A stretch of DNA of 64,000 nt from Brevibacillus sp. JNUCC-41 (GTDB lineage Bacteria; Bacillota; Bacilli; Bacillales; DSM-1321). Both the position numbers and the translations under genes were made by a program. Shown piece after piece: positions 1 to 64,000 of the stretch; position 1 is the first letter of the stretch; each line of letters begins with the position of its first letter. The stretch spans positions 4,993,501 to 5,057,500 of the forward strand of contig NZ_CP062163.1 of assembly GCF_014844095.1 (NCBI RefSeq). Direction: 5' to 3'. Under the pieces are notes generated by a model. It did not search any database. It saw only the letters and a program-made list of their open reading frames with translations, and was not told the DNA's origin.

Positions 1-1
1 T

Positions 2-94
2 AAAAAATTGTCTATGCAGACGATGCTTACTTTCGCTGCCATTAATTTAAAGAAGATGGCCAATTGGACATGGCGAGGTCCAAAAATGGCCTAA
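2..94 (+). mobile_element. 3' end of a DDE transposase (IS1182-like), cut by the window edge
   Basis: An open frame runs from the window edge to TAA at 92-94 and encodes about 30 residues containing MLTFAAINLKKMANW and ending in TWRGPKMA. This resembles the extreme C-terminus of IS1182-type transposases, where the last helix reads along the lines of 'AxxNLKKM'. A short hairpin, GGGCTC-GTA-GAGCCC at 101-115, lies just beyond the stop. The rest of the element is outside the window, so whether it is intact cannot be judged. The family call is from remembered sequence only. Confidence 0.5.
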
Positions 95-153
95 TATAGT
101 GGGCTCGTAGAGCCCCAATCTCTTAACTTTAGGCGAAATTCAGAGGGAATTTC

Positions 154-191
154 AAAAGGGGTTCAGAATTATAAAATTCTGAACCCCTTTT
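154..191. terminator. Bidirectional hairpin between transposase tail and terC
   Basis: Perfect arms (AAAAGGGGTTCAGAATT and its complement) separated by four bases. The A and T runs at the ends would give a U-tract in either direction. It probably ends minus-strand terC transcripts, because the nearer hairpin at 204-235 has its T-run only on the plus strand. Confidence 0.75.
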
Positions 192-203
192 GTCTACAAA
201 CTG

Positions 204-235
204 AGCTGACATCATCTTTGATGTCAGCTTTTTTT
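204..235 (+). terminator. Rho-independent terminator, plus strand
   Basis: The 11-bp arms AGCTGACATCA / TGATGTCAGCT with a TCTT loop are followed by seven Ts. It is oriented for transcription coming from the left (the transposase side). Confidence 0.8.
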
Positions 236-243
236 AATTGTGC

Positions 244-1011
244 TCAAACATGTTTCTTGAGCTTTTTCCCTTTCTTCAAATGAAATACTATCGTAGTGCC
301 GAAAATCAGCAAAATAAAGGCAAAAAAGATTGCAGCCGGGATTTCGATACCTGCAACGGCCATCAGCATTTTTATAGCAATGAATCCGATAAGGACATAT
401 GCAGCAGTTTCCAATTCAGGAACCTTATCTATCAATTTTAGAAATAACCCCGCCACTCCCCGCATCATCAAGACACCAATCATACCGCCTGTCAAAAGGA
501 CCCAGACTTTTTCACTCACCCCGAATGCGGCCAAGACACTATCGACGGAAAATGCTATATCCATCAATTCCACTGCCGCAACCGTTCCCCATAATGTACC
601 AAACATACGAATCAGAATGCTGTTTTTACTCATTCCCTGGATATCTTCGTCAGTCCCAGCTTGCTTTTTTTTATTTCTAAAGTATTTAAACGAAAGCCAG
701 CCAAGGTAGGCGGCTCCAATCACCTTCACCCACCAAAGCTTAATGAGGAAAACACCGATTCCTATCGCAAAGAATCTAAAAGCGTAAGCACCTAATAAAC
801 CATAAAAAAGTGCTTTTTTCCGTTGTTTTTCAGGAAGGTGCCTGACCATTACAGCTAATACCAGAGCGTTATCCGCTGATAGTAATCCTTCCATTAATAC
901 GAGCGTTCCAATCAATCCCCAGCTCACCGGGTCGGATAAAACCTCCACCCACATATGCCAGTCAAAAAATTGGGCATACGTTTGCATGATGTTATTTAAC
1001 AACTCTGACAT
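244..1011 (-). CDS. TerC-family integral membrane protein, probable Mn/metal exporter
   Basis: This 255-residue polytopic membrane protein has the two TerC signatures: EGLLSADNALVLAVM near residues 41-55 and ELMDIAFSVDSVLAAF near 148-163, whose acidic residues lie inside membrane helices. B. subtilis YceF/YkoY homologues export manganese, so a metal-efflux role at the cytoplasmic membrane is likely. Length matches YceF (about 257). The ATG at 1011 follows GAGGAGTC at good spacing. No yybP-ykoY-type manganese riboswitch is visible in the leader, but a palindrome at 1118-1139 may be an operator. MntR is encoded 15 kb away. The exact ion is inferred from the family. Confidence 0.85.
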   Translation of the reverse strand: MSELLNNIMQTYAQFFDWHMWVEVLSDPVSWGLIGTLVLMEGLLSADNALVLAVMVRHLPEKQRKKALFYGLLGAYAFRFFAIGIGVFLIKLWWVKVIGAAYLGWLSFKYFRNKKKQAGTDEDIQGMSKNSILIRMFGTLWGTVAAVELMDIAFSVDSVLAAFGVSEKVWVLLTGGMIGVLMMRGVAGLFLKLIDKVPELETAAYVLIGFIAIKMLMAVAGIEIPAAIFFAFILLIFGTTIVFHLKKGKKLKKHV

Positions 1012-1117
1012 GATAAAGACTCCTCTGCTACTATAACAGCAAAATTAGAAAACCTTTTAAAAATAACCTTGTTCCCCGTTATGATAAAAACTCTACTTTT
1101 ATTTAAACACAAAATAA

Positions 1118-1139
1118 ATACGTTGCATTTACAACGTAT
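1118..1139. promoter_or_regulatory. Palindrome upstream of terC (operator or weak terminator)
   Basis: ATACGTTG / CAACGTAT perfect 8-bp arms with a 6-nt spacer, about 107-128 nt upstream of the terC start. On the minus strand it is followed by TTATTTTGTG, so it could be a weak terminator for ypjP or an operator for terC. It does not match the MntR, Zur or Fur boxes I know. Confidence 0.45.
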
Positions 1140-1215
1140 CATTTCGATGATTATTAGAAATCCATTTACATTTCATCATACTCTTACAACTAAATAAAAT
1201 CAACGAAACCAACCA

Positions 1216-1833
1216 CTATGAGAGCCTTTGTTTACTCGTCCACTCTGGCGGCGTATTTTTATCCCAATATATTTTCCCGATATTATAATGGGTGGCAAAT
1301 GAATCATGATGGGTATGATAGTGAAAATCGAACCAATATCCTTCCAGTGGGGGATTTTCCTGCCTGACATGGAATCTGATGATATCCTTCCCGCTGATTG
1401 AATCAAAAATATGAAATATCTTCTCGGCCCTGCCAGCACTCGGCTGCTCAGTGATGGTTAATTGCTGTAATTTTTCATCTGGAAATTGTTCAGCCATTTC
1501 TGTAATGGCTTCTTCCATTTTTGGTAAGATGGCCATTTTGAACTCATCGCCAATTTTAGGATTGATCTTTTCGCCAAACTTCATAAATGCATTTTCCTCT
1601 GCCTTATTCAGAATGCCCGATAAAAATTCTTCCCGATTGAATTCTTCCTTAAGTTCAGTTGAATTCTGCGAAGGAAGATAGGCTAATCCCTCTTCTTCCA
1701 CTAATCCCTTTTTAGTATCCTTTAACGAATCGGCTTCCGCTAGCCACGCCAGATCTGAAGGAGTGACAAAACCAAACGTCAAAACGGATACTAAAATGAC
1801 GAGACTTTTCCTGAACCAAACCGTTGCTTTCAA
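1216..1833 (-). CDS. ypjP: YpjP-like secreted or membrane-anchored protein
   Basis: 205 residues, close to B. subtilis YpjP (about 203). An N-terminal hydrophobic segment after MKATVWFRK (residues 10-30) looks like a signal peptide or anchor. The C-terminal half carries the family-like stretch YWFDFHYHTHHD. The start is TTG at 1833, preceded by a long G-rich ribosome-binding site (GGAGGGGGAG) at proper spacing. In B. subtilis ypjP neighbours ypiP, yphP and ilvD. The same order is kept here, interrupted by ggt and a tiny ORF on the opposite strand. The function is unknown. Confidence 0.75.
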   Translation of the reverse strand: MKATVWFRKSLVILVSVLTFGFVTPSDLAWLAEADSLKDTKKGLVEEEGLAYLPSQNSTELKEEFNREEFLSGILNKAEENAFMKFGEKINPKIGDEFKMAILPKMEEAITEMAEQFPDEKLQQLTITEQPSAGRAEKIFHIFDSISGKDIIRFHVRQENPPLEGYWFDFHYHTHHDSFATHYNIGKIYWDKNTPPEWTSKQRLS

Positions 1834-2071
1834 CTCACACTCCCCCTCCTTTTTTGTATTGTCTTTATATTTAGTATACTTTTATTTTTTGGTAATTACG
1901 AATATATAGTTACCTATGTTTTGAAAATCAAAAAAAAGGATAAATACCTATATAAACTTCATGAACCAGAACTTTTTTAGTAAATTTCAACAATTTTACT
2001 TTTTAATGAAGGATTTTGACGATTATTGGAGAAATTAATTAGATTCAAGTCTTTTTAAGGAGGGGTCTTAT

Positions 2072-2146
2072 ATGGCTTCGACTGCCATGTTGGCTTTATG
2101 TCTTGTAACATTAGCATTTTTCGTATATTTATCATTTGCTGATTAA
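2072..2146 (+). CDS. 24-residue single-helix membrane peptide
   Basis: A complete small gene: AAGGAGG at about 2057-2063, ATG at 2072, 24 codons, TAA at 2144-2146, then a strong terminator at 2174-2209. The peptide begins MASTAMLALC and continues as one hydrophobic helix (LVTLAFFVYLSF) ending in Asp. Size and shape resemble small subunits that dock onto membrane complexes (such as KdpF- or CydX-type peptides), but I recognise no family. It stands alone between ypjP and ggt, on the ggt strand. The signals are convincing; the function is unknown. Confidence 0.7.
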   Translation: MASTAMLALCLVTLAFFVYLSFAD

Positions 2147-2173
2147 GAATAGATGAATACCTACGAAAAATCT

Positions 2174-2209
2174 CCTTGTCATTTTTCTACAATGACAAGG
2201 TTTTCTTTT
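2174..2209 (+). terminator. Terminator of the 24-residue peptide gene
   Basis: CCTTGTCATT / AATGACAAGG arms with a 7-nt loop and TTTTCTTTT after. It lies inside the N-terminal extension of the longest ggt reading frame, which argues that ggt starts further downstream. Confidence 0.85.
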
Positions 2210-2269
2210 CACTCAAACATAAGCCTAACCTTTTGGCAGATAAAAGGACTGAATAATGGAGGAATCATT

Positions 2270-3958
2270 TTGGAAAACAACAATGAAATCATTAAAGATA
2301 GGGATTACAAAAGGGAAACAGATAAAGGGAACGCTGGAATGGTCGTTACAGCCCATCCTGTAGCCACTTCCATCGGGGAAAAAATATTACGTGAAGGTGG
2401 AAATGCTGTCGATGCGGCTGTTGCCATCCAATTTGCCCTAAATATTGTGGAACCCATGATGACTGGTATCGGGGGAAGTGGTTTCCTTATGGTATATAAC
2501 GCTAAAGATAAAGAAACGAAAATATACGATGGCCATGTAAGGGCACCTAAAGCCGCACATCGAGACATGTTTCTTGATGATAAAGGGGAAGTCATCCCTT
2601 TTAAAGAAAGATCAATCAAAGCTACAGCAGTTGGCATCCCCGGAATCTTGAAAGCTATGGATGAAGCACTCGCCGCTAATGGCAGCAAGCCATTAGCGGA
2701 CCTCATCGAGCCATCCATTGAATTTGCTGAAAAAGGAGTTCCCGTCAATTGGGTTCTTTGCGATGCACTTAAAAATTTTGAATATCGATTGGGTGCTGAA
2801 GCGCGTAAGTTCTTCATGCCAAACGGAAAACCGTATCAAGATGGTGATCTGCTCAAAAAAGAAAAACTGGCGAATACCTATCGGATATTACAGCGTGAAG
2901 GCATTTCCGCTTTTTATGAAGGTGAAATCGGAGAAGGCATCATTTCCTGCATACAGGAACTTGGAGGGTTCATGGAGCTTTCTGATTTAAAGGACTATAA
3001 AGCTACCATCGATGTTCCCTTGTATGGGACATATAAGGATTATCAAATTGCATCATCGAATGCCCCAAGTGCTGGCGGATTCACGGTCATCCAAATCCTG
3101 AAAATATTGGAGAGCTTCCATATAGAACAATATGATGTCCGTTCTTGGGAAAAATATTATTTAATAGCAGAAGCGATGCGGCTGGCATTTACAGATAAAA
3201 AGGCATTCCTCGCTGATCCTGAATTCGCCGAATTGCCATTGGCTGGTCTCATGCATGATGAGTATATAACTAAACGCCGCTCCTTCATAAATTTCAAAAC
3301 AAGAAATAATGCCATTGACTTTGGAAACCCTTGGATTTATGATTCCGTAAAACAAAGGGAAGTCGTTCCGCAGCCTAATGAAGAAGATATCAGTGAAACG
3401 ACACACTTCACTGTCCGTGACAGATGGGGGAATATAGCAGCATGCACTTCTACAGTGGAACATCCATTCGGATCAGGGATCATGGTTTCCGATTATGGTT
3501 TCATGCTGAATAACGAACTGACTGATTTCGATTCCATTCCAGGCGGCATGAATGAAGTGCAGCCCAATAAACGCCCAGTCAGCTGTAAAAGCCCGACCAT
3601 CATCTTTAAAGATGGCGAGCCGATCTTGACGTTAGGTTCACCTGGTGGACCGACCATCATCAGTTCAGTCGTACAAACGATCATTAATGTACTCGATTTA
3701 AAAATGGATTTGAAAGCAGCCATCGAGGAACCTAGAATTTTCACTCCAATGGGCCCTCATATTGAATGGGAGCCTGGAATGGATATCACTAGCAAAGGCC
3801 ACTTGGAAGCGATGGGCTTCGCCTTTAATGAAGTTCCCCACTCTATAGGGAATGTCCAAGCGATTCAAATCAACCCTGATGGCTCGAACTATGGTGCTGC
3901 CGATTCAAGCCGAGAAGGCTGTGCCATTGGTCTTGATGAAACAGATTATAAATCGTGA
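2270..3958 (+). CDS. ggt: Gamma-glutamyltransferase, no signal peptide
   Basis: Transfers or hydrolyses the gamma-glutamyl group of glutathione and related peptides. The 562-residue precursor should self-cleave before Thr377 in SETTHFTVRDRWGN, the N-terminal nucleophile of the small subunit. Other family marks are GGNAVDAAVA, IGGSGFLMVY, LLNNELTDFD-like (MLNNELTDFD), GSPGGPTIISSV and a C-terminal ADSSREGCA. The start is TTG at 2270 with GGAGGA six bases upstream. Longer in-frame starts run through the upstream terminator. Unlike secreted B. subtilis Ggt it shows no signal peptide, so it may be cytosolic. It is inserted between ypjP and ypiP, and its last 13 bases overlap the convergent end of ypiP. 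Confidence 0.93.
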   Translation: MENNNEIIKDRDYKRETDKGNAGMVVTAHPVATSIGEKILREGGNAVDAAVAIQFALNIVEPMMTGIGGSGFLMVYNAKDKETKIYDGHVRAPKAAHRDMFLDDKGEVIPFKERSIKATAVGIPGILKAMDEALAANGSKPLADLIEPSIEFAEKGVPVNWVLCDALKNFEYRLGAEARKFFMPNGKPYQDGDLLKKEKLANTYRILQREGISAFYEGEIGEGIISCIQELGGFMELSDLKDYKATIDVPLYGTYKDYQIASSNAPSAGGFTVIQILKILESFHIEQYDVRSWEKYYLIAEAMRLAFTDKKAFLADPEFAELPLAGLMHDEYITKRRSFINFKTRNNAIDFGNPWIYDSVKQREVVPQPNEEDISETTHFTVRDRWGNIAACTSTVEHPFGSGIMVSDYGFMLNNELTDFDSIPGGMNEVQPNKRPVSCKSPTIIFKDGEPILTLGSPGGPTIISSVVQTIINVLDLKMDLKAAIEEPRIFTPMGPHIEWEPGMDITSKGHLEAMGFAFNEVPHSIGNVQAIQINPDGSNYGAADSSREGCAIGLDETDYKS

Positions 3959-4737
3959 TCACTGGATTGAATGAAGCCAAAATGGAATTTGGATGTTTTT
4001 CTCTTTATTACCTCAAATCCAAATTCCTCAAAGCGGGAGCTGCGAAAATGGTCTTTCAACACGACTCTCTTGCGTGCAACCCGCTTGGCTTCATTCATTA
4101 TTTCCACAGATAACTCCTTACCTACCGCAAAATGAGTAAGTCCCCTGATTCCATTCGATTCCTGAATCGTTTCTTCAAACATGGGATCGAAATATACGAC
4201 ATCAAAATGATTATCCGGCAATGTTTTCAATATTTCGTAATGATCACCGTGCATGACCTCAACTCTTCGCATCGCAGAAACCATCTTTTCTTCTGCATTC
4301 TCCCATGTCTTCATCCCGTGTCCCACGAGCAATGCCAAATATTGATTTCCTTCCAATGCGACAACCTGTCCATGTTCACCCACTGCGAAACTTGCGACTA
4401 TCGCATCCGAGCCCAAGCCCATTGTACAATCAAGCACAGCGTTCCCTTTGTTTATATCTCCGGCAATGAGAAATGGGTCACTCTCGCCGCGCATTATTCT
4501 TTTAATACGGATCATCGCCAGGTTCGGGTGAAAAAAGAATGGTTCTTCTTCCTGGTATCGATATAACTCCATCCGCTTATTACCAAAAACAAGGCAATCA
4601 TCTTCATTCTGTTCCGCTTGAATATCTCTGACCGATCTTTTTCTTCTGGCTATAAAGGGGATTTTTAATTCTTCAGCTAACCTTTTGGCTAATATCATCG
4701 TTTCTTTACCGGCTCTTCCTACTGTTGTGACAAACAT
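3946..4737 (-). CDS. ypiP: YpiP, RsmJ-like class I SAM-dependent methyltransferase
   Basis: 263 residues. A Rossmann methyltransferase core is visible: VLDCTMGLGSDAIVASF (SAM-binding glycine loop, about 100-117), a following acidic strand end, and VYFDPMF (about 182-188), a variant of the DPPY-like catalytic motif seen in RsmJ-type 16S rRNA guanine methyltransferases. Its natural substrate in Bacillus is not known to me. The start follows AAGGGG. It belongs to the conserved ypjP-ypiP-brxA-ilvD neighbourhood and is separated from brxA by a terminator, so it has its own promoter or relies on readthrough. Its stop overlaps ggt tail to tail. Confidence 0.8.
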   Translation of the reverse strand: MFVTTVGRAGKETMILAKRLAEELKIPFIARRKRSVRDIQAEQNEDDCLVFGNKRMELYRYQEEEPFFFHPNLAMIRIKRIMRGESDPFLIAGDINKGNAVLDCTMGLGSDAIVASFAVGEHGQVVALEGNQYLALLVGHGMKTWENAEEKMVSAMRRVEVMHGDHYEILKTLPDNHFDVVYFDPMFEETIQESNGIRGLTHFAVGKELSVEIMNEAKRVARKRVVLKDHFRSSRFEEFGFEVIKRKTSKFHFGFIQSSDHDL

Positions 4738-4763
4738 GTATCCTACCCCTTCATACTCTCTAA

Positions 4764-4797
4764 AATTTGAAAAGAATGCCCTGTTTCCAGGGCATTC
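4764..4797 (-). terminator. Terminator after brxA
   Basis: On the minus strand GAATGCCCTG-GAAA-CAGGGCATTC: a 10-bp stem closed by a GNRA-type tetraloop, followed by TTTTCAAATTTT. Confidence 0.85.
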
Positions 4798-4804
4798 CGC
4801 TTCA

Positions 4805-5242
4805 TCACTTATTTATTTGACTGAATGCTGCCAATAAATTTTCCATGATAGCTTCCATTGGCTGTCCTTCTATATCATGGCGAGGAATGAAATGTACGAC
4901 CTCTTTGCCCTTTAAAAGAGCCATGGATGGTGAAGAAGGTTCTATTCCATCGAAGTATTCCCGCATTTTAGCTGTCGCTTCCTTATCTTGGCCAGCAAAT
5001 ACAGTTACCAAATGATCTGGCTTATTGTCTGCTTGAAGTACCGCTTGAGTAGCAGCTGGACGGGCTAACCCGGCTGCACAGCCGCAAACTGAATTCACGA
5101 CCACAAGTGTCGTACCATCTACCGATTGCATAAAGCTTTCTACCGCTTCTGCGGATTCCAACTCATCAAAACCTGCTTGCACCAGTTCCGCCCGCATTGG
5201 TTTCACCATTTGTTTCATATATTCATCATATGCCATAGACAT
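4805..5242 (-). CDS. brxA: Bacilliredoxin BrxA (YphP), CGC motif
   Basis: 145 residues. Removes bacillithiol from mixed disulfides on cytosolic proteins. The redox motif VNSVCGCAAGLARP places the active cysteines at 53 and 55, the same positions as B. subtilis YphP. The C-terminal half contains the family stretch VTVFAGQDKEATAKMREYF. The chosen ATG follows AAGGAGG plus seven Ts, an ideal ribosome-binding site, so the ten extra upstream codons of the open frame are not coding. It lies between ilvD and ypiP and is bracketed by terminators, so it is probably monocistronic. Confidence 0.95.
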   Translation of the reverse strand: MSMAYDEYMKQMVKPMRAELVQAGFDELESAEAVESFMQSVDGTTLVVVNSVCGCAAGLARPAATQAVLQADNKPDHLVTVFAGQDKEATAKMREYFDGIEPSSPSMALLKGKEVVHFIPRHDIEGQPMEAIMENLLAAFSQINK

Positions 5243-5351
5243 AAAAAAACCTCCTTGGTTACAATTCTTCAATTAGTCTAATCATACTATATTCTTAAGT
5301 GCATATGCAAAAATGACGCTTAAAGCTTTGTAAAATTTCATTGTTCTTCAC

Positions 5352-5401
5352 AAAAAAACATGGTGACAGAATCCACTTTCATTCTGTCTCCATGTTTTTT
5401 T
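5352..5401 (-). terminator. Terminator after ilvD
   Basis: Long near-perfect stem (AACATGG.GACAGAAT against ATTCTGTC.CCATGTT) flanked by A and T runs on both sides, just beyond the ilvD stop. It can work in both directions. Confidence 0.85.
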
Positions 5402-5416
5402 AAGCTTCCTTTTAGC

Positions 5417-7102
5417 TTAAACTTTCATCACGCCGCCTGAGCTGGCATTCGTCACAAGTTTGGAATAACGTGCTAAATAGCCTGTCCTGACTTTTGACTC
5501 GAAGCCTTTCCAATTGGCTTTGCGTTTTTCGAATTCTTCATCGGAAATTTCCAATTCGATTTTACGATTATTCAAATCCAATTCGATGATATCTCCATCT
5601 TCAACAAAGGCAATCGGTCCTCCCTCAGCTGCTTCGGGGGATATATGACCAATGCTGATGCCTCGGGATGCGCCTGAAAAGCGGCCATCGGTGATCAAAC
5701 CGACTTTCGCTCCAAGTCCCCTCCCGACGATTTGGGAAGTGGGTGCCAACATTTCCGGCATACCCGGCCCGCCTTTAGGGCCTTCGTAACGAATGACCAC
5801 TACATCCCCTTCTTTGACCTTCCCAGTAATGATCCCTGAAAGTGCATCTTCCTGGGAATCGAAACAAATGGCAGGACCCCTGTGGTAGCCACCAACTGAT
5901 GCGTCAACCGCCCCTACTTTTACAATGGAGCCTTGAGGAGCAAGGTTACCAAATAATACAGCAAGCCCGCCACGCTCAGAATGCGGATTATCTAACGGAT
6001 GGATGACATCCTTGTCCAATATTTCACAGCCGGCAACATTTTCACGGAGCGTTTTACCTGAGACAGAAAGGCAGTCCCCATTAAAGGCACCTGGTTTTTT
6101 GAGTAACTCATTAATGACGGCACTTACACCACCGGCATTATGGACATCTTCAATATGATAATCGGATGCCGGTGCGATTTTCGCTAAATGCGGTACTCGG
6201 TTAGCTATTTCATTTATGCGTTCCATTGGATATTCAAAACCTGCTTCATGTGCCAATGCAAGTGTATGAAGAACGGTGTTGGTCGAACCGCCCATCGCCA
6301 TATCCAAGGCAAAGGCATTATCAATAGCTTCAATCGTTACGATATCACGAGGCTTGATATCCTGTTTGATTAACTCCATCAACTGTTTAGCGGATTTCTT
6401 AACGAATTCCTTACGTTCTTCGGCTACGGCCAAAATCGTTCCATTTCCCGGAAGTGCAAGTCCTAAGCCTTCCGCCAGGCAGTTCATGGAGTTCGCCGTG
6501 AACATTCCTGAACAAGAACCGCAAGTAGGGCAAGCAACTTGCTCGATTTCCTGCAAATCTTCTTCATTGATATTACCTGCTTGATAAGCGCCCACACCTT
6601 CAAACACGGATGTTAGTGAAAGAGATTTACCGTTTTTGTCTTTACCTGCTTTCATGGGTCCGCCACTTACGAATATTGTTGGAATATTGACACGAAGTGC
6701 TGCCATCATCATTCCCGGCGTTATCTTGTCACAGTTTGGAATGCAAACCATCCCGTCAAACCAATGTGCTGATACAACAGTTTCCACGGAATCCGCAATG
6801 ATTTCACGACTTGGCAACGAATAGCGCATACCAATATGACCCATTGCAATTCCATCATCCACCCCAATCGTATTAAATTCGAAAGGAACACCGCCAGCCT
6901 CGCGAATCGCTTCCTTCACTATTTTTCCGAATTCCTGAAGGTGGACATGACCTGGAACGATGTCGATGTAAGAATTACAAACCGCGATGAACGGTTTACC
7001 GAAATCTTCTTCTTTAACCCCTGCTGCCCGCAACAGACTTCTATGTGGAGCTCGATCGACCCCTTTTGTAATCATGTCACTTCTCATATTTGATGTAGAC
7101 AT
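5417..7102 (-). CDS. ilvD: Dihydroxy-acid dehydratase
   Basis: Converts 2,3-dihydroxyisovalerate (and the methylvalerate analogue) to the keto acid in valine, isoleucine and leucine synthesis. It needs an Fe-S cluster. About 561 residues, as in the family. Cluster cysteines are seen in [12 protein letters not shown] and [11 protein letters not shown]. Also present are GGSTNTVLH and the C-terminal [20 protein letters not shown]. The ATG at 7102 has GGGGGT upstream at normal spacing; the open frame also allows a TTG five codons earlier that overlaps this site. A perfect palindrome at 7152-7175 lies about 50 nt upstream and could be a CodY-type control site. Confidence 0.97.
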
Positions 7103-7151
7103 TTGTTGTACCCCCAATTTCCACTAAATGTTTAATGATTCAATATAATAT

Positions 7152-7175
7152 AATTTTTAGTATACTCTAAAAATT
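7152..7175. promoter_or_regulatory. Palindromic operator candidate upstream of ilvD
   Basis: AATTTTTAG / CTAAAAATT perfect 9-bp arms around TATACT. Each arm plus spacer matches the CodY consensus (AATTTTCWGAAAATT) at 11 of 15 positions, giving two overlapping CodY-like boxes. The centre TATACT could also serve as a -10. CodY control of branched-chain amino-acid genes is known; this exact site is inference. Confidence 0.45.
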
Positions 7176-7363
7176 CTAACATATTTACATCCAAATGCAA
7201 CCATTCAATACAAAATATCTACAAAAATCATTTTACTAAAATAATAGCGATCAAATTTATATCAGAAAAACTTCTGTATAACGAAATATTAGCCATTTTG
7301 AATGTTTTGGATTTCGACCTAGGGGAACGATTGTCAAGTGACTTGAAGATCCGCTTCAAGAAT

Positions 7364-7400
7364 AAAAAGGCATACGGATTAAATCATCCGCATGCCTTTT
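7364..7400 (-). terminator. Terminator after ypgR
   Basis: AAAAGGCATRCGGAT-type stem. The one irregular position is a G-U pair only in minus-strand RNA, and TTTTTATTC follows on that strand, so it serves the minus-strand gene. Confidence 0.8.
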
Positions 7401-7445
7401 GCCTGTAACCTTTACAGGTTCCATTAAGTAATTCCCCATTAAATC

Positions 7446-8582
7446 TCACTTGTCATTTGCTTGTCTTGATTCTGTCATTTGCTTCCAAACCGAACCTTTT
7501 GCTTCTTCCCCATTTTCTATACGGTCAATGGCCATCTTGACTTGCAGGGCCACTTCGAATTCAGGGTCCTGTTCCGCTTGCTTTAGATAAGGGAGGGTCG
7601 TTTCATTTCCCACTTCATATAAAAACATCGCCGCCCTCCATCTAACCAATTTATTTTTATCCGAAAGTGATTGAGACATTTCTCCCATCGCTTCTTCAAA
7701 GCCAAGATCGGATAAACAATCCCCAGCCGTACGTCTTACGGCTGCACTTTTATCTTTCAATGCTTTATACAAGCTCGGAAGCACTTTTCTATCTTCGATC
7801 ATACCCAAGTATACTACCGCGAGCCGTCGAATCGAGACCTTACCATCGGAGAGTGCCATGTCCAATACGGGTATATCATCAACCGTTGGATCTTCCATTT
7901 GTTCTAAAGCCTGATATCGCTTTTCCCAGCTTTCGTCCTTCAGCATTTCTGCAGTCAGTTTAATTTTTGGTCGTTTCAAAATTGCTTCCTTCGCATCCAC
8001 CATTTCTTTTGCAGCGGCTACCAGCCGATTAATTCGTTCTTCCGGGTAAGCTGCAATCAACTCATCGGATACTTCCTTCACGATATCTTCCATATCACCA
8101 TACCTTACGCCATAATCCTTCCATTTTCGAAGCAGGACTACATTGTCCTCTTCTTTTTGGGCCGCTGAAATGCCCTTTAAGAAATAATCCGGTAAGGCAA
8201 AACGTTTTTCGTGTTGGCTATCACTTGCTTTAATTTGCATCGGAATGCCCTTGAATTGTTGAATGGCAACAGTTACTTCACCGTAATGTTCATTTAATGC
8301 CGTTTGTTGATTTTGTTCTTCGGTTTTTTCCCCGAAAACCTGACGGATTTGGACCAAAATATCTTTCCAATCATATTTCGCATTTCGCTCAACGGCTAAG
8401 AAGTCCGCAACATGATATACCCCTTTCACTCCCTCGATCGTAAATAAATCTCTAATCAGCTGGGGTGCTTGGTCAGCTTGATCTTTCTTATAATTATTGC
8501 TTTTACCAGCTAATAGCTCTTCAGTTAAATTGATTTTCATTGTATTCGGACTTGGTGTAGGTTCTATCGACTTAATTTTCAA
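7446..8582 (-). CDS. ypgR: YpgR / CvfC-type protein: NifU-N-like domain plus HEAT repeats
   Basis: About 378 residues. The N-terminus KIKSIEPTPSPNTMK through VYHVADFLAVERNAKYDWKDIL matches the scaffold Nfu/NifU N-terminal domain; the second half (about 225-360) is built of HEAT-like alpha repeats (PVLDMALSDGKVSIRRLAVVYLG and similar). Homologues are annotated as conserved virulence factor C in Staphylococcus. The biochemical role is unclear, though the Nfu-N module hints at Fe-S handling next to Fe-S-dependent IlvD. The best start is TTG at 8582 with AAAGGAG nine bases upstream; an ATG in between is out of frame. A terminator follows at 7364-7400. Confidence 0.85.
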   Translation of the reverse strand: MKIKSIEPTPSPNTMKINLTEELLAGKSNNYKKDQADQAPQLIRDLFTIEGVKGVYHVADFLAVERNAKYDWKDILVQIRQVFGEKTEEQNQQTALNEHYGEVTVAIQQFKGIPMQIKASDSQHEKRFALPDYFLKGISAAQKEEDNVVLLRKWKDYGVRYGDMEDIVKEVSDELIAAYPEERINRLVAAAKEMVDAKEAILKRPKIKLTAEMLKDESWEKRYQALEQMEDPTVDDIPVLDMALSDGKVSIRRLAVVYLGMIEDRKVLPSLYKALKDKSAAVRRTAGDCLSDLGFEEAMGEMSQSLSDKNKLVRWRAAMFLYEVGNETTLPYLKQAEQDPEFEVALQVKMAIDRIENGEEAKGSVWKQMTESRQANDK

Positions 8583-8666
8583 TGCATTTCTCTCCTTTAA
8601 CAAGACGTTTCCATGTACTAGATATTATCACATCGGCAACAGATTCTCATGCAATTGAGATTGGCC

Positions 8667-8705
8667 AAAAAAAGACCGGTCCAGGCTTGTTCCCTTGGAC
8701 CGGTC
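8667..8705 (-). terminator. Terminator after the ABC-F gene
   Basis: GACCGGTCCA / TGGACCGGTC stem with seven Ts on the minus strand. Confidence 0.88.
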
Positions 8706-8712
8706 ATCCCGC

Positions 8713-10590
8713 TCATTCCTCTTCCAATTTTTCCGCTAAATACGTCCATCTTTCCATCAAATGGTCTAATTTATCCGTTAGTTCCTTTTCTTCTTCAAGC
8801 AGCATGCGGACTTTTTCAAAGTCGCTTCCCGCTGCAGACATTTCTGATGTTATGTCTTTCAGGCGCAACTCGACCCTTTCCATGTTCCCTTCTATCTCTT
8901 CCCATTCCTTACTTTCCGCATAAGTTAGTTTTTTCTTTTTCTTTTCGGTCCGGTTCATCTGAGGTTCTGGTGCTTTTACTGTCACGGCCTCTTCAGTCTT
9001 TTCTTCCAAGAACTCTGAATAACTGCCGTAATAGAAATCAATTTCAGCTTTATTCTTGAAAACAAGAAGCTGATGGCACGTCTTATCCAGGAAATACCTA
9101 TCATGTGAAACAGTAATGACTACACCTGAAAACGTTTCTAAATAATCCTCCAGAACGGTCAAGGTTTGTGTGTCCAAATCATTCGTCGGTTCATCCAAAA
9201 GCAGGACATTAGGTGCCGACATCAAAATGTTAAGAAGATATAAACGCCTTTTCTCCCCACCGGAAAGCTTGCGAATAGGCGTCCCATGAGACCCCATTGG
9301 AAACAAGAACCTTTCAAGCATCTGTGCAGCCGATATGAAACTACCATCTTTAAGGGCAATTGAATCCGCCGTTTCCCGAATATACTCGATCATGCGCAAA
9401 TTCTCATCCATATCGACGCTTTCTTGCGTATAGTACCCTATTTTCACGGTTTGCCCTTTTTCCAGGTTTCCTTCATCTATCGATTCCCGTCCGGCCAGGA
9501 TATTTAACAAGGTTGATTTTCCACTGCCATTATTACCGACGATCCCAATTCGATCACCCGGTTTGAAGAGGAAGGAAAAATGGTTGATGATGGTTTTATC
9601 ACCGAAGGATTTAGAAACATCCTGCATCTCGAGTACCTTTTTCCCAAGGCGGGCACCGCTTAATTCCATTTCCAGGTTCTCGGTTTTCTGCTTATCCTTT
9701 ACACCTGATTCCAATGTTTCGAAGCGTTGGATCCTGGCCTTTTGTTTCGTTGTACGGGCCTTTGCGCCTTTACGGATCCAGGCCAGCTCTTTTTTGAATA
9801 GACTTTCCTTTTTCGATCTTTCAGCCGTTTCGTTCTCTTCACGAATGGCCTTTGATTCTAAATAATCCGCATAATTTCCTTTGTATTCGAAAAGCTGCGT
9901 TTGGGCAATTTCCCAAATCTTATTGGACACGCGATCAAGGAAATATCGATCATGGGTCACAAATAAAACGGACTTTTGATATTTCCCCAAATATTCTTCA
10001 AGCCAAGTGATGCTTTCAAAATCGAGATGGTTCGTCGGCTCATCCAAAATCAGTAAATCAGGGGTCTCAATCAAGGTTTTTGCCAGGGCCGCACGTTTTT
10101 TTTGGCCACCTGACAGTTCCCCCAATTTCCTCGAGTGATCAGGAAGACCAAGTTTGGTCAGTATCGTTCTGGCATTGGCACTTGTATCCCAGGCACCAAG
10201 CGTGTCCATATCCTGTTGCTGCTTTAACAAACGGTCCTGAATTACGCTATTCTGTGGATCTACCTGTAGTTGAACGAGCGTCTTTTCATACTCCTTAATC
10301 AACGAAAATACAGGAGTTGAACTTTCATACATATATTCCATGATCGTCAATTTCTCATCAAAATGCGGATCTTGGGATAGATAGGAAATCGTGTAATCAT
10401 TCGGATGATCCTTCGTTCCTAAATCACTGTCTTCCAAGCCTGCGATGATATTCAATAATGTCGATTTGCCGGTGCCGTTTATGCCAACGATCCCGATTTT
10501 TTCCCCTTCGGTAATGGAAAAAGAGACATCTTTAAAAAGCAGCTTTTCCCCTTGGGTTTTCATTACATGTTCCATGCTAAAAACTTTCAT
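8713..10590 (-). CDS. ABC-F ATPase, YfmR/Uup-like
   Basis: 625 residues with two ABC domains and no membrane segments. Walker A motifs are GINGTGKST and GNNGSGKST; signatures are LSGGQKKRAALAKTL and LSGGEKRRLYLLN; Walker B regions are LLILDEPTNHLD and VLLLDEPTNDLD. A charged interdomain linker (about 240-300) and a C-terminal coiled coil (about 540-625) fit the Uup/YfmR group, which acts on stalled ribosomes. The ATG at 10590 overlaps the ypgQ stop as ATGA, so translation is probably coupled. It is not part of this neighbourhood in B. subtilis as I remember it. Exact paralogue is uncertain. Confidence 0.88.
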   Translation of the reverse strand: MKVFSMEHVMKTQGEKLLFKDVSFSITEGEKIGIVGINGTGKSTLLNIIAGLEDSDLGTKDHPNDYTISYLSQDPHFDEKLTIMEYMYESSTPVFSLIKEYEKTLVQLQVDPQNSVIQDRLLKQQQDMDTLGAWDTSANARTILTKLGLPDHSRKLGELSGGQKKRAALAKTLIETPDLLILDEPTNHLDFESITWLEEYLGKYQKSVLFVTHDRYFLDRVSNKIWEIAQTQLFEYKGNYADYLESKAIREENETAERSKKESLFKKELAWIRKGAKARTTKQKARIQRFETLESGVKDKQKTENLEMELSGARLGKKVLEMQDVSKSFGDKTIINHFSFLFKPGDRIGIVGNNGSGKSTLLNILAGRESIDEGNLEKGQTVKIGYYTQESVDMDENLRMIEYIRETADSIALKDGSFISAAQMLERFLFPMGSHGTPIRKLSGGEKRRLYLLNILMSAPNVLLLDEPTNDLDTQTLTVLEDYLETFSGVVITVSHDRYFLDKTCHQLLVFKNKAEIDFYYGSYSEFLEEKTEEAVTVKAPEPQMNRTEKKKKKLTYAESKEWEEIEGNMERVELRLKDITSEMSAAGSDFEKVRMLLEEEKELTDKLDHLMERWTYLAEKLEEE

Positions 10591-11231
10591 AATCGTACAT
10601 CCCATTCCTTATTAAATTCCTCTAAAAACCCAACCATATATTCATGCCTATCACTTGCAATCTTCTTGGCTGTACAAGTATTGAGCATATCTTGCAAACG
10701 CAATAATTTTTCATGAAAATGATGAATGGTTGAGCTTTTGCCACTCCTGTATTCCTTCTTGGTCATGTTTTCCCTTATGGGCAATGAAGGATCATACATA
10801 AGTTGTCCCTTTTTTCCGCCATATGCAAATGTCCTGGCTATGCCAATGGCACCAATTGCATCCAAGCGGTCAGCGTCCTGAACAATTTCAGCCTCAATCG
10901 AAGGAAGCTTCAACTGCCCTGCACTATATGAAATTGTATGGATGATCCGTTTGACGGCATCAACACTATCAATATCCAACTTAATTTCATCAAACCAAAC
11001 GTCAAGCTTTTTCCAGCCTTCATCGGCTTCATGGTTTAGTTTATCATCCGGGATATCATGAAGCAAAGCCGCCATTTCAATGATAAACTCATTTCCTTTT
11101 CGTTCTTCTTTAGCAATATGTAAAGCCAGCTTACGAACACGATCGATATGGAACCAATCATGGCCGCTGGCATCGGAATTCATTTGGTCATATACATACT
11201 TCTCCGTCAGTTCAATCATCGTTTGTTTCAT
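10587..11231 (-). CDS. ypgQ: HD-domain phosphohydrolase YpgQ
   Basis: 214 residues. HD metal ligands are seen in HDWFHIDRV, ALLHDIPDD and the distal VQDADRLDAIGAIG. B. subtilis YpgQ is reported as a metal-dependent pyrophosphohydrolase acting on nucleotides. GGAGTGGTGAT precedes the ATG. It is first in a two-gene unit with the ABC-F gene (4-nt overlap). The pairing of a nucleotide hydrolase with a ribosome-acting ATPase may just reflect insertion. Confidence 0.88.
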   Translation of the reverse strand: MKQTMIELTEKYVYDQMNSDASGHDWFHIDRVRKLALHIAKEERKGNEFIIEMAALLHDIPDDKLNHEADEGWKKLDVWFDEIKLDIDSVDAVKRIIHTISYSAGQLKLPSIEAEIVQDADRLDAIGAIGIARTFAYGGKKGQLMYDPSLPIRENMTKKEYRSGKSSTIHHFHEKLLRLQDMLNTCTAKKIASDRHEYMVGFLEEFNKEWDVRL

Positions 11232-11285
11232 ATCACCACTCCATGTCCCTTCTATTTTACCATGGTTCTCATAAAATGGTGTGCT

Positions 11286-12131
11286 TTAATCTTCATTGAA
11301 CCAACTGATTCCAATCGTCTGTTCACCGGTATGCACCCCGATGGCACTGCCAAGTGGGGATACATGGATCGACACATGAGGAAATTCTTCGGTAATCATC
11401 TTTTTCCATCTTTGTGTCTGCTCAGACACTGCACCATATAATATGGTGCATTCTTTCACTTTTCCTGCTTCGACTGATCTGCGAAAATCAGTGAAAATCT
11501 GTTTTTCCGCTTTTTTAAGGTTCCGAGGTTTAGATTTAGTATGGAGCACACCATTTTCGATTGAAATGATGGGCTTAAAGCTCAATAGGTTTCCAAGAAT
11601 ATACTGTGCGTTCGTTAACCTGCCGCTGCGATGCAGCTGATCTAAAGAACCAATTAATACATAGGTTTCATGGTTATCCGCATACATTCTCGTTTTGACG
11701 AATGCCTCATCGATGGAATCCCCATTATCCATATAATGCATGAGCCTTTTCAAGATTAATAGCATTGGAAAGGAAATAAGTAAAGTATCAAAAACGTCAA
11801 CGGGGATCGCAACCATTTGTGCAGCTTGCCTGCTCGCGGAAACGGTCCCGCTCAATTCACTTGAAAGATGTACGGCTATGATTCGATCATAGCGTTTTTC
11901 AAGCTCCATATATAACTCTTGGAATCTGCCAACCGAGGGCTGTGACGTAGTGGCTGTAATTTTTTCCTCACTCATCCGCCGGTATAATTCCTCAGGTAAT
12001 AGGTCGACACCATCTTCATATTCCTTCCCATCAATGATGACGACCATCGGAACGACGTATACATGTTCATTCAATGATAATTCTTCGTCCAAAGTTCCCG
12101 TACTATCTGTTACCCATGCAATTCGTTCCAT
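11286..12131 (-). CDS. DegV-family fatty-acid-binding protein
   Basis: 281 residues, the usual DegV length. The N-terminus MERIAWVTDSTGTL holds the conserved DST lipid-headgroup motif; TTSQPSVGRF and VHLSSELSGTV (ligand loop) follow, with IGVHTGEQTIGISW near the end. Family members bind a fatty acid and in Firmicutes (FakB) present it to a kinase for phospholipid synthesis. The ATG at 12131 follows GAGGGGGG. The open frame extends 35 codons further but runs through the bsaA terminator, so that extension is rejected. No FakA gene is in the window. Confidence 0.9.
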   Translation of the reverse strand: MERIAWVTDSTGTLDEELSLNEHVYVVPMVVIIDGKEYEDGVDLLPEELYRRMSEEKITATTSQPSVGRFQELYMELEKRYDRIIAVHLSSELSGTVSASRQAAQMVAIPVDVFDTLLISFPMLLILKRLMHYMDNGDSIDEAFVKTRMYADNHETYVLIGSLDQLHRSGRLTNAQYILGNLLSFKPIISIENGVLHTKSKPRNLKKAEKQIFTDFRRSVEAGKVKECTILYGAVSEQTQRWKKMITEEFPHVSIHVSPLGSAIGVHTGEQTIGISWFNED

Positions 12132-12223
12132 GGTTTCCCCCCTCGTTGTGTCTTCTATTATATTCAACATCCCACCCATCTGTCCCCAATTAAATACAGA
12201 TGCATATAAATATCTTACTTCAT

Positions 12224-12256
12224 AAAAAGAGCCCAACTGGAACTTCCGTTGGACTC
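12224..12256 (-). terminator. Terminator after bsaA
   Basis: GAGTCCAAC / GTTGGGCTC arms (one G-U pair) followed by TTTTT on the minus strand. Confidence 0.8.
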
Positions 12257-12267
12257 AATATCATTCT

Positions 12268-12744
12268 TCATAATAATTTTTTTATATCCTCTTCCATTTC
12301 CAGAGGTTTTGTTTTAGGTGCATACCGGCTCACTATATTTCCATTACGATCAATCAAGAACTTTGTAAAATTCCATTTTATTGATTTGGACCCCATCACT
12401 CCAGGAGCATTTTCAGTCAAGTAATTGAATAAAGGGTGGGCTTCCTTGCCATTGACATTCACTTTTGCAAACATCGGGAATGTTATGCCACGATTCAATT
12501 TGCAGTATGAATCGATTTCCAGATTATCACCAGGCTCCTGATTCAAAAACTGATTACAAGGAAAACCAAGCACGACAACCCCATCCTCTTTATATTGCAC
12601 ATACAGGCTTTGCAAATCATCATACTGTGGCGAAAAACCGCATTTGCTTGCGGTATTCACTATAATCATCACTTTCCCTCTATATTCCTCAAGCGAGATG
12701 GTTTCGCCATTGATTTTATTGACTTCAAATTCGTAAATGGACAT
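12268..12744 (-). CDS. bsaA: Thiol peroxidase of the glutathione-peroxidase family (BsaA)
   Basis: 158 residues. Reduces peroxides with a thiol, in bacilli probably thioredoxin or bacillithiol rather than glutathione. Active-site [12 protein letters not shown] has Cys at 35 in place of selenocysteine; FPCNQF and KWNFTKF supply the other catalytic residues. No signal peptide, so cytosolic. GGGAGAG precedes the ATG. It keeps the B. subtilis position between ypgQ and metA, though a DegV gene and a hypothetical gene have been added here. Confidence 0.95.
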
Positions 12745-12821
12745 GTATGATCTCTCCCTATAGTATGATGATTCATTTTACCGTATTTAAAGGTAGGTTT
12801 ACCAACTTTTATCCTTCCCTT

Positions 12822-13355
12822 TCATCCCTGAATCTTCACTGCTTGAATGGATTGAATCAAATACTCTACCATGTCTTCCAAATCATCCATTTGCTCTTCT
12901 TTTACAAGCCTTCCAAATGAAACTTTATATATAGAAGAAGTAACGAGTTGCATTTTTTTACTGACCGTATCGCTGGTCGTCACTGTAATGATTCTCTGAT
13001 CTCCCCAAATTTTTTCCAGATCATTCAACAATTGTTCAGCATTCACTTCATCGAGTTTTTTCGGGAAAGTTATGAAAATATCGACGGTGCAGCCCGAATG
13101 CGTATCATCAATAGCTGCATCGAGTAACTCCGAACTTAGGTTTTTAAGTGAAGCCTGTAACTCAATGGCACCGCTAATCGAAATGGGCGCGATTGGCTTT
13201 TTCAATTCCATCTCAATCTTATATGATCTGGACAAAGTCGAGAGATTCACTATATCATCACGTTTTATGACCAATATATCTCCAATGAAGTCACGGTCGT
13301 AAACCGCTCCTTCCAATACCACTTTCATGTTCTCAAATGCTGTAGGATCAAACAA
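12822..13355 (-). CDS. Conserved hypothetical protein, 177 residues
   Basis: Starts at TTG (13355) with GGAGAGGTG eight bases upstream; begins MFDPTAFENMKVVLEG. No signal peptide, membrane helix or catalytic motif is seen. The composition is that of a soluble mixed alpha/beta protein with an acidic C-terminus (EEQMDDLEDMVEYL). It sits alone, divergent from metA across a 168-bp gap and upstream of bsaA on the same strand. I recall similar unnamed proteins in Bacillus but no function. Confidence 0.7.
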   Translation of the reverse strand: MFDPTAFENMKVVLEGAVYDRDFIGDILVIKRDDIVNLSTLSRSYKIEMELKKPIAPISISGAIELQASLKNLSSELLDAAIDDTHSGCTVDIFITFPKKLDEVNAEQLLNDLEKIWGDQRIITVTTSDTVSKKMQLVTSSIYKVSFGRLVKEEQMDDLEDMVEYLIQSIQAVKIQG

Positions 13356-13523
13356 TCTCCAAACACCTCTCCAACTTCATAGTTTATGTATTCATGATCT
13401 TCCCATTTTACCATTCCCAGGCCATTTCCTTTGGGATTTACAAGAAATTATTAAAATAGCTTTTCTATTCAATAATTTTCTATATAATTAAAATATTATG
13501 ATTTTTGAAGAAGGAGGCTAATC

Positions 13524-14432
13524 ATGCCAATCAGAATTCCGGGACAACTGCCAGCAAGGGAAATTTTAGAACAGGAAAATATCTTCGTAATGGATGAGGA
13601 AAGGGCTACCAATCAGGAAATCCGTCCATTGAATATATTAATTTTAAACCTAATGCCAGAGAAAGAAAAAACGGAGGCCCAGTTACTGCGCTTTCTCGGC
13701 AATACTCCGATTCAAGTAAATATATCATTCCTGCGCTTGAGCACACATGAATCAAAAAACACAAGTAAATTTCATTTAGATCAATTTTACAAATCATTTA
13801 ATGATATCCGCACGAAGAAATATGACGGCTTGATCATTACAGGCGCTCCAGTAGAAAAGCTGGAATTTTCAGACGTTAATTATTGGGAAGAACTGCAGAG
13901 TATCATGGATTGGTCAAGCGAAAATGTCACATCCACCCTACATATTTGTTGGGGGGCACAAGCTGCCCTTTACCATCATTATGGAATAGGCAAATACGAA
14001 CTTCCGGAGAAATGCTTCGGGATATACACCCATGAGGTCCTTGAACCGAATGAAAATCTAGTCCGCGGATTCGATGATTATTTTATGGCCCCTCATTCTC
14101 GCCATACGGATATTGACTATCAAAAATTAGTTAACCATCCGGAACTGAAGGTTCTTGCACAGTCCGATCAAGCCGGTGTATTGATTGCTGCTTCAGTTGA
14201 TGGAAAAAGAATTATGGTTACCGGCCATTTCGAGTATGATGCCGATACCCTTGGTGAAGAATACAAGCGCGATAGGGAGCGTGGAATCAATACACAACTC
14301 CCTGAAAATTACTTTCCTGATAACGATCCGACCAAGGTTCCTCTTCACCGATGGAAAAGCCATTGCAGCCTGATGTTCTCGAATTGGCTGAACTATTATG
14401 TCTACCAATCAACCCCTTATGAGTGGGATTGA
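13524..14432 (+). CDS. metA: Homoserine O-acetyltransferase (MetA)
   Basis: 302 residues. First committed step of methionine synthesis. The catalytic triad is in place: Cys142 in HICWGAQA, His235 and Glu237 in GHFEYD. Residue 111 (PVEKLEF) is Glu, the position reported to select acetyl-CoA over succinyl-CoA in the Bacillus enzyme, so O-acetylhomoserine is the predicted product. AAGGAGG precedes the ATG; a -10-like TATAAT lies at 13483-13488. The 168-bp leader holds no recognisable S-box riboswitch, which B. subtilis metA has. A terminator follows at 14505-14536. Confidence 0.96.
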
Positions 14433-14504
14433 AAGGGTAAGAGAAAAGAAGCTTTCACTTTTAAGTGAATCGTTTATTGGGCAGCCACTTCCGATTATCA
14501 TGGG

Positions 14505-14536
14505 AAACAACCTGAGTTTCTGACTCAGGTTGTTTG
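14505..14536 (+). terminator. Terminator after metA
   Basis: AAACAACCTGAGT / ACTCAGGTTGTTT perfect 13-bp stem. It lies between the convergent ends of metA and the AIM24 gene and may serve both. Confidence 0.8.
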
Positions 14537-14538
14537 TT

Positions 14539-15234
14539 TCATGATTCCTTATTGCCGAAATAAACCTCTTCAAAAGGTTGGACGACCACAAATCCTTGAC
14601 CTTCGAATTTCATTTGAACGGATTCGCCGCTTCCCCTTCCAAAAAACGACTTCAGTGAAACATCCGTTACGAATTCAGGCTGCAAATCCCCTGACCAAGC
14701 CACTGTGGCATTCGGGTCCGTATAGACCGGATTCCCATGTTCCACCATTAAAGTAAGCGGCTCATAATGGGAAGTGAAGGCAACCATGCCTCTCCCCTCG
14801 AGCCTTACGTTGAACAACCCACCCGCCAATAACCCGGCAATGCGCCGCATCATTTTTATATCCCATTGAATCCCCGGCTCAAATGCAAGTAAATCATTTC
14901 CGTTAACACAGATTGATTCACCATTTAACTGTAAAATGGAAATCTTCTTTCCTTGATCCGCGACGTACAGCTTGCCGCTTCCAGTCGCCTTCATCAAAGA
15001 TGCACCCTCACCTGTCAAAGCCTTTTTGAAGAGTTTACTAAGGCCATGCTCCAAGATGCCTTCCCGCTCGAATTTAATATGGCCGCGATAAGAAATCATC
15101 GTCCCCATCTTTGCCCAGATCTGCTGTTCCAAATTAATTTCCAAAATTCGTTCCGTTTCAAGTTCGAATAAACCTTGCCCTTTATCCTGCTGTTTCGTCT
15201 TTTCAACGAATTGATCGATTTGATACTTCTCCAT
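14539..15234 (-). CDS. AIM24-family protein
   Basis: 231 residues of beta-rich, glycine-containing sequence typical of the AIM24/TIGR00266 fold (for example GEGASLMKATGSGKLYVADQGKKI and GLFNVRLEGRGMVAFTSHYEP). The bacterial function is unknown. Start ATG at 15234 follows AGGTGGGG, and its first base is shared with the stop of the upstream methyltransferase gene (TGATG), so the two are translationally coupled. A longer open frame upstream lies inside that methyltransferase and is not used. Confidence 0.8.
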   Translation of the reverse strand: MEKYQIDQFVEKTKQQDKGQGLFELETERILEINLEQQIWAKMGTMISYRGHIKFEREGILEHGLSKLFKKALTGEGASLMKATGSGKLYVADQGKKISILQLNGESICVNGNDLLAFEPGIQWDIKMMRRIAGLLAGGLFNVRLEGRGMVAFTSHYEPLTLMVEHGNPVYTDPNATVAWSGDLQPEFVTDVSLKSFFGRGSGESVQMKFEGQGFVVVQPFEEVYFGNKES

Positions 15235-15929
15235 CACTGCCCCACCTCTTTTTGAAGGAGGAAAAGCCACATGAACGATACAGCTTGCTTTAACTCCTTT
15301 GAAAAATGCCCCAGTTTTGTATAGTCCACCCCTCTCTTTGCAACGCCGGTATCTACCACTGCCTTCCATCCGGTTTCTAAAGCCATCTTTTCAAATTCCC
15401 AAGGCTGCATTGTATTCATGATGACCTTATCTCCTAATAACCGTTGAAAACTGAATTTTTTTCGTGGTTCAGCTGTTGGACCAAGTATTCCAAAACAGAC
15501 ATAACCGCCAGGCTTTATTACCCGTTGAATTTCCTTCATCACCATTAATGGTTCACCCGTATATTCCAAAGAATTAATGACCATTGCCGCATCCATTTCT
15601 TCATCTTTGAATGGAAGATTATAAAAATCCCCTTGCAGGAAAGAAAGTTCTGGTTGTTGAGCGGTTTTCCCCTTTGCAAAATCGATCATCACATTGGATA
15701 AATCAACTCCGGTTACTTCAAATCCCGCTTCGGCCAATTTCAAGGAACCAACTCCATCTCCACAGCCAATGTCAGCCACCTTCACTCCCGAAGGTACATA
15801 TTCAGAAAAGAAAGGAATAATGTTTTTCCGGCTTCCCGTTTCCCACATTTCTTGCGAATTCTTCACCCACATCGGTGCAAAAACATCCCATTCCTTTTTC
15901 GATTCATTATGCCATGTATGTAAATTCAT
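15234..15929 (-). CDS. Class I SAM-dependent methyltransferase (Methyltransf_11 type)
   Basis: 231 residues. SAM-binding VADIGCGDGVGSLKLAEAG (about 50-68), acidic VTGVDLS, then PFKDEEMDAAMVINSLEY and RVIKPGGYVCFGILGP, the classic UbiE/Methyltransf_11 order. The substrate cannot be predicted. The preferred ATG (15929) lies eight bases after GGTGG. It overlaps the downstream AIM24 gene by one base and forms a two-gene unit with it. Confidence 0.85.
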   Translation of the reverse strand: MNLHTWHNESKKEWDVFAPMWVKNSQEMWETGSRKNIIPFFSEYVPSGVKVADIGCGDGVGSLKLAEAGFEVTGVDLSNVMIDFAKGKTAQQPELSFLQGDFYNLPFKDEEMDAAMVINSLEYTGEPLMVMKEIQRVIKPGGYVCFGILGPTAEPRKKFSFQRLLGDKVIMNTMQPWEFEKMALETGWKAVVDTGVAKRGVDYTKLGHFSKELKQAVSFMWLFLLQKEVGQ

Positions 15930-16087
15930 CAGAAATTCCACCCTCCTAACTGGCAAGTTCCTACTATATTAATACCCTCAGTTTCCAGAATCAAATTACC
16001 GGGGCTTCTATATAGCTATTCTGCTCAAAGTTAAAAAATCCTCTTTTATAAAATTCGTTCAGGAATACAGGTGATGTGCAAATACAT

Positions 16088-16109
16088 AAAAAAAAACTGC
16101 CGACGGCAG
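16088..16109 (-). terminator. Terminator after mntR
   Basis: Short CTGCC-GTC-GGCAG hairpin directly followed by nine Ts on the minus strand, abutting the mntR stop. Confidence 0.75.
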
Positions 16110-16110
16110 C

Positions 16111-16539
16111 TTATTTCGAATTTTCTTCATTTCTTTTTTGTATCTTTCGTAAATCCTCGACACGGTCAGGGGATTCTTCAAAGAATTCAACCAGGTCTCC
16201 AACCCTATCGATGGCATTCCAACTAAGATGGTGTTCGATTCCCTCTACATCATGATAAATATTTTCTTCCTTGACCCCAATCAACCTTAGCATCTGTTCT
16301 AAAAGTTCATGACGGTATACGAGCCGTTTACCAACTTTTTTCCCATTTGCAGTTAAAACGAGCCCCCGGTACTTTTCATATATCAAATATTTTTCCTGAT
16401 CAAGTTTTTGAACCATTTTTGTAACAGAAGAAGGGTGGACGGAAAGGTTTTCGGCAATATCGGAAACTCTTGCATATCCTTTTTCTTCGATAAGTAAATA
16501 AATTTGTTCTATGTAATCCTCCATGCTTGGTGTAGGCAT
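16111..16539 (-). CDS. mntR: Manganese transport regulator MntR
   Basis: 142-residue DtxR-family repressor. An N-terminal winged helix ([20 protein letters not shown]) is followed by the dimerisation domain. All six metal ligands known from B. subtilis MntR are present at the same numbers: Asp8, Glu11, His77, Glu99, Glu102, His103. With Mn2+ it should repress Mn import and activate efflux genes, which could include the TerC-type exporter at 244-1011. The ATG at 16539 lies seven bases after GGAGG. It follows topB by about 100 bp on the same strand. Confidence 0.96.
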
Positions 16540-16641
16540 TCGGAATCCTCCCATTCAAACGCATATCTAAAAATTTTACTATATAAACGACCCCGAAACA
16601 AGAAGATATAAGTCTCAGGGCGCCTTTAATGTAGTTTCTTC

Positions 16642-18816
16642 TCAAGTTTGCTTGACGTTTTGTTCTGTCGGAAATGTAAAACTGATTTTCTTTTCAGAGT
16701 CGGACCAGGATAAAATGGCATCAAAGGTCTTTTCCCCTTTTTTAAAACCGCTTATCAAATCCGTTTCACCGCTCGCCAACAGCTTTTTTATATTTGCTTG
16801 ACTGATTTTCTTATTAAGGATTTTTTTGGAGATAGTGAAGTTACACTTTGTTTTTTGATAACTAACACATCCATAGAATTCCCCTTTATCGACAATCTTA
16901 GAACCGCATAGTTTACAGCTGCCCACAGATGCTGAACTTCTCTTTTTTGGGCCGCTTCGTTGAATCGACTCTGTGTCCAGCCCTTGAAAATTCCAGCTTT
17001 CCGATGATTCCACGGCATCACTGATAATTTTAGCTGACATCTTTTTAACAGCTTCCATAAATCCGCCAGCTGATGCCTTCCCTTCACCGATTTCCCTTAA
17101 ACGCTGTTCCCATTTGGCTGTCATCTCGGGTGAAGCCAGGATTTTCTCCCCAATCGCAGTAATCAGCACTTTCCCTTTATCTGTCGCAAACACCTGGTTT
17201 TTTTTAACATTGATGTATTTACGGTCTTTGAGCATGGTAATGATGCCAGCCCGGGTTGCTTCGGTTCCAAGACCCTCGGTTTTCATCAGCACCTTTTCTA
17301 ACTCTTCATTATCCAGATGCTTTCCGGCAGTCTTCATTAAAGTGATCAGCTGACCTTCTGTATAGCGCTTTGGAGGCTGGGTTTTGCCTTCTTTCACCTT
17401 TATATTGGCGACCTTTCCAGAATCCCCTTTTGAGACGGACGGCAAAATGATATCATCGTCTTCCTTGTCATTTTGGAAAATCACTTTGCGCCATCCCTCT
17501 TGAATCTGCTGCTTTCCTTTAGAAATGAATTCGGCACGCTTATCGACAAGCGTTTTAATGGTAGTGTAATCGAAAATGGCTTTCTCATAATGGGCCGCAA
17601 TCAAACGGCGTACCACCAAGTCATAAATATTCCGTTCTTCAGCTGAAAGGCGCTTTGGATCGGTTACCTGCTCCGTCGGGATGATGGCATAGTGATCAGT
17701 CACTTTCTTTTCATTCACAAACCTTTTATTATTCATGATGTTCGGTTGTGGCAAGGGAAACAGGGATTCATATTCCGAAAATCCGCTTAGTTTTTGCAAA
17801 ATATCGGGAAATGTTTCAGCTTCCCCCTCCGTCACATAATTGGAATCTGAACGTGGATATGAAACGATTCCTTTTTGATATAAACTTTGTACGATATCAA
17901 GCGTCTGTTTCGGAGAATATTTATAAATCTTGTTAACTGTCGCTTGCAATGACGATAGATTAAATAATAAAGGCGGCTGAAATTCTTTCCTTTCTGTATC
18001 CATTTCAGCTATTTCAGCTTCCTTATCCTTGCAAAAAGCGGCAATTTTATCAGCCATTTCTTTTGTCTTGATTCTCGAATCATTGTTCTGCTGCCATTTT
18101 CCCTTATATTTCTTTCCATCCATCTTGAAGTCAGCGAACACTTCCCAGAACGGTTCGGACTTGAATTGCTCAATTTCCATTTCCCGCTTCACAATCAGGG
18201 CGAGTGTCGGTGTCTGAACCCTTCCAGCTGAAAACACATCCGAAACGCCCCTTTGTTTCAATAAAATACTATACGCTCTCGACGCATTCATTCCCACAAC
18301 CCAGTCCGCGCAAGCTCTAGTATACGCTTCATAATAGAGCGGCCTGGTTTTTTCCTCACTCTTCAGATTTTGGAATCCCTCATAAATCGCTTTTGGGGTC
18401 AAAGAGGAAATCCATAACCGTTTCATCGGTTTATTGACATTGCATAGATTAACGATATTGCGTACAATCAATTCTCCTTCACGCCCGGCATCACCTGCAT
18501 GAATGATTTCATCGACTTCCGGTTTCCTAAGCAAAGTCTTCACAACATTGAATTGCTTTGCCTTTTGTCGGGTCACTTCATATTGAAATTTCTCAGGAAT
18601 CATCGGCAACGTTTCCATCGACCATTTTTTCCATTTTGAATGATAGGTTTCCGGCGAAACGAGTTGACATAAATGCCCGACGGCCCAAGTTACATAAGCT
18701 CCATCGGGAAAAAGTTCATTCGGCATGATTTCTATATAGCCTTGCTGTTTCTTCTTTTTAAATTGAGCCGCAAGCGTTGAACCTTGATCGGGTTTCTCCG
18801 CAATGATTAGCTTCAT
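16642..18816 (-). CDS. topB: DNA topoisomerase III
   Basis: About 724 residues, as for B. subtilis TopB. Type IA topoisomerase: Toprim domain with LIIAEKPDQG and HAGDAGREGELIV, the catalytic tyrosine in GIVSYPRSDSNYV, and a C-terminal zinc-finger-like CKLCGSKI...GCVSYQKTKC. Acts in decatenation and recombination intermediates. ATG at 18816 fits AGGTGA at eight bases; two earlier starts (GTG 18828, ATG 18822) are too close to that site. The leader upstream of the start is duplicated at about 32.4 kb (see repeats). Confidence 0.93.
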   Translation of the reverse strand: MKLIIAEKPDQGSTLAAQFKKKKQQGYIEIMPNELFPDGAYVTWAVGHLCQLVSPETYHSKWKKWSMETLPMIPEKFQYEVTRQKAKQFNVVKTLLRKPEVDEIIHAGDAGREGELIVRNIVNLCNVNKPMKRLWISSLTPKAIYEGFQNLKSEEKTRPLYYEAYTRACADWVVGMNASRAYSILLKQRGVSDVFSAGRVQTPTLALIVKREMEIEQFKSEPFWEVFADFKMDGKKYKGKWQQNNDSRIKTKEMADKIAAFCKDKEAEIAEMDTERKEFQPPLLFNLSSLQATVNKIYKYSPKQTLDIVQSLYQKGIVSYPRSDSNYVTEGEAETFPDILQKLSGFSEYESLFPLPQPNIMNNKRFVNEKKVTDHYAIIPTEQVTDPKRLSAEERNIYDLVVRRLIAAHYEKAIFDYTTIKTLVDKRAEFISKGKQQIQEGWRKVIFQNDKEDDDIILPSVSKGDSGKVANIKVKEGKTQPPKRYTEGQLITLMKTAGKHLDNEELEKVLMKTEGLGTEATRAGIITMLKDRKYINVKKNQVFATDKGKVLITAIGEKILASPEMTAKWEQRLREIGEGKASAGGFMEAVKKMSAKIISDAVESSESWNFQGLDTESIQRSGPKKRSSASVGSCKLCGSKIVDKGEFYGCVSYQKTKCNFTISKKILNKKISQANIKKLLASGETDLISGFKKGEKTFDAILSWSDSEKKISFTFPTEQNVKQT

Positions 18817-19382
18817 GTTCATCTTCACCTAATCCGTTAAAAAATATCTTCCCCTATCATTATACCTTAATTATCACAATCGGCTAGATATGACATCGTT
18901 TTTACTGAACTGTCCCGGAAAAGCATGAAATGATTTCTTTACTGCTGCGAAGATTGGGAATTTCAGGCTGATGATAAAAGCCGTCGAATAGGCAGTTTAA
19001 TTTGCAAAAAAAACATTAATGGATGGCCAAAATAGTTTCGGAGGAATTGAGCTATATACAAAAACAACAAATTCAATGTTAAATGTTCCTTTTCTTGCCT
19101 TCCATTGGTTAGATGAAGGTGAGGAAATAATTTTTTTTGATTGCAACACAGCTAATTATTGACCCTAACAGCCCCTTTTATTATAAAGGAACGTTAATTG
19201 GCAAAAGAACTAAAGAAAAGCATATTACTTTACAAAATGTATATAACTTTCTTTTGTTATTCCAAATACGTCTAAAATCCCTTCAATTTTTGGTTTAAAA
19301 TAGGAATAATGTAAGATAAATCTATTTTTCTTGTATGATAAGGTAGAATAGTAGGAAAATAAATCGAGGGATGTGGTATTAT
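18817..19382. other. 566-bp intergenic region, repeat-bearing, otherwise featureless
   Basis: Divergent spacer between topB and the SleB-like gene. It holds repeat copy A (18905-18980) and is otherwise AT-rich, without a supportable ORF or hairpin. Promoters for both flanking genes must lie here, but none reads clearly. Confidence 0.6.
18905..18980 (+). repeat. Dispersed repeat, copy A
   Basis: About 75 bp from TGAACTGTCCCGGAAAAG to TTTCAGGCTGATGATAAAA. Two diverged copies in the same orientation occur at 25586-25661 and 32468-32541. The ends CTGAA...CCC and GGG...TTCAG are partly complementary. Read on the minus strand, copies A and B share a short reading frame (PEIPNLRSS / PDIPDLRRS ... 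ISCFSGTV) ending in a stop, so it may be a coding remnant or a structured element. Confidence 0.75.
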
Positions 19383-20003
19383 TTGAGGTTAAATGTAAAA
19401 AAAATGTCGTTTGTTGTTTTTATTTGTTTCTTGTTTTTTATACCAAATTCAATCCTTGCTCAAGAAATTTTACACAATGGAAGTCAAGGACAAGCAGTTT
19501 ATGATTTACAAGAAAATTTAAGGAAAATGGGTTACTTTAACAGACAACCAACAGGGTATTATGGTTCAATTACTGATCATGCAGTTAAACAACTTCAACA
19601 AGATTCTGGAATATTACCAGATGGAGTTTTTGGATTCCAAACACAACAAAAATTAAATAGTATTGAAATGATGGCCAGGGTTGTTTATGGAGAAGCTCGA
19701 GGAGAAACTTATGAAGGAAAAGTAGCTGTCGCTGCAGTAATTTTGAACCGAATGTCAACGCCAGGTTTTCCTAAAAATACTTACGATGTTATTTTCCAGA
19801 CAAATGCTTTTACTGCTGTACATGATGGGCAATATTATTTGACCCCAAATAGCTATTCTTATCGAGCTGTTATTGATGCATTACAAGGTTGGGATCCTAC
19901 TCATGGTTCTGTTTATTATTATAATCCGTTCTTGGCAACAGATGAATGGATTTTCACAAGGAAAACAGTCATTAGAATAGGCAACCACTTATTTGCAAAG
20001 TAA
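19383..20003 (+). CDS. Secreted SleB-type cell-wall hydrolase with peptidoglycan-binding domain
   Basis: About 206 residues. Order: signal peptide (KKMSFVVFICFLFFIPNSILAQ), a PG_binding_1 domain (GSQGQAVYDLQENLRKMGYF to PDGVFGFQTQQKL), then a Hydrolase_2 catalytic domain with ARVVYGEARGETYEGKVAVA (catalytic Glu in GEARGE) and AVILNRM. This is the fold of spore-cortex lytic transglycosylases SleB and CwlJ; it is shorter than SleB because the linker between domains is missing. Starts ATG 19371, TTG 19383 and ATG 19404 are all possible; TTG best fits GAGGG spacing. A strong terminator follows. Confidence 0.85.
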   Translation: MRLNVKKMSFVVFICFLFFIPNSILAQEILHNGSQGQAVYDLQENLRKMGYFNRQPTGYYGSITDHAVKQLQQDSGILPDGVFGFQTQQKLNSIEMMARVVYGEARGETYEGKVAVAAVILNRMSTPGFPKNTYDVIFQTNAFTAVHDGQYYLTPNSYSYRAVIDALQGWDPTHGSVYYYNPFLATDEWIFTRKTVIRIGNHLFAK

Positions 20004-20084
20004 AACTAATCTACATACATATTGAGGAATGATATTTTTATAGTTTCGTATTATAAATATCCCATTAACTATGTCGTGTGGTAT

Positions 20085-20116
20085 AAAAGGCCGGGCAGTA
20101 TTTGCCCGGCCTTTTT
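20085..20116 (+). terminator. Terminator after the SleB-like gene
   Basis: AAAGGCCGGGCA-GTATT-TGCCCGGCCTTT, a GC-rich 12-bp stem with TTTTT. Confidence 0.92.
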
Positions 20117-20484
20117 GGTGGCACCCCCATAAGAAAAAACTGCCTTAAAGACAGCTCCGATCTTCAGCTAACGCACCCGATAGTTGAAAAGGGTGAAAGT
20201 TAAATTGTTCCTTTCATTCTAATTACTTTCGCACCTCACTCAAATTTAAGTTCTAGCATTGCTTTTTTTAAAAGCTATTGCTTGCTTGTTACTAGGTGAC
20301 ATATGAAGGTGATATTCATCAACTCCATTGTTTTTAAAGAACTTGAATCATAAATCAGCCATTTAGTTCAATATCTATCTCCTTAAACTTTTGATTATAT
20401 TTGATGTTTCCCCTTATTTTCCGTACCCATTTGCTTATAAACAATAGTAAGTACTTTTCCCTTGGTTCCAAAAGAAAAAAGCGA
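20117..20484. other. Intergenic region between convergent genes
   Basis: No supportable gene. A minus-strand open stretch downstream of the deacetylase (toward 20355) looks mildly protein-like but lacks a start signal and overlaps the deacetylase in another frame. Confidence 0.5.
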
Positions 20485-21231
20485 TTACCTGGTATAGGAA
20501 CCGCCTTCAACAATCTTTGCAAATTCATCAAGAGTAGTCGAATACTTGATATAAATTCGTGGTAAAAGATAAAGTTCATCTTTAATGCCCTTCTCAGAAA
20601 ATAGTTCAGGAGTTGTCGTAAGTCCAAATAAATAATATTTCTTCGTTTCTTCTACGACTTTGTCATTGAAATTTCCGTATGGATACGCAAGAGCATTTAC
20701 TGGTTTGCCTGTTATTTTTTGAATTTTATCTTTGGACCCTTTCAGTTCATATTCATAATTTTTTATTTCCGTCAAATTAGGATGTGTAGCAGTATGAGAC
20801 TGGATTGAGATTATACCCGAATCAGCCATCATTTTTAAATCCGATTTAGATAATCGGTTTGAACGACCGATAAAGTCAGAAATTACAAAAATGGTACCAC
20901 TTGGTTTAAAACGTTCGTCTTTAAGTTTTTGAAAGATAGCGAATGCATTCAGATTGTTTTTGTATCCGTCATCAAAGGTAATGAAAATGGGTTTATTTGC
21001 TTTATAAATGTCTTGCCAACGATCAAAAGTTAATAATGTGTAGCCATGTTCTTTTAAATAAATCATTTGTTTCTGGAAATTATCAGGAGTTACATATAGC
21101 TCCTTAGAACCATGCCCAGTAAACTCGTCAATCGAATGATAAACTAAAATAGGTACTTTTCGTTGAGCAAAAACTTGTGATGGAAGAATTAAGATAAGAA
21201 GACATAGGAAAAACATTACAAGCTTTTTCAT
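20485..21231 (-). CDS. Secreted polysaccharide deacetylase (NodB domain)
   Basis: 248 residues. Signal peptide MKKLVMFFLCLLILILPSQV with cleavage near VFA-Q; NodB metal and catalytic motifs PILVYHSID, ITFDDGYKNN (Asp-Asp), SHTATHP (His-x3-His) and AYPYGNFND. Such enzymes remove acetyl groups from peptidoglycan or extracellular glycans outside the membrane; the substrate is not deducible. GAGGAATTTT precedes the ATG. It is convergent with the SleB-like gene and stands alone. Confidence 0.88.
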   Translation of the reverse strand: MKKLVMFFLCLLILILPSQVFAQRKVPILVYHSIDEFTGHGSKELYVTPDNFQKQMIYLKEHGYTLLTFDRWQDIYKANKPIFITFDDGYKNNLNAFAIFQKLKDERFKPSGTIFVISDFIGRSNRLSKSDLKMMADSGIISIQSHTATHPNLTEIKNYEYELKGSKDKIQKITGKPVNALAYPYGNFNDKVVEETKKYYLFGLTTTPELFSEKGIKDELYLLPRIYIKYSTTLDEFAKIVEGGSYTR

Positions 21232-21524
21232 AAAATTCCTCGCTTTGCATCATTTTTTATATCTTTTCAATTTATTGTGCCTCAAAAGCAAGGTTCTATT
21301 ATGATTTCTCCCATATTTAATTTTATCTCCCATTGATCAATGGTGACTTTGATAATCCCAAATGAAAAACTAATTTCTTAAAACACTATAGAATCAGACT
21401 AGCTCTATAAGAAAAAAAGCTGCCAAAGCAACTCTAAATATCAGGTTTAAAAAAATAGAACCCCTCAGTAAGATACGAGTATAGAGACCCATTTAACTCA
21501 AAGACTTAAGGAGGAAGCCCTACT

Positions 21525-21750
21525 ATGAATTTTAAAATGTAAAACAAAATCAACTAATTGAGAGAATTACGGATCAACATCTAGTTGTTGGTGTGGATAT
21601 TGCCGAACACGTACACGTGGGCCGTGCTGTAAACTTTCGGGGCATTGTGGTCGAGAAACCCTATCTTTTGAAAATAACGAGGAGGGTTTTACTATCTTAC
21701 TAAACTGGATTCAGGAACTAAAACAAATGAAAGAAATTGTGAATTCTTAA
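21525..21750 (+). pseudogene. IS110-family transposase, N-terminal fragment, doubly disabled
   Basis: AAGGAGG and ATG at 21525 begin MNFKM, then a TAA replaces what should be Gln at codon 6. The frame continues NKINQLIERITDQHLVVGVD and IAEHVHVGRAVNFRG, the DEDD-type N-terminus of IS110 transposases. A single missing C in AAACCC(C)TATCT shifts the frame, after which FENNEEGFTILLNWIQELKQ continues. The protein stops after about 75 codons, so the catalytic Ser domain is absent. A dead relic of insertion. The preceding 290 bp (21232-21524) shows no other gene. Confidence 0.85.
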
Positions 21751-21946
21751 ATAATTACAATATTTAAAATATAAGAACAGCGCTAATATATATGGTTTTC
21801 GCTGTTCTTGCATTACGCAACTACGCAATGCCACTTTAAACCTTCTATCAGCATTTTGAAAGAGGGCTTGCTAGAAAAAAATTTTACTCTCACATGATTA
21901 CGTTGTCCCTATTATTTTTATCCTTTACTTTTGTGTAAAAAAATAA

Positions 21947-22657
21947 TTATTCTTTATCAATAGGAGAATGAATATGATCTCTATATGTATCAACATACAT
22001 ATTACCATTGGCAGCCAGTACTGCATAAACAACATCATATTTTGATAACTTACGCTTTTTTAACTCTGATTCTAACCAGGAAAACGTTATATTATTTTGT
22101 TCTAAATTCTCTTTAATTATTTCTCCATCCATAATAAGTTCAATAGGTAACTTATGTTCAGGCATTACTGCAATCATCAAATCCTGTTTTGTTACGTTTC
22201 TAAATTGCGGCTTTTTTAGTACTGTTAACGTTCCATTTGTTTCTACTATTGCAAATAGAACCTCTTCAATGTTAAAAATATCTCTTTCCCTTAGTTGTTG
22301 ATTTAAATAATCTAATGTATATCGCATTTTATTCATGTTTCCTTCCAATACTTTTCCATTTTGCATCACAATTGTGGGATCTCCAGCCAGAAATTTTCTT
22401 CCTTTTCTATTTTTTAATGAAATAACTGCAATCATGAAAAGAATTGCTACATATATAGTAAATGCAATAATTGTATGATGTACCTTAACAGAAGTATTAA
22501 AGGCTAAATTCGCTGAAATTGCACCTAGCGAAATTGCTGCAACAAAATCAAACATTGTCATTTGAGATATCGTTTGTTTACCTAATATTCTTGTTCCAAT
22601 TAGTAATAAAGTGAAAGAAGTAATTGACCTCAGAATTACTTCGATATGTTCAGGCAT
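21947..22657 (-). CDS. DUF421 membrane protein (YetF/YdfR-like)
   Basis: 236 residues. Three N-terminal membrane helices (about 10-85) and a soluble part made of the DUF421 repeat (MRYTLDYLNQQLRERDIFNIEEVLFAIVETNG, then a second, weaker copy ITFSWLESELKKRKLSKYDVVYAVLAANG). Homologues YetF/YdfS affect spore properties in B. subtilis; the molecular role is unknown. ATG follows GGGTGGGG. Neighbours are relics on both sides. Confidence 0.85.
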   Translation of the reverse strand: MPEHIEVILRSITSFTLLLIGTRILGKQTISQMTMFDFVAAISLGAISANLAFNTSVKVHHTIIAFTIYVAILFMIAVISLKNRKGRKFLAGDPTIVMQNGKVLEGNMNKMRYTLDYLNQQLRERDIFNIEEVLFAIVETNGTLTVLKKPQFRNVTKQDLMIAVMPEHKLPIELIMDGEIIKENLEQNNITFSWLESELKKRKLSKYDVVYAVLAANGNMYVDTYRDHIHSPIDKE

Positions 22658-22951
22658 TTCCCCACCCCAATTTTATCTATTGTTAGTCATATCATATCCT
22701 TGATTTTAATTAATTATTTATTTCATATTGTATTATCCGCTTTCACGATATATAAGAAGAAGACAGGTTTCCCTGTCCTCAACATTAGTATATTTCATAT
22801 TAACTTTTGGATTCATTCATTATTAATAACAATTTCCGCCCTCGGTTTTACCACTATTTGTGATCGGTTCACCATGATAATTCTAATCCTACTCTCGGCC
22901 TTAAAAAGGGATAAGAGAACTGTCCTCGCTTGCAGCAAGATAGGTTTCACT

Positions 22952-23204
22952 CTATTTATACATATTTTTGCTTTGCTGAAGAAGTTGGGATTCTCCGGTA
23001 CGTTCCCATTCTTCTACTTTTTCACATGCTTTTTCAGGAGAATATCCTTACCCTACAAGAACTCCCATTAGAATAAATTCTTGAAGAATATGTGTAGCAT
23101 TTATTCCTCTTTTAACATCCTCTAATCCTTCATTCACCAAAAATTCCATGTGCTTTATCCATTCATCTGGATTCCTGCCAGGAATAACTGTATTACTATT
23201 GCCA
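22952..23204 (-). pseudogene. Unknown small gene broken by an in-frame stop
   Basis: The minus frame encodes TVIPGRNPDEWIKHMEFLVN, EGLEDVKRGINATHILQEF and ILMGVLVG, then TAA at 23048-23050, then continues in the same frame GYSPEKACEKVEEWERTGES to a TAG at 22952-22954. The sequence on both sides of the stop reads as one alpha-helical protein, so TAA probably replaced Lys (AAA or AAG). No start codon with a ribosome-binding site is seen. I do not recognise the family. The DNA between here and 22657 holds only a weak hairpin at 22762-22777. Confidence 0.6.
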
Positions 23205-23384
23205 TGGACCGTAACCTTCTTCCGAAGCCACTGCATCTGCTTTAGTTTCATGAACAGTACCAAATGGATGGTTAGGATGAGCATATATCGAGTAAAGTTT
23301 TAGCGGAACATTACCTGTATTGGTTACATTATGCCATGTGCCAGCAGTCAACAAGATTAACTTTTGTAAGTTAGTTCCATACAT
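23196..23384 (-). pseudogene. Cupin-domain protein, C-terminal remnant
   Basis: The frame encodes AGTWHNVTNTGNVPLKLYSI, YAHPNHPFGTVHETKADA and EEGYGPWQ then stop. This is the second cupin motif and tail of the small mannose-6-phosphate-isomerase-like cupins common in Bacillus. The N-terminal half with the first metal motif is missing and no ribosome-binding site precedes it. It runs into the broken gene at 22952-23204, so a two-gene unit appears to be decaying. Confidence 0.7.
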
Positions 23385-23581
23385 ACCTGCTTTCCTAAAA
23401 AAGTGACAACCAAGGGATAGATGCCTTTACCATTTCATAAACACTTTGAATTCAAATTGATTAACTATCTTTAAAAAATATTGTATTTATTGGTCTTCTT
23501 ATTAACAACCTGTCCAAACCAATCGATACTTTCATCATAGAATGAATACAAATGATTATAAGATATGGAGGAAACAAACCA

Positions 23582-24982
23582 GTGAGTGACACAGATTTTT
23601 CAAATGATTCTCCCAAGGGCCCAAAAGGAAGACTAATTACTGGCCATTCAAAGGAGTTTACTTCAGATACACTTGGCTTTCTTACCCGTTTAGCAAATGA
23701 ATATGGAGAAGTTGCTAAAATTCGTTTTGGACCTTTCCAAAATGTTTACTTCATTTCAAATCCAGATTTAATTAAGCAGGTACTTGTAACAAAACAAAAA
23801 TCCTTCTTGAAATCAAATGACTTCCAAGCTTTAAAACCATTACTTGGAGAAGGCCTTCTTACAAGTGAAAAGGAAATTCACATGCGCCAAAGAAGGCTTA
23901 TTCAACCTTCTTTCAAAAAGTCTCATATTAGCAATTATGCCCAGGATATGATTGATATAACAATGAACTATATTTCCACTTGGAAAAACAGGGAAGAACG
24001 GATTATTACGGAGGATATGATGAGCCTTGCTCTCGGTATCATCAGCAAGACCATGTTCAGTTTGAACCTCAAAGAAGGATATGACGAGCTCGGGGAACCT
24101 ATAGAAGCATCTATGAGAATTGCTGTTAAAAGGATGAGAACACTTCTTCAATTGCCACTATGGGTTCCGACTAAAAATAACCGTGAATTTAAAAATTCGA
24201 TACTAAGACTTGATACAGTGATTTATAACATTATTGAAAAACGTAGGGCAGATTCAGAAAGACATGAGGACATGCTTGGGATTTTAATGGATGCTCGAGA
24301 TGATGAGGATGGCTTAGGTATGACAAACCAGCAGGTACGTGATGAGCTAATGACCATTTTCCTTGCCGGTCACGAAACAACTGCAAACGTGCTTTCCTGG
24401 ACCTTATACTTGCTTTCACAACACCCTGATGTGGAAACTAAACTTTTCAATGAAATAGATAGCGTAATCGGCAATCGTAACCCTACTCCTGGCGATTATA
24501 TGAAATTAACGTACACACAAAATATTATCAATGAATCAATGCGCATATACCCTCCTGGCTATATCATATCAAGGAAGGTGGAGGAGGATGTGGTAATAGG
24601 AGGATATCATTTTAAAAAAGGCGATATGATCATGTTAAGTCAGTATGTGATGCACCACAAGCCAGAGTATTTTGATAATCCAGAGTCTTTTAATCCAGAG
24701 CGATTTGAAAACAACTTTGTGAAAACTCTACCTCAGTTCGCTTACTTTCCGTTTGGCGGAGGGGCAAGAGTTTGTATCGGTAATCATTTCGCAATGATGG
24801 AAGCTGTGCTTGTCCTAGCGTGCATTGCTCAACGATATCGGATAAGGCTTGCGCCGGACCATCATGAAGTAAAGCCGCTTCCGTCTATTACACTCAGACC
24901 GAAGCGTGGATTGCGCATGGTAGTCGAAGAAAGAAATATAGGAGGTATCCCACCAGAAGATTCTGAAATTCAAAGGAATTAA
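23582..24982 (+). CDS. Cytochrome P450
   Basis: 466 residues, stand-alone haem domain. I-helix oxygen-activation motif FLAGHETTANVLSW, ExxR in INESMRIYPP, and haem-ligand loop FPFGGGARVCIGNHFAMMEA with the Cys thiolate. The sequence style is of the CYP102/fatty-acid-hydroxylase side of the family, without a fused reductase; none is encoded nearby. The best start is GTG at 23582, with GGAGG ten bases upstream; an ATG at 23552 would place that site inside the gene. The substrate is unknown. Confidence 0.93.
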   Translation: MSDTDFSNDSPKGPKGRLITGHSKEFTSDTLGFLTRLANEYGEVAKIRFGPFQNVYFISNPDLIKQVLVTKQKSFLKSNDFQALKPLLGEGLLTSEKEIHMRQRRLIQPSFKKSHISNYAQDMIDITMNYISTWKNREERIITEDMMSLALGIISKTMFSLNLKEGYDELGEPIEASMRIAVKRMRTLLQLPLWVPTKNNREFKNSILRLDTVIYNIIEKRRADSERHEDMLGILMDARDDEDGLGMTNQQVRDELMTIFLAGHETTANVLSWTLYLLSQHPDVETKLFNEIDSVIGNRNPTPGDYMKLTYTQNIINESMRIYPPGYIISRKVEEDVVIGGYHFKKGDMIMLSQYVMHHKPEYFDNPESFNPERFENNFVKTLPQFAYFPFGGGARVCIGNHFAMMEAVLVLACIAQRYRIRLAPDHHEVKPLPSITLRPKRGLRMVVEERNIGGIPPEDSEIQRN

Positions 24983-25057
24983 TGAACAAAATTGTCACTC
25001 TACACCTAAGGAAGATCCCCACTTAGTTCCATAAAAAGACTGCAGCATCAACCCTAG

Positions 25058-25299
25058 TTTTTTGAAGTAAACCAGCTAGGCTTCGACACAGTGGATATTG
25101 GTTCTTTAAGTGATTCGTGGAGACAACAGCCAGGAACTCCTGCATACTGCACAGAACTAACAAAAGCATTGGAAAAAGCAAATAAAGAAAAGCCCCATAC
25201 CTACGGGATAAGGTAATAGAAAAGTTATCAGCTTCTAACCTCAAACCCCTCTCAAGTAAAGATATTGTGAATATGAACAGAGAAATATATAATTCATAA
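25058..25299 (+). pseudogene. F420/NADP-reductase-like oxidoreductase, C-terminal remnant with frameshift
   Basis: After an in-frame TAG (25055-25057) the frame reads FFEVNQLGFDTVDIGSLSDS and WRQQPGTPAYCTELTKALEK, the C-terminus of NAD(P)-binding proteins of the NADPH-F420-reductase type. One base is missing in the A-run near 25195, after which a second frame continues APYLRDKVIEKLSASNLKPL to TAA at 25297-25299. The Rossmann half is absent. A terminator follows at 25303-25336. Confidence 0.7.
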
Positions 25300-25302
25300 A
25301 AC

Positions 25303-25336
25303 AAAAAGGTGCACTCAGTTTAAAGTGTACCTTTTT
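25303..25336 (+). terminator. Terminator after the oxidoreductase remnant
   Basis: AAAAAGGTGCAC / GTGTACCTTTTT with one imperfect pair and a T-run. Confidence 0.75.
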
Positions 25337-25765
25337 GCATATCCATATATATCCCCATAAAGTTTTGGAAAAATATGTTTACCTCTTTCCTTTATGCCGC
25401 CAAACAATCCAGAATATTATTGGTAATTCTGAGAGATTACAAAAGTCCTTCCAGTCCGATCTAATTTTTTTCAAAACAGAATCTAAGTATGATTGTGTTT
25501 AAATCTCTCTTCTACTAACCTCCCTCTATAAACATTGTGTATCAACGAGGAAAATGAAGCAGAAGATTTAAACAGAGTATTAAATTCGAACTGTTCCGGA
25601 AAAGCATGAAATGACTGCTTTACTTCGGCGAAGATCGGGAATATCAGGCCGATTATAAAACTTGTCCTAAAGATTAATCGGCACCAAGAGCTTTACTAAA
25701 TGTTGATTAGTTTGGGTAAGGTTTAACCATGATAATCTATCTATAAAAGACAGTGAATATACTGG
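25337..25765. other. Intergenic region with repeat copy B
   Basis: 429 bp without a supportable gene. The only structure seen is the dispersed repeat at 25586-25661. Confidence 0.6.
25586..25661 (+). repeat. Dispersed repeat, copy B
   Basis: CGAACTGTTCCGGAAAAGCATGAAATGA... to ATCAGGCCGATTATAAAACT. By eye most positions match copy A at 18905-18980; it shares the ATAAAACTTGT end with copy C at 32.5 kb. Confidence 0.75.
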
Positions 25766-26620
25766 TTATGAACTTTCAATGGAGATTTTCTTCATTAATC
25801 TTTTTAATTTATCTTCTGTAGCTGTTCCCTCTACTGGTGTATAGATACTGCACCTTAAGTCCATGTCCCCCTGGACTTGGAGAGAAGTTAAATTAAACAG
25901 CATCTTTCCGGCTTTAGCATGTCTAAATTCAATCATCATTTCTGGAGCTTTGCTCACTTGACTTTCTTGCCATAAAGATTGAAATTCCGGGTGGGAATCA
26001 CTCATTTCTTTAATGAATAGGTTATACCATTCATCCCCTAAGTAGTGACCATAATAGGCACGAAAAATGGCAAGAAACCCTTTAACAAAATGCTCCCAAT
26101 TCACAGCTAATGCTTTTAATTCTTTTCTTGTAAATATTAGATGGATCAAATTTCGTTGGTCATCCGGGAGTTGTTCAAAATCTAAAAATACATGAGCAGC
26201 AGCATTGTTCCAGCCTACAATATGACAATGTCGATCTGTAATGATAGTAGGACAATACGTTAACTCAGCTAAAATTCTTTCCAAAGAAGGACTTAGTTTT
26301 GGCTGATCCTTCTTTCGATGAATAATGGATGATTTCACTTCTAAAGCTAAATCATATAGATACTCCCGTTCATCATTATTTAATTGTAGAGCTGTAGATA
26401 TGCAATCCAATACGCTTGTGGAGACCTTTATATCCCGTCCTTGCTCTAGCCACGTATACCAAGTAGTACTGACTCCCGCCAAATGTGCAACTTCTTCTCT
26501 TCGTAAGCCAGGTGTTCTTCTCCGTGTACCAGCAGGTATACCTATAGATTCAGGCTTTATTTGGGATCGCTTCGATTTCAAAAATGAAGACAAAGCTTCA
26601 AGCCTGGTTTTATCATTCAT
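25766..26620 (-). CDS. XRE-family regulator with MmyB-like ligand-binding domain
   Basis: 284 residues. N-terminal HTH: RRRTPGLRREEVAHLAGVST then WYTWLEQGRDIKVS, the hallmark of this XRE subgroup. The C-terminal domain (about 105-275) matches the MLTR/MmyB ligand-binding region (ITDRHCHIVGWNNAAAHVF), thought to bind fatty acids or similar. ATG at 26620 lies eight bases after GGGGG. It is divergent from fabF across about 120 bp with a small palindrome, so control of the fatty-acid gene fabF and of itself is a reasonable inference. Confidence 0.88.
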   Translation of the reverse strand: MNDKTRLEALSSFLKSKRSQIKPESIGIPAGTRRRTPGLRREEVAHLAGVSTTWYTWLEQGRDIKVSTSVLDCISTALQLNNDEREYLYDLALEVKSSIIHRKKDQPKLSPSLERILAELTYCPTIITDRHCHIVGWNNAAAHVFLDFEQLPDDQRNLIHLIFTRKELKALAVNWEHFVKGFLAIFRAYYGHYLGDEWYNLFIKEMSDSHPEFQSLWQESQVSKAPEMMIEFRHAKAGKMLFNLTSLQVQGDMDLRCSIYTPVEGTATEDKLKRLMKKISIESS

Positions 26621-26701
26621 TTCTAAAGCCCCCTTCATAACAATTTAACCTAGTAGTTATTATACCAGGATAAACACTCACTTGTAATAGGATAACCCCG
26701 A

Positions 26702-26720
26702 AGTATAATACAAGTATACT
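26702..26720. promoter_or_regulatory. Operator candidate in the XRE-fabF divergent region
   Basis: AGTATA / TATACT arms with a 7-nt spacer, about 22 nt upstream of the fabF start and overlapping where its promoter would be. Likely bound by the adjacent XRE regulator; inferred from position. Confidence 0.4.
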
Positions 26721-26741
26721 ATTCATTTGGAGTGATGAAAA

Positions 26742-27977
26742 ATGGAAAGAGTCGTTATTACAGGAATGGGAGTAGTCTCTCCTATTGGAAACAACGTAGA
26801 AAAATTTTGGAGGAATCTGACTGAAGGGAAGTCTGGCATTTCCACTATTGATACATTTGACGTAAGTAATCATAAAGCAAAAATTGCAGGAATTATTCGT
26901 GATTTTAATGCAGATGAGATCTTAGGAAAAAATGAAGCACGACGTCTAGATCGCTTTACTCAATTTGCTTTGGCTGCTGCTGAACAAGCTTGGACTGATT
27001 CTGATTTAGATATTGATGATGTCAATCTGGAAAGACTTGGCGTATATGTTGGTTCGGGGATAGGAGGAATTGAAACATTTATTGATAATGTGGATACTCT
27101 TCGAGAGAAAGGTCCAAGAAGAGTCAGTCCAACCCTGGTACCAGCCATGATTTCAAATGCTGCCGCGGCCCAAATTAGTATTAAGTGGAACGCAATGGGA
27201 CCTACTATGTCACCTGTTTCTGCTTGTGCGATCGGTAATACAGCTATTGGTGAAGCATTCAGACTTATTCGATTTGGAGAAGCTGATGCCGTTTTTGCAG
27301 GAGGAGCAGAGGCAGCTATAACAGATTTATCTTTAGCTAGTTTTGGCAATGCTACAGCATTATCAACGAGAAACGATAATCCAACTAAAGCTAGCCGTCC
27401 TTTTGATGTAGATCGAGATGGATTTGTCATGTCAGAAGGAGCAGGAATTTTAATCTTGGAATCTTTGTCTCACGCTTTACGTAGAAACGCAAAAATTCAC
27501 GCTGAAGTCATTGGGTATGGTGCAAGTTCTGATGCCTATCATATGGTGGCTACACACCCAGAAGGTAAAGGAGCCTATCTTGCAATGAAAATGGCTTTGA
27601 AAAGCGCAAATATTTCTCCTGAAGAGATTGATGTCATTAGCGCTCATGCAACAAGTACAGAAGTTGGAGATCGTTCTGAGACACTGGCAATCAAAAAACT
27701 ATTTGAATCAAAAGCTTATCAAATCCCAATAACAGCTAATAAATCTATGCTTGGCCACATGTTAGGAGCAGCTGGAGGCGTGGAAGCAATTGCTTTGGCA
27801 AAAAGTTTAAAGGAAGGAATCATTCCTCCAACCATCAACTTGGAAAAGCCTGACTCATTATGTGATTTAGATTATGTACCGGGTATTGCCCGTAAGATGG
27901 AAATAAATACTGGTCTATCCAATTCATTTGGTTTTGGAGGCCATAATGCAGCAATCGTTTTAAAAAAATACGAGTGA
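26742..27977 (+). CDS. fabF: Beta-ketoacyl-ACP synthase II, probable second copy
   Basis: 411 residues. Condenses malonyl-ACP with acyl-ACP in fatty-acid elongation. Catalytic Cys162 in SPVSACAIGNTAIGEA, first His in SAHATSTEVGD, second His with Lys in NKSMLGHMLGAAGG, and the C-terminal NSFGFGGHNAAIV. No other fatty-acid genes adjoin, whereas the housekeeping fabF normally follows fabH; this is probably a paralogue under control of the divergent XRE regulator. GGAGTGATG precedes the ATG. Its terminator stem overlaps the stop codon. Confidence 0.93.
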   Translation: MERVVITGMGVVSPIGNNVEKFWRNLTEGKSGISTIDTFDVSNHKAKIAGIIRDFNADEILGKNEARRLDRFTQFALAAAEQAWTDSDLDIDDVNLERLGVYVGSGIGGIETFIDNVDTLREKGPRRVSPTLVPAMISNAAAAQISIKWNAMGPTMSPVSACAIGNTAIGEAFRLIRFGEADAVFAGGAEAAITDLSLASFGNATALSTRNDNPTKASRPFDVDRDGFVMSEGAGILILESLSHALRRNAKIHAEVIGYGASSDAYHMVATHPEGKGAYLAMKMALKSANISPEEIDVISAHATSTEVGDRSETLAIKKLFESKAYQIPITANKSMLGHMLGAAGGVEAIALAKSLKEGIIPPTINLEKPDSLCDLDYVPGIARKMEINTGLSNSFGFGGHNAAIVLKKYE

Positions 27978-28000
27978 ATTAACTCTCGCATCGTATTTTT
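27964..28000 (+). terminator. Terminator overlapping the fabF stop
   Basis: AAAAATACGA / TCGTATTTTT arms enclosing the stop codon, ending in TTTTT. Confidence 0.7.
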
Positions 28001-28054
28001 AAATGAAAGATCCTCAAGAGAAACTATGTTAGTTACCATAATGGGTCACTACGA

Positions 28055-28083
28055 AAAAGCCCTTTTTTCTTGAGGGCTTTTCT
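28055..28083 (+). terminator. Second terminator downstream of fabF
   Basis: AAAAGCCCT / AGGGCTTTT with a T-rich loop and TTTTCTT after. Confidence 0.75.
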
Positions 28084-28257
28084 TATGTTCATAAAGCCAT
28101 ATTTTTTAAATACCTATTAGCAACATCGACTAATTTAGTTAACAAAACAGTTAAGGTAAACAACAAACGTGTTTTTAAGCAAGAAAATGAAGGTGTTAAT
28201 TATTTATTTTTATCAAAGGAATGTATTGCTCAATACTATTACTTCTACAACGATATT

Positions 28258-28779
28258 TTGATTAAAAAAGGCGACCTTCTTTATCCAAGTAAGTGGATCA
28301 AAAACGATGGTTTCACTCTCTATCCAATAGCTAATTTTGATCCAGATGATTATGAATATATATTTTATCCCGATTTCCATACAATAGATATGCAAGAGGT
28401 TCTAAATACATTTACAGAAATAAAATTGGAAGACGATTTTCGATCACTGTTGGCATTAGATGAATTACCTGCATCAGTGGAAAAGATGATTAGAGAAGTG
28501 ATTGAGCTCCTAGATCGAATTACTGAACTAAGGTATGCATTACAAGACTGGAGTCGCTTAGACTTCTTTTCAATGAGTAAACCATTACCTAGAGTGAAAC
28601 GGGATTACCGGTTTGTTTACAAATACGACTCAGACGACACTTCATTTTATAAATTACCAGTTGGTTTAAGAAATGCTAAAGGTGTAGGTGGAGAAAGCAT
28701 TTATCATAAAGCAGAAAAAGGGACAAGTCTGAAGAAGTTTGGGAAAAAGAAGAATAGATTTATGCAATTGATAAACTAA
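28258..28779 (+). pseudogene. Hypothetical protein, apparently lacking its 5' end
   Basis: 173 codons from TTG at 28258. Charged, soluble sequence (PLPRVKRDYRFVYKYDSDDT, then a basic C-terminus KKFGKKKNRFMQLIN). The same frame stays open and protein-like upstream (VNKTVKVNNKRVFKQENEGV, LFLSKECIAQYYYFYND) to about 28110 but contains no ATG, GTG or TTG, and the TTG has no ribosome-binding site. The gene therefore seems cut at its 5' end, close to the fabF terminators. No family recognised. Confidence 0.55.
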
Positions 28780-28841
28780 TAAAGTTATATACATATTGCT
28801 CATTATGCCAGGGTTTTTCCTGTTTTTTTATTTATCTACAT

Positions 28842-28890
28842 CACTCTTTCAACTAAATTGATATTATGTTGAAAGAGTGGATTTCTTTTT
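28842..28890 (+). terminator. Terminator downstream of the truncated hypothetical
   Basis: CACTCTTTCAAC / GTTGAAAGAGTG, a perfect 12-bp stem with 14-nt loop followed by a T-rich stretch. Confidence 0.75.
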
Positions 28891-29126
28891 AAGACCCCTA
28901 CTCCGCTGTTAAAATACAAATACATTAGGATAAAATATGTAAGCAGCATAAGACGTGTTTGTATACTACGAAAAGGGCAATCTAATGATTCCCCTTCTGC
29001 TCATTTCTTTTAAACTTGTGCTTTCGCTTTCTCATACTATTTAGCGTAGGCGCAGGCTATTGACTCCACGGTAGGTGACATACCAAAATGCGCAGTAATC
29101 ATTTACCCGTTTGTCTTTGGTGAAAT
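28891..29126. other. Intergenic region, no gene seen
   Basis: Between convergent genes. A locally GC-richer stretch at 29045-29100 differs from its AT-rich surroundings, but no ORF or repeat could be assigned. Confidence 0.5.
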
Positions 29127-29987
29127 TTATTTTATTGTTAGGAAAATAACATACATCAAAAACAACAAAATAATATACCTATCAAAGAATTTGACTTTTT
29201 CACTTTGAAAATGATTATTTTTTATTACTTTTATAAATAAGAAAGTTAATATAGCTAGAAAAAGTATTAAACCAGTTATGGTATTAATTGGAGACACCAT
29301 TACCTTAAAATAAGTTTCAGTAACCTTTTCTGGGAAATGCATTAAGATCCTCAATGTTTCATTCACTAAAAAGTGAAAAAAGATAGCCGGAATAATACTT
29401 TCAGTATAGATAGTTACTAGTGCAAAAGAGATACCCATTACAAATGCAAAAACCAAATTCCCAACCGTCATATGGTAAATGCTAAAAATAAGAGCACTTA
29501 AAATTATTGCCGGTTTTATGTTCATTCTCTGATATTCTTTTAATAATATGCCTCTAAAAAGAATTTCTTCACTAATAGCTACTGAAAAGCCAATCATAAT
29601 AATGCTGTAAAAACTTATGTTTTTACTACTCTCCATAAGTGTACTAACAATTTTTTCAGCAGAAAGCCATTCGCCAGTTAGTAGATAATATTGAATCCTA
29701 CCGAATATCACAGATAGCATGTGAACTACAATACCCATTAAAATACCAAGAAGAATATATTTTATATGTACCTTTTTAAGCCGAATGCTAGATAAGGTTA
29801 TTTTCTTCTTTTTTAAGAAAAGAAAAAGCACATAGATAATTACCAGTTTACTTAAAAAGAAAAATAATTGTTTGTTTATTTGTAAAGAAAGTTCTTGTAA
29901 TACAATTTCCACAAGAGGAAAAATAACCATAATTAGTATTGTTATATAAAATATAAAGCGATGAGTTTGCTTAATATTAGTACCCAT
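29127..29987 (-). CDS. CPBP-family intramembrane protease (Abi/CAAX type)
   Basis: About 286 residues with roughly eight membrane helices. The three CPBP motifs are present: SEEILFRGIL (catalytic Glu-Glu and Arg), FSIYHMTVGN (His) and FFHFLVNE (His, Asn). Family roles include CAAX-like proteolysis and immunity to self-made bacteriocins. ATG at 29987 follows AAAGGGG. It lies downstream of a gene for a secreted protein on the same strand, beyond a strong hairpin; this arrangement is compatible with toxin plus immunity but also with chance. Confidence 0.85.
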   Translation of the reverse strand: MGTNIKQTHRFIFYITILIMVIFPLVEIVLQELSLQINKQLFFFLSKLVIIYVLFLFLKKKKITLSSIRLKKVHIKYILLGILMGIVVHMLSVIFGRIQYYLLTGEWLSAEKIVSTLMESSKNISFYSIIMIGFSVAISEEILFRGILLKEYQRMNIKPAIILSALIFSIYHMTVGNLVFAFVMGISFALVTIYTESIIPAIFFHFLVNETLRILMHFPEKVTETYFKVMVSPINTITGLILFLAILTFLFIKVIKNNHFQSEKVKFFDRYIILLFLMYVIFLTIK

Positions 29988-30022
29988 TCTTACCCCTTTG
30001 TTATACGAAAATTTCAAATTCT

Positions 30023-30060
30023 AAAATGCAAACCCTTATTCTAAAAAGGGTTTGCATTTT
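30023..30060 (-). terminator. Strong hairpin between secreted protein and CPBP genes
   Basis: AAAATGCAAACCCTT / AAGGGTTTGCATTTT, a perfect 15-bp stem with T-rich ends in both directions. It would limit readthrough into the CPBP gene. Confidence 0.8.
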
Positions 30061-30073
30061 CACTATTTTTAAT

Positions 30074-30631
30074 TTATTTTGTTGCTACTTTTTTATATTT
30101 AATGTAGGTTTCATTTCTTTTTTCTGTTTTTATCAAATTACCAGTTGGGTTATAGGTTTTTAGTGTTCCAGTCAATTTCCATGTTTCTTTGTATTGGTCC
30201 CATTTTTTCGTTGCCGAGTATACCCTTTCTCCACCACCAGAAACAGCTATTATATCTTTTATTTCCACCTTAAAGCTAAGGTTAATACTCCATGTTGTAG
30301 TATCAGTTATTTTTTTGTGAAAGACTCTTGATTGTCTTGTATCTGTGGCTGTTTTCCAAGTATATTGATTACAAGTAGCACACATTATAGATATACCATT
30401 TTCAATATTAGTCATTTCTCCTGTTTTCTCATCTACAAGAACGGGTATTTCTTGACCTAAAAGTACATCAGTACCTAATAGAGTTGTATCTTCTGTCGGA
30501 AACTCACCTGGTTGGCTTCCCTCTTTTGTTAAATCAACCTCTTTAGTAGGAGAACTTGCAAAGGTTGATGTTGGATTAAATCCAAACAAAAACATAGGAA
30601 TTATTAATATAAGATATAATAACTTCTTCAA
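30074..30631 (-). CDS. Secreted protein of unknown family, 185 residues
   Basis: Clear signal peptide (MKKLLYLILIIPMFLFGF, cleavage near TFASS). The mature part begins with an acidic stretch (EVDLTKEGSQPGEFPTEDTT), has a single CATC cysteine pair near residue 85, then a basic, Thr/Lys-rich, probably beta-structured C-terminal half (SFKVEIKDIIAVSGGGERVY). I recognise no domain. Position upstream of a CPBP gene makes a bacteriocin-like or envelope-active precursor possible; this is inference only. Confidence 0.7.
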   Translation of the reverse strand: MKKLLYLILIIPMFLFGFNPTSTFASSPTKEVDLTKEGSQPGEFPTEDTTLLGTDVLLGQEIPVLVDEKTGEMTNIENGISIMCATCNQYTWKTATDTRQSRVFHKKITDTTTWSINLSFKVEIKDIIAVSGGGERVYSATKKWDQYKETWKLTGTLKTYNPTGNLIKTEKRNETYIKYKKVATK

Positions 30632-31009
30632 TTCCTCACCCCATCTAATATTTTTTTAAAAGACCTACAATGATTTTGCATAAACATTCGTCTTTTTTAA
30701 ATTATCAATTAATCTCGCGTATATATTTCTAGGTATTAATTGCAATTTAATATAAATTAAAAGACGCCACTCACTGCTCTCCCTCATTATTGTAAATTTT
30801 ACCATATAAGTATTTATTTTTTCACTTAATTAAAAAGTATACTAAGTCTTGAAATAATGAAAGTAGTAGTTTGCATTATAAGATTTAAAAGGTTTTATTA
30901 AGAATGTAAGTTACCTCACAAGTTTTACCTTCACACCTCCCGTGAATCCAACCTGATTAAACCTACCTTTACCTTAGTTCGACATTTTATTTTCCTCCCT
31001 CACACATCG
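30632..31009. other. AT-rich divergent spacer
   Basis: 378 bp with no supportable ORF. It must contain the promoter of the secreted-protein gene (minus strand) and whatever drives the ArfA-like gene (plus strand). Confidence 0.5.
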
Positions 31010-31039
31010 AAAAAGACAGCCACCCCCGGCTGTCTTTTT
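31010..31039 (+). terminator. Hairpin 33 nt upstream of the ArfA-like gene
   Basis: AAAAAGACAGCC / GGCTGTCTTTTT with a C-rich loop. It ends just before the ArfA-like ORF. It may stop upstream transcription or act as a leader attenuator, since little room is left for a promoter after it. Confidence 0.8.
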
Positions 31040-31071
31040 CATTTCTATTAATTTATGAAAGCAGGTATCTT

Positions 31072-31209
31072 ATGAACAAAACAAAAAAGAAGACAATTGG
31101 TGAAATGACAAATAGCCGGATGCGCTGGGCCTTTGACCCCTCAACTCGTGTTATTAAAAACAAAAAAGGAAAAGGTTCTTATAACCGGAAAAAAGAGCAA
31201 TCCTATTGA
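31072..31209 (+). CDS. ArfA/BrfA-like alternative ribosome-rescue factor, 45 residues
   Basis: Small basic protein ending in FDPSTRVIKNKKGKGSYNRK plus KEQSY. The KNKKGKGSYxRK core is the conserved part of ArfA, which recruits a release factor to ribosomes stalled on non-stop mRNA; B. subtilis BrfA plays the same part. It is much shorter than E. coli ArfA. AGGT lies six bases before the ATG, and a 6-codon upstream ORF overlaps the start (TTATGA). The stop codon lies in the loop of a terminator hairpin (31193-31227), reminiscent of ArfA genes whose mRNA is made non-stop so that the tmRNA system limits expression. Family call by motif only. Confidence 0.65.
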   Translation: MNKTKKKTIGEMTNSRMRWAFDPSTRVIKNKKGKGSYNRKKEQSY

Positions 31210-31227
31210 GGATGCTCTTATTTTTTT
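31193..31227. terminator. Bidirectional terminator carrying the stop codon in its loop
   Basis: AAGAGC-A-ATCC pairs with GGAT-GCTCTT; the six loop bases are TATTGA, the last sense codon and the stop of the ArfA-like ORF. Seven Ts follow on the plus strand, and a T-run also follows on the minus strand, serving the convergent gene. Confidence 0.85.
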
Positions 31228-31228
31228 C

Positions 31229-31897
31229 TTATTCGATTATTTCTTCATGGCGGTAAGGTAGCTCAATTTCCCGTAAGATAGGTACTTGATCTCCTGCTGT
31301 TTTTAGTATTGTTTTTACATACACAGCTTGTAGTGGTTGGAAGATATCAGTTGAAAAATTAAACTTCTCAGATAGGCCTTCGTCAAAATACAATTCGTGT
31401 TTAACCGTATAATCATTGAATGGTGGGCACCCTACTGGTGTTGTAACCTTTGGAGAATCAATATTGGCAAACCTTCGATCTGTTCCCTCTAAAGAAAACT
31501 TCGTTACAAATTCAGCGGTATCTTGTGAATACTCTCTGTACTCAACAATGATATCTTGGAACCCATACATAAACACCCTCTTATTATCATTGCGGAACCA
31601 GTACGGCTGCTTAACTTTGATTTGCAACTCTGTCACTTCCCTTTTAGGAAATGAGAATACCAGCTTCCCTGCTTCTGCAATTTCTTCCGGGACCTCCGTA
31701 TTGTTCACTTGTTTTGTAGGGTATGTTTCTATCCTACGCCACTCCCCATTTTGATTCTTATATTTTTCCTTGTCCACGATAGTTTTCCGAAGTAAACAAA
31801 TATAAGCCTTATCGCTCTTATGGTATTGCACCACAAGTTATCTTTTATCATCAAAATAAACAAGGTTAAATTTTTCTTCGATTAAGAAAGTGACCAT
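31229..31897 (-). pseudogene. Unknown gene interrupted by a nonsense codon
   Basis: The frame begins at ATG 31897 (MVTFLIEEKFNLVYFDDKR), meets TAA at 31838-31840 (codon 20, probably from CAA), then continues for about 200 residues (VVQYHKSDKAYICLLRKTIV ... VPILREIELPYRHEEIIE). A GTG at 31834 directly after the stop lacks a ribosome-binding site, so the downstream part is probably not made efficiently. The ATG itself follows the U-tract of the neighbouring terminator with no ribosome-binding site, so the true 5' end may also be lost. No family recognised; soluble and beta-rich. Confidence 0.6.
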
Positions 31898-31926
31898 AAA
31901 AAAGATCTAGTGCAGATGACTAGATT
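31898..31926 (-). terminator. Terminator of the 75-residue gene
   Basis: AATCTAGT / ACTAGATC with 7-nt loop then TTTTTT on the minus strand; overlaps the stop codon of the 31920-32147 gene. Confidence 0.75.
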
Positions 31927-32147
31927 CTCTTTTTAATATCTTCCCTTATCGATTCAATGATAGTACCTGATAAATTTGCTGGAAGAGATGAACCATCCTC
32001 AAAAACCCATGTATTTATTATTTCAAGATCTTCTTTTTTAAAAGTAATGCTATAATCTTTATGATTGTGAGTAAAATCGGCTGTAACCGATTCTTCACCA
32101 TCAAACTCGTCATCAATAATCATATTTTTTATTTCAAATGGTTTCAC
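31920..32147 (-). CDS. Small acidic hypothetical protein, 75 residues
   Basis: GTG start at 32147 with AAAGGAG eight bases upstream; begins MKPFEIKNMIIDDEFDGEES and has the look of a single compact alpha/beta domain (DYSITFKKEDLEIINTWVFE). No signal peptide or cysteine. Own terminator overlaps the stop. The family is unknown to me, but the signals support a real gene. Confidence 0.65.
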   Translation of the reverse strand: MKPFEIKNMIIDDEFDGEESVTADFTHNHKDYSITFKKEDLEIINTWVFEDGSSLPANLSGTIIESIREDIKKRI

Positions 32148-32345
32148 GATGTAATCTCCTTTTTATCGTTCTTGTATATAGAATTGGCTTTATATGATTG
32201 TTTATTCATTTTTTACAGCAAATTAAAAACCGAAGGGTTATTTCAGGAGATGAAAGCATTAAAACCATTCAGAAATCAAAATGTCGGTACCATCAAATAA
32301 GCGTCAAGAAAAGAAAAAACATGTAGGTAACTAATTCATCCTTAA

Positions 32346-32411
32346 TTAAAGATTGCGTTTAATATATAAAGTCAATAAAACATAAAATCCACATAAAATG
32401 ATTAGCTTCAT
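32346..32411 (-). CDS. Possible 21-residue hydrophobic peptide using a copy of the topB start region
   Basis: AGGTGAAGGTGATC then ATG; the first five codons (MKLII) and upstream 25 bases match topB, then the sequence diverges to a hydrophobic segment (LCGFYVLLTLYIK) and TAA. It may be a genuine small membrane peptide, but more probably a by-product of a duplicated topB leader that lost its gene. Confidence 0.3.
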   Translation of the reverse strand: MKLIILCGFYVLLTLYIKRNL

Positions 32412-32541
32412 GATCACCTTCACCTAATCCGTTTATCACAATCGATTAAATATGACTTCGCTTTCACTGACTGTTCCGGGAACACATGACGTGATACTTT
32501 ACCACGGTGAAGAATCGGAATTTCAGGCTGTTGATATAAAA
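32398..32541 (+). repeat. Dispersed repeat copy C joined to a duplicate of the topB leader
   Basis: 32398-32434 matches 18802-18838 (topB codons 1-5 and ribosome-binding site) with two differences. After a gap of about 31 bases relative to topB, TTATCACAATCG and the repeat core (32468-32541) follow in the same order as upstream of topB. The segment is therefore a diverged copy of the whole topB start-plus-upstream region. Confidence 0.75.
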
Positions 32542-32778
32542 CTTGTTTTAATATAGGAGTATTAATAGGCAAAAAACTACGGATTAGAGGAAAACCGGAG
32601 CAAATATAAAAGGAAATAAATTGCACTATTAAATGTGCCCTCCTGGCAAAACAACATTAAAACAAGCGTTACTTACTGATCAAAGTAAGTAACGCCTGTC
32701 TTCCAATCCTTACCCAAGCAATGATTAGTGGGTATTTTTTCTTTCTTACGTTAACACAGGAACTAACTAATGGCCTTA
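32412..32778. other. Intergenic region with repeat copy C and a hairpin
   Basis: No gene supported. It holds repeat copy C and the inverted repeat at 32666-32695. Confidence 0.5.
32666..32695 (-). terminator. Inverted repeat downstream of spo0M
   Basis: GCGTTACTTACT / AGTAAGTAACGC perfect 12-bp stem, followed on the minus strand by TTGTTTTAATG; probably the spo0M terminator, with an imperfect U-tract. Confidence 0.6.
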
Positions 32779-33720
32779 TTAGGATTCCCCATCTCCATTA
32801 TCAAAAAATGAATCAAATCCCCCATCAAAATCCTCTGTTGCCTCTTCAAACATTTCCTCAATATCAAAACCTTCCAACATCTCAGTAAATAGCATCGTCC
32901 CTAAAACACCCACTGCCAATCCACCAACCATTCCAGGTATAGCGTTAAATTGGGAAGCGCGAACATTATGCTGGTTTGCGGAATAAGAGAAGGGCTGTGT
33001 AAAAGCATAAGGCTGATCAATAGCTTCCGTTATATTTTTTGCTAGTAGTTTTTCAAGTCCGGCTTCATGTTCAAGAACATTTTGATTTAAATGAAACTCA
33101 CGTTTTGCTTCAATTTCCTTGTAGCCGCTTTTACAGTCAACTTCCATCCAGACCCGGATACCTGATTCTTCATTGGCAAAACGCATTTCAACTTCATTTA
33201 CTTGTCCCATGAATTGTTGAGTGGGGAAAAAAGCAAATTCCTGTCCATATTGGTCGAGTTTACCCGAGTCGGCTGTCTCGCGAAAACCTAATTGAGCCAT
33301 TGCATTAAAAATGGCTTGAATAGAATTCTGGGGTTGGATGACTAGCCGGTCTACATCTTTGCGGTCAACCCCACCCTCAATATCAAGATGTGTATCCAGA
33401 TAGTATGAGACAGTTCCCCTTGAAATAGGTATATTCGTAGGCAGGACGTAATGAAAAGGAATGACCTTACGTTCTTTGGGGTGAATACAATCACGATTAA
33501 CTAATGGTATATGGGCAACTTCCTTAGAAACGCTTCCTTGTTTTAATACCACATTCATCATAAGCCGGACAGTCAATTGATTAATGTTCTGTTCCACCTC
33601 ACCACCTTGAATGACAACCTCCCCTTGAATGCTTTCTCCCGCTTGATAATTACGATTATCACATTGTAAGTCTACAGTTGCGGCTCCTTTTCCTAAACTT
33701 GCTAAAATCTTTTTGAACAT
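32779..33720 (-). CDS. spo0M: Spo0M-family sporulation-control protein
   Basis: 313 residues. The N-terminal arrestin-like region is typical of Spo0M: MFKKILASLGKGAATVDLQC, GESIQGEVVIQGG, RKVIPFHYVLPTNIPIS. The C-terminus has a hydrophobic Gly-rich stretch (PGMVGGLAVGVLGTMLF) and a strongly acidic tail. B. subtilis Spo0M (about 258 residues) influences sporulation and cell division; this one is longer. ATG at 33720 follows GAAGGGAAGAGG. The open frame extends 31 hydrophobic codons upstream, but without a better start. Confidence 0.85.
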   Translation of the reverse strand: MFKKILASLGKGAATVDLQCDNRNYQAGESIQGEVVIQGGEVEQNINQLTVRLMMNVVLKQGSVSKEVAHIPLVNRDCIHPKERKVIPFHYVLPTNIPISRGTVSYYLDTHLDIEGGVDRKDVDRLVIQPQNSIQAIFNAMAQLGFRETADSGKLDQYGQEFAFFPTQQFMGQVNEVEMRFANEESGIRVWMEVDCKSGYKEIEAKREFHLNQNVLEHEAGLEKLLAKNITEAIDQPYAFTQPFSYSANQHNVRASQFNAIPGMVGGLAVGVLGTMLFTEMLEGFDIEEMFEEATEDFDGGFDSFFDNGDGES

Positions 33721-34123
33721 GCTACCTCTTCCCTTCGAAATTATCTCAAACCGTCTTAAGAATATGTAAATAAAAAGTCGCGTAATAAGAAATAGCAAGA
33801 AATCTATTCGCATTTAAGGAAACTTCTAAATTACACCTATAGAAATACGTCGAAATATGAAAATAGTTTCAAATGAATTTACTGCCGTAGGTGATTTTGA
33901 TAAAAGGAGTAAGTAAAACACCCCCTTAAATGCATGCGCTTACATTTAATTCCGCATTGACACTTCTCTTTTTGTCAACAGTTCCGTTCATAATAAAAAC
34001 GAAAGGCAACACTAAGATTTAAATAATTTCAGTTCATTTAAATCTTACTGGGGCAAAGTAATAGTCCTTGCTAATATATAGTAATAATAGACTTCACTTA
34101 CAACTAAATAGATGCAAGAACCA
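33721..34123. other. Intergenic region, nothing recognised
   Basis: 403 bp, AT-rich; no ORF with a ribosome-binding site and no strong hairpin. Confidence 0.5.
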
Positions 34124-34552
34124 TTACAATTTCTGGATTAAGGATTGTAACTCATCTTGAAGGTTTCCTTTCGAAAAAGCAGAGTGCAGAATTTCATGAA
34201 CAGTATTTAAGGAAATTTGTAGTTTTTCTTCACCTATTCTAGTTAAACGTGTGTAAATACCTCGTCGATCATCTTCGCATATTTGTCTTTGTAAAACGCC
34301 GCAGCTTTTTGCTTCCAGTCTGACTACCAGCCTAGATATAGCACTTTGACTTAATCCTACCATCTCTTGTAATTGTTGTAGCCTCAATTGTTTTTCGCTT
34401 GTTTTGGATAAAAAGTATAGAACGTAAAACTCTTTTAACGAAAGGTTATGATTTTTTTGCAAAGCACTTTCCAGTTCATTCGTAATGCTCATTTGAATAT
34501 TAGTAAGAGATAGCCAATTATCTAAATACTTCTTTTCTTGGTTGTTTTTCAT
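34124..34552 (-). CDS. MarR-family transcriptional regulator
   Basis: About 142 residues. Winged-helix core LSLKEFYVLYFLSKT, LRLQQLQEMVGLSQSAISRL (recognition helix), VVRLEAKSCGVLQRQICEDD and RRGIYTRLTRIGEEKL (wing). The cysteine in the wing region could be redox-sensing but that is a guess. ATG 34552 fits GGTGG spacing. The gene lies 250 bp downstream of the FAH-family gene on the same strand; the target is unknown. Confidence 0.88.
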   Translation of the reverse strand: MKNNQEKKYLDNWLSLTNIQMSITNELESALQKNHNLSLKEFYVLYFLSKTSEKQLRLQQLQEMVGLSQSAISRLVVRLEAKSCGVLQRQICEDDRRGIYTRLTRIGEEKLQISLNTVHEILHSAFSKGNLQDELQSLIQKL

Positions 34553-34767
34553 GCACATTCCACCCTGTTCTATCCTTTATAATTAAAATTGATAATCTTC
34601 ATTCAATTAAATTGTTCTAATTCATTAAAAATTAATTTTCCCAAGCCGAAATTTAATGATTTAACTTTTTGAAAAGTACGTGCCATATTGGCAGTTTCCA
34701 TGTTGTTAAATTGTTCTCTTCATTTTAGACGAGTTTCTTCTTTTTGTCTAAGTTTGAATTATTCCAT

Positions 34768-34790
34768 AAAAAAAACAGTCAAAATGACTG
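34768..34790 (-). terminator. Terminator after the FAH-family gene
   Basis: CAGTCA-TTT-TGACTG then eight Ts on the minus strand. Confidence 0.8.
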
Positions 34791-34799
34791 CTCCTTTTT

Positions 34800-35432
34800 T
34801 CATGAGTTCAGTGTAACTGAACAGGATCCAATTTCATTTCCACCCCAGTTTAGTGAAAGCTTGTCTTGGTCTGAAAGAGGTCCTACACCACTTGGAGTAC
34901 CTGTAAAAATAATATCTCCTTTCCCAAGTCCAAAATGCTCTTCTGTAAATTCTATAATCGTTTGCAAATCAAATAGTAAGTCTTTAATATTTCCGACTTG
35001 TACACGCTCTCCATTCTTTAACAAGGAAAAATCTAATTGTTCACATGCTTCGACACCTGGAAATGGAATGAAATCACTAACAACAGCTGAATTTTTGAAA
35101 CCTTTAGCCAAAAGCCAAGGGTGCTGTTTCTGTTTTAACTGTGATTGAACATCTCTAAGTGTTAAATCCAACCCAATTGCCATCGCATCAACCATTTCAT
35201 CTACTTTCATTCCTGGTTCGTACTGCTTTGCGATATGTATGACAAGTTCAGTTTCAAAATGAACGGAACCCTGATTACCCGGCAAAGCAATTGACTGACC
35301 TTTTGCTTCAACAAGCGAATGAGTTGGTTTTGAAAATAAAAAAGGGGACGTTGGGATTTCATTATTCAACTCTTTTGCATGCAAGGCATAGTTTCGACCT
35401 ACACAATAAATATTTTTAATGTCTTTCCTCAT
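34800..35432 (-). CDS. Fumarylacetoacetate-hydrolase-family enzyme
   Basis: About 210 residues, one FAH domain. Metal-site motifs HFETELVIHI (Glu-x-Glu), LTLRDVQSQLKQKQHPWLLA and KGFKNSAVVSDFIP; C-terminal GDIIFTGTPSGVGPL. Family reactions are hydrolysis or decarboxylation of acylpyruvates/oxaloacetate; the exact substrate is unknown. The correct start is ATG at 35432. The open frame reaches 65 codons further back, into the repetitive element at 35519-35645, and that part is not coding. Confidence 0.85.
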   Translation of the reverse strand: MRKDIKNIYCVGRNYALHAKELNNEIPTSPFLFSKPTHSLVEAKGQSIALPGNQGSVHFETELVIHIAKQYEPGMKVDEMVDAMAIGLDLTLRDVQSQLKQKQHPWLLAKGFKNSAVVSDFIPFPGVEACEQLDFSLLKNGERVQVGNIKDLLFDLQTIIEFTEEHFGLGKGDIIFTGTPSGVGPLSDQDKLSLNWGGNEIGSCSVTLNS

Positions 35433-35518
35433 AAAACTCACTCTTTTCTTTTTAGAAATTAAAATTAATGAATGGCTCTTTTCGTAAAAATTGTTGTTTT
35501 TAAAACAATACGATTTAA

Positions 35519-35645
35519 GGTTGATTGGAGCGCAAGTGCGAGACTCCTGCGGGAGCAGCGGGACAGGTGAGACCCCACAGGCGTTTAGCCGAGGAGGCTC
35601 ACCGCCCGCCCCGCGGAAAGCGAGCATCTGGAGGGGAAATCAACC
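35519..35645. repeat. GC-rich interspersed palindromic element, 127 bp
   Basis: Bounded by inverted ends GGTTGATT / AATCAACC and rich in internal complementarity (GACTCCTGCGGGAGCAGCGG, CCGCCCGCCCCGCGGAAAGC). Base composition is far above its AT-rich surroundings. I remember near-identical sequences scattered between genes in many Bacillaceae genomes; a genome count would confirm. It lies about 87 bp upstream of the FAH-family gene. Confidence 0.85.
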
Positions 35646-36022
35646 ACACCGCTTTACTTGGTAAATAGCAACAAAATATGAGAAAACAGCCTAATGAATA
35701 GTAAAAGGTAAATATTAAGAAATGATTGCCACTTTCCCTAGTCATGACAATCGTCGTTTAATAGTCAGCCAGATTAATAATCACAAATTCAAATAAGAAA
35801 AAATCCTCAGATTTAAGTATATTTTATATTTTTCTGACTCTTTATACAACCGTTATACCTGTTAAAAGAAAATCCATTTCGATAACATGATTTCATCTCC
35901 GTACAATATGTAAACATAATCATAACGGATTAGAAGAATCGCTATAAAGAAATTTTTCACATTCTTTGGGTGAACATACCAGATTTATTGCGTTCTCTTC
36001 TTTTGCCTTTATAAAGTGTTTC
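35646..36022. other. Intergenic region, nothing recognised
   Basis: 377 AT-rich bases; no supportable gene and no clear terminator. Confidence 0.5.
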
Positions 36023-37252
36023 CTAGTTCGACTGCATAATTCGTGCGAGTTCTTTTTCTAAAACAGCGGGCTCGTTTGCGTAATTGTAAATACCTAAAAA
36101 CTTCTCTATAGCCTCTGGATGGGAACTGATCAGCTTGTTGACAGCTTCCTGTTGTTCAGATATGCGTTCATTCTTCGAAATTTGGCATCCCATGTGAAAC
36201 CGAACCATAAACTCATCTTCTATTGCCTTTTGATATTCTTTAGACATTTGATTTGATGTATTGGATTGCCCCTTATATTTTAATAGAATATTGGATAATA
36301 TACGTGCTCCACATATAGCATCATGGATCCCCTGCGCCATGCCAGGATCTTTAAAACAAACCGCATCACCAACCAACGCCCATCCTTTTCCCATTCCCTT
36401 ATACCAGTAATTATCATATCCCAGTATACCTTTGACAGGTTCAGCGATTTCAGCATCTTCCAAGCGAGCTCCAATTGTTGTATTAGGAAAGTTATCTGTC
36501 AAGAGATTGCGCAGACAGCTTTCCGGATTTAATTTCAACCGTTCTATCAATTCCTTATTTTCTAATGAGAAAATGCCGACAATAACATATAAATCATCAT
36601 TCGTCGGAAAGAGAATGGCTGTGTTATCTTTTCTCTTGTATACTTCAAATTTAGGGACATCATCGTGGCGAAATCCAGAAAAATACCCAAAATAGATGCC
36701 GACTGTTGCCGGAATACTTGTTTTGAGTTCACTTTTTACCAGCTTGCGAATAATTGAGGATCGGCCGTCTGCCCCCACTACCAGGCGAGCTAAAAATTCT
36801 TGCTTCTTGTTGTTTCCGTCTAAACCTTTCACGCCTATTACTGTTTCGTCATCACGGATGACATCCGTCACACGAAATCCTTCTAAAACGGTAACATTCA
36901 TTTGAGATTTGGCTTGTTCAAGTAAGATATGATCGAGATAAGTTCTCCTAATGCAATAACAACTGTCCTCACCGTAAACCACAGGGATGAGTCCTTCTAT
37001 CACTGTATCCTCAAATTGAAATTTAATATCCCGTACCGGTGGGGCATTTGTTTCCAGTAACTTGTCCATTACACCTATTTCCCGAAGAAGAGCGACAGTA
37101 TTATTGAAAAAGGTATGGGTTGATAATGTGTCCCTTGGAAAAGTCGATCGGTCAACTAACAACACATGGAAACCTGCCTTAGCAAGATAAATTGCCAGAG
37201 CAGAGCCGGCACATCCAGCACCGGTAATGATGACGTCATACATCTTATTCAT
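36023..37252 (-). CDS. FAD-dependent monooxygenase/halogenase-like oxidoreductase
   Basis: 409 residues. FAD-binding Rossmann motif VIITGAGCAGSALAIYLAKA, second flavin motif LVVGADGRSSIIRK and third GWALVGDAVCFKDPGMAQGI (the GD motif). This order is that of the PHBH-fold aromatic hydroxylases, geranylgeranyl reductases and flavin halogenases; it lacks the WxWxIP of Trp halogenases. AAGGAG precedes ATG 37252. It stands alone, so the substrate cannot be inferred. Confidence 0.87.
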   Translation of the reverse strand: MNKMYDVIITGAGCAGSALAIYLAKAGFHVLLVDRSTFPRDTLSTHTFFNNTVALLREIGVMDKLLETNAPPVRDIKFQFEDTVIEGLIPVVYGEDSCYCIRRTYLDHILLEQAKSQMNVTVLEGFRVTDVIRDDETVIGVKGLDGNNKKQEFLARLVVGADGRSSIIRKLVKSELKTSIPATVGIYFGYFSGFRHDDVPKFEVYKRKDNTAILFPTNDDLYVIVGIFSLENKELIERLKLNPESCLRNLLTDNFPNTTIGARLEDAEIAEPVKGILGYDNYWYKGMGKGWALVGDAVCFKDPGMAQGIHDAICGARILSNILLKYKGQSNTSNQMSKEYQKAIEDEFMVRFHMGCQISKNERISEQQEAVNKLISSHPEAIEKFLGIYNYANEPAVLEKELARIMQSN

Positions 37253-37545
37253 CGTATCACTCCTTTTTCAAGTACCATGATTGACTTGCTTATCCATTAG
37301 TAGAGCTTGATAAAAATATACTACATACATAAAATATGGAAGTTAAAACTAAAAAAGTACAGAGAATTCCAAAGTCGACCCCGTCTATGTGAAGAATCGA
37401 ATTTTTTACTTCATCTTATAGAACTCCCTCATTTAATTCAGGATTTCATCCCACTGGGTAAAGGAATTACAAAGGCATCTCATCTACCACACTATCAAAA
37501 CAGAAAAGCATTGGTATATCGTTTGCATCTTTAAACCATCAAGTG

Positions 37546-37755
37546 TTAAAAGCAGACTTTTTCGTTAATATTCTTCCAAATCGGTTTCAAATAAAGTGAA
37601 CTAAAGAGTGCTACTTCTAGAATTACATAGTATGTATTAATCAGGGGGAATTTTAAAAAGCCAGAATACAAAAGCAACAATAATGAATAGCCGCACATAA
37701 TAAAAAAACATAGTTCTTTATTAGAGATGTCCTTGATTGGTAAGAATAAATCCAT
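37546..37755 (-). CDS. Doubtful small membrane protein, 69 residues
   Basis: Two to three hydrophobic segments (ELCFFIMCGYSLLLLLYSGF, TYYVILEVALFSSLYL). No ribosome-binding site before the ATG, which lies just past the azoR terminator; it may be a fragment. The rest of 37253-37800 shows no other candidate. Confidence 0.3.
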   Translation of the reverse strand: MDLFLPIKDISNKELCFFIMCGYSLLLLLYSGFLKFPLINTYYVILEVALFSSLYLKPIWKNINEKVCF

Positions 37756-37765
37756 TTATTTTGAC

Positions 37766-37794
37766 AAAAAAAAGAGCCAACAAGTTGTTGACTC
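37766..37794 (-). terminator. Terminator after azoR
   Basis: GAGTCAAC / GTTGGCTC stem followed by eight Ts on the minus strand. Confidence 0.82.
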
Positions 37795-37800
37795 TTTGAT

Positions 37801-38436
37801 TTAAAAAGTAGAAGCTAAATCTTTTGATCGTGCTATAGCATTTTCTTTTATTTCTTGTGCTTTATCAGGCATTGCTGCATGTCCTTCAACGAATACACCT
37901 TCAAAGGAAGGCACTCCGAAGAATTGCATGATGATTTTTAGATACCGGTGACCCATTTCCATTTCAGCAGCTGGCCCTTCTGAATAAATACCACCACGAG
38001 CTTGAATATGCAAGGCTTTCTTATCAGTTAAAAGACCAACTGGGCCTTGATCGGTGTATTTAAATGATTTACCTGCAACAGCTACAGAATCTATATATGC
38101 TTTCATTACTGGCGGGAATGAAAAATTCCATAAAGGTGTTACAAATATATATTTATCGGCAGCTATAAATTGCTCACATAACTCTGAGAGTCGACTAACT
38201 TTTGCTTTCTCATCCGCCGAAAGTTCTTCAAAGCCCTTTCCAGATTGAAGTTTCCCCCAACCACTGAAAACATCTACATCAATTTCAGGAATATTTTCTT
38301 TATAAAGGTCAATATTCACTATTTCATGGCTAGGATTTACTTCTTTGTAAGTGTCAATAAATGCTTTTCCAACAGCCATACTGTAAGATTGTTTATCATC
38401 ATGAGGATGAGCTGTGATGTACAATACCTTAGTCAT
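37801..38436 (-). CDS. azoR: FMN-dependent NADH-azoreductase
   Basis: 211 residues, the normal AzoR length. Flavodoxin-like fold: [20 protein letters not shown] (phosphate loop), [20 protein letters not shown] (flavin-binding loop), [14 protein letters not shown] and [14 protein letters not shown]. Reduces quinones and azo compounds in the cytosol. ATG 38436 follows AAAGGAAAG; twelve extra upstream codons are ignored. Monocistronic. Confidence 0.92.
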
Positions 38437-38675
38437 TTTGTATCTTTCCTTTCTTTTTACATATTTGAACATTCTAGTTTGTCTTGGAAATTCAACATTT
38501 ATACATTTACTCTAACTAAAATAACTTTAATTGATATGTATAAAATTATTCGTTACCCGCCCATAAAACGCAGATTTAAGGAAGGTATAAATCTTCTTTC
38601 AAGTTTTGAGAAAGAATGCGAATTTGGGATATGATATAACAAGACAAACCGGTTATTTTTAGGAGGCTTTAGAAA

Positions 38676-39494
38676 ATGACGAATTCAATAAAATTTGACC
38701 TGCACACTCACCATGAACGATGTGGACATGCTATCGGCACAATTGAGGATTATGTAAAACAAGCCATTGAATACGGCTTGCAATATATTGGGATTTCTGA
38801 TCATTCTCCATATTTCTATAGTGAGGACGACCATCTCTACCCAACTATCGCAATGGCAAAAAGTGAACTTGTCCCTTATATTGAGGAAGTTCTTCGCTTA
38901 AAAGAAACATATGAAGGTAAAATTCACGTGTTATTAGGAATGGAAAGTGATTTCTTCCCTGATCACATTGAAGTCTACCGTCATCAATTTCTTTTACACC
39001 CTTTTGACTACATAATTGGATCTGTTCATTATGTTCAAGACATTAGCATTTTTAAAAAAGGGCGTTGGAATGGTTTAACTTCTAAAGAACAGTCAAAATT
39101 AAAGAATGAATACTATGAATTAATACAGAAATCTGCAAAAAGCGGAGTGTTTCAAATCTTAGGCCATATTGATGCAATGAAAGGGTTTTATCCTGCCTTT
39201 TCATCCATTGAAACAGACAGTATTGAAAAAACGTTAAAAATCATTAGTCAAGAAGATATCGCCATTGAGATTAATACCTCTGGTAAAACAAAAGAGTGTG
39301 GTGGGTGGTATCCAGCAGATGACATTTTAGAAAGAGCTCTTTTCTATAATGTGAAGGTAACATTTGGATCAGATTCGCATACACCTGAACGTATTGGCGA
39401 TGAATTTGAACAAGTAAAAAAAAGACTAAAGGAAATCGGCTTTTCTGAGTGGGCTTACTTTGTTAACAAGCAAAGGATTCTCACTCCACTTTAA
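38676..39494 (+). CDS. PHP-domain histidinol-phosphatase (HisK/HisJ family)
   Basis: 272 residues. PHP metal motifs: FDLHTHHERCGHA, GISDHSPYF, LGMESDF, IIGSVHYV, ILGHIDAMKG and FGSDSHTPERIG. These fit histidinol-phosphate phosphatase HisK (YtvP), last-but-one step of histidine synthesis; related PHP proteins have other phosphoesters as substrates. AGGAGG lies nine bases before the ATG. No other his genes are nearby, as is usual for hisK in Bacillus. Confidence 0.88.
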   Translation: MTNSIKFDLHTHHERCGHAIGTIEDYVKQAIEYGLQYIGISDHSPYFYSEDDHLYPTIAMAKSELVPYIEEVLRLKETYEGKIHVLLGMESDFFPDHIEVYRHQFLLHPFDYIIGSVHYVQDISIFKKGRWNGLTSKEQSKLKNEYYELIQKSAKSGVFQILGHIDAMKGFYPAFSSIETDSIEKTLKIISQEDIAIEINTSGKTKECGGWYPADDILERALFYNVKVTFGSDSHTPERIGDEFEQVKKRLKEIGFSEWAYFVNKQRILTPL

Positions 39495-39871
39495 CCTTCC
39501 AGTCAATAGGGTTAGAACTTGTCCAATCGCTTGAGTATCCATTAACAATGTGTATCGTAGGGATGGTTTTTTCAACCCTTTTGCTGCTAAGAAGGGCGAT
39601 GCAAAAAAAATTCGTGTCCAGGTATCGGTTATGATCCTGCTTCGAATCTCATTAAACCCCTCATCTGATCAAAGAATCGGTACCAATCTTTTTTATGAAC
39701 ATAAAATAATCATTAAGCATTCTGTAAAAAAAATTTTAGCACGGTTGCTTACAAGTTCTTACCCGTTCATTTCAACTAATCCCAGTCATCATCTTATTTT
39801 TTAGCATAAAATCAAAATATTTAGGGAAATTAATAACTTACCATTCGTTAATCTTATAAAAAGGAGTTGAT
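39495..39871. other. Intergenic region, nothing recognised
   Basis: 377 bp; several open stretches without start signals. Confidence 0.5.
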
Positions 39872-39877
39872 TTGGGT

Positions 39878-40048
39878 ATGATTGATAACCCATTGCATAA
39901 AGAGAATGACGAAAACTCTGTAGAGTCAGTTGAAGGTAAGGATGTTTTTAACTCTTCAATAGGGAGATCCGAAGCCCCTCCAATAACACCGTCAAAAGAT
40001 CCTGAATTCGATCTTTTTGGCACAGTATTAAACGGGTATCCGTTTTAA
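39878..40048 (+). CDS. Small acidic hypothetical protein, 56-58 residues
   Basis: AAGGAG precedes either TTG 39872 (5 nt) or ATG 39878 (11 nt), both in frame. The product is hydrophilic and acidic, MIDNPLHKENDENSVESVEG through RSEAPPITPSKDPEFDLFGT, with little predicted structure; such short charged proteins are common in spore-forming bacilli. A terminator follows 100 bp downstream. Family unknown. Confidence 0.6.
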   Translation: MIDNPLHKENDENSVESVEGKDVFNSSIGRSEAPPITPSKDPEFDLFGTVLNGYPF

Positions 40049-40147
40049 TTAAACTTCCTTTTTCAATTTACCTTCAGAACCTTGTGAATGGTATTAGAGC
40101 ATTAGATTTCAAACCTACATTATAATTTCCTATATAATAAAGAAGAG

Positions 40148-40186
40148 CACATATTAGTCACGTATAATATGTGCTTTACTTTTTTA
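40148..40186 (+). terminator. Terminator downstream of the small acidic protein gene
   Basis: GCACATATTA / TAATATGTGC stem, then TTTACTTTTTT. Confidence 0.8.
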
Positions 40187-40350
40187 AAATTCAAGCGCCC
40201 TTTTCTGGATTTATGCTAGTGTACCTAATAATAATAATTCATTTGCCTCTTCGGTTAGTCTATCTCACCTGGTTCTTCACCTGGAATTAACACTTCTCCA
40301 ATTTTATCGATTGAGTCAACTATCGGCACTTTTTAAACTGCCTACATAAG

Positions 40351-40373
40351 AAAAAAGGTTGCAACAGCAACCT
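40351..40373 (-). terminator. Terminator after the metallo-hydrolase gene
   Basis: AGGTTGC-TGTT-GCAACCT followed by TTTTT on the minus strand. Confidence 0.8.
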
Positions 40374-40425
40374 CCCTTTGAAGTAAGCCCTCTCTTTCAT
40401 GAAATAGCTGAAGCTGGTCTGTTTT

Positions 40426-41415
40426 TTAATTCCCCGGGGTCGCCTCGTTTCCTGGCTGCTGTACTTGAACCTTGTCCCCTATTTCAATGGACAACAAATC
40501 CTCACCTACTAAAACAGTTCCTCCATATGTTTTTTTAGTTCTTTCAAGCAAATTAGCTTTTTCCTCTGTTAATCCACCCAATAATACTATATGTGAGTAC
40601 ACAGCAAGTTTTGGTTGTATTTGGCTAAAGACTTTACCTGCTTCCTCCGGTGTAGTGTGAAGATCAAGTATATTGGCGATTGTTTCTGATTCATTATCAG
40701 GTTTTGCAGCTGCAACTTCATGAATAACTACGTCGGCACCTTTAGCAATTGTAATTAGGTTTTCATTATAGCGGGTGTCACCTGAGATAACTACTGAATG
40801 TCCTTTGTAATTAATCCGATAACCGAAAGCGGGCTCAATTGATTTATGGTCTACCTTGAAGGCCATCACTTCAATTCCTTTTCTTTTATAGACGATCCCC
40901 TCCTTGATATCATTTGCGGCGATACTTGCTCCTTCTACATTTCCATTTCCAGAATCATCTCTTGCATCCAAATCGGCTTTAAATGCTTTATTCATATGTA
41001 ACATCATTTTCTCGGTTCCCTTAGGTCCCCAAATGTTAAATGCTTGGTCTCTTTTCCCTCCTGTTGGTAAAGAACCTGTAAGCCATACGTCTGGTATGCC
41101 GATTGTATGATCCGAATGTAAATGAGTAAGAAATAACTTGTCAACACTGCCAGGTAACAGATTCGCTTTATATAATTGTAAAGCAGTACCACGTCCAGCA
41201 TCAAAGAGAAGTTTTTCATCACCAACTTCTACAAGTGTAGATGGGCCGGAGCGGGTTGTACTTAAAAGAGGAGAACCTGTTCCTAATAGCGTTACTTTAA
41301 AGTCGGTTTGCTGTTCAGCTGTTTGGCCAAATGAAGGAAGAAATAATGATAATGATAGAACTATTGAAGCTCCCAACAAAAAAACAAAAGAAATATTCTT
41401 TATTCTTTTCTTCAT
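40426..41415 (-). CDS. Secreted MBL-fold metallo-hydrolase
   Basis: 329 residues. N-terminal signal peptide or anchor (FVFLLGASIVLSLSLFLPSF), then a metallo-beta-lactamase fold of the RNase Z/arylsulfatase-like group: VTLLGTGSPLLS, FLTHLHSDHTIG (HxHxDH zinc site), VISGDTRY and HTTPEEAGKV. The export signal means it is not tRNase Z itself; hydrolysis of an external ester or phosphoester is likely. AAGGAGG precedes the ATG. Confidence 0.86.
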   Translation of the reverse strand: MKKRIKNISFVFLLGASIVLSLSLFLPSFGQTAEQQTDFKVTLLGTGSPLLSTTRSGPSTLVEVGDEKLLFDAGRGTALQLYKANLLPGSVDKLFLTHLHSDHTIGIPDVWLTGSLPTGGKRDQAFNIWGPKGTEKMMLHMNKAFKADLDARDDSGNGNVEGASIAANDIKEGIVYKRKGIEVMAFKVDHKSIEPAFGYRINYKGHSVVISGDTRYNENLITIAKGADVVIHEVAAAKPDNESETIANILDLHTTPEEAGKVFSQIQPKLAVYSHIVLLGGLTEEKANLLERTKKTYGGTVLVGEDLLSIEIGDKVQVQQPGNEATPGN

Positions 41416-41685
41416 ATCAAAAACCTCCTTATTTTTTCTTTACTCATGGAAGAACAATTTAATTGTTTTTAATATAAAACATAGTTTTATAAATACTTCC
41501 ACAAACTGAATGTTACAATATTTATAATATTCGGTCAATAACTCCCAAAGTAAAATCCTGTATACTAATTCAACCTTCCATCAAGACAACAGGACCCAAG
41601 CTGAAATAATCGTACAGAATATTGGATTTCTTATTGGAACAATTGTTCATACTAAAGAAAAGTATCTGTTAAAGAAGGAGTTTAT

Positions 41686-41856
41686 ATGCCAAACAAAAAA
41701 AAACATAATCCAGCTCAACATAAAAGTCAGGTTAGTAAATTACATTACAACGGAATGGAAGTGGATACTGATGTCAATGAAGATCCCATTCGCGAAAAAT
41801 TATTAGATGACTCAGTTGATTCTTATCTAAAATTGAAAGAAGGACAGGAATATTAA
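41686..41856 (+). CDS. Small hydrophilic hypothetical protein, 56 residues
   Basis: AAGGAG, five bases, ATG. The product starts MPNKKKHNPAQHKSQVSKLH and ends acidic (DDSVDSYLKLKEGQEY). It resembles in size and charge the minor spore-associated proteins of bacilli, but no family can be named. A hairpin with GC-rich stem follows at 41914-41947. Confidence 0.65.
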   Translation: MPNKKKHNPAQHKSQVSKLHYNGMEVDTDVNEDPIREKLLDDSVDSYLKLKEGQEY

Positions 41857-41913
41857 GGAGAAACTCTGGTCGCTAATATCTTGTTTAAGAAATGTTGTTA
41901 TTCTAATTCAATC

Positions 41914-41947
41914 GGGCCCCTATTAAGCTTTTGAGGGGGCCATTTTG
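41914..41947 (+). terminator. Terminator after the 56-residue gene
   Basis: GGCCCC / GGGGGCC stem and ATTTTGTATTTT tail; the pairing register is approximate. Confidence 0.65.
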
Positions 41948-42081
41948 TATTTTCATCAACGTACATTTCCTTAACAGTAAGACTCTGAATTATGATGTCT
42001 TAATGCACTAACGTTTCATTAATTGAAAATGACGATATAATGTTAGTGGAATGATTGTATTCGCAAAAGGAGGTTCGTTTC

Positions 42082-42702
42082 TTGAATATTTTAATTTTGG
42101 GTGGAACTGGACGAGTTGGGGGGCAATTAGTTACTTATAGTCTCCAAGACAGACATCATGTTACAGTTTTGGTTCGCACTCCAGAGAAGATTGGAATGAA
42201 CGATGACAATTTAACCATTATTCAAGGTAATGCTTTAAATAAAGATGATATCAGACGTGCCATGCATGGGATTGATGTAGTTTTTAGTGCACTGAATACT
42301 GATGGGACAACCACTTTATCAGCAAGTATGCCACTAATTATTGATGCAATGGAAAACGAAGGTATCCAACGAATTATTACCATTGGAACAGCAGGTATCC
42401 TGCAAAGTAGAACAACCCCAAATACTTTGCGTTATCAGTCACGTGAATCTAAGCAGAAGTCAACCCGCGCAGCGAAAGAACATCATCAAGTTTACGAAAT
42501 GCTGAAACAATCAACACTTCAATGGACTATTGTCTGCCCTACATATTTGCCGGATGGAGAAAGTGTTGGTACATATCGTGTGGAAGGTGACTTTTTACCG
42601 GAGAATGGGGTTGAAATATCCGTGCCGGATACAGCGGAATTTGCATTTAGCCAAATAAAAAGTAGTGATTATTTAAAATCACGAGTAGGTATTGCCTACT
42701 AA
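42082..42702 (+). CDS. NAD(P)-binding NmrA/SDR-type protein
   Basis: 206 residues. Dinucleotide-binding ILILGGTGRVGGQLVTYSL at the N-terminus, NLTIIQGNALN, DVVFSALNTDG and WTIVCPTYL, as in atypical short-chain dehydrogenases of the NmrA/NAD(P)H-binding type. TTG start with AAAGGAGG eight bases upstream. The substrate and whether it is an enzyme or a redox sensor are open. Confidence 0.85.
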   Translation: MNILILGGTGRVGGQLVTYSLQDRHHVTVLVRTPEKIGMNDDNLTIIQGNALNKDDIRRAMHGIDVVFSALNTDGTTTLSASMPLIIDAMENEGIQRIITIGTAGILQSRTTPNTLRYQSRESKQKSTRAAKEHHQVYEMLKQSTLQWTIVCPTYLPDGESVGTYRVEGDFLPENGVEISVPDTAEFAFSQIKSSDYLKSRVGIAY

Positions 42703-42795
42703 TAATTCCAATTATTGATACTCCCCTTTGAAAAAATATTTGTTTAATCTTAGATGAAGTAAAGAAACCATCTCGTCCTTTTAAAGCCGGTACAA

Positions 42796-42900
42796 TTATT
42801 GTAAATGCACACAGTCAGCTGAACCATTGCCAAGAATATTTTCCGGTTTCATTAGGGCGAAGATTTCGCCCGTACCTTGTTCATGAACCTTCCATTCCAT
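42796..42900 (-). CDS. Possible 34-residue ORF downstream of the VCBS gene
   Basis: Protein-like start MEWKVHEQGTGEIFALMKPE; GGAGGGG lies 12 bases upstream, a long spacing, and overlaps the end of the preceding gene. May be a fragment of a longer lost gene. Confidence 0.3.
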   Translation of the reverse strand: MEWKVHEQGTGEIFALMKPENILGNGSADCVHLQ

Positions 42901-42904
42901 TGTG

Positions 42905-43843
42905 CTATATTTCCCCTCCAAAAATAGCCACATTCTGCCTGTCAGGAGCAAACTCTAGCCCGTTCCATTTAAATACAGTCTGTACAAATCCTAGTGAGTC
43001 AGCATTGTACCTCCCTGCGATCTTCTGATACGCTTCGAGCTCATATATGCCATCCCTATTGTAATCAACCGGATATAAACCAGATAAAGGATTGACCCAT
43101 CCATCTATCGGCGCCTTCAATACACCAACCTTGTTATAAATTTCAGATAAATATTCCTCACCCTTATAAGTAAGGTCAAGAATGTACCTTTCTTTAAGGT
43201 AATAACTGTTCACCTTTGCCTTGTATTGGTCTTCATAATTAACAGCATATTTATAGGTTTCATTGAATGCGTCTGAATTAAAAATGGTCATGAGTTGACC
43301 GTTAAGATATGAAAAAACATACGCATAAATGGAACCACCGCTTCCTCCTGTATCAATGACCACTAAAATGTCATCCCCTTTGTTACCTGTAAAATCACCA
43401 AGAAAAAGGGTCGGATTATATCCTCCGTTATTTTTCATGGGAACATGTTCATATTGATCAGTCCTCCCCTTTTGGATAACCAAAGTTACATTCCTCCAAA
43501 AGGGGCTATCAGGGGTTTTGTTTGCGGTAAGAAAAACATTGTCCTTTATCCCATCCCCATCAATATCGCCTTGCTTTGAGGTCACTGTGACTGTTCTGTA
43601 CAAGTTCATTTCCCTTGAAAGAGCAGATTGGAGGCTCAATTGCATGTCTAGCAGTTCCTGCTTTGAAGGATAAGGATTTGGAAACGACAAGGCGTTATCG
43701 ATTGTTTGCACCGCTTCACTTGTTAAACCGGCTCTTCTTTGAGTCTCAGCCAAACAGTACCAATAATAGGGATCATTCGTTTTTTGTATTTTTGTGTAAT
43801 AGTAATGAATCACTTTTCTGATGTCATACGTATCCAACTTCAT
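42905..43843 (-). CDS. Protein with N-terminal helical repeat and VCBS/FG-GAP-like region
   Basis: 312 residues, no signal peptide. The first 80 residues look like a TPR pair (YYWYCLAETQRRAGLTSEAV). Then calcium-loop-like segments GDIDGDGIKDN and VDYNRDGIYELE and a repeat DILVVIDTGGSGGS, as in VCBS/FG-GAP beta-propeller fragments. Similar Bacillus proteins are unnamed. The ribosome-binding site (AGGTGG) sits too close to the ATG to be ideal. Function unknown. Confidence 0.7.
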   Translation of the reverse strand: MKLDTYDIRKVIHYYYTKIQKTNDPYYWYCLAETQRRAGLTSEAVQTIDNALSFPNPYPSKQELLDMQLSLQSALSREMNLYRTVTVTSKQGDIDGDGIKDNVFLTANKTPDSPFWRNVTLVIQKGRTDQYEHVPMKNNGGYNPTLFLGDFTGNKGDDILVVIDTGGSGGSIYAYVFSYLNGQLMTIFNSDAFNETYKYAVNYEDQYKAKVNSYYLKERYILDLTYKGEEYLSEIYNKVGVLKAPIDGWVNPLSGLYPVDYNRDGIYELEAYQKIAGRYNADSLGFVQTVFKWNGLEFAPDRQNVAIFGGEI

Positions 43844-44009
43844 CCCACCTGTCTCACTTTATTATCCATATGAATTGTATGCGGGAATTTAGTGAATAAT
43901 CTTGAGTACATATCTATTGCTGGAAACAACAATATTGTCCTTTTCAAATTTAGTACCCTTATTATGAATGATTTCTGTTGCCTAATACCTTTTTATGAAC
44001 TTTTTTCGC

Positions 44010-44055
44010 TTGCATATATTTATTTAATTTGCTATTATAACTGACGAACGTTCGT
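44010..44055 (+). promoter_or_regulatory. Promoter and operator of the TetR-MFS unit
   Basis: -35 TTGCAT (44010-44015), 17-bp spacer, -10 TATTAT (44033-44038), then a perfect palindrome ACGAACGTTCGT (44044-44055) over the expected start of transcription. This is the layout of an autorepressed TetR gene. Confidence 0.75.
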
Positions 44056-44075
44056 TAAATTATGAGGTGATATTA

Positions 44076-44657
44076 TTGAAAAGTAATGAAATTAAGGAAG
44101 CCGCTCTAAAATTTTTCACGATTCATGGTTATGAAGGAGCGTCCCTTTCTCTAATAGCTGAAGAAGTCGGCATGAAAAAGCAATCCATTTACGCCCATTT
44201 TAAAGGCAAGGATGATCTTTTTCTGCAAGTTTTACGTGATGCGAAAGAGACGGAGCTATCTTCGAAACTCCAATATTTCAGTAAAGTCGATTCAAAAAAT
44301 CCTGAAAAAGATTTATACGGATTCCTGCAATTGGTCATCGATCTTTTCCAAAAAAATGAGCATATAAAGTTTTGGCTGCGTATGTCCTTTTTTCCGCCAG
44401 CGCATCTTGAAAAAGAAATCGAGCAGGAAGTCATAGATATCGAGGAAAAGGTGCAGGCAATTCTGGAATGTAAATTCCAGGATTGGATTAATGCCAAATT
44501 AATCGTCGAAGATGCAGCCATAACTCCGACCTATGCTTTCTTGGGAGTAGTGGATTCCATTTTGCTTGAGCTTGTATACGGCAATGATGAGAAACGGCTG
44601 AAGGAAAAATTGGCAGCCTCTTGGAAAGTGTTTTGGAGAGGTATTTCACAAGAATGA
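44076..44657 (+). CDS. TetR/AcrR-family repressor
   Basis: 194 residues. N-terminal HTH: EAALKFFTIHGYEGASLSLI then AEEVGMKKQSIYAHFKGKDD. The C-terminal domain is a helical ligand domain of its own type. TTG start six bases after GAGGTG. It lies 25 bp before an MFS exporter gene and behind a promoter with a palindromic operator, so it should repress itself and the exporter until a drug-like inducer binds. Confidence 0.9.
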   Translation: MKSNEIKEAALKFFTIHGYEGASLSLIAEEVGMKKQSIYAHFKGKDDLFLQVLRDAKETELSSKLQYFSKVDSKNPEKDLYGFLQLVIDLFQKNEHIKFWLRMSFFPPAHLEKEIEQEVIDIEEKVQAILECKFQDWINAKLIVEDAAITPTYAFLGVVDSILLELVYGNDEKRLKEKLAASWKVFWRGISQE

Positions 44658-44682
44658 TTCACAACGAAAGTGGTGTTAACAC

Positions 44683-45888
44683 ATGAATAAACCAATTAAA
44701 GAACAAAAGGCGGTATTAATTATTCTTCTAAGCAATATATTCATTGCTTTTCTGGGAATTGGACTCATCATCCCCGTCATGCCGTCATTTATGAATATCA
44801 TGCATTTATCAGGAAGTACGATGGGCTATCTTGTTGCCGTATTTGCGGTATCACAGCTTGTTATGTCTCCATTCGCAGGTCGTTGGGTTGACCGTTATGG
44901 GAGAAAGAAAATCATCATCATCGGCTTATTCCTTTTTGGTGTTTCAGAACTTATCTTCGGTGTAGGGACAAACGTATCGGTGTTTTATTTATCAAGGGTC
45001 CTAGGGGGAATAAGTGCCGCCTTTATCATGCCAGGTGTTACTGCATATGTTGCGGATATTACATCCGTTCAGGAAAGGCCAAAAGCAATGGGCTATATTT
45101 CAGCTGCCATTAGCTTGGGCTTTATAATTGGGCCAGGGATCGGTGGCTTTGTTGCAGAATATGGTATACGCTTGCCCTTCTTCCTTGCGGCGGCCATTGC
45201 TTTTGTAGCATGCCTTTCATCAATATTCATTTTAAAAGAGCCGATGACAAAGGAACAGCTTGCAAAAGTTTCTGCAAATATTAACCAAACAAACTTTATG
45301 GGCGATTTAAAAAAATCACTAAACCCGCTTTACTTTATTGCGTTCATCATCGTATTTGTACTCGCTTTTGGTTTATCAGCCTATGAAACTGTTTTTAGCC
45401 TATTTTCTGATCATAAATTCGGCTTCACGCCGAAGGATATTGCAATAATCATTACAATAAGCTCTATTTTCGGAGTTATTGTGCAAGTATTCATGTTTGG
45501 AAAACTGGTGGATATTCTCGGCGAAAAGAAGCTTATCCAATTATGTTTAATTGTCGGTGCCATTTTTGCGGTAGCGTCCACTATGATTTCCAGCTTTTTG
45601 GCAGTTCTAGTGGTAACTTGCTTCATCTTCCTTGCATTTGACCTGCTTCGTCCGGCATTGACGACATTTTTATCAAAAGCTGCCGGGAAAGAACAAGGAT
45701 TCGTTGCTGGAATGAACTCCACCTATACGAGCTTAGGAAATATCGCCGGGCCATCCATGGGAGGATTGTTGTTTGACGTAAACATTCACTACCCTTATCT
45801 TTTTGCTGCTGTCATTATCGTCATTGGCCTTGGCATTACAGTCATTTGGAAAGAAAACCGATTGACAGAAAGCTTAGCGAAATATTAA
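44683..45888 (+). CDS. MFS multidrug-type exporter
   Basis: 401 residues, about 12 membrane helices. MFS motif A WVDRYGRKKII between helices 2 and 3 and the antiporter motif C region ISLGFIIGPGIGG. Similar in layout to NorA/Bmr/TetA-type proton-drug antiporters. Co-transcribed with the TetR gene. The substrate is unknown. A terminator shared with the next convergent gene follows. Confidence 0.9.
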   Translation: MNKPIKEQKAVLIILLSNIFIAFLGIGLIIPVMPSFMNIMHLSGSTMGYLVAVFAVSQLVMSPFAGRWVDRYGRKKIIIIGLFLFGVSELIFGVGTNVSVFYLSRVLGGISAAFIMPGVTAYVADITSVQERPKAMGYISAAISLGFIIGPGIGGFVAEYGIRLPFFLAAAIAFVACLSSIFILKEPMTKEQLAKVSANINQTNFMGDLKKSLNPLYFIAFIIVFVLAFGLSAYETVFSLFSDHKFGFTPKDIAIIITISSIFGVIVQVFMFGKLVDILGEKKLIQLCLIVGAIFAVASTMISSFLAVLVVTCFIFLAFDLLRPALTTFLSKAAGKEQGFVAGMNSTYTSLGNIAGPSMGGLLFDVNIHYPYLFAAVIIVIGLGITVIWKENRLTESLAKY

Positions 45889-45974
45889 TGTCCCGGATCG
45901 AATTCCTTAGATTTTAAATGCACCTTTCCTTTTCGGGCTGGAAAACTCTCAAACTTGAAAAATGATATTCTACT

Positions 45975-46008
45975 AAAAAACCCCTTGTCCATATTGGCCA
46001 AGGGGTTT
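45975..46008. terminator. Terminator between MFS and GntR genes
   Basis: AAACCCCTTG / CAAGGGGTTT stem; T-run on the minus strand (TTTTTT), partial on plus. Ends the murQ-gntR operon. Confidence 0.8.
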
Positions 46009-46062
46009 AACTTATCCAGATTAATCATTTTTGCTATTATTATTTAAAAGTGGGATTCTGTT

Positions 46063-46800
46063 TTATATTACTGGTGGTATACGCTCCAAATTAATTCTGA
46101 ATTTATATCGATCTGCACGGTAGACTGATCTGACAACCCCAAGGGGTCGATTCGTATCCAGGATAATTCTTCGTTCTATCAGCAATATAGGGGAACCTTC
46201 GACTACCTCGAGCATTTCCGCCTCTTTTTTTTGAGCGATGGAGGCTTCAATTATCTGTCTGCCATGCTGGATTTGTAAGCCGAAGGTTTTTTTAACATAG
46301 TCATGTATGGAACTCACGGCCATTTCTTCCGTTAGATCCGGGGCAAGATCTTTAGAGATGTATAGCCTTTCAAATGCCATCGGCAACTGATCAGCAAGCC
46401 TTACACGTTCCAGTTCGAAAATAGGAGTTCCTTCTTCAATCTCAAGCTTTGCAGCAAGTTCATGATCAGCATTGACCTCTGTAAAACTGATGACTCGTGT
46501 ACTTGGTTTATGTCCTCTTGATATCATATCCTCTGAAAAGTTTGTTAATCCTTGCAAGGGCTGCTCCAATATTTGTTGGGCAACGAATGTTCCTTTTCCG
46601 CGCTGCCTGTATAAATAACCGCCATTTACGAGGTTAGAAATCGCCTGTCTCACCGTCATCCTGCTTATTCCATATTTTTCAGTATATTCTTTTTCTGAAG
46701 GAATCATCTCTCCTGGCACCAATTCAAGGTTTTGAATCGCTCCTTTAATCTCCTCTTCAAGTTGATGATAAATGGGACTCGGGGAATTCTTTTGGATCAT
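46063..46800 (-). CDS. GntR/HutC-family regulator with UTRA domain
   Basis: 245 residues. Winged helix MIPSEKEYTEKYGISRMTVR and QAISNLVNGGYLYRQRGKGT, then a UTRA effector domain (about 90-240). Close in style to NagR/YvoA, which senses GlcNAc-6-P or GlcN-6-P; those are products of the MurNAc pathway encoded upstream, so feedback by amino-sugar phosphates is a reasonable inference. Last gene of the cell-wall recycling cluster. Confidence 0.87.
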   Translation of the reverse strand: MIQKNSPSPIYHQLEEEIKGAIQNLELVPGEMIPSEKEYTEKYGISRMTVRQAISNLVNGGYLYRQRGKGTFVAQQILEQPLQGLTNFSEDMISRGHKPSTRVISFTEVNADHELAAKLEIEEGTPIFELERVRLADQLPMAFERLYISKDLAPDLTEEMAVSSIHDYVKKTFGLQIQHGRQIIEASIAQKKEAEMLEVVEGSPILLIERRIILDTNRPLGVVRSVYRADRYKFRINLERIPPVI

Positions 46801-46927
46801 TTAGCGTACATCTTCCTTTCATCGTGATGTAAATTTTACAAGGCATCCTGTTCGGAAACATCTCAAGCTAAAATTCCGTTCGATGATCCCTATCCATGCT
46901 AATAAACACGATAAGACAAACTTATAT

Positions 46928-47794
46928 TTAAGTATCCAAATTCCTTTTTGTGAATTTCAATACCGATTCCCTTGAACGTTCAATTTCATTTTTATTTTCA
47001 TTATAGAATTTTGAAACGTACGCATAGAAAATAATGCTGACCGTTAGAAATTGTGCAAAAAGCGAACTTGTTGCAGCACTTCGGAATTTTGCCTCAGGAG
47101 CACGTACATGATTTAGGGACATATCAACTTTTTTAGTTAGCCCATTGTTCCCCAATCGTGATAAACCAATTGTTTTAATTCCATATGCTTTAGCAATATC
47201 AACGAGTTCCAGAACTTCTTCAGTTTCGCCACTATTGGAAATACAGAAAAAAACGGTATTCTTTGATGATGCAGCGAGTGCTGTGGCCGTAATATGCGGG
47301 TCTTGATTAGCACTTACAATTTTTCCTAACCGTAACCATTTCTGTGTAATATCTTCAGCAACAAGCCATGATGCCCCTAATCCATAAACATAAATCACAT
47401 CTGCACTTCTCATGGTTTCAATGATATTGTCTAGAACGGTCTCATCCAAATAATGTGCCGTTTCCTGGATAGCTTGGACAGAGTTGGACACTATTTTATT
47501 TTTGATGGACGCTATTGTTTCATTAGGCTCAATGTCATGGAAACCTTTTTTCTCCGGTTGCGAAATCAGTGATGATAGGGATACCTTCAGTTCTGAAAAA
47601 CTGTTAACTTTTATCGAATGACAGAATCTCGTTACTGCAGAACTGCTGGCATTGGCATGGTCAGCTAATTCATGTATCGTCATTCTTATAATATCTTGTG
47701 GATTTTCTAAGATATATTGGGCAATTTTCCTTTCTGAATTAGGCAACTGGTTCAATAAACTTTCAATTCTCAATAAAATATTTTCAACGGGCAT
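46928..47794 (-). CDS. murR: MurR/RpiR-family regulator (HTH + SIS domain)
   Basis: 288 residues. HTH_6 domain (NSERKIAQYILENPQDIIRM, ANASSSAVTRFCHSIKVNSF) and SIS sugar-phosphate domain (DVIYVYGLGASWLVA, VFFCISNSGETEEVLELV). MurR members respond to MurNAc-6-P. Located immediately downstream of murK; AAGGAG precedes the ATG. It probably controls the promoter upstream of murQ, where two AAATTAATTT palindromes lie. Confidence 0.88.
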   Translation of the reverse strand: MPVENILLRIESLLNQLPNSERKIAQYILENPQDIIRMTIHELADHANASSSAVTRFCHSIKVNSFSELKVSLSSLISQPEKKGFHDIEPNETIASIKNKIVSNSVQAIQETAHYLDETVLDNIIETMRSADVIYVYGLGASWLVAEDITQKWLRLGKIVSANQDPHITATALAASSKNTVFFCISNSGETEEVLELVDIAKAYGIKTIGLSRLGNNGLTKKVDMSLNHVRAPEAKFRSAATSSLFAQFLTVSIIFYAYVSKFYNENKNEIERSRESVLKFTKRNLDT

Positions 47795-47819
47795 ATCGTT
47801 TACTCTCCTTGATCTTTAC

Positions 47820-48716
47820 TTACTTTAACTGCTTCATTGCTATGTAGTAACCACCCAAGGTAGCTGATACGTCATCCAAAACAAATTTCACTTTTGGTTT
47901 TTCAAGTTTAATATGATTGATGAAAGAGCTTTGCACCAATGGTATATTTGTCAATATGCTACCTTTTATCGCAATTGTAACATTCTCACTTAACATTAAC
48001 TTCTTGATAACCTCAAGCGTTTGTTTTGAAAGGTGGTACCCAGCCTGATTCAGAATATTTTGCGAGAAACCATCGCCCTTCTCCGCATGTTGGACAATTA
48101 GGGGAACAAACGCGGCAATCTCGGATTTCGTGGCGGAATAAATGAATTTCTTCAGTTGCATTACACTATGAAGCCCAAGTTTTTTAAGTATTGTCTCGGT
48201 TAAATGGCTATATTCATATCCCTCATCCTCTTCTTTCGTCATTTTTATAAAAGCCTGCATGGCGATCCAGTAGCCACTTCCTTCATCCCCAAGAATGTGT
48301 CCCCAGCCTCCAGAAGATTTCTCGATACCTTTATGGATGCCGATACTTAAAGATCCAGTTCCGGATATGGTCAAAATGCCATCATTTCCTTTTAGTAAAG
48401 CAGCATGAGCGATAATTCCATCATTTACAATCGTGAACGGGGCATTAAATGCCTTGCTTAATGCACGTTTTATGCCCTGCGGATTTTCAACTCCTCCATA
48501 CCCGGCTAGACCTAAGCAAATGTAATGGCAGCTTCCATTATCAATAGGCGTTATGCATTGTTCAATTGCCTGTATAATGTTAGCGATGGCTTGTTTTTCA
48601 TCTATAAGCAGGTTACCATACCCCGCTTTGCCTACACTTATTTTATTTCCCTTTAAATCATAGGCCATTGCTTCAGTTTTAGTGCCACCGCCGTCAACAC
48701 CGATAATATAATTCAT
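47820..48716 (-). CDS. murK: MurNAc/GlcNAc kinase, BadF/BcrA ATPase family
   Basis: 298 residues. ASKHA fold: IIGVDGGGTKTEAMAYD (phosphate 1), CLGLAGYGG, FTIVNDGIIAHAAL, ILTISGTGSLSIG and SSGGWGHILGDEGSGYWIA. Fits MurK-type kinases that phosphorylate MurNAc and GlcNAc at C6. Its role here would be to phosphorylate the unphosphorylated half left after MupG cleaves a PTS-imported disaccharide. AGGAG precedes ATG. Confidence 0.88.
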   Translation of the reverse strand: MNYIIGVDGGGTKTEAMAYDLKGNKISVGKAGYGNLLIDEKQAIANIIQAIEQCITPIDNGSCHYICLGLAGYGGVENPQGIKRALSKAFNAPFTIVNDGIIAHAALLKGNDGILTISGTGSLSIGIHKGIEKSSGGWGHILGDEGSGYWIAMQAFIKMTKEEDEGYEYSHLTETILKKLGLHSVMQLKKFIYSATKSEIAAFVPLIVQHAEKGDGFSQNILNQAGYHLSKQTLEVIKKLMLSENVTIAIKGSILTNIPLVQSSFINHIKLEKPKVKFVLDDVSATLGGYYIAMKQLK

Positions 48717-48750
48717 ATCATTCTCCTATTCAGTAAAAAAGGGAAGGAAA

Positions 48751-49860
48751 TTACCCTTCCTTCCCTGAAGATTCTCCATTAACATCGAATTGGAATTTCC
48801 CCCATGGTTCCAAATAATCGAGGAGAAAGATTTCCTCTTCCGCTATTCGGCCAACTACATTTGTTTTCCCCGAATTCTTCATTTCCTTCAATGCAATCTG
48901 CAGTTCCCCTTTATATTGTCCATAGAGCTCATTTTCAATTAAAATATCACCACGTCTAATATCAGGGGTATATGTTGGTTTAAATTCTTCGCCCTTATAT
49001 TTCACTCGTGATTGAGTCGAGCGAATAAGGTAATCGGAAACATCACCACGGTAAAAATGGAATTCTTCCAATACTATTTTTTTCTCTAAAGCTGTTATGG
49101 TGTCGTGAAGGTTAACATTAAATGTTAACAGACCGCTGTTTAACAGGCTAAGCTCCTTCAATTCATCTTCGGATGCGTAGGCATTTGCAATAATTACATC
49201 ATCAATCAACCCTGTCGCATACAAGTGTTTCGCTTGTGTCGTAATGGGCAATTCCCGGTGCATTTCCAATGTACATAGCCCTTCCATGATAGGCCAAGGT
49301 CCGTACGTTGCTGCATGTGAGCTTATGAAAGCTGCCGTGCGTATATTATGCTTTTTGAATGACTCACAGCATTTTATAAAATGAGGATAGCTCAGCCCTG
49401 CATAGCGATGAGGATAGAAGTTATGCGATCCTACTAAATTCTCTTTATTTGGTTTGTAATCGATAATATTTTCTAAATATTTTGTTGCATTGCTCATATT
49501 TATTTCAATTTTGAGACCATATGGATTATGTGTCATAATCGACTCTTCGTTACCTGTAAAGCCCATGTCCAGTCTGATCCCATACGCACCTAATTCTGCA
49601 AAAAACGATAAGTCATTATAAGAAATGCCTAGCGAACCGAATACTCGGGGAGCAATATCGACCATCACTTCCATATTCAATTGATTGGCATAACGAATCG
49701 TTTCTTTAAATTCTTTTAAAATCTTCTCTTTGTCACCTTCGACGGATAGCAAGCAAGTAAAGATCTTTTTGAATCCATATTTGTGTGCAAGTGCAATGTA
49801 TTCCATGTCTTTTTCAACGGTTGAATGCTCTGGATAGATAGAAATACCGAGTTTACCCAT
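48751..49860 (-). CDS. mupG: MupG-type 6-phospho-N-acetylmuramidase (DUF871)
   Basis: 369 residues. TIM-barrel start KLGISIYPEHSTVEKDMEYI, then FTCLLSVEGD, MVDIAPRVFGSLGI, AYGIRLDMGFTG, SHNFYPHRYAGLS, ISSHAATYGPWPI and a C-terminal small domain (RRGDILIENELYGQYKGELQ). S. aureus MupG cleaves MurNAc-6-P-GlcNAc inside the cell. AGAGGTGATT precedes ATG. It lies between the PTS IIA gene and murK, so its substrate should be the product of the adjoining PTS. Confidence 0.88.
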   Translation of the reverse strand: MGKLGISIYPEHSTVEKDMEYIALAHKYGFKKIFTCLLSVEGDKEKILKEFKETIRYANQLNMEVMVDIAPRVFGSLGISYNDLSFFAELGAYGIRLDMGFTGNEESIMTHNPYGLKIEINMSNATKYLENIIDYKPNKENLVGSHNFYPHRYAGLSYPHFIKCCESFKKHNIRTAAFISSHAATYGPWPIMEGLCTLEMHRELPITTQAKHLYATGLIDDVIIANAYASEDELKELSLLNSGLLTFNVNLHDTITALEKKIVLEEFHFYRGDVSDYLIRSTQSRVKYKGEEFKPTYTPDIRRGDILIENELYGQYKGELQIALKEMKNSGKTNVVGRIAEEEIFLLDYLEPWGKFQFDVNGESSGKEG

Positions 49861-49875
49861 TATTTAATCACCTCT

Positions 49876-50205
49876 TTACTGTTGTGGAGCTAGCTTTTTT
49901 ACAATGCGAATCATATGTTCAATTAGCTTTTGTTCACTCATTGCCGTCATTAAGTGATCCTGAGCATGAATCATTAATAATGTTTTCTCACTTGGAACTC
50001 CATTCAATTCTGCCTGAATCAGTTTGGTTTGTGTTTTATGGGCCAAGTTCAATTCCTCCTGACCCTATTTAATTAGATCCTCTGCCTTTTCAAAATTGAA
50101 TTCTTCCGCTTCTTTCAGTGCGTCAAATGCTAAACCCCTCGCATTTCCACTATGTGATATTATCTCAAAAATTTCCATTTCATTATTGTTCATTTCAGTT
50201 GACAT
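49876..50205 (-). pseudogene. PTS lactose/cellobiose-type IIA with an in-frame amber codon
   Basis: ATG 50205 after AGGAG. The frame reads MSTEMNNNEMEIFEIISHSG, NARGLAFDALKEAEEFNF, KAEDLIK, then TAG at 50065-50067 (codon 47, probably from GAG), then continues GQEELNLAHKTQTKLIQAEL and LLMIHAQDHLMTAMSEQKLI to TAA. The phosphorylated His (HAQDHLM) lies after the stop. AGGAGG at 50055-50060 precedes a TTG at 50046 by eight bases, so re-translation of a 56-residue C-terminal part is possible. Without it, this PTS needs a IIA from elsewhere. Confidence 0.85.
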
Positions 50206-50276
50206 ATCATTACACTCCTATTTTATGTTAGATTTTGAAGGTTCATTGGAATACTGTAATCCGTTTAAAACACCAT

Positions 50277-51623
50277 TCACTTGATGTTCGGTACAGCATT
50301 TTCACTGAAAAATCGTGGTAAGTATTCTTGATGCGCTTTTAAAAGTTTTTGTAAAACAATTTCCGCCAAGTCATCACTTGGAATAAGCGGGTTAATCGTT
50401 AAAGCTAATAACGCTTTATCATAAGAACCTGTAACGGCTGCCTCAGCACCAATTCTTTCAAATGATTTAATTTGTTGAATTAAGCCAAGCACTTGTATGG
50501 GTAATTTTCCCATAGTCAAAGGAATTGGTCCATTTTTGGTGACGATACAACTTACTTCGACTGCTGAATCATGATCTATATCCGTAAGCGATCCTTTGTT
50601 TTGTACATTTAGCACTTGAATGTCTTTTTTATCATTATAAATGGAAGAAATAACATTACATGCTGCATCGCTATAGTAAGCTCCACCACGTTGCTCTAAT
50701 TGTGGAGGCTTGATGTCAAGGGTTTCATCCTTGTATAGGTCAAACAAACCTTCTTCCAGTTTTTTTACAACTTCTGCTCGAGTTTTCCCTGATTTGAATG
50801 CTTCCAACTCTTCTTCTAAAATCGTTTTTGTTTTGTAATAATAACGATGGTACGGGCAAGGCACCACTCCTAAAGATTTCAAAAATCTTCTGTTCCAAGC
50901 CAATGGGGCAATATTCTTCATCGTCAGTTGAATTTCAGGATTGCCAAGCATTTCAAGCACTTTATCCGTGACTTCTTCATCATCAACGAACACATGCATC
51001 CCGAATACCATATGGTTTAACCCGGCGAAATCCATGTGCACTCTCTTCATATCAACACCAAGCATGTCGGAAATAGACATATGCATATTAAATGGAACAT
51101 TGCATACCCCAATGACTTTTTTATGCTTGCTGTAGCGGAGAAGGGCTTCCGTTACCATCCCAGCTGGATTTGTGAAATTAATTAACCATGCATCCGGGCA
51201 GAGCTCCTGCATTTCTTCTGCAATTTCCAGAAGAATGGGGATAGTTCGTAATGCTTTGGACAATCCTCCTGCGCCATTTGTTTCTTGACCAATTAAGCCT
51301 AATTCCAATGGGATCCGCTCGTCCTTGATTCGTGCATCAAGTAAACCCACTCTCATTTGCGTTGTGACAAAATCCGCATTTTGCAAGGCTTGACGGCGAT
51401 CTAACGTTAGATGTATTTCCATTGGAAGTCCTGCTTTTTCAACCATACGTTTTGCTAATGTTCCTACAATCTCCAGTTTTTCTTTTCCTGCCTCAATATC
51501 CACTAACCACAGTTCTCTAATGGGCAACTCATCATATCGTTTAATAAAACCTTCTATTAATTCTGGTGTATAACTGGAGCCTCCACCAATTGTGGCAATC
51601 TTCAACCCGTTTTCCATTTCCAT
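50277..51623 (-). CDS. GH4 6-phospho-glycosidase (6-phospho-beta-glucosidase type)
   Basis: 448 residues. NAD- and metal-dependent GH4 enzyme: LKIATIGGGSSYTPELIEGF (NAD site), FVTTQMRVGLLDARIKDERI, GQETNGAGGLSKALRTIPI, INFTNPAGMVTEAL, GVCNVPFNMHMS with the metal Cys, and GLNHMVFG with the metal His. Most resembles CelF/LicH/ChbF 6-phospho-beta-glucosidases; in this context it could hydrolyse phospho-chitobiose or a phosphorylated GlcNAc-containing disaccharide. GAGGTG fits the ATG at 51623 better than the one at 51629. Confidence 0.9.
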   Translation of the reverse strand: MEMENGLKIATIGGGSSYTPELIEGFIKRYDELPIRELWLVDIEAGKEKLEIVGTLAKRMVEKAGLPMEIHLTLDRRQALQNADFVTTQMRVGLLDARIKDERIPLELGLIGQETNGAGGLSKALRTIPILLEIAEEMQELCPDAWLINFTNPAGMVTEALLRYSKHKKVIGVCNVPFNMHMSISDMLGVDMKRVHMDFAGLNHMVFGMHVFVDDEEVTDKVLEMLGNPEIQLTMKNIAPLAWNRRFLKSLGVVPCPYHRYYYKTKTILEEELEAFKSGKTRAEVVKKLEEGLFDLYKDETLDIKPPQLEQRGGAYYSDAACNVISSIYNDKKDIQVLNVQNKGSLTDIDHDSAVEVSCIVTKNGPIPLTMGKLPIQVLGLIQQIKSFERIGAEAAVTGSYDKALLALTINPLIPSDDLAEIVLQKLLKAHQEYLPRFFSENAVPNIK

Positions 51624-51663
51624 TCCCATAACACCTCATTGTAAGCTAATCTGAATTCTTCAT

Positions 51664-51948
51664 TTATTTATAGATGATTGCATAACAAACCAATGCGCTT
51701 ACCGCTAATAAAGACAAGAATAATAGTGCTGCTTGTTTCTTGTTTTTAAACTTACCTTCAACAAAACAAACAACCATCGTCAATCCTGCGCTTATGGCAA
51801 AGGTATTTCCCATGTATAGTGATAATTGTTCATTTATCTCAAAGGCATCCATTAATCTGTTAAAGATAAAATTAAAAACAAGAATGAAGCTAAAAAATAG
51901 AAAGGCACTTTTGTAACTAAAAAAGTGGATTCTGGAAGTTGAATTCAT
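51664..51948 (-). CDS. Small membrane protein in the PTS operon, 94 residues
   Basis: Three hydrophobic helices (SAFLFFSFILVFNFIF, FAISAGLTMVVCFVEG, AALLFLSLLAVSALVCYAII). GGGGG lies seven bases before ATG 51948. Placed between the IIC and GH4 genes, behind a hairpin. No family recognised; its conserved placement with a Lac-family PTS would need checking. Possibly an accessory subunit of the IIC channel. Confidence 0.65.
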   Translation of the reverse strand: MNSTSRIHFFSYKSAFLFFSFILVFNFIFNRLMDAFEINEQLSLYMGNTFAISAGLTMVVCFVEGKFKNKKQAALLFLSLLAVSALVCYAIIYK

Positions 51949-51971
51949 GTTCTTTCCCCCTCTCAATTCAT

Positions 51972-52009
51972 AAAAGGAGTTTGGAGCATTTAGTCCCAAA
52001 CTCCCTTTT
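51972..52009 (-). terminator. Intra-operon hairpin after the IIC gene
   Basis: AAAAGG.AGTTTGG / CCAAACT.CCTTTT stem with a short T-run; probably a partial terminator or RNA-stability element that lowers downstream expression. Confidence 0.6.
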
Positions 52010-52018
52010 AGGTATTCC

Positions 52019-53308
52019 TTATAAAGCGATATTTTTTTGATCCGTTGTTTCTACCATGTTTTCCTGCGCTAAAAGCTTTTTATCGTACATCTTAAAGAAT
52101 GGCAGATAAATAATAACGGAAATGGTTAAATTCACCATCACTAGAACAATGGCTCTCCAATCACCTCCTGTTGAAAGGTAGGCACCTATTGGAGCGGGCA
52201 GTGTCCAGGGAACCATTACATAAGTCGGATTCACCAGTCCGATGGACGTTGCTATATAGGCAAGTGTTGCACCAATTAGCGGTGTAATGATAAATGGAAT
52301 GATCAGTACCGGGTTGAGTACAATTGGCATCCCAAATATTACAGGTTCATTGATGTTAAAAATGCTTGGTACGATTGTTGCTTTCCCCATTGCTTTACTA
52401 TAGGTGGACTTTGCCGTTAAGAGCATGGCAATTACTAAACCCAATGTTGCACCAGACCCACCAATCCAAATAAACCATTGGAAAAATGTTTCAGGAGCGA
52501 TGTGGGGAATTGCCTTTCCAGCAGCAACCGCAGCAGAGTTATTCCCCAAGTATACTTCCCAAACCGGACGAGCTACGGCACCTACGACTGATACGCCATG
52601 AATACCAAATGACCAAAAGAATGTAATCAAAAATACTGGAATTAATACACCTGGCAATGTATCGCCTGCACTGATGAGTGGTGCAACCGCTTTATCGACA
52701 AGTGAGTGTAAATCAACAGCAAAAACGACTGTAATTAAAGTCATAACAAGCAGAACAATTGAAACTGGTATTAATGCTTCAAATGAACGGGCCACTGAAG
52801 TTGGAACAGAATCCGGCATTTTGATTGTGATATTTTTTGTCTTACAAAGACGTAAAATTTCGACAGCAAAAATGGATACAATCATTCCTACAAAAAGACC
52901 ATGTCCGCCGAGATTTGTCATTGGCAGAACAAATCCCACATCATCCATCGTCTTTACACCAATTGTGAACAAGAAGGCTGCTAATGATAGTAAACCTCCA
53001 GATAGAGGATCAAGTTTATAGCTTTGAGATAAACTGTAGCCTATACCAAAAGTAATATATAGCGTCATGATGAACATCGTTAATCGATATGGTATTAAAA
53101 TTTCAGCTATATGTTTTGCAGACCATTCACCTAATGCAGTATCTGCTGCAACGGGCGGAAATGCGATGATCAAGAATAAACTGCCAAAGATGATGAAAGG
53201 TAACGCAGAAACCACTCCATCCCGAATTGCGCGTAAATGTTTTTGCTCAGACAATTTAGCCATAGGTGTTGAAAGATTATTTTCTAAAAAAGCTACAAAC
53301 TTGTCCAT
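52019..53308 (-). CDS. PTS lactose/cellobiose-family IIC channel
   Basis: 429 residues, about ten membrane helices. Family marks MDKFVAFLENNLSTPMAKLS, FFWSFGIHGVSVVGAVARP and the substrate/phospho-transfer signature IFNINEPVIFGMPIVLNP. CelB-like. Normally carries cellobiose, chitobiose or lactose; surrounded here by murQ, mupG and murK, it probably imports a cell-wall disaccharide. AAAGGGG precedes the ATG. Confidence 0.92.
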   Translation of the reverse strand: MDKFVAFLENNLSTPMAKLSEQKHLRAIRDGVVSALPFIIFGSLFLIIAFPPVAADTALGEWSAKHIAEILIPYRLTMFIMTLYITFGIGYSLSQSYKLDPLSGGLLSLAAFLFTIGVKTMDDVGFVLPMTNLGGHGLFVGMIVSIFAVEILRLCKTKNITIKMPDSVPTSVARSFEALIPVSIVLLVMTLITVVFAVDLHSLVDKAVAPLISAGDTLPGVLIPVFLITFFWSFGIHGVSVVGAVARPVWEVYLGNNSAAVAAGKAIPHIAPETFFQWFIWIGGSGATLGLVIAMLLTAKSTYSKAMGKATIVPSIFNINEPVIFGMPIVLNPVLIIPFIITPLIGATLAYIATSIGLVNPTYVMVPWTLPAPIGAYLSTGGDWRAIVLVMVNLTISVIIYLPFFKMYDKKLLAQENMVETTDQKNIAL

Positions 53309-53357
53309 TCGTGTTTTCCCCTTTTACGTTTAGTGAAAAGAAATAGTAATTAGTTTA

Positions 53358-53663
53358 TTATTTTGCTAGTTCCGTTACCAACTTTAGTAGTTTAGGTCCG
53401 CCAAGAGGGCTGTAAGCTTGCGCTGGTATGGCTTCACAAGGGACGCCCGCTTCATCTGCCGATGCCTTAAAGCCATCGAAACGATGTTTGACTTGCGGAG
53501 CTACCATTGCAACATCCCAGCCATTTCGTACTTCCGCATCAAATTCTTGAGTGCCGACTGCCAATACTTCTATGGTTACACCCTGTTTTTCCCCTTCCTT
53601 CTTTAAAGCGCTTACAACGATTGCACTAGACATTCCACCTGAACATACGAATAATACTTTCAT
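53358..53663 (-). CDS. PTS lactose/cellobiose-family IIB
   Basis: 101 residues. MKVLFVCSGGMSSAIVVSAL holds the phosphorylated Cys7 (family motif CxxGMSTS-like), then VTIEVLAVGTQEF and VAMVAPQVKHRF. Passes phosphate from IIA to the sugar. The real start is the ATG at 53663, since GGAGG directly precedes it and lies inside the longer frame. Between murQ and IIC. Confidence 0.92.
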   Translation of the reverse strand: MKVLFVCSGGMSSAIVVSALKKEGEKQGVTIEVLAVGTQEFDAEVRNGWDVAMVAPQVKHRFDGFKASADEAGVPCEAIPAQAYSPLGGPKLLKLVTELAK

Positions 53664-53703
53664 TCTTTTTTCCTCCAATTTTTCATTTTTTTTATAAAAA
53701 GCG

Positions 53704-54588
53704 TTAAATCGTTTTTCTTATGAATCCTTGTGCCTTCACTAAACGATTTGAGGCTTCTTCATATGATACATTCGTTAAAATCATGACAATTGCAATCTTA
53801 GGCTGGGCATGTGCCTTTTCTAAAAATTCACCTGCAATTTCATAGCTACAGTCAGTAGCATCCATGATAATACGTTTTGCACGTTCAACTAGCTTTTCAT
53901 TAGTTAACTGTAAATCTACCATTAAATTTCCATAAACTTTTCCAACTCCAACCATTGAAGCGGTGGAAAGCATGTTACATACTAACTTTTGCGATGTTCC
54001 AGCTTTTAAACGTGTAGAACCCGTCAGGACTTCAGGCCCGTTTACAACTTCAATCGCAACTTTTGCAATCTTACCTATCTCAGAACCTTTGTTACAGCTT
54101 ATCGACACAGTTCCTGCACCAACTTGATTGGCATATTCCAATCCAGCAATAACATATGGAGTGCGACCACTGGCTGCAATGCCCACTACGACGTCCCTGT
54201 TTGTTAATTCGATTTTCTTCAAATCTTCAGGACCTAATTCAAAACTGTCTTCAGCACCTTCCACTGCCTTAATGAAAGCCTTTTCCCCACCAGCTATAAG
54301 ACCCACTACTTCACTAGGATCGGTATTGAATGTCGGGGGACATTCTACTGCATCCAATAATCCGATGCGCCCGCTTGTTCCTGCACCCATGTAAATTAAT
54401 CTGCCGTTTTTTTTCATGGCTTCGACGATCATCTCCACGGCTTTAGAAATTTGCGGAAGTTCTTTTTTTACACAATGGGCAACTTTGATGTCTTCTTCGT
54501 TCATTACCTCTAAAAACTCAAGTGTTCCCATTTCATCCAAACTCATGGTCTTTTCATTACGACGCTCTGTCGTTAAATGCTCTAGCAT
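53704..54588 (-). CDS. murQ: N-acetylmuramic acid 6-phosphate etherase
   Basis: 294 residues. Cleaves the D-lactyl ether of MurNAc-6-P to GlcNAc-6-P and D-lactate. SIS domain with MGAGTSGRIGLLDAVECPPT, GLIAGGEKAFIKAVEGAEDS (catalytic Glu), VVVGIAASGRTPYV and GSTRLKAGTSQKLVCNMLS. ATG 54588 lies eight bases after AAGGA. First gene of the minus-strand operon; its promoter and operators are visible at 54647-54705. Confidence 0.95.
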   Translation of the reverse strand: MLEHLTTERRNEKTMSLDEMGTLEFLEVMNEEDIKVAHCVKKELPQISKAVEMIVEAMKKNGRLIYMGAGTSGRIGLLDAVECPPTFNTDPSEVVGLIAGGEKAFIKAVEGAEDSFELGPEDLKKIELTNRDVVVGIAASGRTPYVIAGLEYANQVGAGTVSISCNKGSEIGKIAKVAIEVVNGPEVLTGSTRLKAGTSQKLVCNMLSTASMVGVGKVYGNLMVDLQLTNEKLVERAKRIIMDATDCSYEIAGEFLEKAHAQPKIAIVMILTNVSYEEASNRLVKAQGFIRKTI

Positions 54589-54646
54589 ACATATCATCCT
54601 TTTTTATTTCAGTGGTGAAAGTGGTGAAACTTTTTTAGCTATAGAG

Positions 54647-54675
54647 AATATATCATTATTAAAAATTAATTTCAA
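54647..54675 (-). promoter_or_regulatory. Promoter of the murQ operon
   Basis: Minus strand: -35 TTGAAA (54670-54675), 17-bp spacer, -10 TATATT (54647-54652). About 60 nt upstream of the murQ start. Confidence 0.75.
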
Positions 54676-54705
54676 TATTGTGTATACATTTTTAAAAATT
54701 AATTT
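54659..54705. promoter_or_regulatory. Two operator-like direct repeats with AAATTAATTT palindrome
   Basis: TTAAAAATTAATTT occurs at 54659-54672 and 54692-54705, 33 bp apart (three helix turns). Each contains the palindrome AAATTAATTT. The first overlaps the -35/spacer of the murQ promoter, as expected for repression by the RpiR/MurR regulator; assignment is inferred. Confidence 0.6.
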
Positions 54706-54858
54706 TAAAATAAACGGAGATAGCTAAATGATTATTATCTTTCTACTAAAATTGGAATGTAAACTGACTAGCCATCTTATGAACCAAACCTCCGATTCTT
54801 TTTATTGTTTAGATCTTATCTCACTATTCATATGTAACAAATTCATATATTCATTATT

Positions 54859-54872
54859 TGTTAACGCTTACA
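54859..54872 (+). promoter_or_regulatory. Catabolite-response element (cre)
   Basis: TGTTAACGCTTACA matches the CcpA consensus TGWAANCGNTNWCA at 13 of 14 positions. It lies 42 bp upstream of the GHL10 start, so this gene is probably glucose-repressed. Confidence 0.75.
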
Positions 54873-54913
54873 AATAATTAAATATAACTATTAAATGAAA
54901 TGAGGTTTTACTA

Positions 54914-56527
54914 TTGATGAATGAAAGAATTACAAAGACAAGATTTGGTTCACTGGCGCTAGCCGCTTTAGTGGGAGGATCACTTCTCCTTCCATCCGAT
55001 TTGATTGCACATGCAGAAACGGGGACGATCCCTCAGCAAACTACTTATGTAAAACAGGAACTGCGCGCAACTTGGATTGCAACTGTGTTAAATATTGACT
55101 GGCCGTCCAAACCAGGTTTATCCATATCAGCACAGAAAGAAGAATTCATAAAATATTTGGATGAACAAAAAGCAATGGGGATGAATGCTGTCGTTATGCA
55201 AATTAAACCAACTGCAGATGCTTTTTACCCTTCTGAATACGGCCTTTGGTCAAAGTATTTAACAGGAATCCAAGGAAAAGATCCTGGGTATGACCCTCTT
55301 GCATTCATGGTAGAAGCAGCACATGATCGTAATATGGAATTTCATGCATGGTTTAATCCATATCGCATTACTATGCCTTTAGGTAAGACAGCTGAATTAT
55401 CGGATATTGATAACCTTCCAGAATCTCATCCTGCTAGAAAACACCCTGATTGGGTCATACCTTATGGGCAACAGTTGTACTTTGACCCAGGCATTCCTGG
55501 CGTACAACGGTTTGTGATCGATGGAATAATGGAAGTTGTTAAGAATTATGATATTGATGCAGTCCATATGGACGATTATTTCTATCCTTACAAGATTGCA
55601 GGAGTACCTTTCCCGGATGAAATTTCCTATCAAAAATATGGAGCAGATAGATTTACAAATGTGGAAGATTGGCGAAGGGATAATGTAAATAACCTTGTTA
55701 AGAATATAAATGAAGAAATCAAGGCTGAAAAATCATATGTGAAGTTTGGTATTAGTCCATTTGGAGTTTGGCGCAACAAAGCAGTTGATCCCACAGGGTC
55801 TGACACTGCCGCTGGACAAACGAATTACGATGATTTATATGCGGATACCAGGACGTGGATCAATAATGGATACATTGATTATATTGCACCTCAATTATAT
55901 TGGAATATAGGATTGCCAGTAGCTGACTATGCCAAACTTCTTGATTGGTGGACAAAAGAAGTCGAAGGTAAAAATGTTCAACTCTATATTGGACAAGGAG
56001 ACTATAAAATTAATACAGAGTCCAATGGTGTCCAAAACTGGTTCAATCCTGAAGAAATGCCAAACCAGTTAAAACTGAATCGAACATATAAGGAATTTGA
56101 TGGAAGCATGCATTTCAGTGCCAAAGATTTACGGAAAAACCCCCTTGGGATAGTGGATCGTTTAAGTGAGGATATTTATAAGCATCCCGCATTGGTTCCT
56201 GCCATGCCTTGGATTGATGATCATGCCCCAAAGGCTCCAAAGGTGAGCAAGGCAACACAAGCTGGTGATGGAATACAATTTGAAATTCACGATCACAAGC
56301 AATCAGATGCATCCTATTATGCCATTTATCGTTTTGATGGGAAGGAAAAAGGAAATATAGAAGACTCAACGAACTTACTTGCCACAGTGCATAAAGAAAA
56401 TAAACGTCAATTATATATTGACGGCAGTGTAGAAAAAGGAAAGACATACACATATGTTGTGACTGCCTTAGACCGAACCCACAATGAAAGTAAACAAACT
56501 AAACAGATTAATATAAAAGTAAAATAA
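54914..56527 (+). CDS. Secreted GHL10-type glycoside hydrolase (YngK/DigH-like) with C-terminal Fn3
   Basis: 537 residues. Signal peptide (RFGSLALAALVGGSLLLPSD, cleavage near AHAE). GHL10/DUF187 barrel: ELRATWIATVLNIDWPSKPG, AVVMQIKPTADAFYPSEYG, FHAWFNPYRITMP, IDAVHMDDYFYP and IDYIAPQLYWNIG. A fibronectin-III-like domain follows from about 445. E. coli DigH of this group cuts peptide-free peptidoglycan strands, which would feed the adjoining MurNAc pathway. Start TTG 54914 or ATG 54917 after GAGG. A cre site lies upstream. Confidence 0.88.
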   Translation: MMNERITKTRFGSLALAALVGGSLLLPSDLIAHAETGTIPQQTTYVKQELRATWIATVLNIDWPSKPGLSISAQKEEFIKYLDEQKAMGMNAVVMQIKPTADAFYPSEYGLWSKYLTGIQGKDPGYDPLAFMVEAAHDRNMEFHAWFNPYRITMPLGKTAELSDIDNLPESHPARKHPDWVIPYGQQLYFDPGIPGVQRFVIDGIMEVVKNYDIDAVHMDDYFYPYKIAGVPFPDEISYQKYGADRFTNVEDWRRDNVNNLVKNINEEIKAEKSYVKFGISPFGVWRNKAVDPTGSDTAAGQTNYDDLYADTRTWINNGYIDYIAPQLYWNIGLPVADYAKLLDWWTKEVEGKNVQLYIGQGDYKINTESNGVQNWFNPEEMPNQLKLNRTYKEFDGSMHFSAKDLRKNPLGIVDRLSEDIYKHPALVPAMPWIDDHAPKAPKVSKATQAGDGIQFEIHDHKQSDASYYAIYRFDGKEKGNIEDSTNLLATVHKENKRQLYIDGSVEKGKTYTYVVTALDRTHNESKQTKQINIKVK

Positions 56528-56559
56528 ACTTCAAGAAATAGCTTTACGGTTCAAGAGGC

Positions 56560-56664
56560 ATGTCAGTGAACAATGGACGTAAGGTATATATTAAACAATA
56601 TGTTAGAAATGGTATTACCTTAGTATCATATACTGTTTCATATGATGCTAAATTAGGATTTTAA
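56560..56664 (+). CDS. Possible 34-residue ORF or gene fragment
   Basis: ATG to TAA encodes [20 protein letters not shown] and [12 protein letters not shown], a beta-strand-like stretch that reads like the C-terminal end of a larger protein. AGAGG is only one base before the ATG, so translation is doubtful. It lies between the GHL10 gene and anmK. Confidence 0.3.
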
Positions 56665-56689
56665 AAGAATCGAAGTAGGTGGAATGACG

Positions 56690-57850
56690 ATGTACATAGT
56701 TGGATTAATGTCCGGAACATCACTGGATGGAATTGATGCCGCACTTGTTCGGGTGAATAATAGTGGACTCGAGACTGAAATGGAAATGATTGAGTTCATG
56801 ACATGCCCTTTTCCAAAAGATATTGAAAAAGAAATAATGCAGTCTTTATCTGCAGACACATCCAATGTTCAATTAATATGCAGTTTGAATTTTAAATTAG
56901 GAAAATTATTTGCCAATGCGGTAAAGGAAGTTTGTCATAAAGCTGGACTTCCCCTTAATAAACTGGATCTTATTGGATCCCATGGACAAACCATTTACCA
57001 TCAGCCTTTAAAGGACCAAAATTATATACCCTCCACTTTGCAAATTGGGGAAGCCGCAGTAATTGCTCATGATACAAACACACTTGTTATCTCAAATTTT
57101 CGTACGATGGACATGGCAGCTGGTGGACAAGGAGCTCCTCTTGTTCCTTTTACCGAATACATTCTTTATAGAAGTGAAGGGAAAGGAAGATTACTTCAAA
57201 ACATAGGTGGCATTGGAAATGTTACCGTTTTACCCAAGCAAGCATCTCTTGATGACATGTATGCTTTTGATACAGGGCCTGGGAATATGATCATTGATGA
57301 AGTATGCCGCCAATTGTTCAATATAAGCTATGACGAAGGTGGTAACATAGCTAAACAAGGCAAAATCAATGACGAACTTTTATCTTATTGCATCAGTCAT
57401 CCTTATATTATGAGCCCTCCGCCAAAATCCACTGGCAGGGAATTGTTTGGCAAGGAGTATGTAGTAAAACTATTAAAGATGTTTGAATCACTTCCAAGTC
57501 AAGATATTTTAGCAACAGTAACGATGTTTACAGCAAAGTCCATTGTGGAGAACTATCGAAATTTCATCTTTCCGAAAGCCAATATAGAAGAAGTGATTAT
57601 TGGCGGCGGTGGAAGCTATAACAAAACGTTATTAAATATGATTCAATCACTGCTTGGAAATTCCATACAAGTCTTGACTCAAGAAGATTTGGGATACTCT
57701 TCCGAAGCGAAAGAAGCGGTGGCCTTTGCATTACTTGCAAATGAGACTTTCCATGGTAATACAAGTAACGTTCCCAAGGCTACCGGTGCTGACTTCGATG
57801 TCATCCTTGGAAACATGACCTTCCCTCCTTTACATCGAATCAATAAGTAA
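56690..57850 (+). CDS. anmK: Anhydro-N-acetylmuramic acid kinase
   Basis: 386 residues. Converts 1,6-anhydro-MurNAc to MurNAc-6-P, the MurQ substrate. Motifs: [60 protein letters not shown] and [20 protein letters not shown] fits the ATG at 56690 better than that at 56684. Anhydro-MurNAc is produced by lytic transglycosylases, so the island handles both turnover product types. Confidence 0.95.
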
Positions 57851-57872
57851 ACATAAGATAAAAGCCTCCCTT

Positions 57873-57900
57873 CCCCCTTAGATTTCTTAGGGGGTTTTTT
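57873..57900 (+). terminator. Terminator after anmK
   Basis: CCCCCT / AGGGGG stem followed by six Ts. Confidence 0.75.
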
Positions 57901-58084
57901 CATTTGATCGTCATAAATTCACTATAATGGCAATCACCTAGTATGATAGCGATGCCCCCCGTACATAACTGTATATGGACCACCCACTTGGTTTATTTAT
58001 CCTAAAAGCAGCTATTTGAAGAAAATAACGTCACGATTTGGATTTGCCATGGAAGGTATGTATGCTTTTTAACCATTGGAAAAA
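57901..58084. other. Spacer between anmK and gabD terminators
   Basis: No gene supported. Confidence 0.5.
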
Positions 58085-58121
58085 AGCAGAAGGCACATCG
58101 ATATTTGATGTGCCTTCTGCT
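58085..58121. terminator. Bidirectional terminator after the gabD operon
   Basis: AGCAGAAGGCACATC / GATGTGCCTTCTGCT, a perfect 15-bp stem with T-runs in both directions. Confidence 0.9.
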
Positions 58122-58169
58122 CTTTTTTGAATACCTGAAAATCATGGTGGACTATTCCATTCTATTTAT

Positions 58170-59609
58170 TTACTGGCCTAGCAGCATGGAGACATATTTC
58201 ACTTCTAAATATTCATCCATGCCGTAGTGTCCCCCTTCCCTGCCTAATCCACTTTCCTTCATCCCTCCAAAGGGTGCTTGGGCAGTGGATGGGGCACTGT
58301 CATTAATACCGACGATTCCATATTCAAGACTATCCGAATAGGCAACTGCCTTATTCAATGACTCTGTATACACATAAGCTGCCAGGCCAAAATTCGTGTT
58401 ATTGGCCCGATCGATCGCCTCTTGATCGGTTTTGAATGTACTGACCGGTGCAATTGGCCCAAACGTTTCTTCCTGCATGCACAGCATATCATCCGTTACA
58501 TTGGAAAGTATGGCTGGTGCGATAAAATAGCCTTGTTTTTCATCGACTTTTGCGGTTTTATGGATGATGGCCCCTTTACTTGCAGCATCCTCTAATTGAT
58601 GCTGGACTTTTTCAACTGCGGCTCCATCTATCAATGGACCAAGGTCGGTCCCTTCCATTCCATTTCCAACCTTCAAAGTTAAAACGGCTTCTTTAAAAGC
58701 TTGTAAAAACGGCTGTTCAATTGTCTCATGGACGAATATTCGGTTCGCACAAATACATGTTTGTCCCGCATTCCTGAATTTCGATTGAATCAAACCGTTT
58801 ACTGCTTCTTCAATATTCGCATCTTCAGCAATGATGAACGGAGCCAATCCACCGAGTTCAAGCGAGACTTTCTTTACTGTTTCTGCCGCCTTTTTCATTA
58901 AATGTTTCCCTACAGGAGTGGAGCCAGTAAATGTGATCTTTTTAACACGTGAATCATTCATCCAGACGTCTGACACATCTCCCGGTTTTTGTGTTGTCAC
59001 AATATTTATCACACCGGCCGGAATGCCTGCTTCCTGGGCACTTTCAACTAATAGCAAAGCGGTCAAAGGCGTTTGTTCCGCTGGTTTGATGACCACGGTA
59101 CATCCTGCAGCAAGGGCTGGCGCCACTTTCCTCGTGATCATGGCAGCAGGAAAGTTCCACGGGGTAATGGCAGCGACGACACCGACTGCCTGCTTTTGCA
59201 CAAAAATACGTTTTGAAGCAACAGACGCTGGAATGATCTCCCCATAGTTACGCTTTGCCTCTTCAGCATACCATTTCACGAAACTTGAAGCATATTTCAT
59301 TTCACCTTTTGCTTCAGCCAATGGCTTTCCTTGTTCCAGTGTCATGATCGTTGCGATTTCATCCAGCCTGTTCTCAATGATCGTGTACCACTTCTCAAGT
59401 AATTCCGCCCTATGGTAAGCACTGGTTTTCGACCAAGTCAGAAAAGCAGCTTGAGCTGCATCCACAGCAGCCTTTGCCTCTTTTTCGTTAGCGTCCGGAA
59501 CATAACCCACAGGCTCCAATGTTGCTGGATTTTCCACTACAAAATGATGCTCTGTATGAACAGGTTCTCCGTTTATATAAATTGGCCATTTTTCCACTAC
59601 TTTTTTCAT
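58170..59609 (-). CDS. gabD: Succinate-semialdehyde dehydrogenase
   Basis: 479 residues. Oxidises succinate semialdehyde to succinate with NAD(P). Aldehyde-dehydrogenase motifs: AAITPWNFPAAMITRKVAPA, FTGSTPVGKHLM, VSLELGGLAPFIIAEDA (general base Glu) and NAGQTCICANRIFV (nucleophile Cys). The C-terminal PFGGMKESGLGREGG is typical of GabD. Its ATG overlaps the permease stop (ATGA). In this operon it would remove the aldehyde made by the iron-type dehydrogenase. Confidence 0.92.
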   Translation of the reverse strand: MKKVVEKWPIYINGEPVHTEHHFVVENPATLEPVGYVPDANEKEAKAAVDAAQAAFLTWSKTSAYHRAELLEKWYTIIENRLDEIATIMTLEQGKPLAEAKGEMKYASSFVKWYAEEAKRNYGEIIPASVASKRIFVQKQAVGVVAAITPWNFPAAMITRKVAPALAAGCTVVIKPAEQTPLTALLLVESAQEAGIPAGVINIVTTQKPGDVSDVWMNDSRVKKITFTGSTPVGKHLMKKAAETVKKVSLELGGLAPFIIAEDANIEEAVNGLIQSKFRNAGQTCICANRIFVHETIEQPFLQAFKEAVLTLKVGNGMEGTDLGPLIDGAAVEKVQHQLEDAASKGAIIHKTAKVDEKQGYFIAPAILSNVTDDMLCMQEETFGPIAPVSTFKTDQEAIDRANNTNFGLAAYVYTESLNKAVAYSDSLEYGIVGINDSAPSTAQAPFGGMKESGLGREGGHYGMDEYLEVKYVSMLLGQ

Positions 59610-60994
59610 CCTGCTTTAATCTCCTCTTCTTCTGCATGATCTGTAAAAGTCTTATCATTCTCGCCTTTGAAAAAGTCCTTGCCATATAGAAGGACACATA
59701 ATAAAATTCCCGCTGCAAACGCCATTCCAGCACCTTTTATTACAAGGATGGCAGCGACGACCCCTGCAATTCCCAGGTCGCGTTGGCTCTTCGCCTGCAT
59801 CACACCGACGCGTACGCTAACATACCCTTGAACCAAGAGCGTTAGGGCCAAGGCCACACCGAGAATCGGTTCAACCAAGCTGACTACCGGCAATAAGAAT
59901 AACCCTGTATTTGTACCCCAACGGAACGAGCCAGCACCGCCGAAGAAAGAATTCATCGCTTTCTTGCCATTTTTGAACCGTTCCACAACCACGACCTGCA
60001 TGGCTGCCCACAACGGACCGCACATCGTTATATCAGGTCCGATAAAACTCATGATCACATTTCGGCCACCAAAAATTAAATGAGCTCTGTTTGGATTATA
60101 GTCCACTTTTTCATCCTCCCTGACCTCATCGGATTCAGAAAGCAACGCTTTTGTTTTCAGCACATCCCCGAATACAACTAAATAAGTGGCAAAAACAGCT
60201 GGAATCGCACTTAAAAAGAAGGTCAAGGCAGGGAAACCTAAACCGAACACAGTATAGTCCGACCAAAGCGTAGCAAAGTCCGGACTGCTGAATCCCCATT
60301 GAATATCAGGCCATTTTGCTTCACCAAAAATAGGGGCTACAAAAACAGCAAGCAAGATTGCTGGCAATATCCCTAAATTGCCTATGAATACCCAAACTTT
60401 ATTTCGCATTTTTAACTTTCCGAAATTTTTCGAAAAAAGCAAGTAAAAGGCAAATCCGATACAAATGCTTATTGTATAAGGAAATAAATCGAACTTTCCA
60501 CCCACTTCGAAAATGGATACGACAGCACCAATTCCTGCCCCTAAAATGATGCCTGATTTAATTGCATTCGGCACTAATCGTACGACCTTACTCGCAAGTC
60601 CGGTCATTCCAAGCACTATTGATAAAATACCTAATGTTAATTGAAATGCAACGAGTGCATAGACTCGATCAGGTCCTTCCGGAAATTGCCCGACGAACAA
60701 TACAAGCAGTGGAACTGCAGGTGTAATCCAACCTGGTATTACTGGGTCCCCGAGTAAATGATGCGCTAAATACAATAATCCATTCAAGACAACGACGGCT
60801 AGAGCTACATCAAAAGGCATCCCCAGATGGTCTGCAAGCAGTGTAATCGCTCCAAGGTCAACTGCACACATCAATAACCCTTGAACATAGTCAGGCCACT
60901 CGAAACGATAATGGACAAATGGAAGTCTAATCTTAAAAGGTCCCGCAGGTATATACGATGTCTCATCTCCGTAGCGACGGTTTTTCCATTTCAT
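59606..60994 (-). CDS. SLC23/NCS2-like permease
   Basis: 462 residues, about 12 membrane helices. Features compatible with the nucleobase/ascorbate or benzoate-type permeases: LLMCAVDLGAITLLADHLGM, GDPVIPGWITPAVPLLVLF, SFIGPDITMCGPLWAAMQVV and GAGSFRWGTNTGLFLL. The cytoplasmic C-terminus is acidic. GGAGG precedes ATG 60994. Sandwiched between the two dehydrogenase genes, it probably imports their substrate, a small carboxylate, rather than a nucleobase. Confidence 0.75.
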   Translation of the reverse strand: MKWKNRRYGDETSYIPAGPFKIRLPFVHYRFEWPDYVQGLLMCAVDLGAITLLADHLGMPFDVALAVVVLNGLLYLAHHLLGDPVIPGWITPAVPLLVLFVGQFPEGPDRVYALVAFQLTLGILSIVLGMTGLASKVVRLVPNAIKSGIILGAGIGAVVSIFEVGGKFDLFPYTISICIGFAFYLLFSKNFGKLKMRNKVWVFIGNLGILPAILLAVFVAPIFGEAKWPDIQWGFSSPDFATLWSDYTVFGLGFPALTFFLSAIPAVFATYLVVFGDVLKTKALLSESDEVREDEKVDYNPNRAHLIFGGRNVIMSFIGPDITMCGPLWAAMQVVVVERFKNGKKAMNSFFGGAGSFRWGTNTGLFLLPVVSLVEPILGVALALTLLVQGYVSVRVGVMQAKSQRDLGIAGVVAAILVIKGAGMAFAAGILLCVLLYGKDFFKGENDKTFTDHAEEEEIKAG

Positions 60995-61008
60995 ATTGTT
61001 TCCTCCAC

Positions 61009-62160
61009 TTAAAAGCCATAGGCTGAACGGTAAATTTTTTCGATATCCCGAACGTTTAATGCACGGGGATTATTGCGAAGTAAACGGACTTGTTTGATGG
61101 CCTCAGCAGCCATTTCACTTAAAGCCGATTCAGGAATGTCAAATTCTCTTAGTGACTCAGGTATATCTACGTAACGGCATATTCTGGTCATCGCTTCTAT
61201 AGCTTTATCCGCTGCCTCATCGTCATTTAAATGATTGACTTTCTCTCCAAGTGCTTCAGCAATGTCTCGAAACCTTTCCAAACATGCAATTTTATTCCAC
61301 TTCATGACAAATGGCAGTAATAATGAATTGCTGACTCCATGTGATAGATGGAAGCGGCCTCCAAGAGGATAAGCTAAGGCATGGACAGCTCCAACACCTG
61401 CATTTCCAAAAGCTAACCCTGCCATTAGGCTTCCCGTGATCATGGCTTCACGTGCTTCCAGATTATCTGGTGCAGCATAAGCCTTTGGTAAATTTTTTGC
61501 GATCAACTTCATGGCACCAATTGCCAAAGCATCTGTAACGGGCGAAGCAAATTTGGAAATATAAGCCTCTACCGCATGGACAAGTGCATCCACTCCGCTC
61601 GCAGCCGTCACACTTGGCGGGCAAGTCAGCGTCATGACAGGCGATACGATCGCTACATCCGGTAAAAGATATGAACTAACAATTCCCTTCTTCACCTGTT
61701 CCTTTTTGTCCGATAAAATCGAAATATTCGTCACTTCAGACCCGGTTCCGGCCGTCGTCGGTATGGCTATTAAAGGCAGACCCTGAACTTCAATCAAATT
61801 CGTACCGAAATATGTCTCGATGCTACCTGAATTTGTAGCCATGACGGAAGAGGCTTTCGCAATATCCATCGCACTACCCCCGCCTACCGCAATCAGTCCA
61901 TCATGATTTCCCTCCCTGATAGACTGTACACATAGCTCAACGATTTCAATTTCCGGTTCAGGATTCACATCCGAGAAAATACCGTATGCCGATGAAAGCA
62001 GATCCTCAACCTTTTGCACTACCCCGGCATCCAGTAAAATTTTATCTGTAACTATCAAAGGATTCTTCATCCCTAATCGCGTGACCTCATCAGTCAGCTG
62101 CTGTAAAGAATCTGATCCTGTCACCAATTTGTTAGCCATTGAAAAAATAGAAATATTCAT
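61009..62160 (-). CDS. Iron-type alcohol dehydrogenase, possibly 4-hydroxybutyrate dehydrogenase
   Basis: 383 residues. Group III ADH: AVGGGSAMDIAKASSVMATN (NAD site), IPTTAGTGSEVTNISILSD, metal ligands Asp191 and His195 in SGVDALVHAVEAY, His260 and His274 in VGAVHALAYPLGG and FHLSHGVSNSLL. Paired with GabD it would oxidise 4-hydroxybutyrate to succinate semialdehyde; 1,3-propanediol or other hydroxy acids are alternatives. ATG 62160 follows GGGGAG. First gene behind the sigma-54 promoter. Confidence 0.85.
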   Translation of the reverse strand: MNISIFSMANKLVTGSDSLQQLTDEVTRLGMKNPLIVTDKILLDAGVVQKVEDLLSSAYGIFSDVNPEPEIEIVELCVQSIREGNHDGLIAVGGGSAMDIAKASSVMATNSGSIETYFGTNLIEVQGLPLIAIPTTAGTGSEVTNISILSDKKEQVKKGIVSSYLLPDVAIVSPVMTLTCPPSVTAASGVDALVHAVEAYISKFASPVTDALAIGAMKLIAKNLPKAYAAPDNLEAREAMITGSLMAGLAFGNAGVGAVHALAYPLGGRFHLSHGVSNSLLLPFVMKWNKIACLERFRDIAEALGEKVNHLNDDEAADKAIEAMTRICRYVDIPESLREFDIPESALSEMAAEAIKQVRLLRNNPRALNVRDIEKIYRSAYGF

Positions 62161-62189
62161 GGTCATCTCCCCTTTCATGTATTTACTAA

Positions 62190-62206
62190 TGCAGGAATCA
62201 TGCCAA
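62190..62206 (-). promoter_or_regulatory. Sigma-54 (-24/-12) promoter
   Basis: Minus strand TTGGCATGATTCCTGCA: GG and GC separated by exactly 10 bases, 15 of 17 positions matching the SigL/RpoN consensus. The -12 element is about 31 bases before the ADH start. Confidence 0.88.
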
Positions 62207-62208
62207 AG

Positions 62209-62222
62209 TGAAAACGCTTAAT
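62209..62222 (+). promoter_or_regulatory. cre-like site beside the sigma-54 promoter
   Basis: TGAAAACGCTTAAT matches 12 of 14 cre positions (the last two differ). Just upstream of the -24 element, it suggests CcpA repression. Confidence 0.5.
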
Positions 62223-62291
62223 TTATAAGGGGGATAGCCTTTTTTTCATGGATAACAATAGAAATTACGAGTAGAAATCAAATCAAAAAAA

Positions 62292-63896
62292 CTAATTCGA
62301 TTCGTTTTCTAATCGAATGTGAAATTTTTTCATTTTTTGCACTAAAGCGCTTTGACTGATATCCAACGAGATGGCCGCAGCCCTTGTAGTCCCATATTTT
62401 TTCATCGCATTCAGGATCAAGGATCGCTCCAGCTCGGAAACGGCATCCTTCAATGAATGTTTTGTAGGTTTTTTTGATATGACCGGCTGGATGAAAGATG
62501 GTAAATTAGGCAAATCAATCGTATCATCATAAGTTGTGACGACCAGTCGCTCTGCAAGACTCGCGAGCTCACGTATATTACCAGGCCACGAATAGTTCGT
62601 CAGCCATTCATAGCATTCCGGTGTCATCTTTTTCTTTTCATTATATTTTTCATTGAATTTTTTCAAATACATTTCTAAAAGCGGGATCGTTTCTTCCTTT
62701 CGCTGGCGTAAGGGCGGGACTTCAAATGATACGATATTAAGCCGGTAATATAGATCTTCGCGGAAAGACCCTTCTTGAACGAGCGAGGCAAGATCCCGAT
62801 GGGTGGCTGTAATTAACCTGACATCCACCTCTTTCATTTCGGTGGAACCTACTCTCATGAACTTGTTTTCTTCTACCACTTTCAAAAGTTTCACCTGTAA
62901 CTCTAAAGGTAAATCCCCAATTTCGTCCAAAAATAAAGTGCCACCATTCACTTTCTCGAAAATCCCCATTTTCCCATTCTTAAGGGATCCGGTAAATGCC
63001 CCTGGTTCATATCCAAAAAGTTCAGATTCCACCAAACTCGCAGGGATCGCCCCGCAATTTAATTCAAGGAAAATTTTTTCCTTCCTGGAGCTTTTGGCAT
63101 GTATGTACTTGGCGATTAAACTCTTCCCTACTCCCGTTTCCCCCTGTAACAAGATCTTCGCATCCGTTTTAGCTACTTTATCTGCCAGTTTAAATAAGGG
63201 AGTTGTAGAAGGCCCAATGATTATTTCTTGTAAATTGACCTGTTCCGAGCCAGGCAATAATTGAGAAATAGGCTGGAAAGATAGCTTTTGACTGTCGATC
63301 GTGTACTTCATCCGGATTAATTCAGTTATATCCCTTACACTATTTATGACAAATATGACTTCGTTCTGTGGCGATAGAATAGGTGTGGCCGATACGATAA
63401 TCTTTCTTCCATTTCGGATTCTTTGCGTCAAAGTAACTTGATTCTTCGTCAGTATAGATTCCAATGAAGCGGAAACGGATATCATACCCTGCTCAATTAA
63501 ATAACTCATCGGTTTTCCGATGATTTCCTCTTCTCTTATTCCGGTAATACGCTGATAAGCTTGATTGATAAATAATGTCGTTCCAGCACCATCCGTGATA
63601 TATACGCCATCATACAGGGCATTAAATACAACCCTGCATAAATCACTCTCAAAGAATGCTTGAAATTGTTCATATGGGATGGAGTAATTGCGTAAATTTT
63701 GCAGTGGTGCATTCACAGTAATGAAATGGGAAATAGGCTTCGTCAAATCACTCTGCTGCACTGCGGCAGATAACGCCTCTATTGTCAAAAATCCGATGAA
63801 AACTTCTGAATCATCCAAAACTTCCACTTCTGTGCTTCCTATGGGAAAACATGATATTGCTTCCTCCACTGCCATATCCGAATAAAACTTAGTCAT
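62292..63896 (-). CDS. Sigma-54-dependent enhancer-binding activator (CBS-like, PAS, AAA+, HTH)
   Basis: 534 residues. A degenerate CBS-like segment (about 1-65), a PAS sensor (about 85-190), then the AAA+ domain with Walker A GETGVGKS (252-259), the sigma-54 loop GAFTGS (299-304) and Walker B LFLDEIG (321-327); the C-terminal Fis-type HTH ends AAAISLDISQSALVQKMKKF. It resembles BkdR/RocR-type activators of Bacillus. AGGAG precedes TTG 63899 and ATG 63896. It most likely activates the promoter directly downstream; the ligand is unknown. No other gene is visible between 63900 and the window end. Confidence 0.93.
   Translation of the reverse strand: MTKFYSDMAVEEAISCFPIGSTEVEVLDDSEVFIGFLTIEALSAAVQQSDLTKPISHFITVNAPLQNLRNYSIPYEQFQAFFESDLCRVVFNALYDGVYITDGAGTTLFINQAYQRITGIREEEIIGKPMSYLIEQGMISVSASLESILTKNQVTLTQRIRNGRKIIVSATPILSPQNEVIFVINSVRDITELIRMKYTIDSQKLSFQPISQLLPGSEQVNLQEIIIGPSTTPLFKLADKVAKTDAKILLQGETGVGKSLIAKYIHAKSSRKEKIFLELNCGAIPASLVESELFGYEPGAFTGSLKNGKMGIFEKVNGGTLFLDEIGDLPLELQVKLLKVVEENKFMRVGSTEMKEVDVRLITATHRDLASLVQEGSFREDLYYRLNIVSFEVPPLRQRKEETIPLLEMYLKKFNEKYNEKKKMTPECYEWLTNYSWPGNIRELASLAERLVVTTYDDTIDLPNLPSFIQPVISKKPTKHSLKDAVSELERSLILNAMKKYGTTRAAAISLDISQSALVQKMKKFHIRLENESN
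62295..62318. promoter_or_regulatory. Palindrome at the end of the activator gene (enhancer site or terminator)
   Basis: ATTCGATT / AATCGAAT perfect arms with 8-nt spacer, centred about 127 bp upstream of the sigma-54 start site, a usual enhancer distance. On the minus strand a T-run follows three bases later, so it may instead terminate the activator mRNA. Confidence 0.5.
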
Positions 63897-64000
63897 CAAT
63901 ATCCACTCCTAACCTGATTCCTTTATGATACTACTTATAAGTGCTACACCGATAAAACAAATCAATCCATATATGCTATTTCTGATTAAAGCGATAAACA

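Follow-up and report, generated by a model that had tools for sequence, protein, structure and literature searches.

A Lac-family PTS island with AnmK in Brevibacillus sp. JNUCC-41: a candidate pathway for GlcNAc-1,6-anhydroMurNAc

The DNA analyzed here (the window; 64,000 nucleotides of Brevibacillus sp. JNUCC-41) contains an island in which genes for peptidoglycan-sugar catabolism are packed together with a PTS of the lactose/cellobiose (Lac) family. The question raised by this locus is which sugar such a carrier delivers to those enzymes. All genes named in the original prediction were recovered in 46063-57850, with Pfam or NCBIfam profiles over cut-off for all except the small membrane protein, and the kinase only as “MurK-like”:

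46063..46800, minus: GntR/UTRA regulator (Pfam UTRA 151 bits, GntR 63.6 bits)
46928..47794, minus: RpiR/MurR-type regulator (Pfam HTH_6 and SIS, both over cut-off)
47820..48716, minus: murK-like kinase, BadF/BadG family (Pfam PF01869)
48751..49860, minus: mupG-type GH170 phosphoglycosidase, Lac-PTS-linked group (Pfam MupG_N/MupG_C)
49876..50205, minus: PTS IIA, Lac family, with an in-frame TAG inside (PF02255 112 bits)
50277..51629, minus: GH4 6-phospho-glycosidase (both Pfam GH4 domains)
51664..51948, minus: small membrane protein (hydropathy suggests three helices)
52019..53308, minus: PTS IIC, Lac/cellobiose family, peptidoglycan-linked clade (TIGR00410 419 bits; tree)
53358..53678, minus: PTS IIB, Lac family (Pfam PTS_IIB)
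53704..54597, minus: murQ, MurNAc-6-phosphate etherase (TIGR00274 406 vs 302 bits)
54914..56527, plus: GHL10 enzyme (Pfam GHL10 333 bits)
56684..57850, plus: anmK, 1,6-anhydro-MurNAc kinase (NF007142 equivalog, 630 bits vs a cut-off of 435)

The minus-strand run murQ-IIB-IIC-small membrane protein-GH4-IIA-mupG-murK-rpiR has intergenic gaps of 15 to ~70 nt. The spacing from rpiR to gntR is wider (127 nt), and GHL10 and anmK are divergent from the run. The order from murQ to rpiR was kept in 15/15 same-genus loci (L045-L059); GntR was absent from L053 and split in two in L049, and GHL10 was split in two in L053. The association of the genes is not due to chance. The nearest solved relative of the murK-like kinase was 8zo3, an N-acetylmuramic acid/N-acetylglucosamine kinase (E 1.4e-33), and the protein fell below the cut-off of NCBIfam NagK_SO3507; it is probably a MurNAc/GlcNAc kinase. 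The IIA frame is interrupted by a TAG at 50065-50067, and its PF02255 match spans this one codon. A stop at the equivalent position was absent from all related IIA genes compared. The interruption may cripple the island in strain JNUCC-41 unless a substitute IIA exists.

The carrier clade and its neighbors

The island IIC passed TIGR00410 (419 vs 236 bits), which places it in the Lac/cellobiose family with separate IIB and IIA; a MurP-type glucose-family EIIBC was rejected as its identity. It narrowly missed the cellobiose equivalog cello_pts_IIC (419 vs 434 bits) and lay far under the chitobiose equivalog (218 vs 760 bits). The only solved relative found was ChbC, 3qnq (E 2e-88). In the IIC tree, which holds one characterized carrier only, the island clade comprised 85 rows (support 100/99); B. 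cereus ChbC was outside it, the 3qnq branch did not contain the island IIC, and the other Lac-type IIC fetched from the same genome (L043) was likewise excluded. The small membrane protein, whose start is most likely the ATG (94 aa) and not the upstream TTG, matched no Pfam or NCBIfam family. Of its 11 matches in 299 genomes, 10 were no farther than 0.5 kb from an IIC of the clade; it is a companion of this clade.

The co-occurrence search that had been proposed was run on 80 IIC loci of the clade (the best 80 of 176), with a neighborhood of 10 kb. Among these best 80, mupG was found in 72, anmK and the murK-like gene in 64 each, murQ in 47, and a MurP-like match in 5. GntR was present in 14/15 same-genus loci vs 14 of the best 80. 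These are raw counts, uncorrected for shared ancestry. The linkage of mupG, anmK or murQ to the clade spans Bacillaceae, Listeriaceae, Enterococcaceae and clostridia. The search thus tied the Lac-family clade to mupG, murQ, the murK-like gene and anmK across Firmicutes; a placement firmly among cellobiose/chitobiose carriers and devoid of a murQ link was not what emerged.

Linkage of AnmK was scored in 299 Bacilli genomes, with up to 5 candidates per genome and a distance of 8 kb. AnmK was within this distance of 10/21 clade IICs, 0/11 other Lac IICs and 0/95 MurP-like genes. Of the 12 AnmKs closest to that of the window (its own included), 10 were beside a clade IIC, and an eleventh adjoined a MupG of the Lac type. 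Across 43 genomes of the family, intact AnmK was present in 19/19 with the island and 1/24 without it; it was found in 0/17 having a MurP-type MupG but no island. In one such genome (G036), MurP is intact, and the island and most of anmK have been lost; G014 resembles it, but frame breaks abound in its sequence at this place. One genome (G032) kept an AnmK (46% type) without island or MurP. In the best 80 loci, anmK was on the same strand and ≤200 nt from a core gene in 48 of the 64 that bear it. AnmK belongs with the Lac-family PTS, not with MurP. The carrier probably takes other disaccharides as well, because 16 of the best 80 loci had no anmK within 10 kb (some reach a contig end), and 8/20 clade genomes in the class sample had no AnmK at all (in two more it was on another contig). 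AnmK, MupG and GH4 were all absent by tblastn from L105, L150, L154, L155 and L157.

A candidate route for GlcNAc-anhydroMurNAc

The PTS had been supposed to operate instead of MurP. At the genome level this was wrong: a complete B. subtilis-type locus (murQ-murR-murP-mupG2-GH3-namZ) lies at 4.23 Mb (G000:C1), ~0.8 Mb from the island. MurP elsewhere had also been considered as the sole means of uptake; its presence was borne out, its sufficiency was not. Nor is a Lac-family carrier good ground for expecting a disaccharide, as had been argued, since S. aureus MurP itself is reported to import MurNAc-GlcNAc (PMC6262408). Either MurNAc-GlcNAc or GlcNAc-MurNAc had been offered as the substrate. 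Linkage to anmK, together with a GHL10 enzyme related to a lytic transglycosylase, favors GlcNAc at the non-reducing end, and especially GlcNAc-anhydroMurNAc, which had not been considered.

The GHL10 enzyme has a signal-peptide-like N-terminus (by eye) and is closely similar to the Cwp19 kind of GHL10 domain; Cwp19 (5oq2, E 9.5e-129) was its only solved relative found. Among the best 80 loci, anmK was present in 34/35 with GHL10 vs 30/45 others (those without GHL10 nearby). E. coli DigH is also a GHL10 protein. Cwp19 is reported to be a lytic transglycosylase yielding GlcNAc-anhydroMurNAc muropeptides (PMC6016235), whereas DigH is described as a hydrolase (PMC12288456); thus, the domain by itself does not settle that an anhydroMurNAc product is formed.

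From these comparisons, we place at roughly 0.6 the probability that the island encodes a second, nearly self-contained catabolic pathway for peptidoglycan disaccharides with a non-reducing GlcNAc, chiefly GlcNAc-1,6-anhydroMurNAc. By homology, the GHL10 enzyme would cut extracellular glycan strands and leave anhydroMurNAc ends. The Lac-family PTS, perhaps with the small membrane protein, would import the disaccharide and phosphorylate C6 of GlcNAc: such a PTS phosphorylates C6, and because the anhydro bridge of anhydroMurNAc ties up its C6, only the other sugar can receive the phosphate. The GH170 enzyme (MupG) would split GlcNAc6P-anhydroMurNAc into GlcNAc-6P and anhydroMurNAc, and GH4 may be its helper or serve N-deacetylated (GlcN) variants. 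As expected of their families, AnmK would convert anhydroMurNAc to MurNAc-6P, the MurK-like kinase would do the same for MurNAc (from GlcNAc-MurNAc), and MurQ would yield GlcNAc-6P and D-lactate. MurNAc and MurNAc-GlcNAc would be left to the separate MurP locus.

Assignment of the cleavage to MupG rather than GH4 is the likelier one, because 18 of the best 80 loci combined AnmK and MupG without GH4 and none combined AnmK and GH4 without MupG. All three co-occurred in 43, and GH4 was never found without MupG. The island MupG is of the MupG/GH170 family (Pfam MupG_N 332 bits, MupG_C 142 bits) and is 29% identical to the MurP-linked MupG of the same genome. In the MupG tree, the Lac-PTS-linked group (85 rows; a third kind of paralog is among them, and its branch holds the solved B. 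cereus 1x7f) was split from 16 MurP-linked rows with support 100/100 and long branches. The groups have 42 alignment columns in common and differ at positions that include C36/S31, L38/H33, S39/I34 and N226/D212 (fixed) and H151/R141 (99% and 90%). By analogy, GH170 activity is probably not confined to MurNAc-6P, because growth of L. paracasei on diacetylchitobiose is reported to require a GH170 gene that adjoins a cellobiose-type PTS (PMC12791066); the 26% identity of that enzyme, ChbE, is to S. aureus MupG, not to the island enzyme.

An unlikely alternative follows S. aureus: the PTS would import MurNAc-GlcNAc and phosphorylate MurNAc, MupG would free MurNAc-6P and GlcNAc, the latter would be phosphorylated by the MurK-like kinase, and AnmK and GHL10 would have a separate role. 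S. aureus MupG is reported to perform exactly such a cleavage (PMC6262408), and the mupG, murK-like and murQ counts fit, as do the 16 of the best 80 loci lacking a nearby anmK. However, a MurP-murQ-MupG locus for MurNAc-GlcNAc already exists in the genome, and the island MupG falls in a separate group. The MupG of L165, a locus of S. aureus-like gene order, lies closer to the MurP-linked group (identity 38% vs 27%; S. aureus MupG itself is outside the tree). This alternative also fails to account for anmK tracking the island, adjoining its core genes, and being absent or decayed where the island was lost. Less probable still is one carrier for two disaccharides, with MupG acting on MurNAc6P-GlcNAc and GH4 on GlcN(Ac)6P-(anhydro)MurNAc; the joint presence of AnmK, MupG and GH4 would suit it, as would the 6-phospho-beta-glucosidases that are the nearest solved relatives of GH4 (1s6y, E 5e-206), but the loci with anmK and MupG and no GH4, and the dependence of GH4 on MupG, do not. 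An ordinary cellobiose/chitobiose PTS that neighbors mur genes by chance is very improbable: the family model, the ChbC match and the GH4 kinship agree with it, whereas the exclusion of ChbC and L043 from the clade and the linkage across four groups of Firmicutes speak against it. The GlcNAc6P-anhydroMurNAc of the preferred reading is lighter than MurNAc6P-GlcNAc by one water, which makes the two separable by mass.

Known systems and regulatory sites

The E. coli chb operon has a Lac-family PTS and, unlike the island, requires the deacetylase ChbG; it is not known to contain mur genes. A GH4 phospho-glycosidase is common to it and the island, and the L. paracasei chb cluster likewise pairs a cellobiose-type PTS with GH170, but is described for diacetylchitobiose, with a DUF3284 protein and no mur genes named (PMC12791066). 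The S. aureus mupG-murQ-murP-murR operon shares a MupG-family glycosidase, MurQ, an RpiR/MurR regulator and PTS import of a peptidoglycan disaccharide; its carrier is MurP (EIIBC), and as described it is without AnmK and GHL10 (PMC6262408). Its gene set is not matched by the island, where MurP is missing. The B. subtilis cluster (murQ-murR-murP-amiE-nagZ-ybbC(namZ)) uses the same MurNAc-6P route via MurQ, with MurP import and, as described, no anmK (PMC5061867); its counterpart elsewhere in JNUCC-41 has mupG in addition. In the Gram-negative AmpG-NagZ-AmpD-AnmK-MurQ route, AnmK and MurQ likewise process the anhydroMurNAc of lytic transglycosylases, but with the AmpG permease and NagZ acting on the unphosphorylated disaccharide, where the island would use a PTS and a phospho-glycosidase (PMC5061867). 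C. difficile Cwp19 shares the GHL10 domain, adds CWB2 anchor repeats, and is presented as an autolysin with no import pathway described (PMC6016235).

We tentatively propose, at slightly under even odds, a Firmicutes PTS-based counterpart of AmpG-NagZ-AnmK: a secreted GHL10 lytic transglycosylase that generates GlcNAc-1,6-anhydroMurNAc, a dedicated Lac-family PTS, with an undescribed three-helix membrane subunit, that brings the disaccharide in as GlcNAc6P-anhydroMurNAc, and a GH170 subfamily acting as a 6-phospho-N-acetylglucosaminidase that feeds AnmK. In the open-access literature, handling of anhydroMurNAc ends in Gram-positive bacteria is little described, and no description was found of a Lac-family PTS with AnmK or of such a route. 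If the proposal is true, soil bacilli, listeriae, enterococci and clostridia would have a candidate pathway that is complete, leading from an enzyme outside the cell into central metabolism, the GH170 group containing 1x7f would gain a new proposed substrate, and a membrane protein family outside Pfam and NCBIfam would gain a role.

Two candidate regulatory features were located upstream of murQ or between it and GHL10:

54661-54672 and 54694-54705: direct repeat AAAAATTAATTT, two copies, upstream of murQ; weak candidate operator
54853..54878: 26-bp palindrome with a cre-like (CcpA) site at 54858-54873

The sequence AAAAATTAATTT had 3 exact matches in the window vs 0.27 expected, and its repeats were conserved only in part among 16 same-genus sequences; it is a possible, weak operator. 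In the same 16 sequences, 25/26 positions of the palindrome were invariant. It was expected 0 times in shuffles, and the cre-like site matched the consensus used perfectly. Together with the RpiR and GntR regulators, this site suggests induction by the substrate and repression by better sugars.

A GlcD/GlcF-like pair, possibly for oxidation of D-lactate, recurs in 18 of the best 80 of 176 clade loci.

Gene order of the island and its carrier clade

The genome (G000) is a single contig of 5.49 Mb, and the window occupies C1:4993501-5057500. The island (window 46063-57850), whose closest named relatives are in Peribacillus simplex and P. frigoritolerans, comprises a minus-strand run with intergenic gaps of 15 to ca. 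70 nt as far as rpiR, and two genes divergent from it.

Genes of the island, with those of the minus strand in order
Minus strand, murQ
Minus strand, PTS IIB
Minus strand, PTS IIC
Minus strand, small membrane protein
Minus strand, GH4
Minus strand, PTS IIA
Minus strand, mupG
Minus strand, murK-like
Minus strand, rpiR
Minus strand, gntR
Plus strand, GHL10
Plus strand, anmK

All 15 same-genus loci examined (L045-L059) share the order from murQ to rpiR, and the gene set is seen again in a range of families; chance clustering was rejected on these grounds. The evidence for the island is its gene content, conservation and co-occurrence, from which its substrate and reactions are inferred. At L060 (a further same-genus genome), anmK lies within the operon, and at L061 and L062 similar kinds of genes are arranged as two divergent arms. 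Two same-genus loci have a split gene in an otherwise conserved island: gntR is in two pieces at L049, as is GHL10 at L053, where GntR, MFS and TetR were not found.

A collection of 84,980 species was scanned with an alignment of six IICs, and the best 80 of 176 relatives were kept. Among these 80 loci, some on draft contigs whose ends can break adjacency, mupG was located by tblastn within 10 kb of the IIC in 72 (71 in the ORF-based analysis, the counts of which differ slightly and in which L105 has no IIC reading frame). Within the same distance were anmK (64 loci), a murK-like gene (64), GH4 (48), murQ (47) and GHL10 (35); a MurP-like match was present in five. In the IIC tree, which was calculated without L046-L059, 85 rows grouped apart from B. 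cereus ChbC and the tree's other Lac IICs (support 100/99). The tree and the gene linkage disfavor a plain chitobiose/cellobiose system. The original prediction, that a PTS of the Lac family takes up a peptidoglycan disaccharide, has good support from this separate clade and from the linkage to mupG, anmK, murK-like genes and murQ.

Several loci depart from the common pattern. The Lac-PTS clusters at L064-L068 are of a third kind (IIC ca. 37-42%, MupG ca. 51-54%), with neither murQ nor anmK nearby. The enterococcal loci L154, L155 and L157 combine a clade IIC and the small membrane protein with a GH1-like protein (assigned by eye) and a MurK-like protein, with MupG and AnmK absent; perhaps they serve a different substrate. 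At the clostridial loci L142, L146 and L147, the cluster adjoins genes resembling oligopeptide ABC transporters (by eye) and a gene for a beta-lactamase-family protein, possibly for muropeptides.

A second mur locus and the association with anmK

A complete second mur locus (murQ-murR-murP-mupG2-GH3-NamZ-PTS EIICB) was found in the same genome at C1:4.23 Mb (L042:5558-14805). The earlier picture of a genome devoid of MurP was therefore wrong, and the island is a second system rather than a replacement for MurP.

Carriers were also compared in 299 Bacilli genomes; at most five first-look candidates were scored per genome, and the IIC and MurP-like counts are accordingly lower bounds. IIC matches with E values of 1e-100 or better numbered at least 21 at 432 bits or more (the clade) and at least 11 at 358 bits or less (other Lac IICs). 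Ten of the at least 21 clade IICs had anmK within 8 kb, versus none of the at least 11 others and none of at least 95 MurP-like genes, a set that reaches down to 38% identity, such that some may not be MurP. AnmK was encoded anywhere in the genome in 12/20 clade genomes versus 49/279 others. Within the family (43 genomes; these counts, like those of the Bacilli sample, are uncorrected for shared ancestry), intact AnmK was present in 19/19 genomes with the island and in 1/24 without it. It was present in none of the 17 family genomes that have a MurP-type MupG (the group linked to MurP) and no island; MurP lies beside the MurP-type MupG in 10 fetched loci from these genomes, and the other seven have a MurP match, although that of G014 ends early with a stop inside.

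Two genomes have lost the island between conserved flanks. In G036 (L173), the neighbors are intact, only remnants of anmK (its end) and gntR are left, and intact MurP and MurP-type MupG are retained. In G014 (L172; 87% complete), anmK and gntR remnants are likewise found, but the neighboring genes have frame breaks, so that G036 is the only clean case of anmK loss. We read this pattern as natural evidence that these bacteria gain little from AnmK when the island is absent. Evidence to the contrary comes from G032, where another type of AnmK occurs with neither the island nor MurP, and from the 80 clade loci kept (the best of 176), 16 of which lack a nearby anmK. The gene was present in 34 of the 35 loci with GHL10, compared to 30 of the 45 without. 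At L100 (Kurthia, 7.5-8.9 kb), anmK-like matches occur in two separate pieces beside the cluster.

Substrate and glycosidase

The substrate of AnmK is 1,6-anhydroMurNAc, in which C6, the position phosphorylated by the PTS, is tied up in the anhydro bridge. A PTS could therefore import this sugar only as one half of a disaccharide whose partner sugar takes the phosphate. Lytic transglycosylases yield GlcNAc-anhydroMurNAc, and we infer that this would be the imported disaccharide. Its phosphorylated form, GlcNAc6P-anhydroMurNAc, would be lighter by one water ([M-H]- of ca. 557.14) than MurNAc6P-GlcNAc, for which PMC6262408 gives 575.15. Among solved proteins, the sole match to the island GHL10 was Cwp19 (E 9.5e-129). 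DigH of E. coli is presumably a GHL10 protein as well. PMC6016235 reports lytic transglycosylase activity for Cwp19, with anhydro-muropeptides and some reducing products, and PMC12288456 describes DigH as a hydrolase. Because of DigH, the kinship with Cwp19 is only suggestive of a lytic transglycosylase product as the substrate. GHL10 need not be the sole source of anhydroMurNAc, as lytic transglycosylase candidates occur elsewhere in the genome (three SLT and six Hydrolase_2 matches). A Hydrolase_2 domain (PF07486, cortex-enzyme type; 106 bits) is located at ca. 19701-19997 of the window (G000:C1:5013201-5013497). Of the original proposal, import of a disaccharide remains well supported; from the anmK linkage and the GHL10-Cwp19 kinship, the sugar is likely the more specific GlcNAc-anhydroMurNAc. 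Clade loci without anmK may handle reducing disaccharides, e.g. GlcNAc-MurNAc.

Either MupG (GH170) or GH4 could be proposed to cleave the imported sugar. By reading frames, AnmK was accompanied by both in 43/80 loci, by MupG without GH4 in 18/80, by GH4 alone in 0/80 and by neither in 3/80; these counts disfavor GH4 as the main glycosidase. In the MupG tree (101 rows after identical ones were dropped), the island MupG fell in an 85-row group split from 16 MurP-linked rows (support 100/100), and all rows of that group other than the solved 1x7f came from Lac-PTS loci. In a residue comparison without L063 and L068, positions 36, 38, 39 and 226 were fixed differently between the Lac-PTS-linked and MurP-linked groups, and His151 (99%) replaced the Arg usual in MurP-linked enzymes (90%); a possible role of this Arg, and no more than a guess, is recognition of the lactyl group. 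The B. cereus 1x7f grouped with the MupGs of L064-L067 and thus may not be a MurNAc enzyme. A GH170 gene adjoining a cellobiose-type PTS is required for growth of L. paracasei on diacetylchitobiose (PMC12791066), and a DUF871 protein of Bacillus coagulans lies within an operon annotated as a cellobiose PTS (PMC6271610). By analogy with these contexts, a GH170 enzyme acting on GlcNAc-6P glycosides is plausible.

Among the matches listed from the open-access literature on AnmK and PTS in Gram-positives, GH170/DUF871 and GlcNAc-anhMurNAc uptake, none described the pathway, though subscription work could be missed; the passages of PMC11594194 and PMC11633334 list the genes and have no further bearing.

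Regulation and accessory genes

A shared operator upstream of anmK was rejected, as that region has no conserved block. Between murQ and GHL10, a 26-bp palindrome, 25 positions of which are invariant in 16 same-genus sequences, contains a perfect cre-like site; this putative site suggests carbon-catabolite control of the island. Such perfect sites were found in only 13/80 loci (15 in total versus 6 in one shuffle), and control of this kind is therefore proposed for the Peribacillus-type island alone.

The Lac-type IIA gene of the window is interrupted by an in-frame TAG (50065-50067). No stop was found at the matching position in the related IIA genes compared, so the TAG is either a nonsense mutation of recent origin or an error in the sequence. 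G000 carries an uninterrupted Lac-type IIA at another site, which might substitute for it.

No Pfam or NCBIfam match was obtained for the small membrane protein, which is 94 aa long and whose hydropathy indicates three helices, and two of 18 family members gave single weak NCBIfam matches to unrelated models (E 0.003 and 0.009). The family was detected in 53/80 and 56/79 loci in two threshold-limited scans. A profile of the 18 members, built from IIC neighbors such that remote relatives elsewhere could escape it, gave at least 11 matches in the 299 genomes (at most 17 first-look candidates scored per genome); 10 lay no more than 0.5 kb from a clade IIC, and the other, weak and partial, was elsewhere. 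Enterococci and clostridia have a second set of such proteins, distantly related to the first (hhalign probability 96%). The protein is a candidate subunit of the island PTS.

A GlcD/GlcF-like pair recurs in 18/80 loci. MurQ makes D-lactate, which the pair would oxidize.
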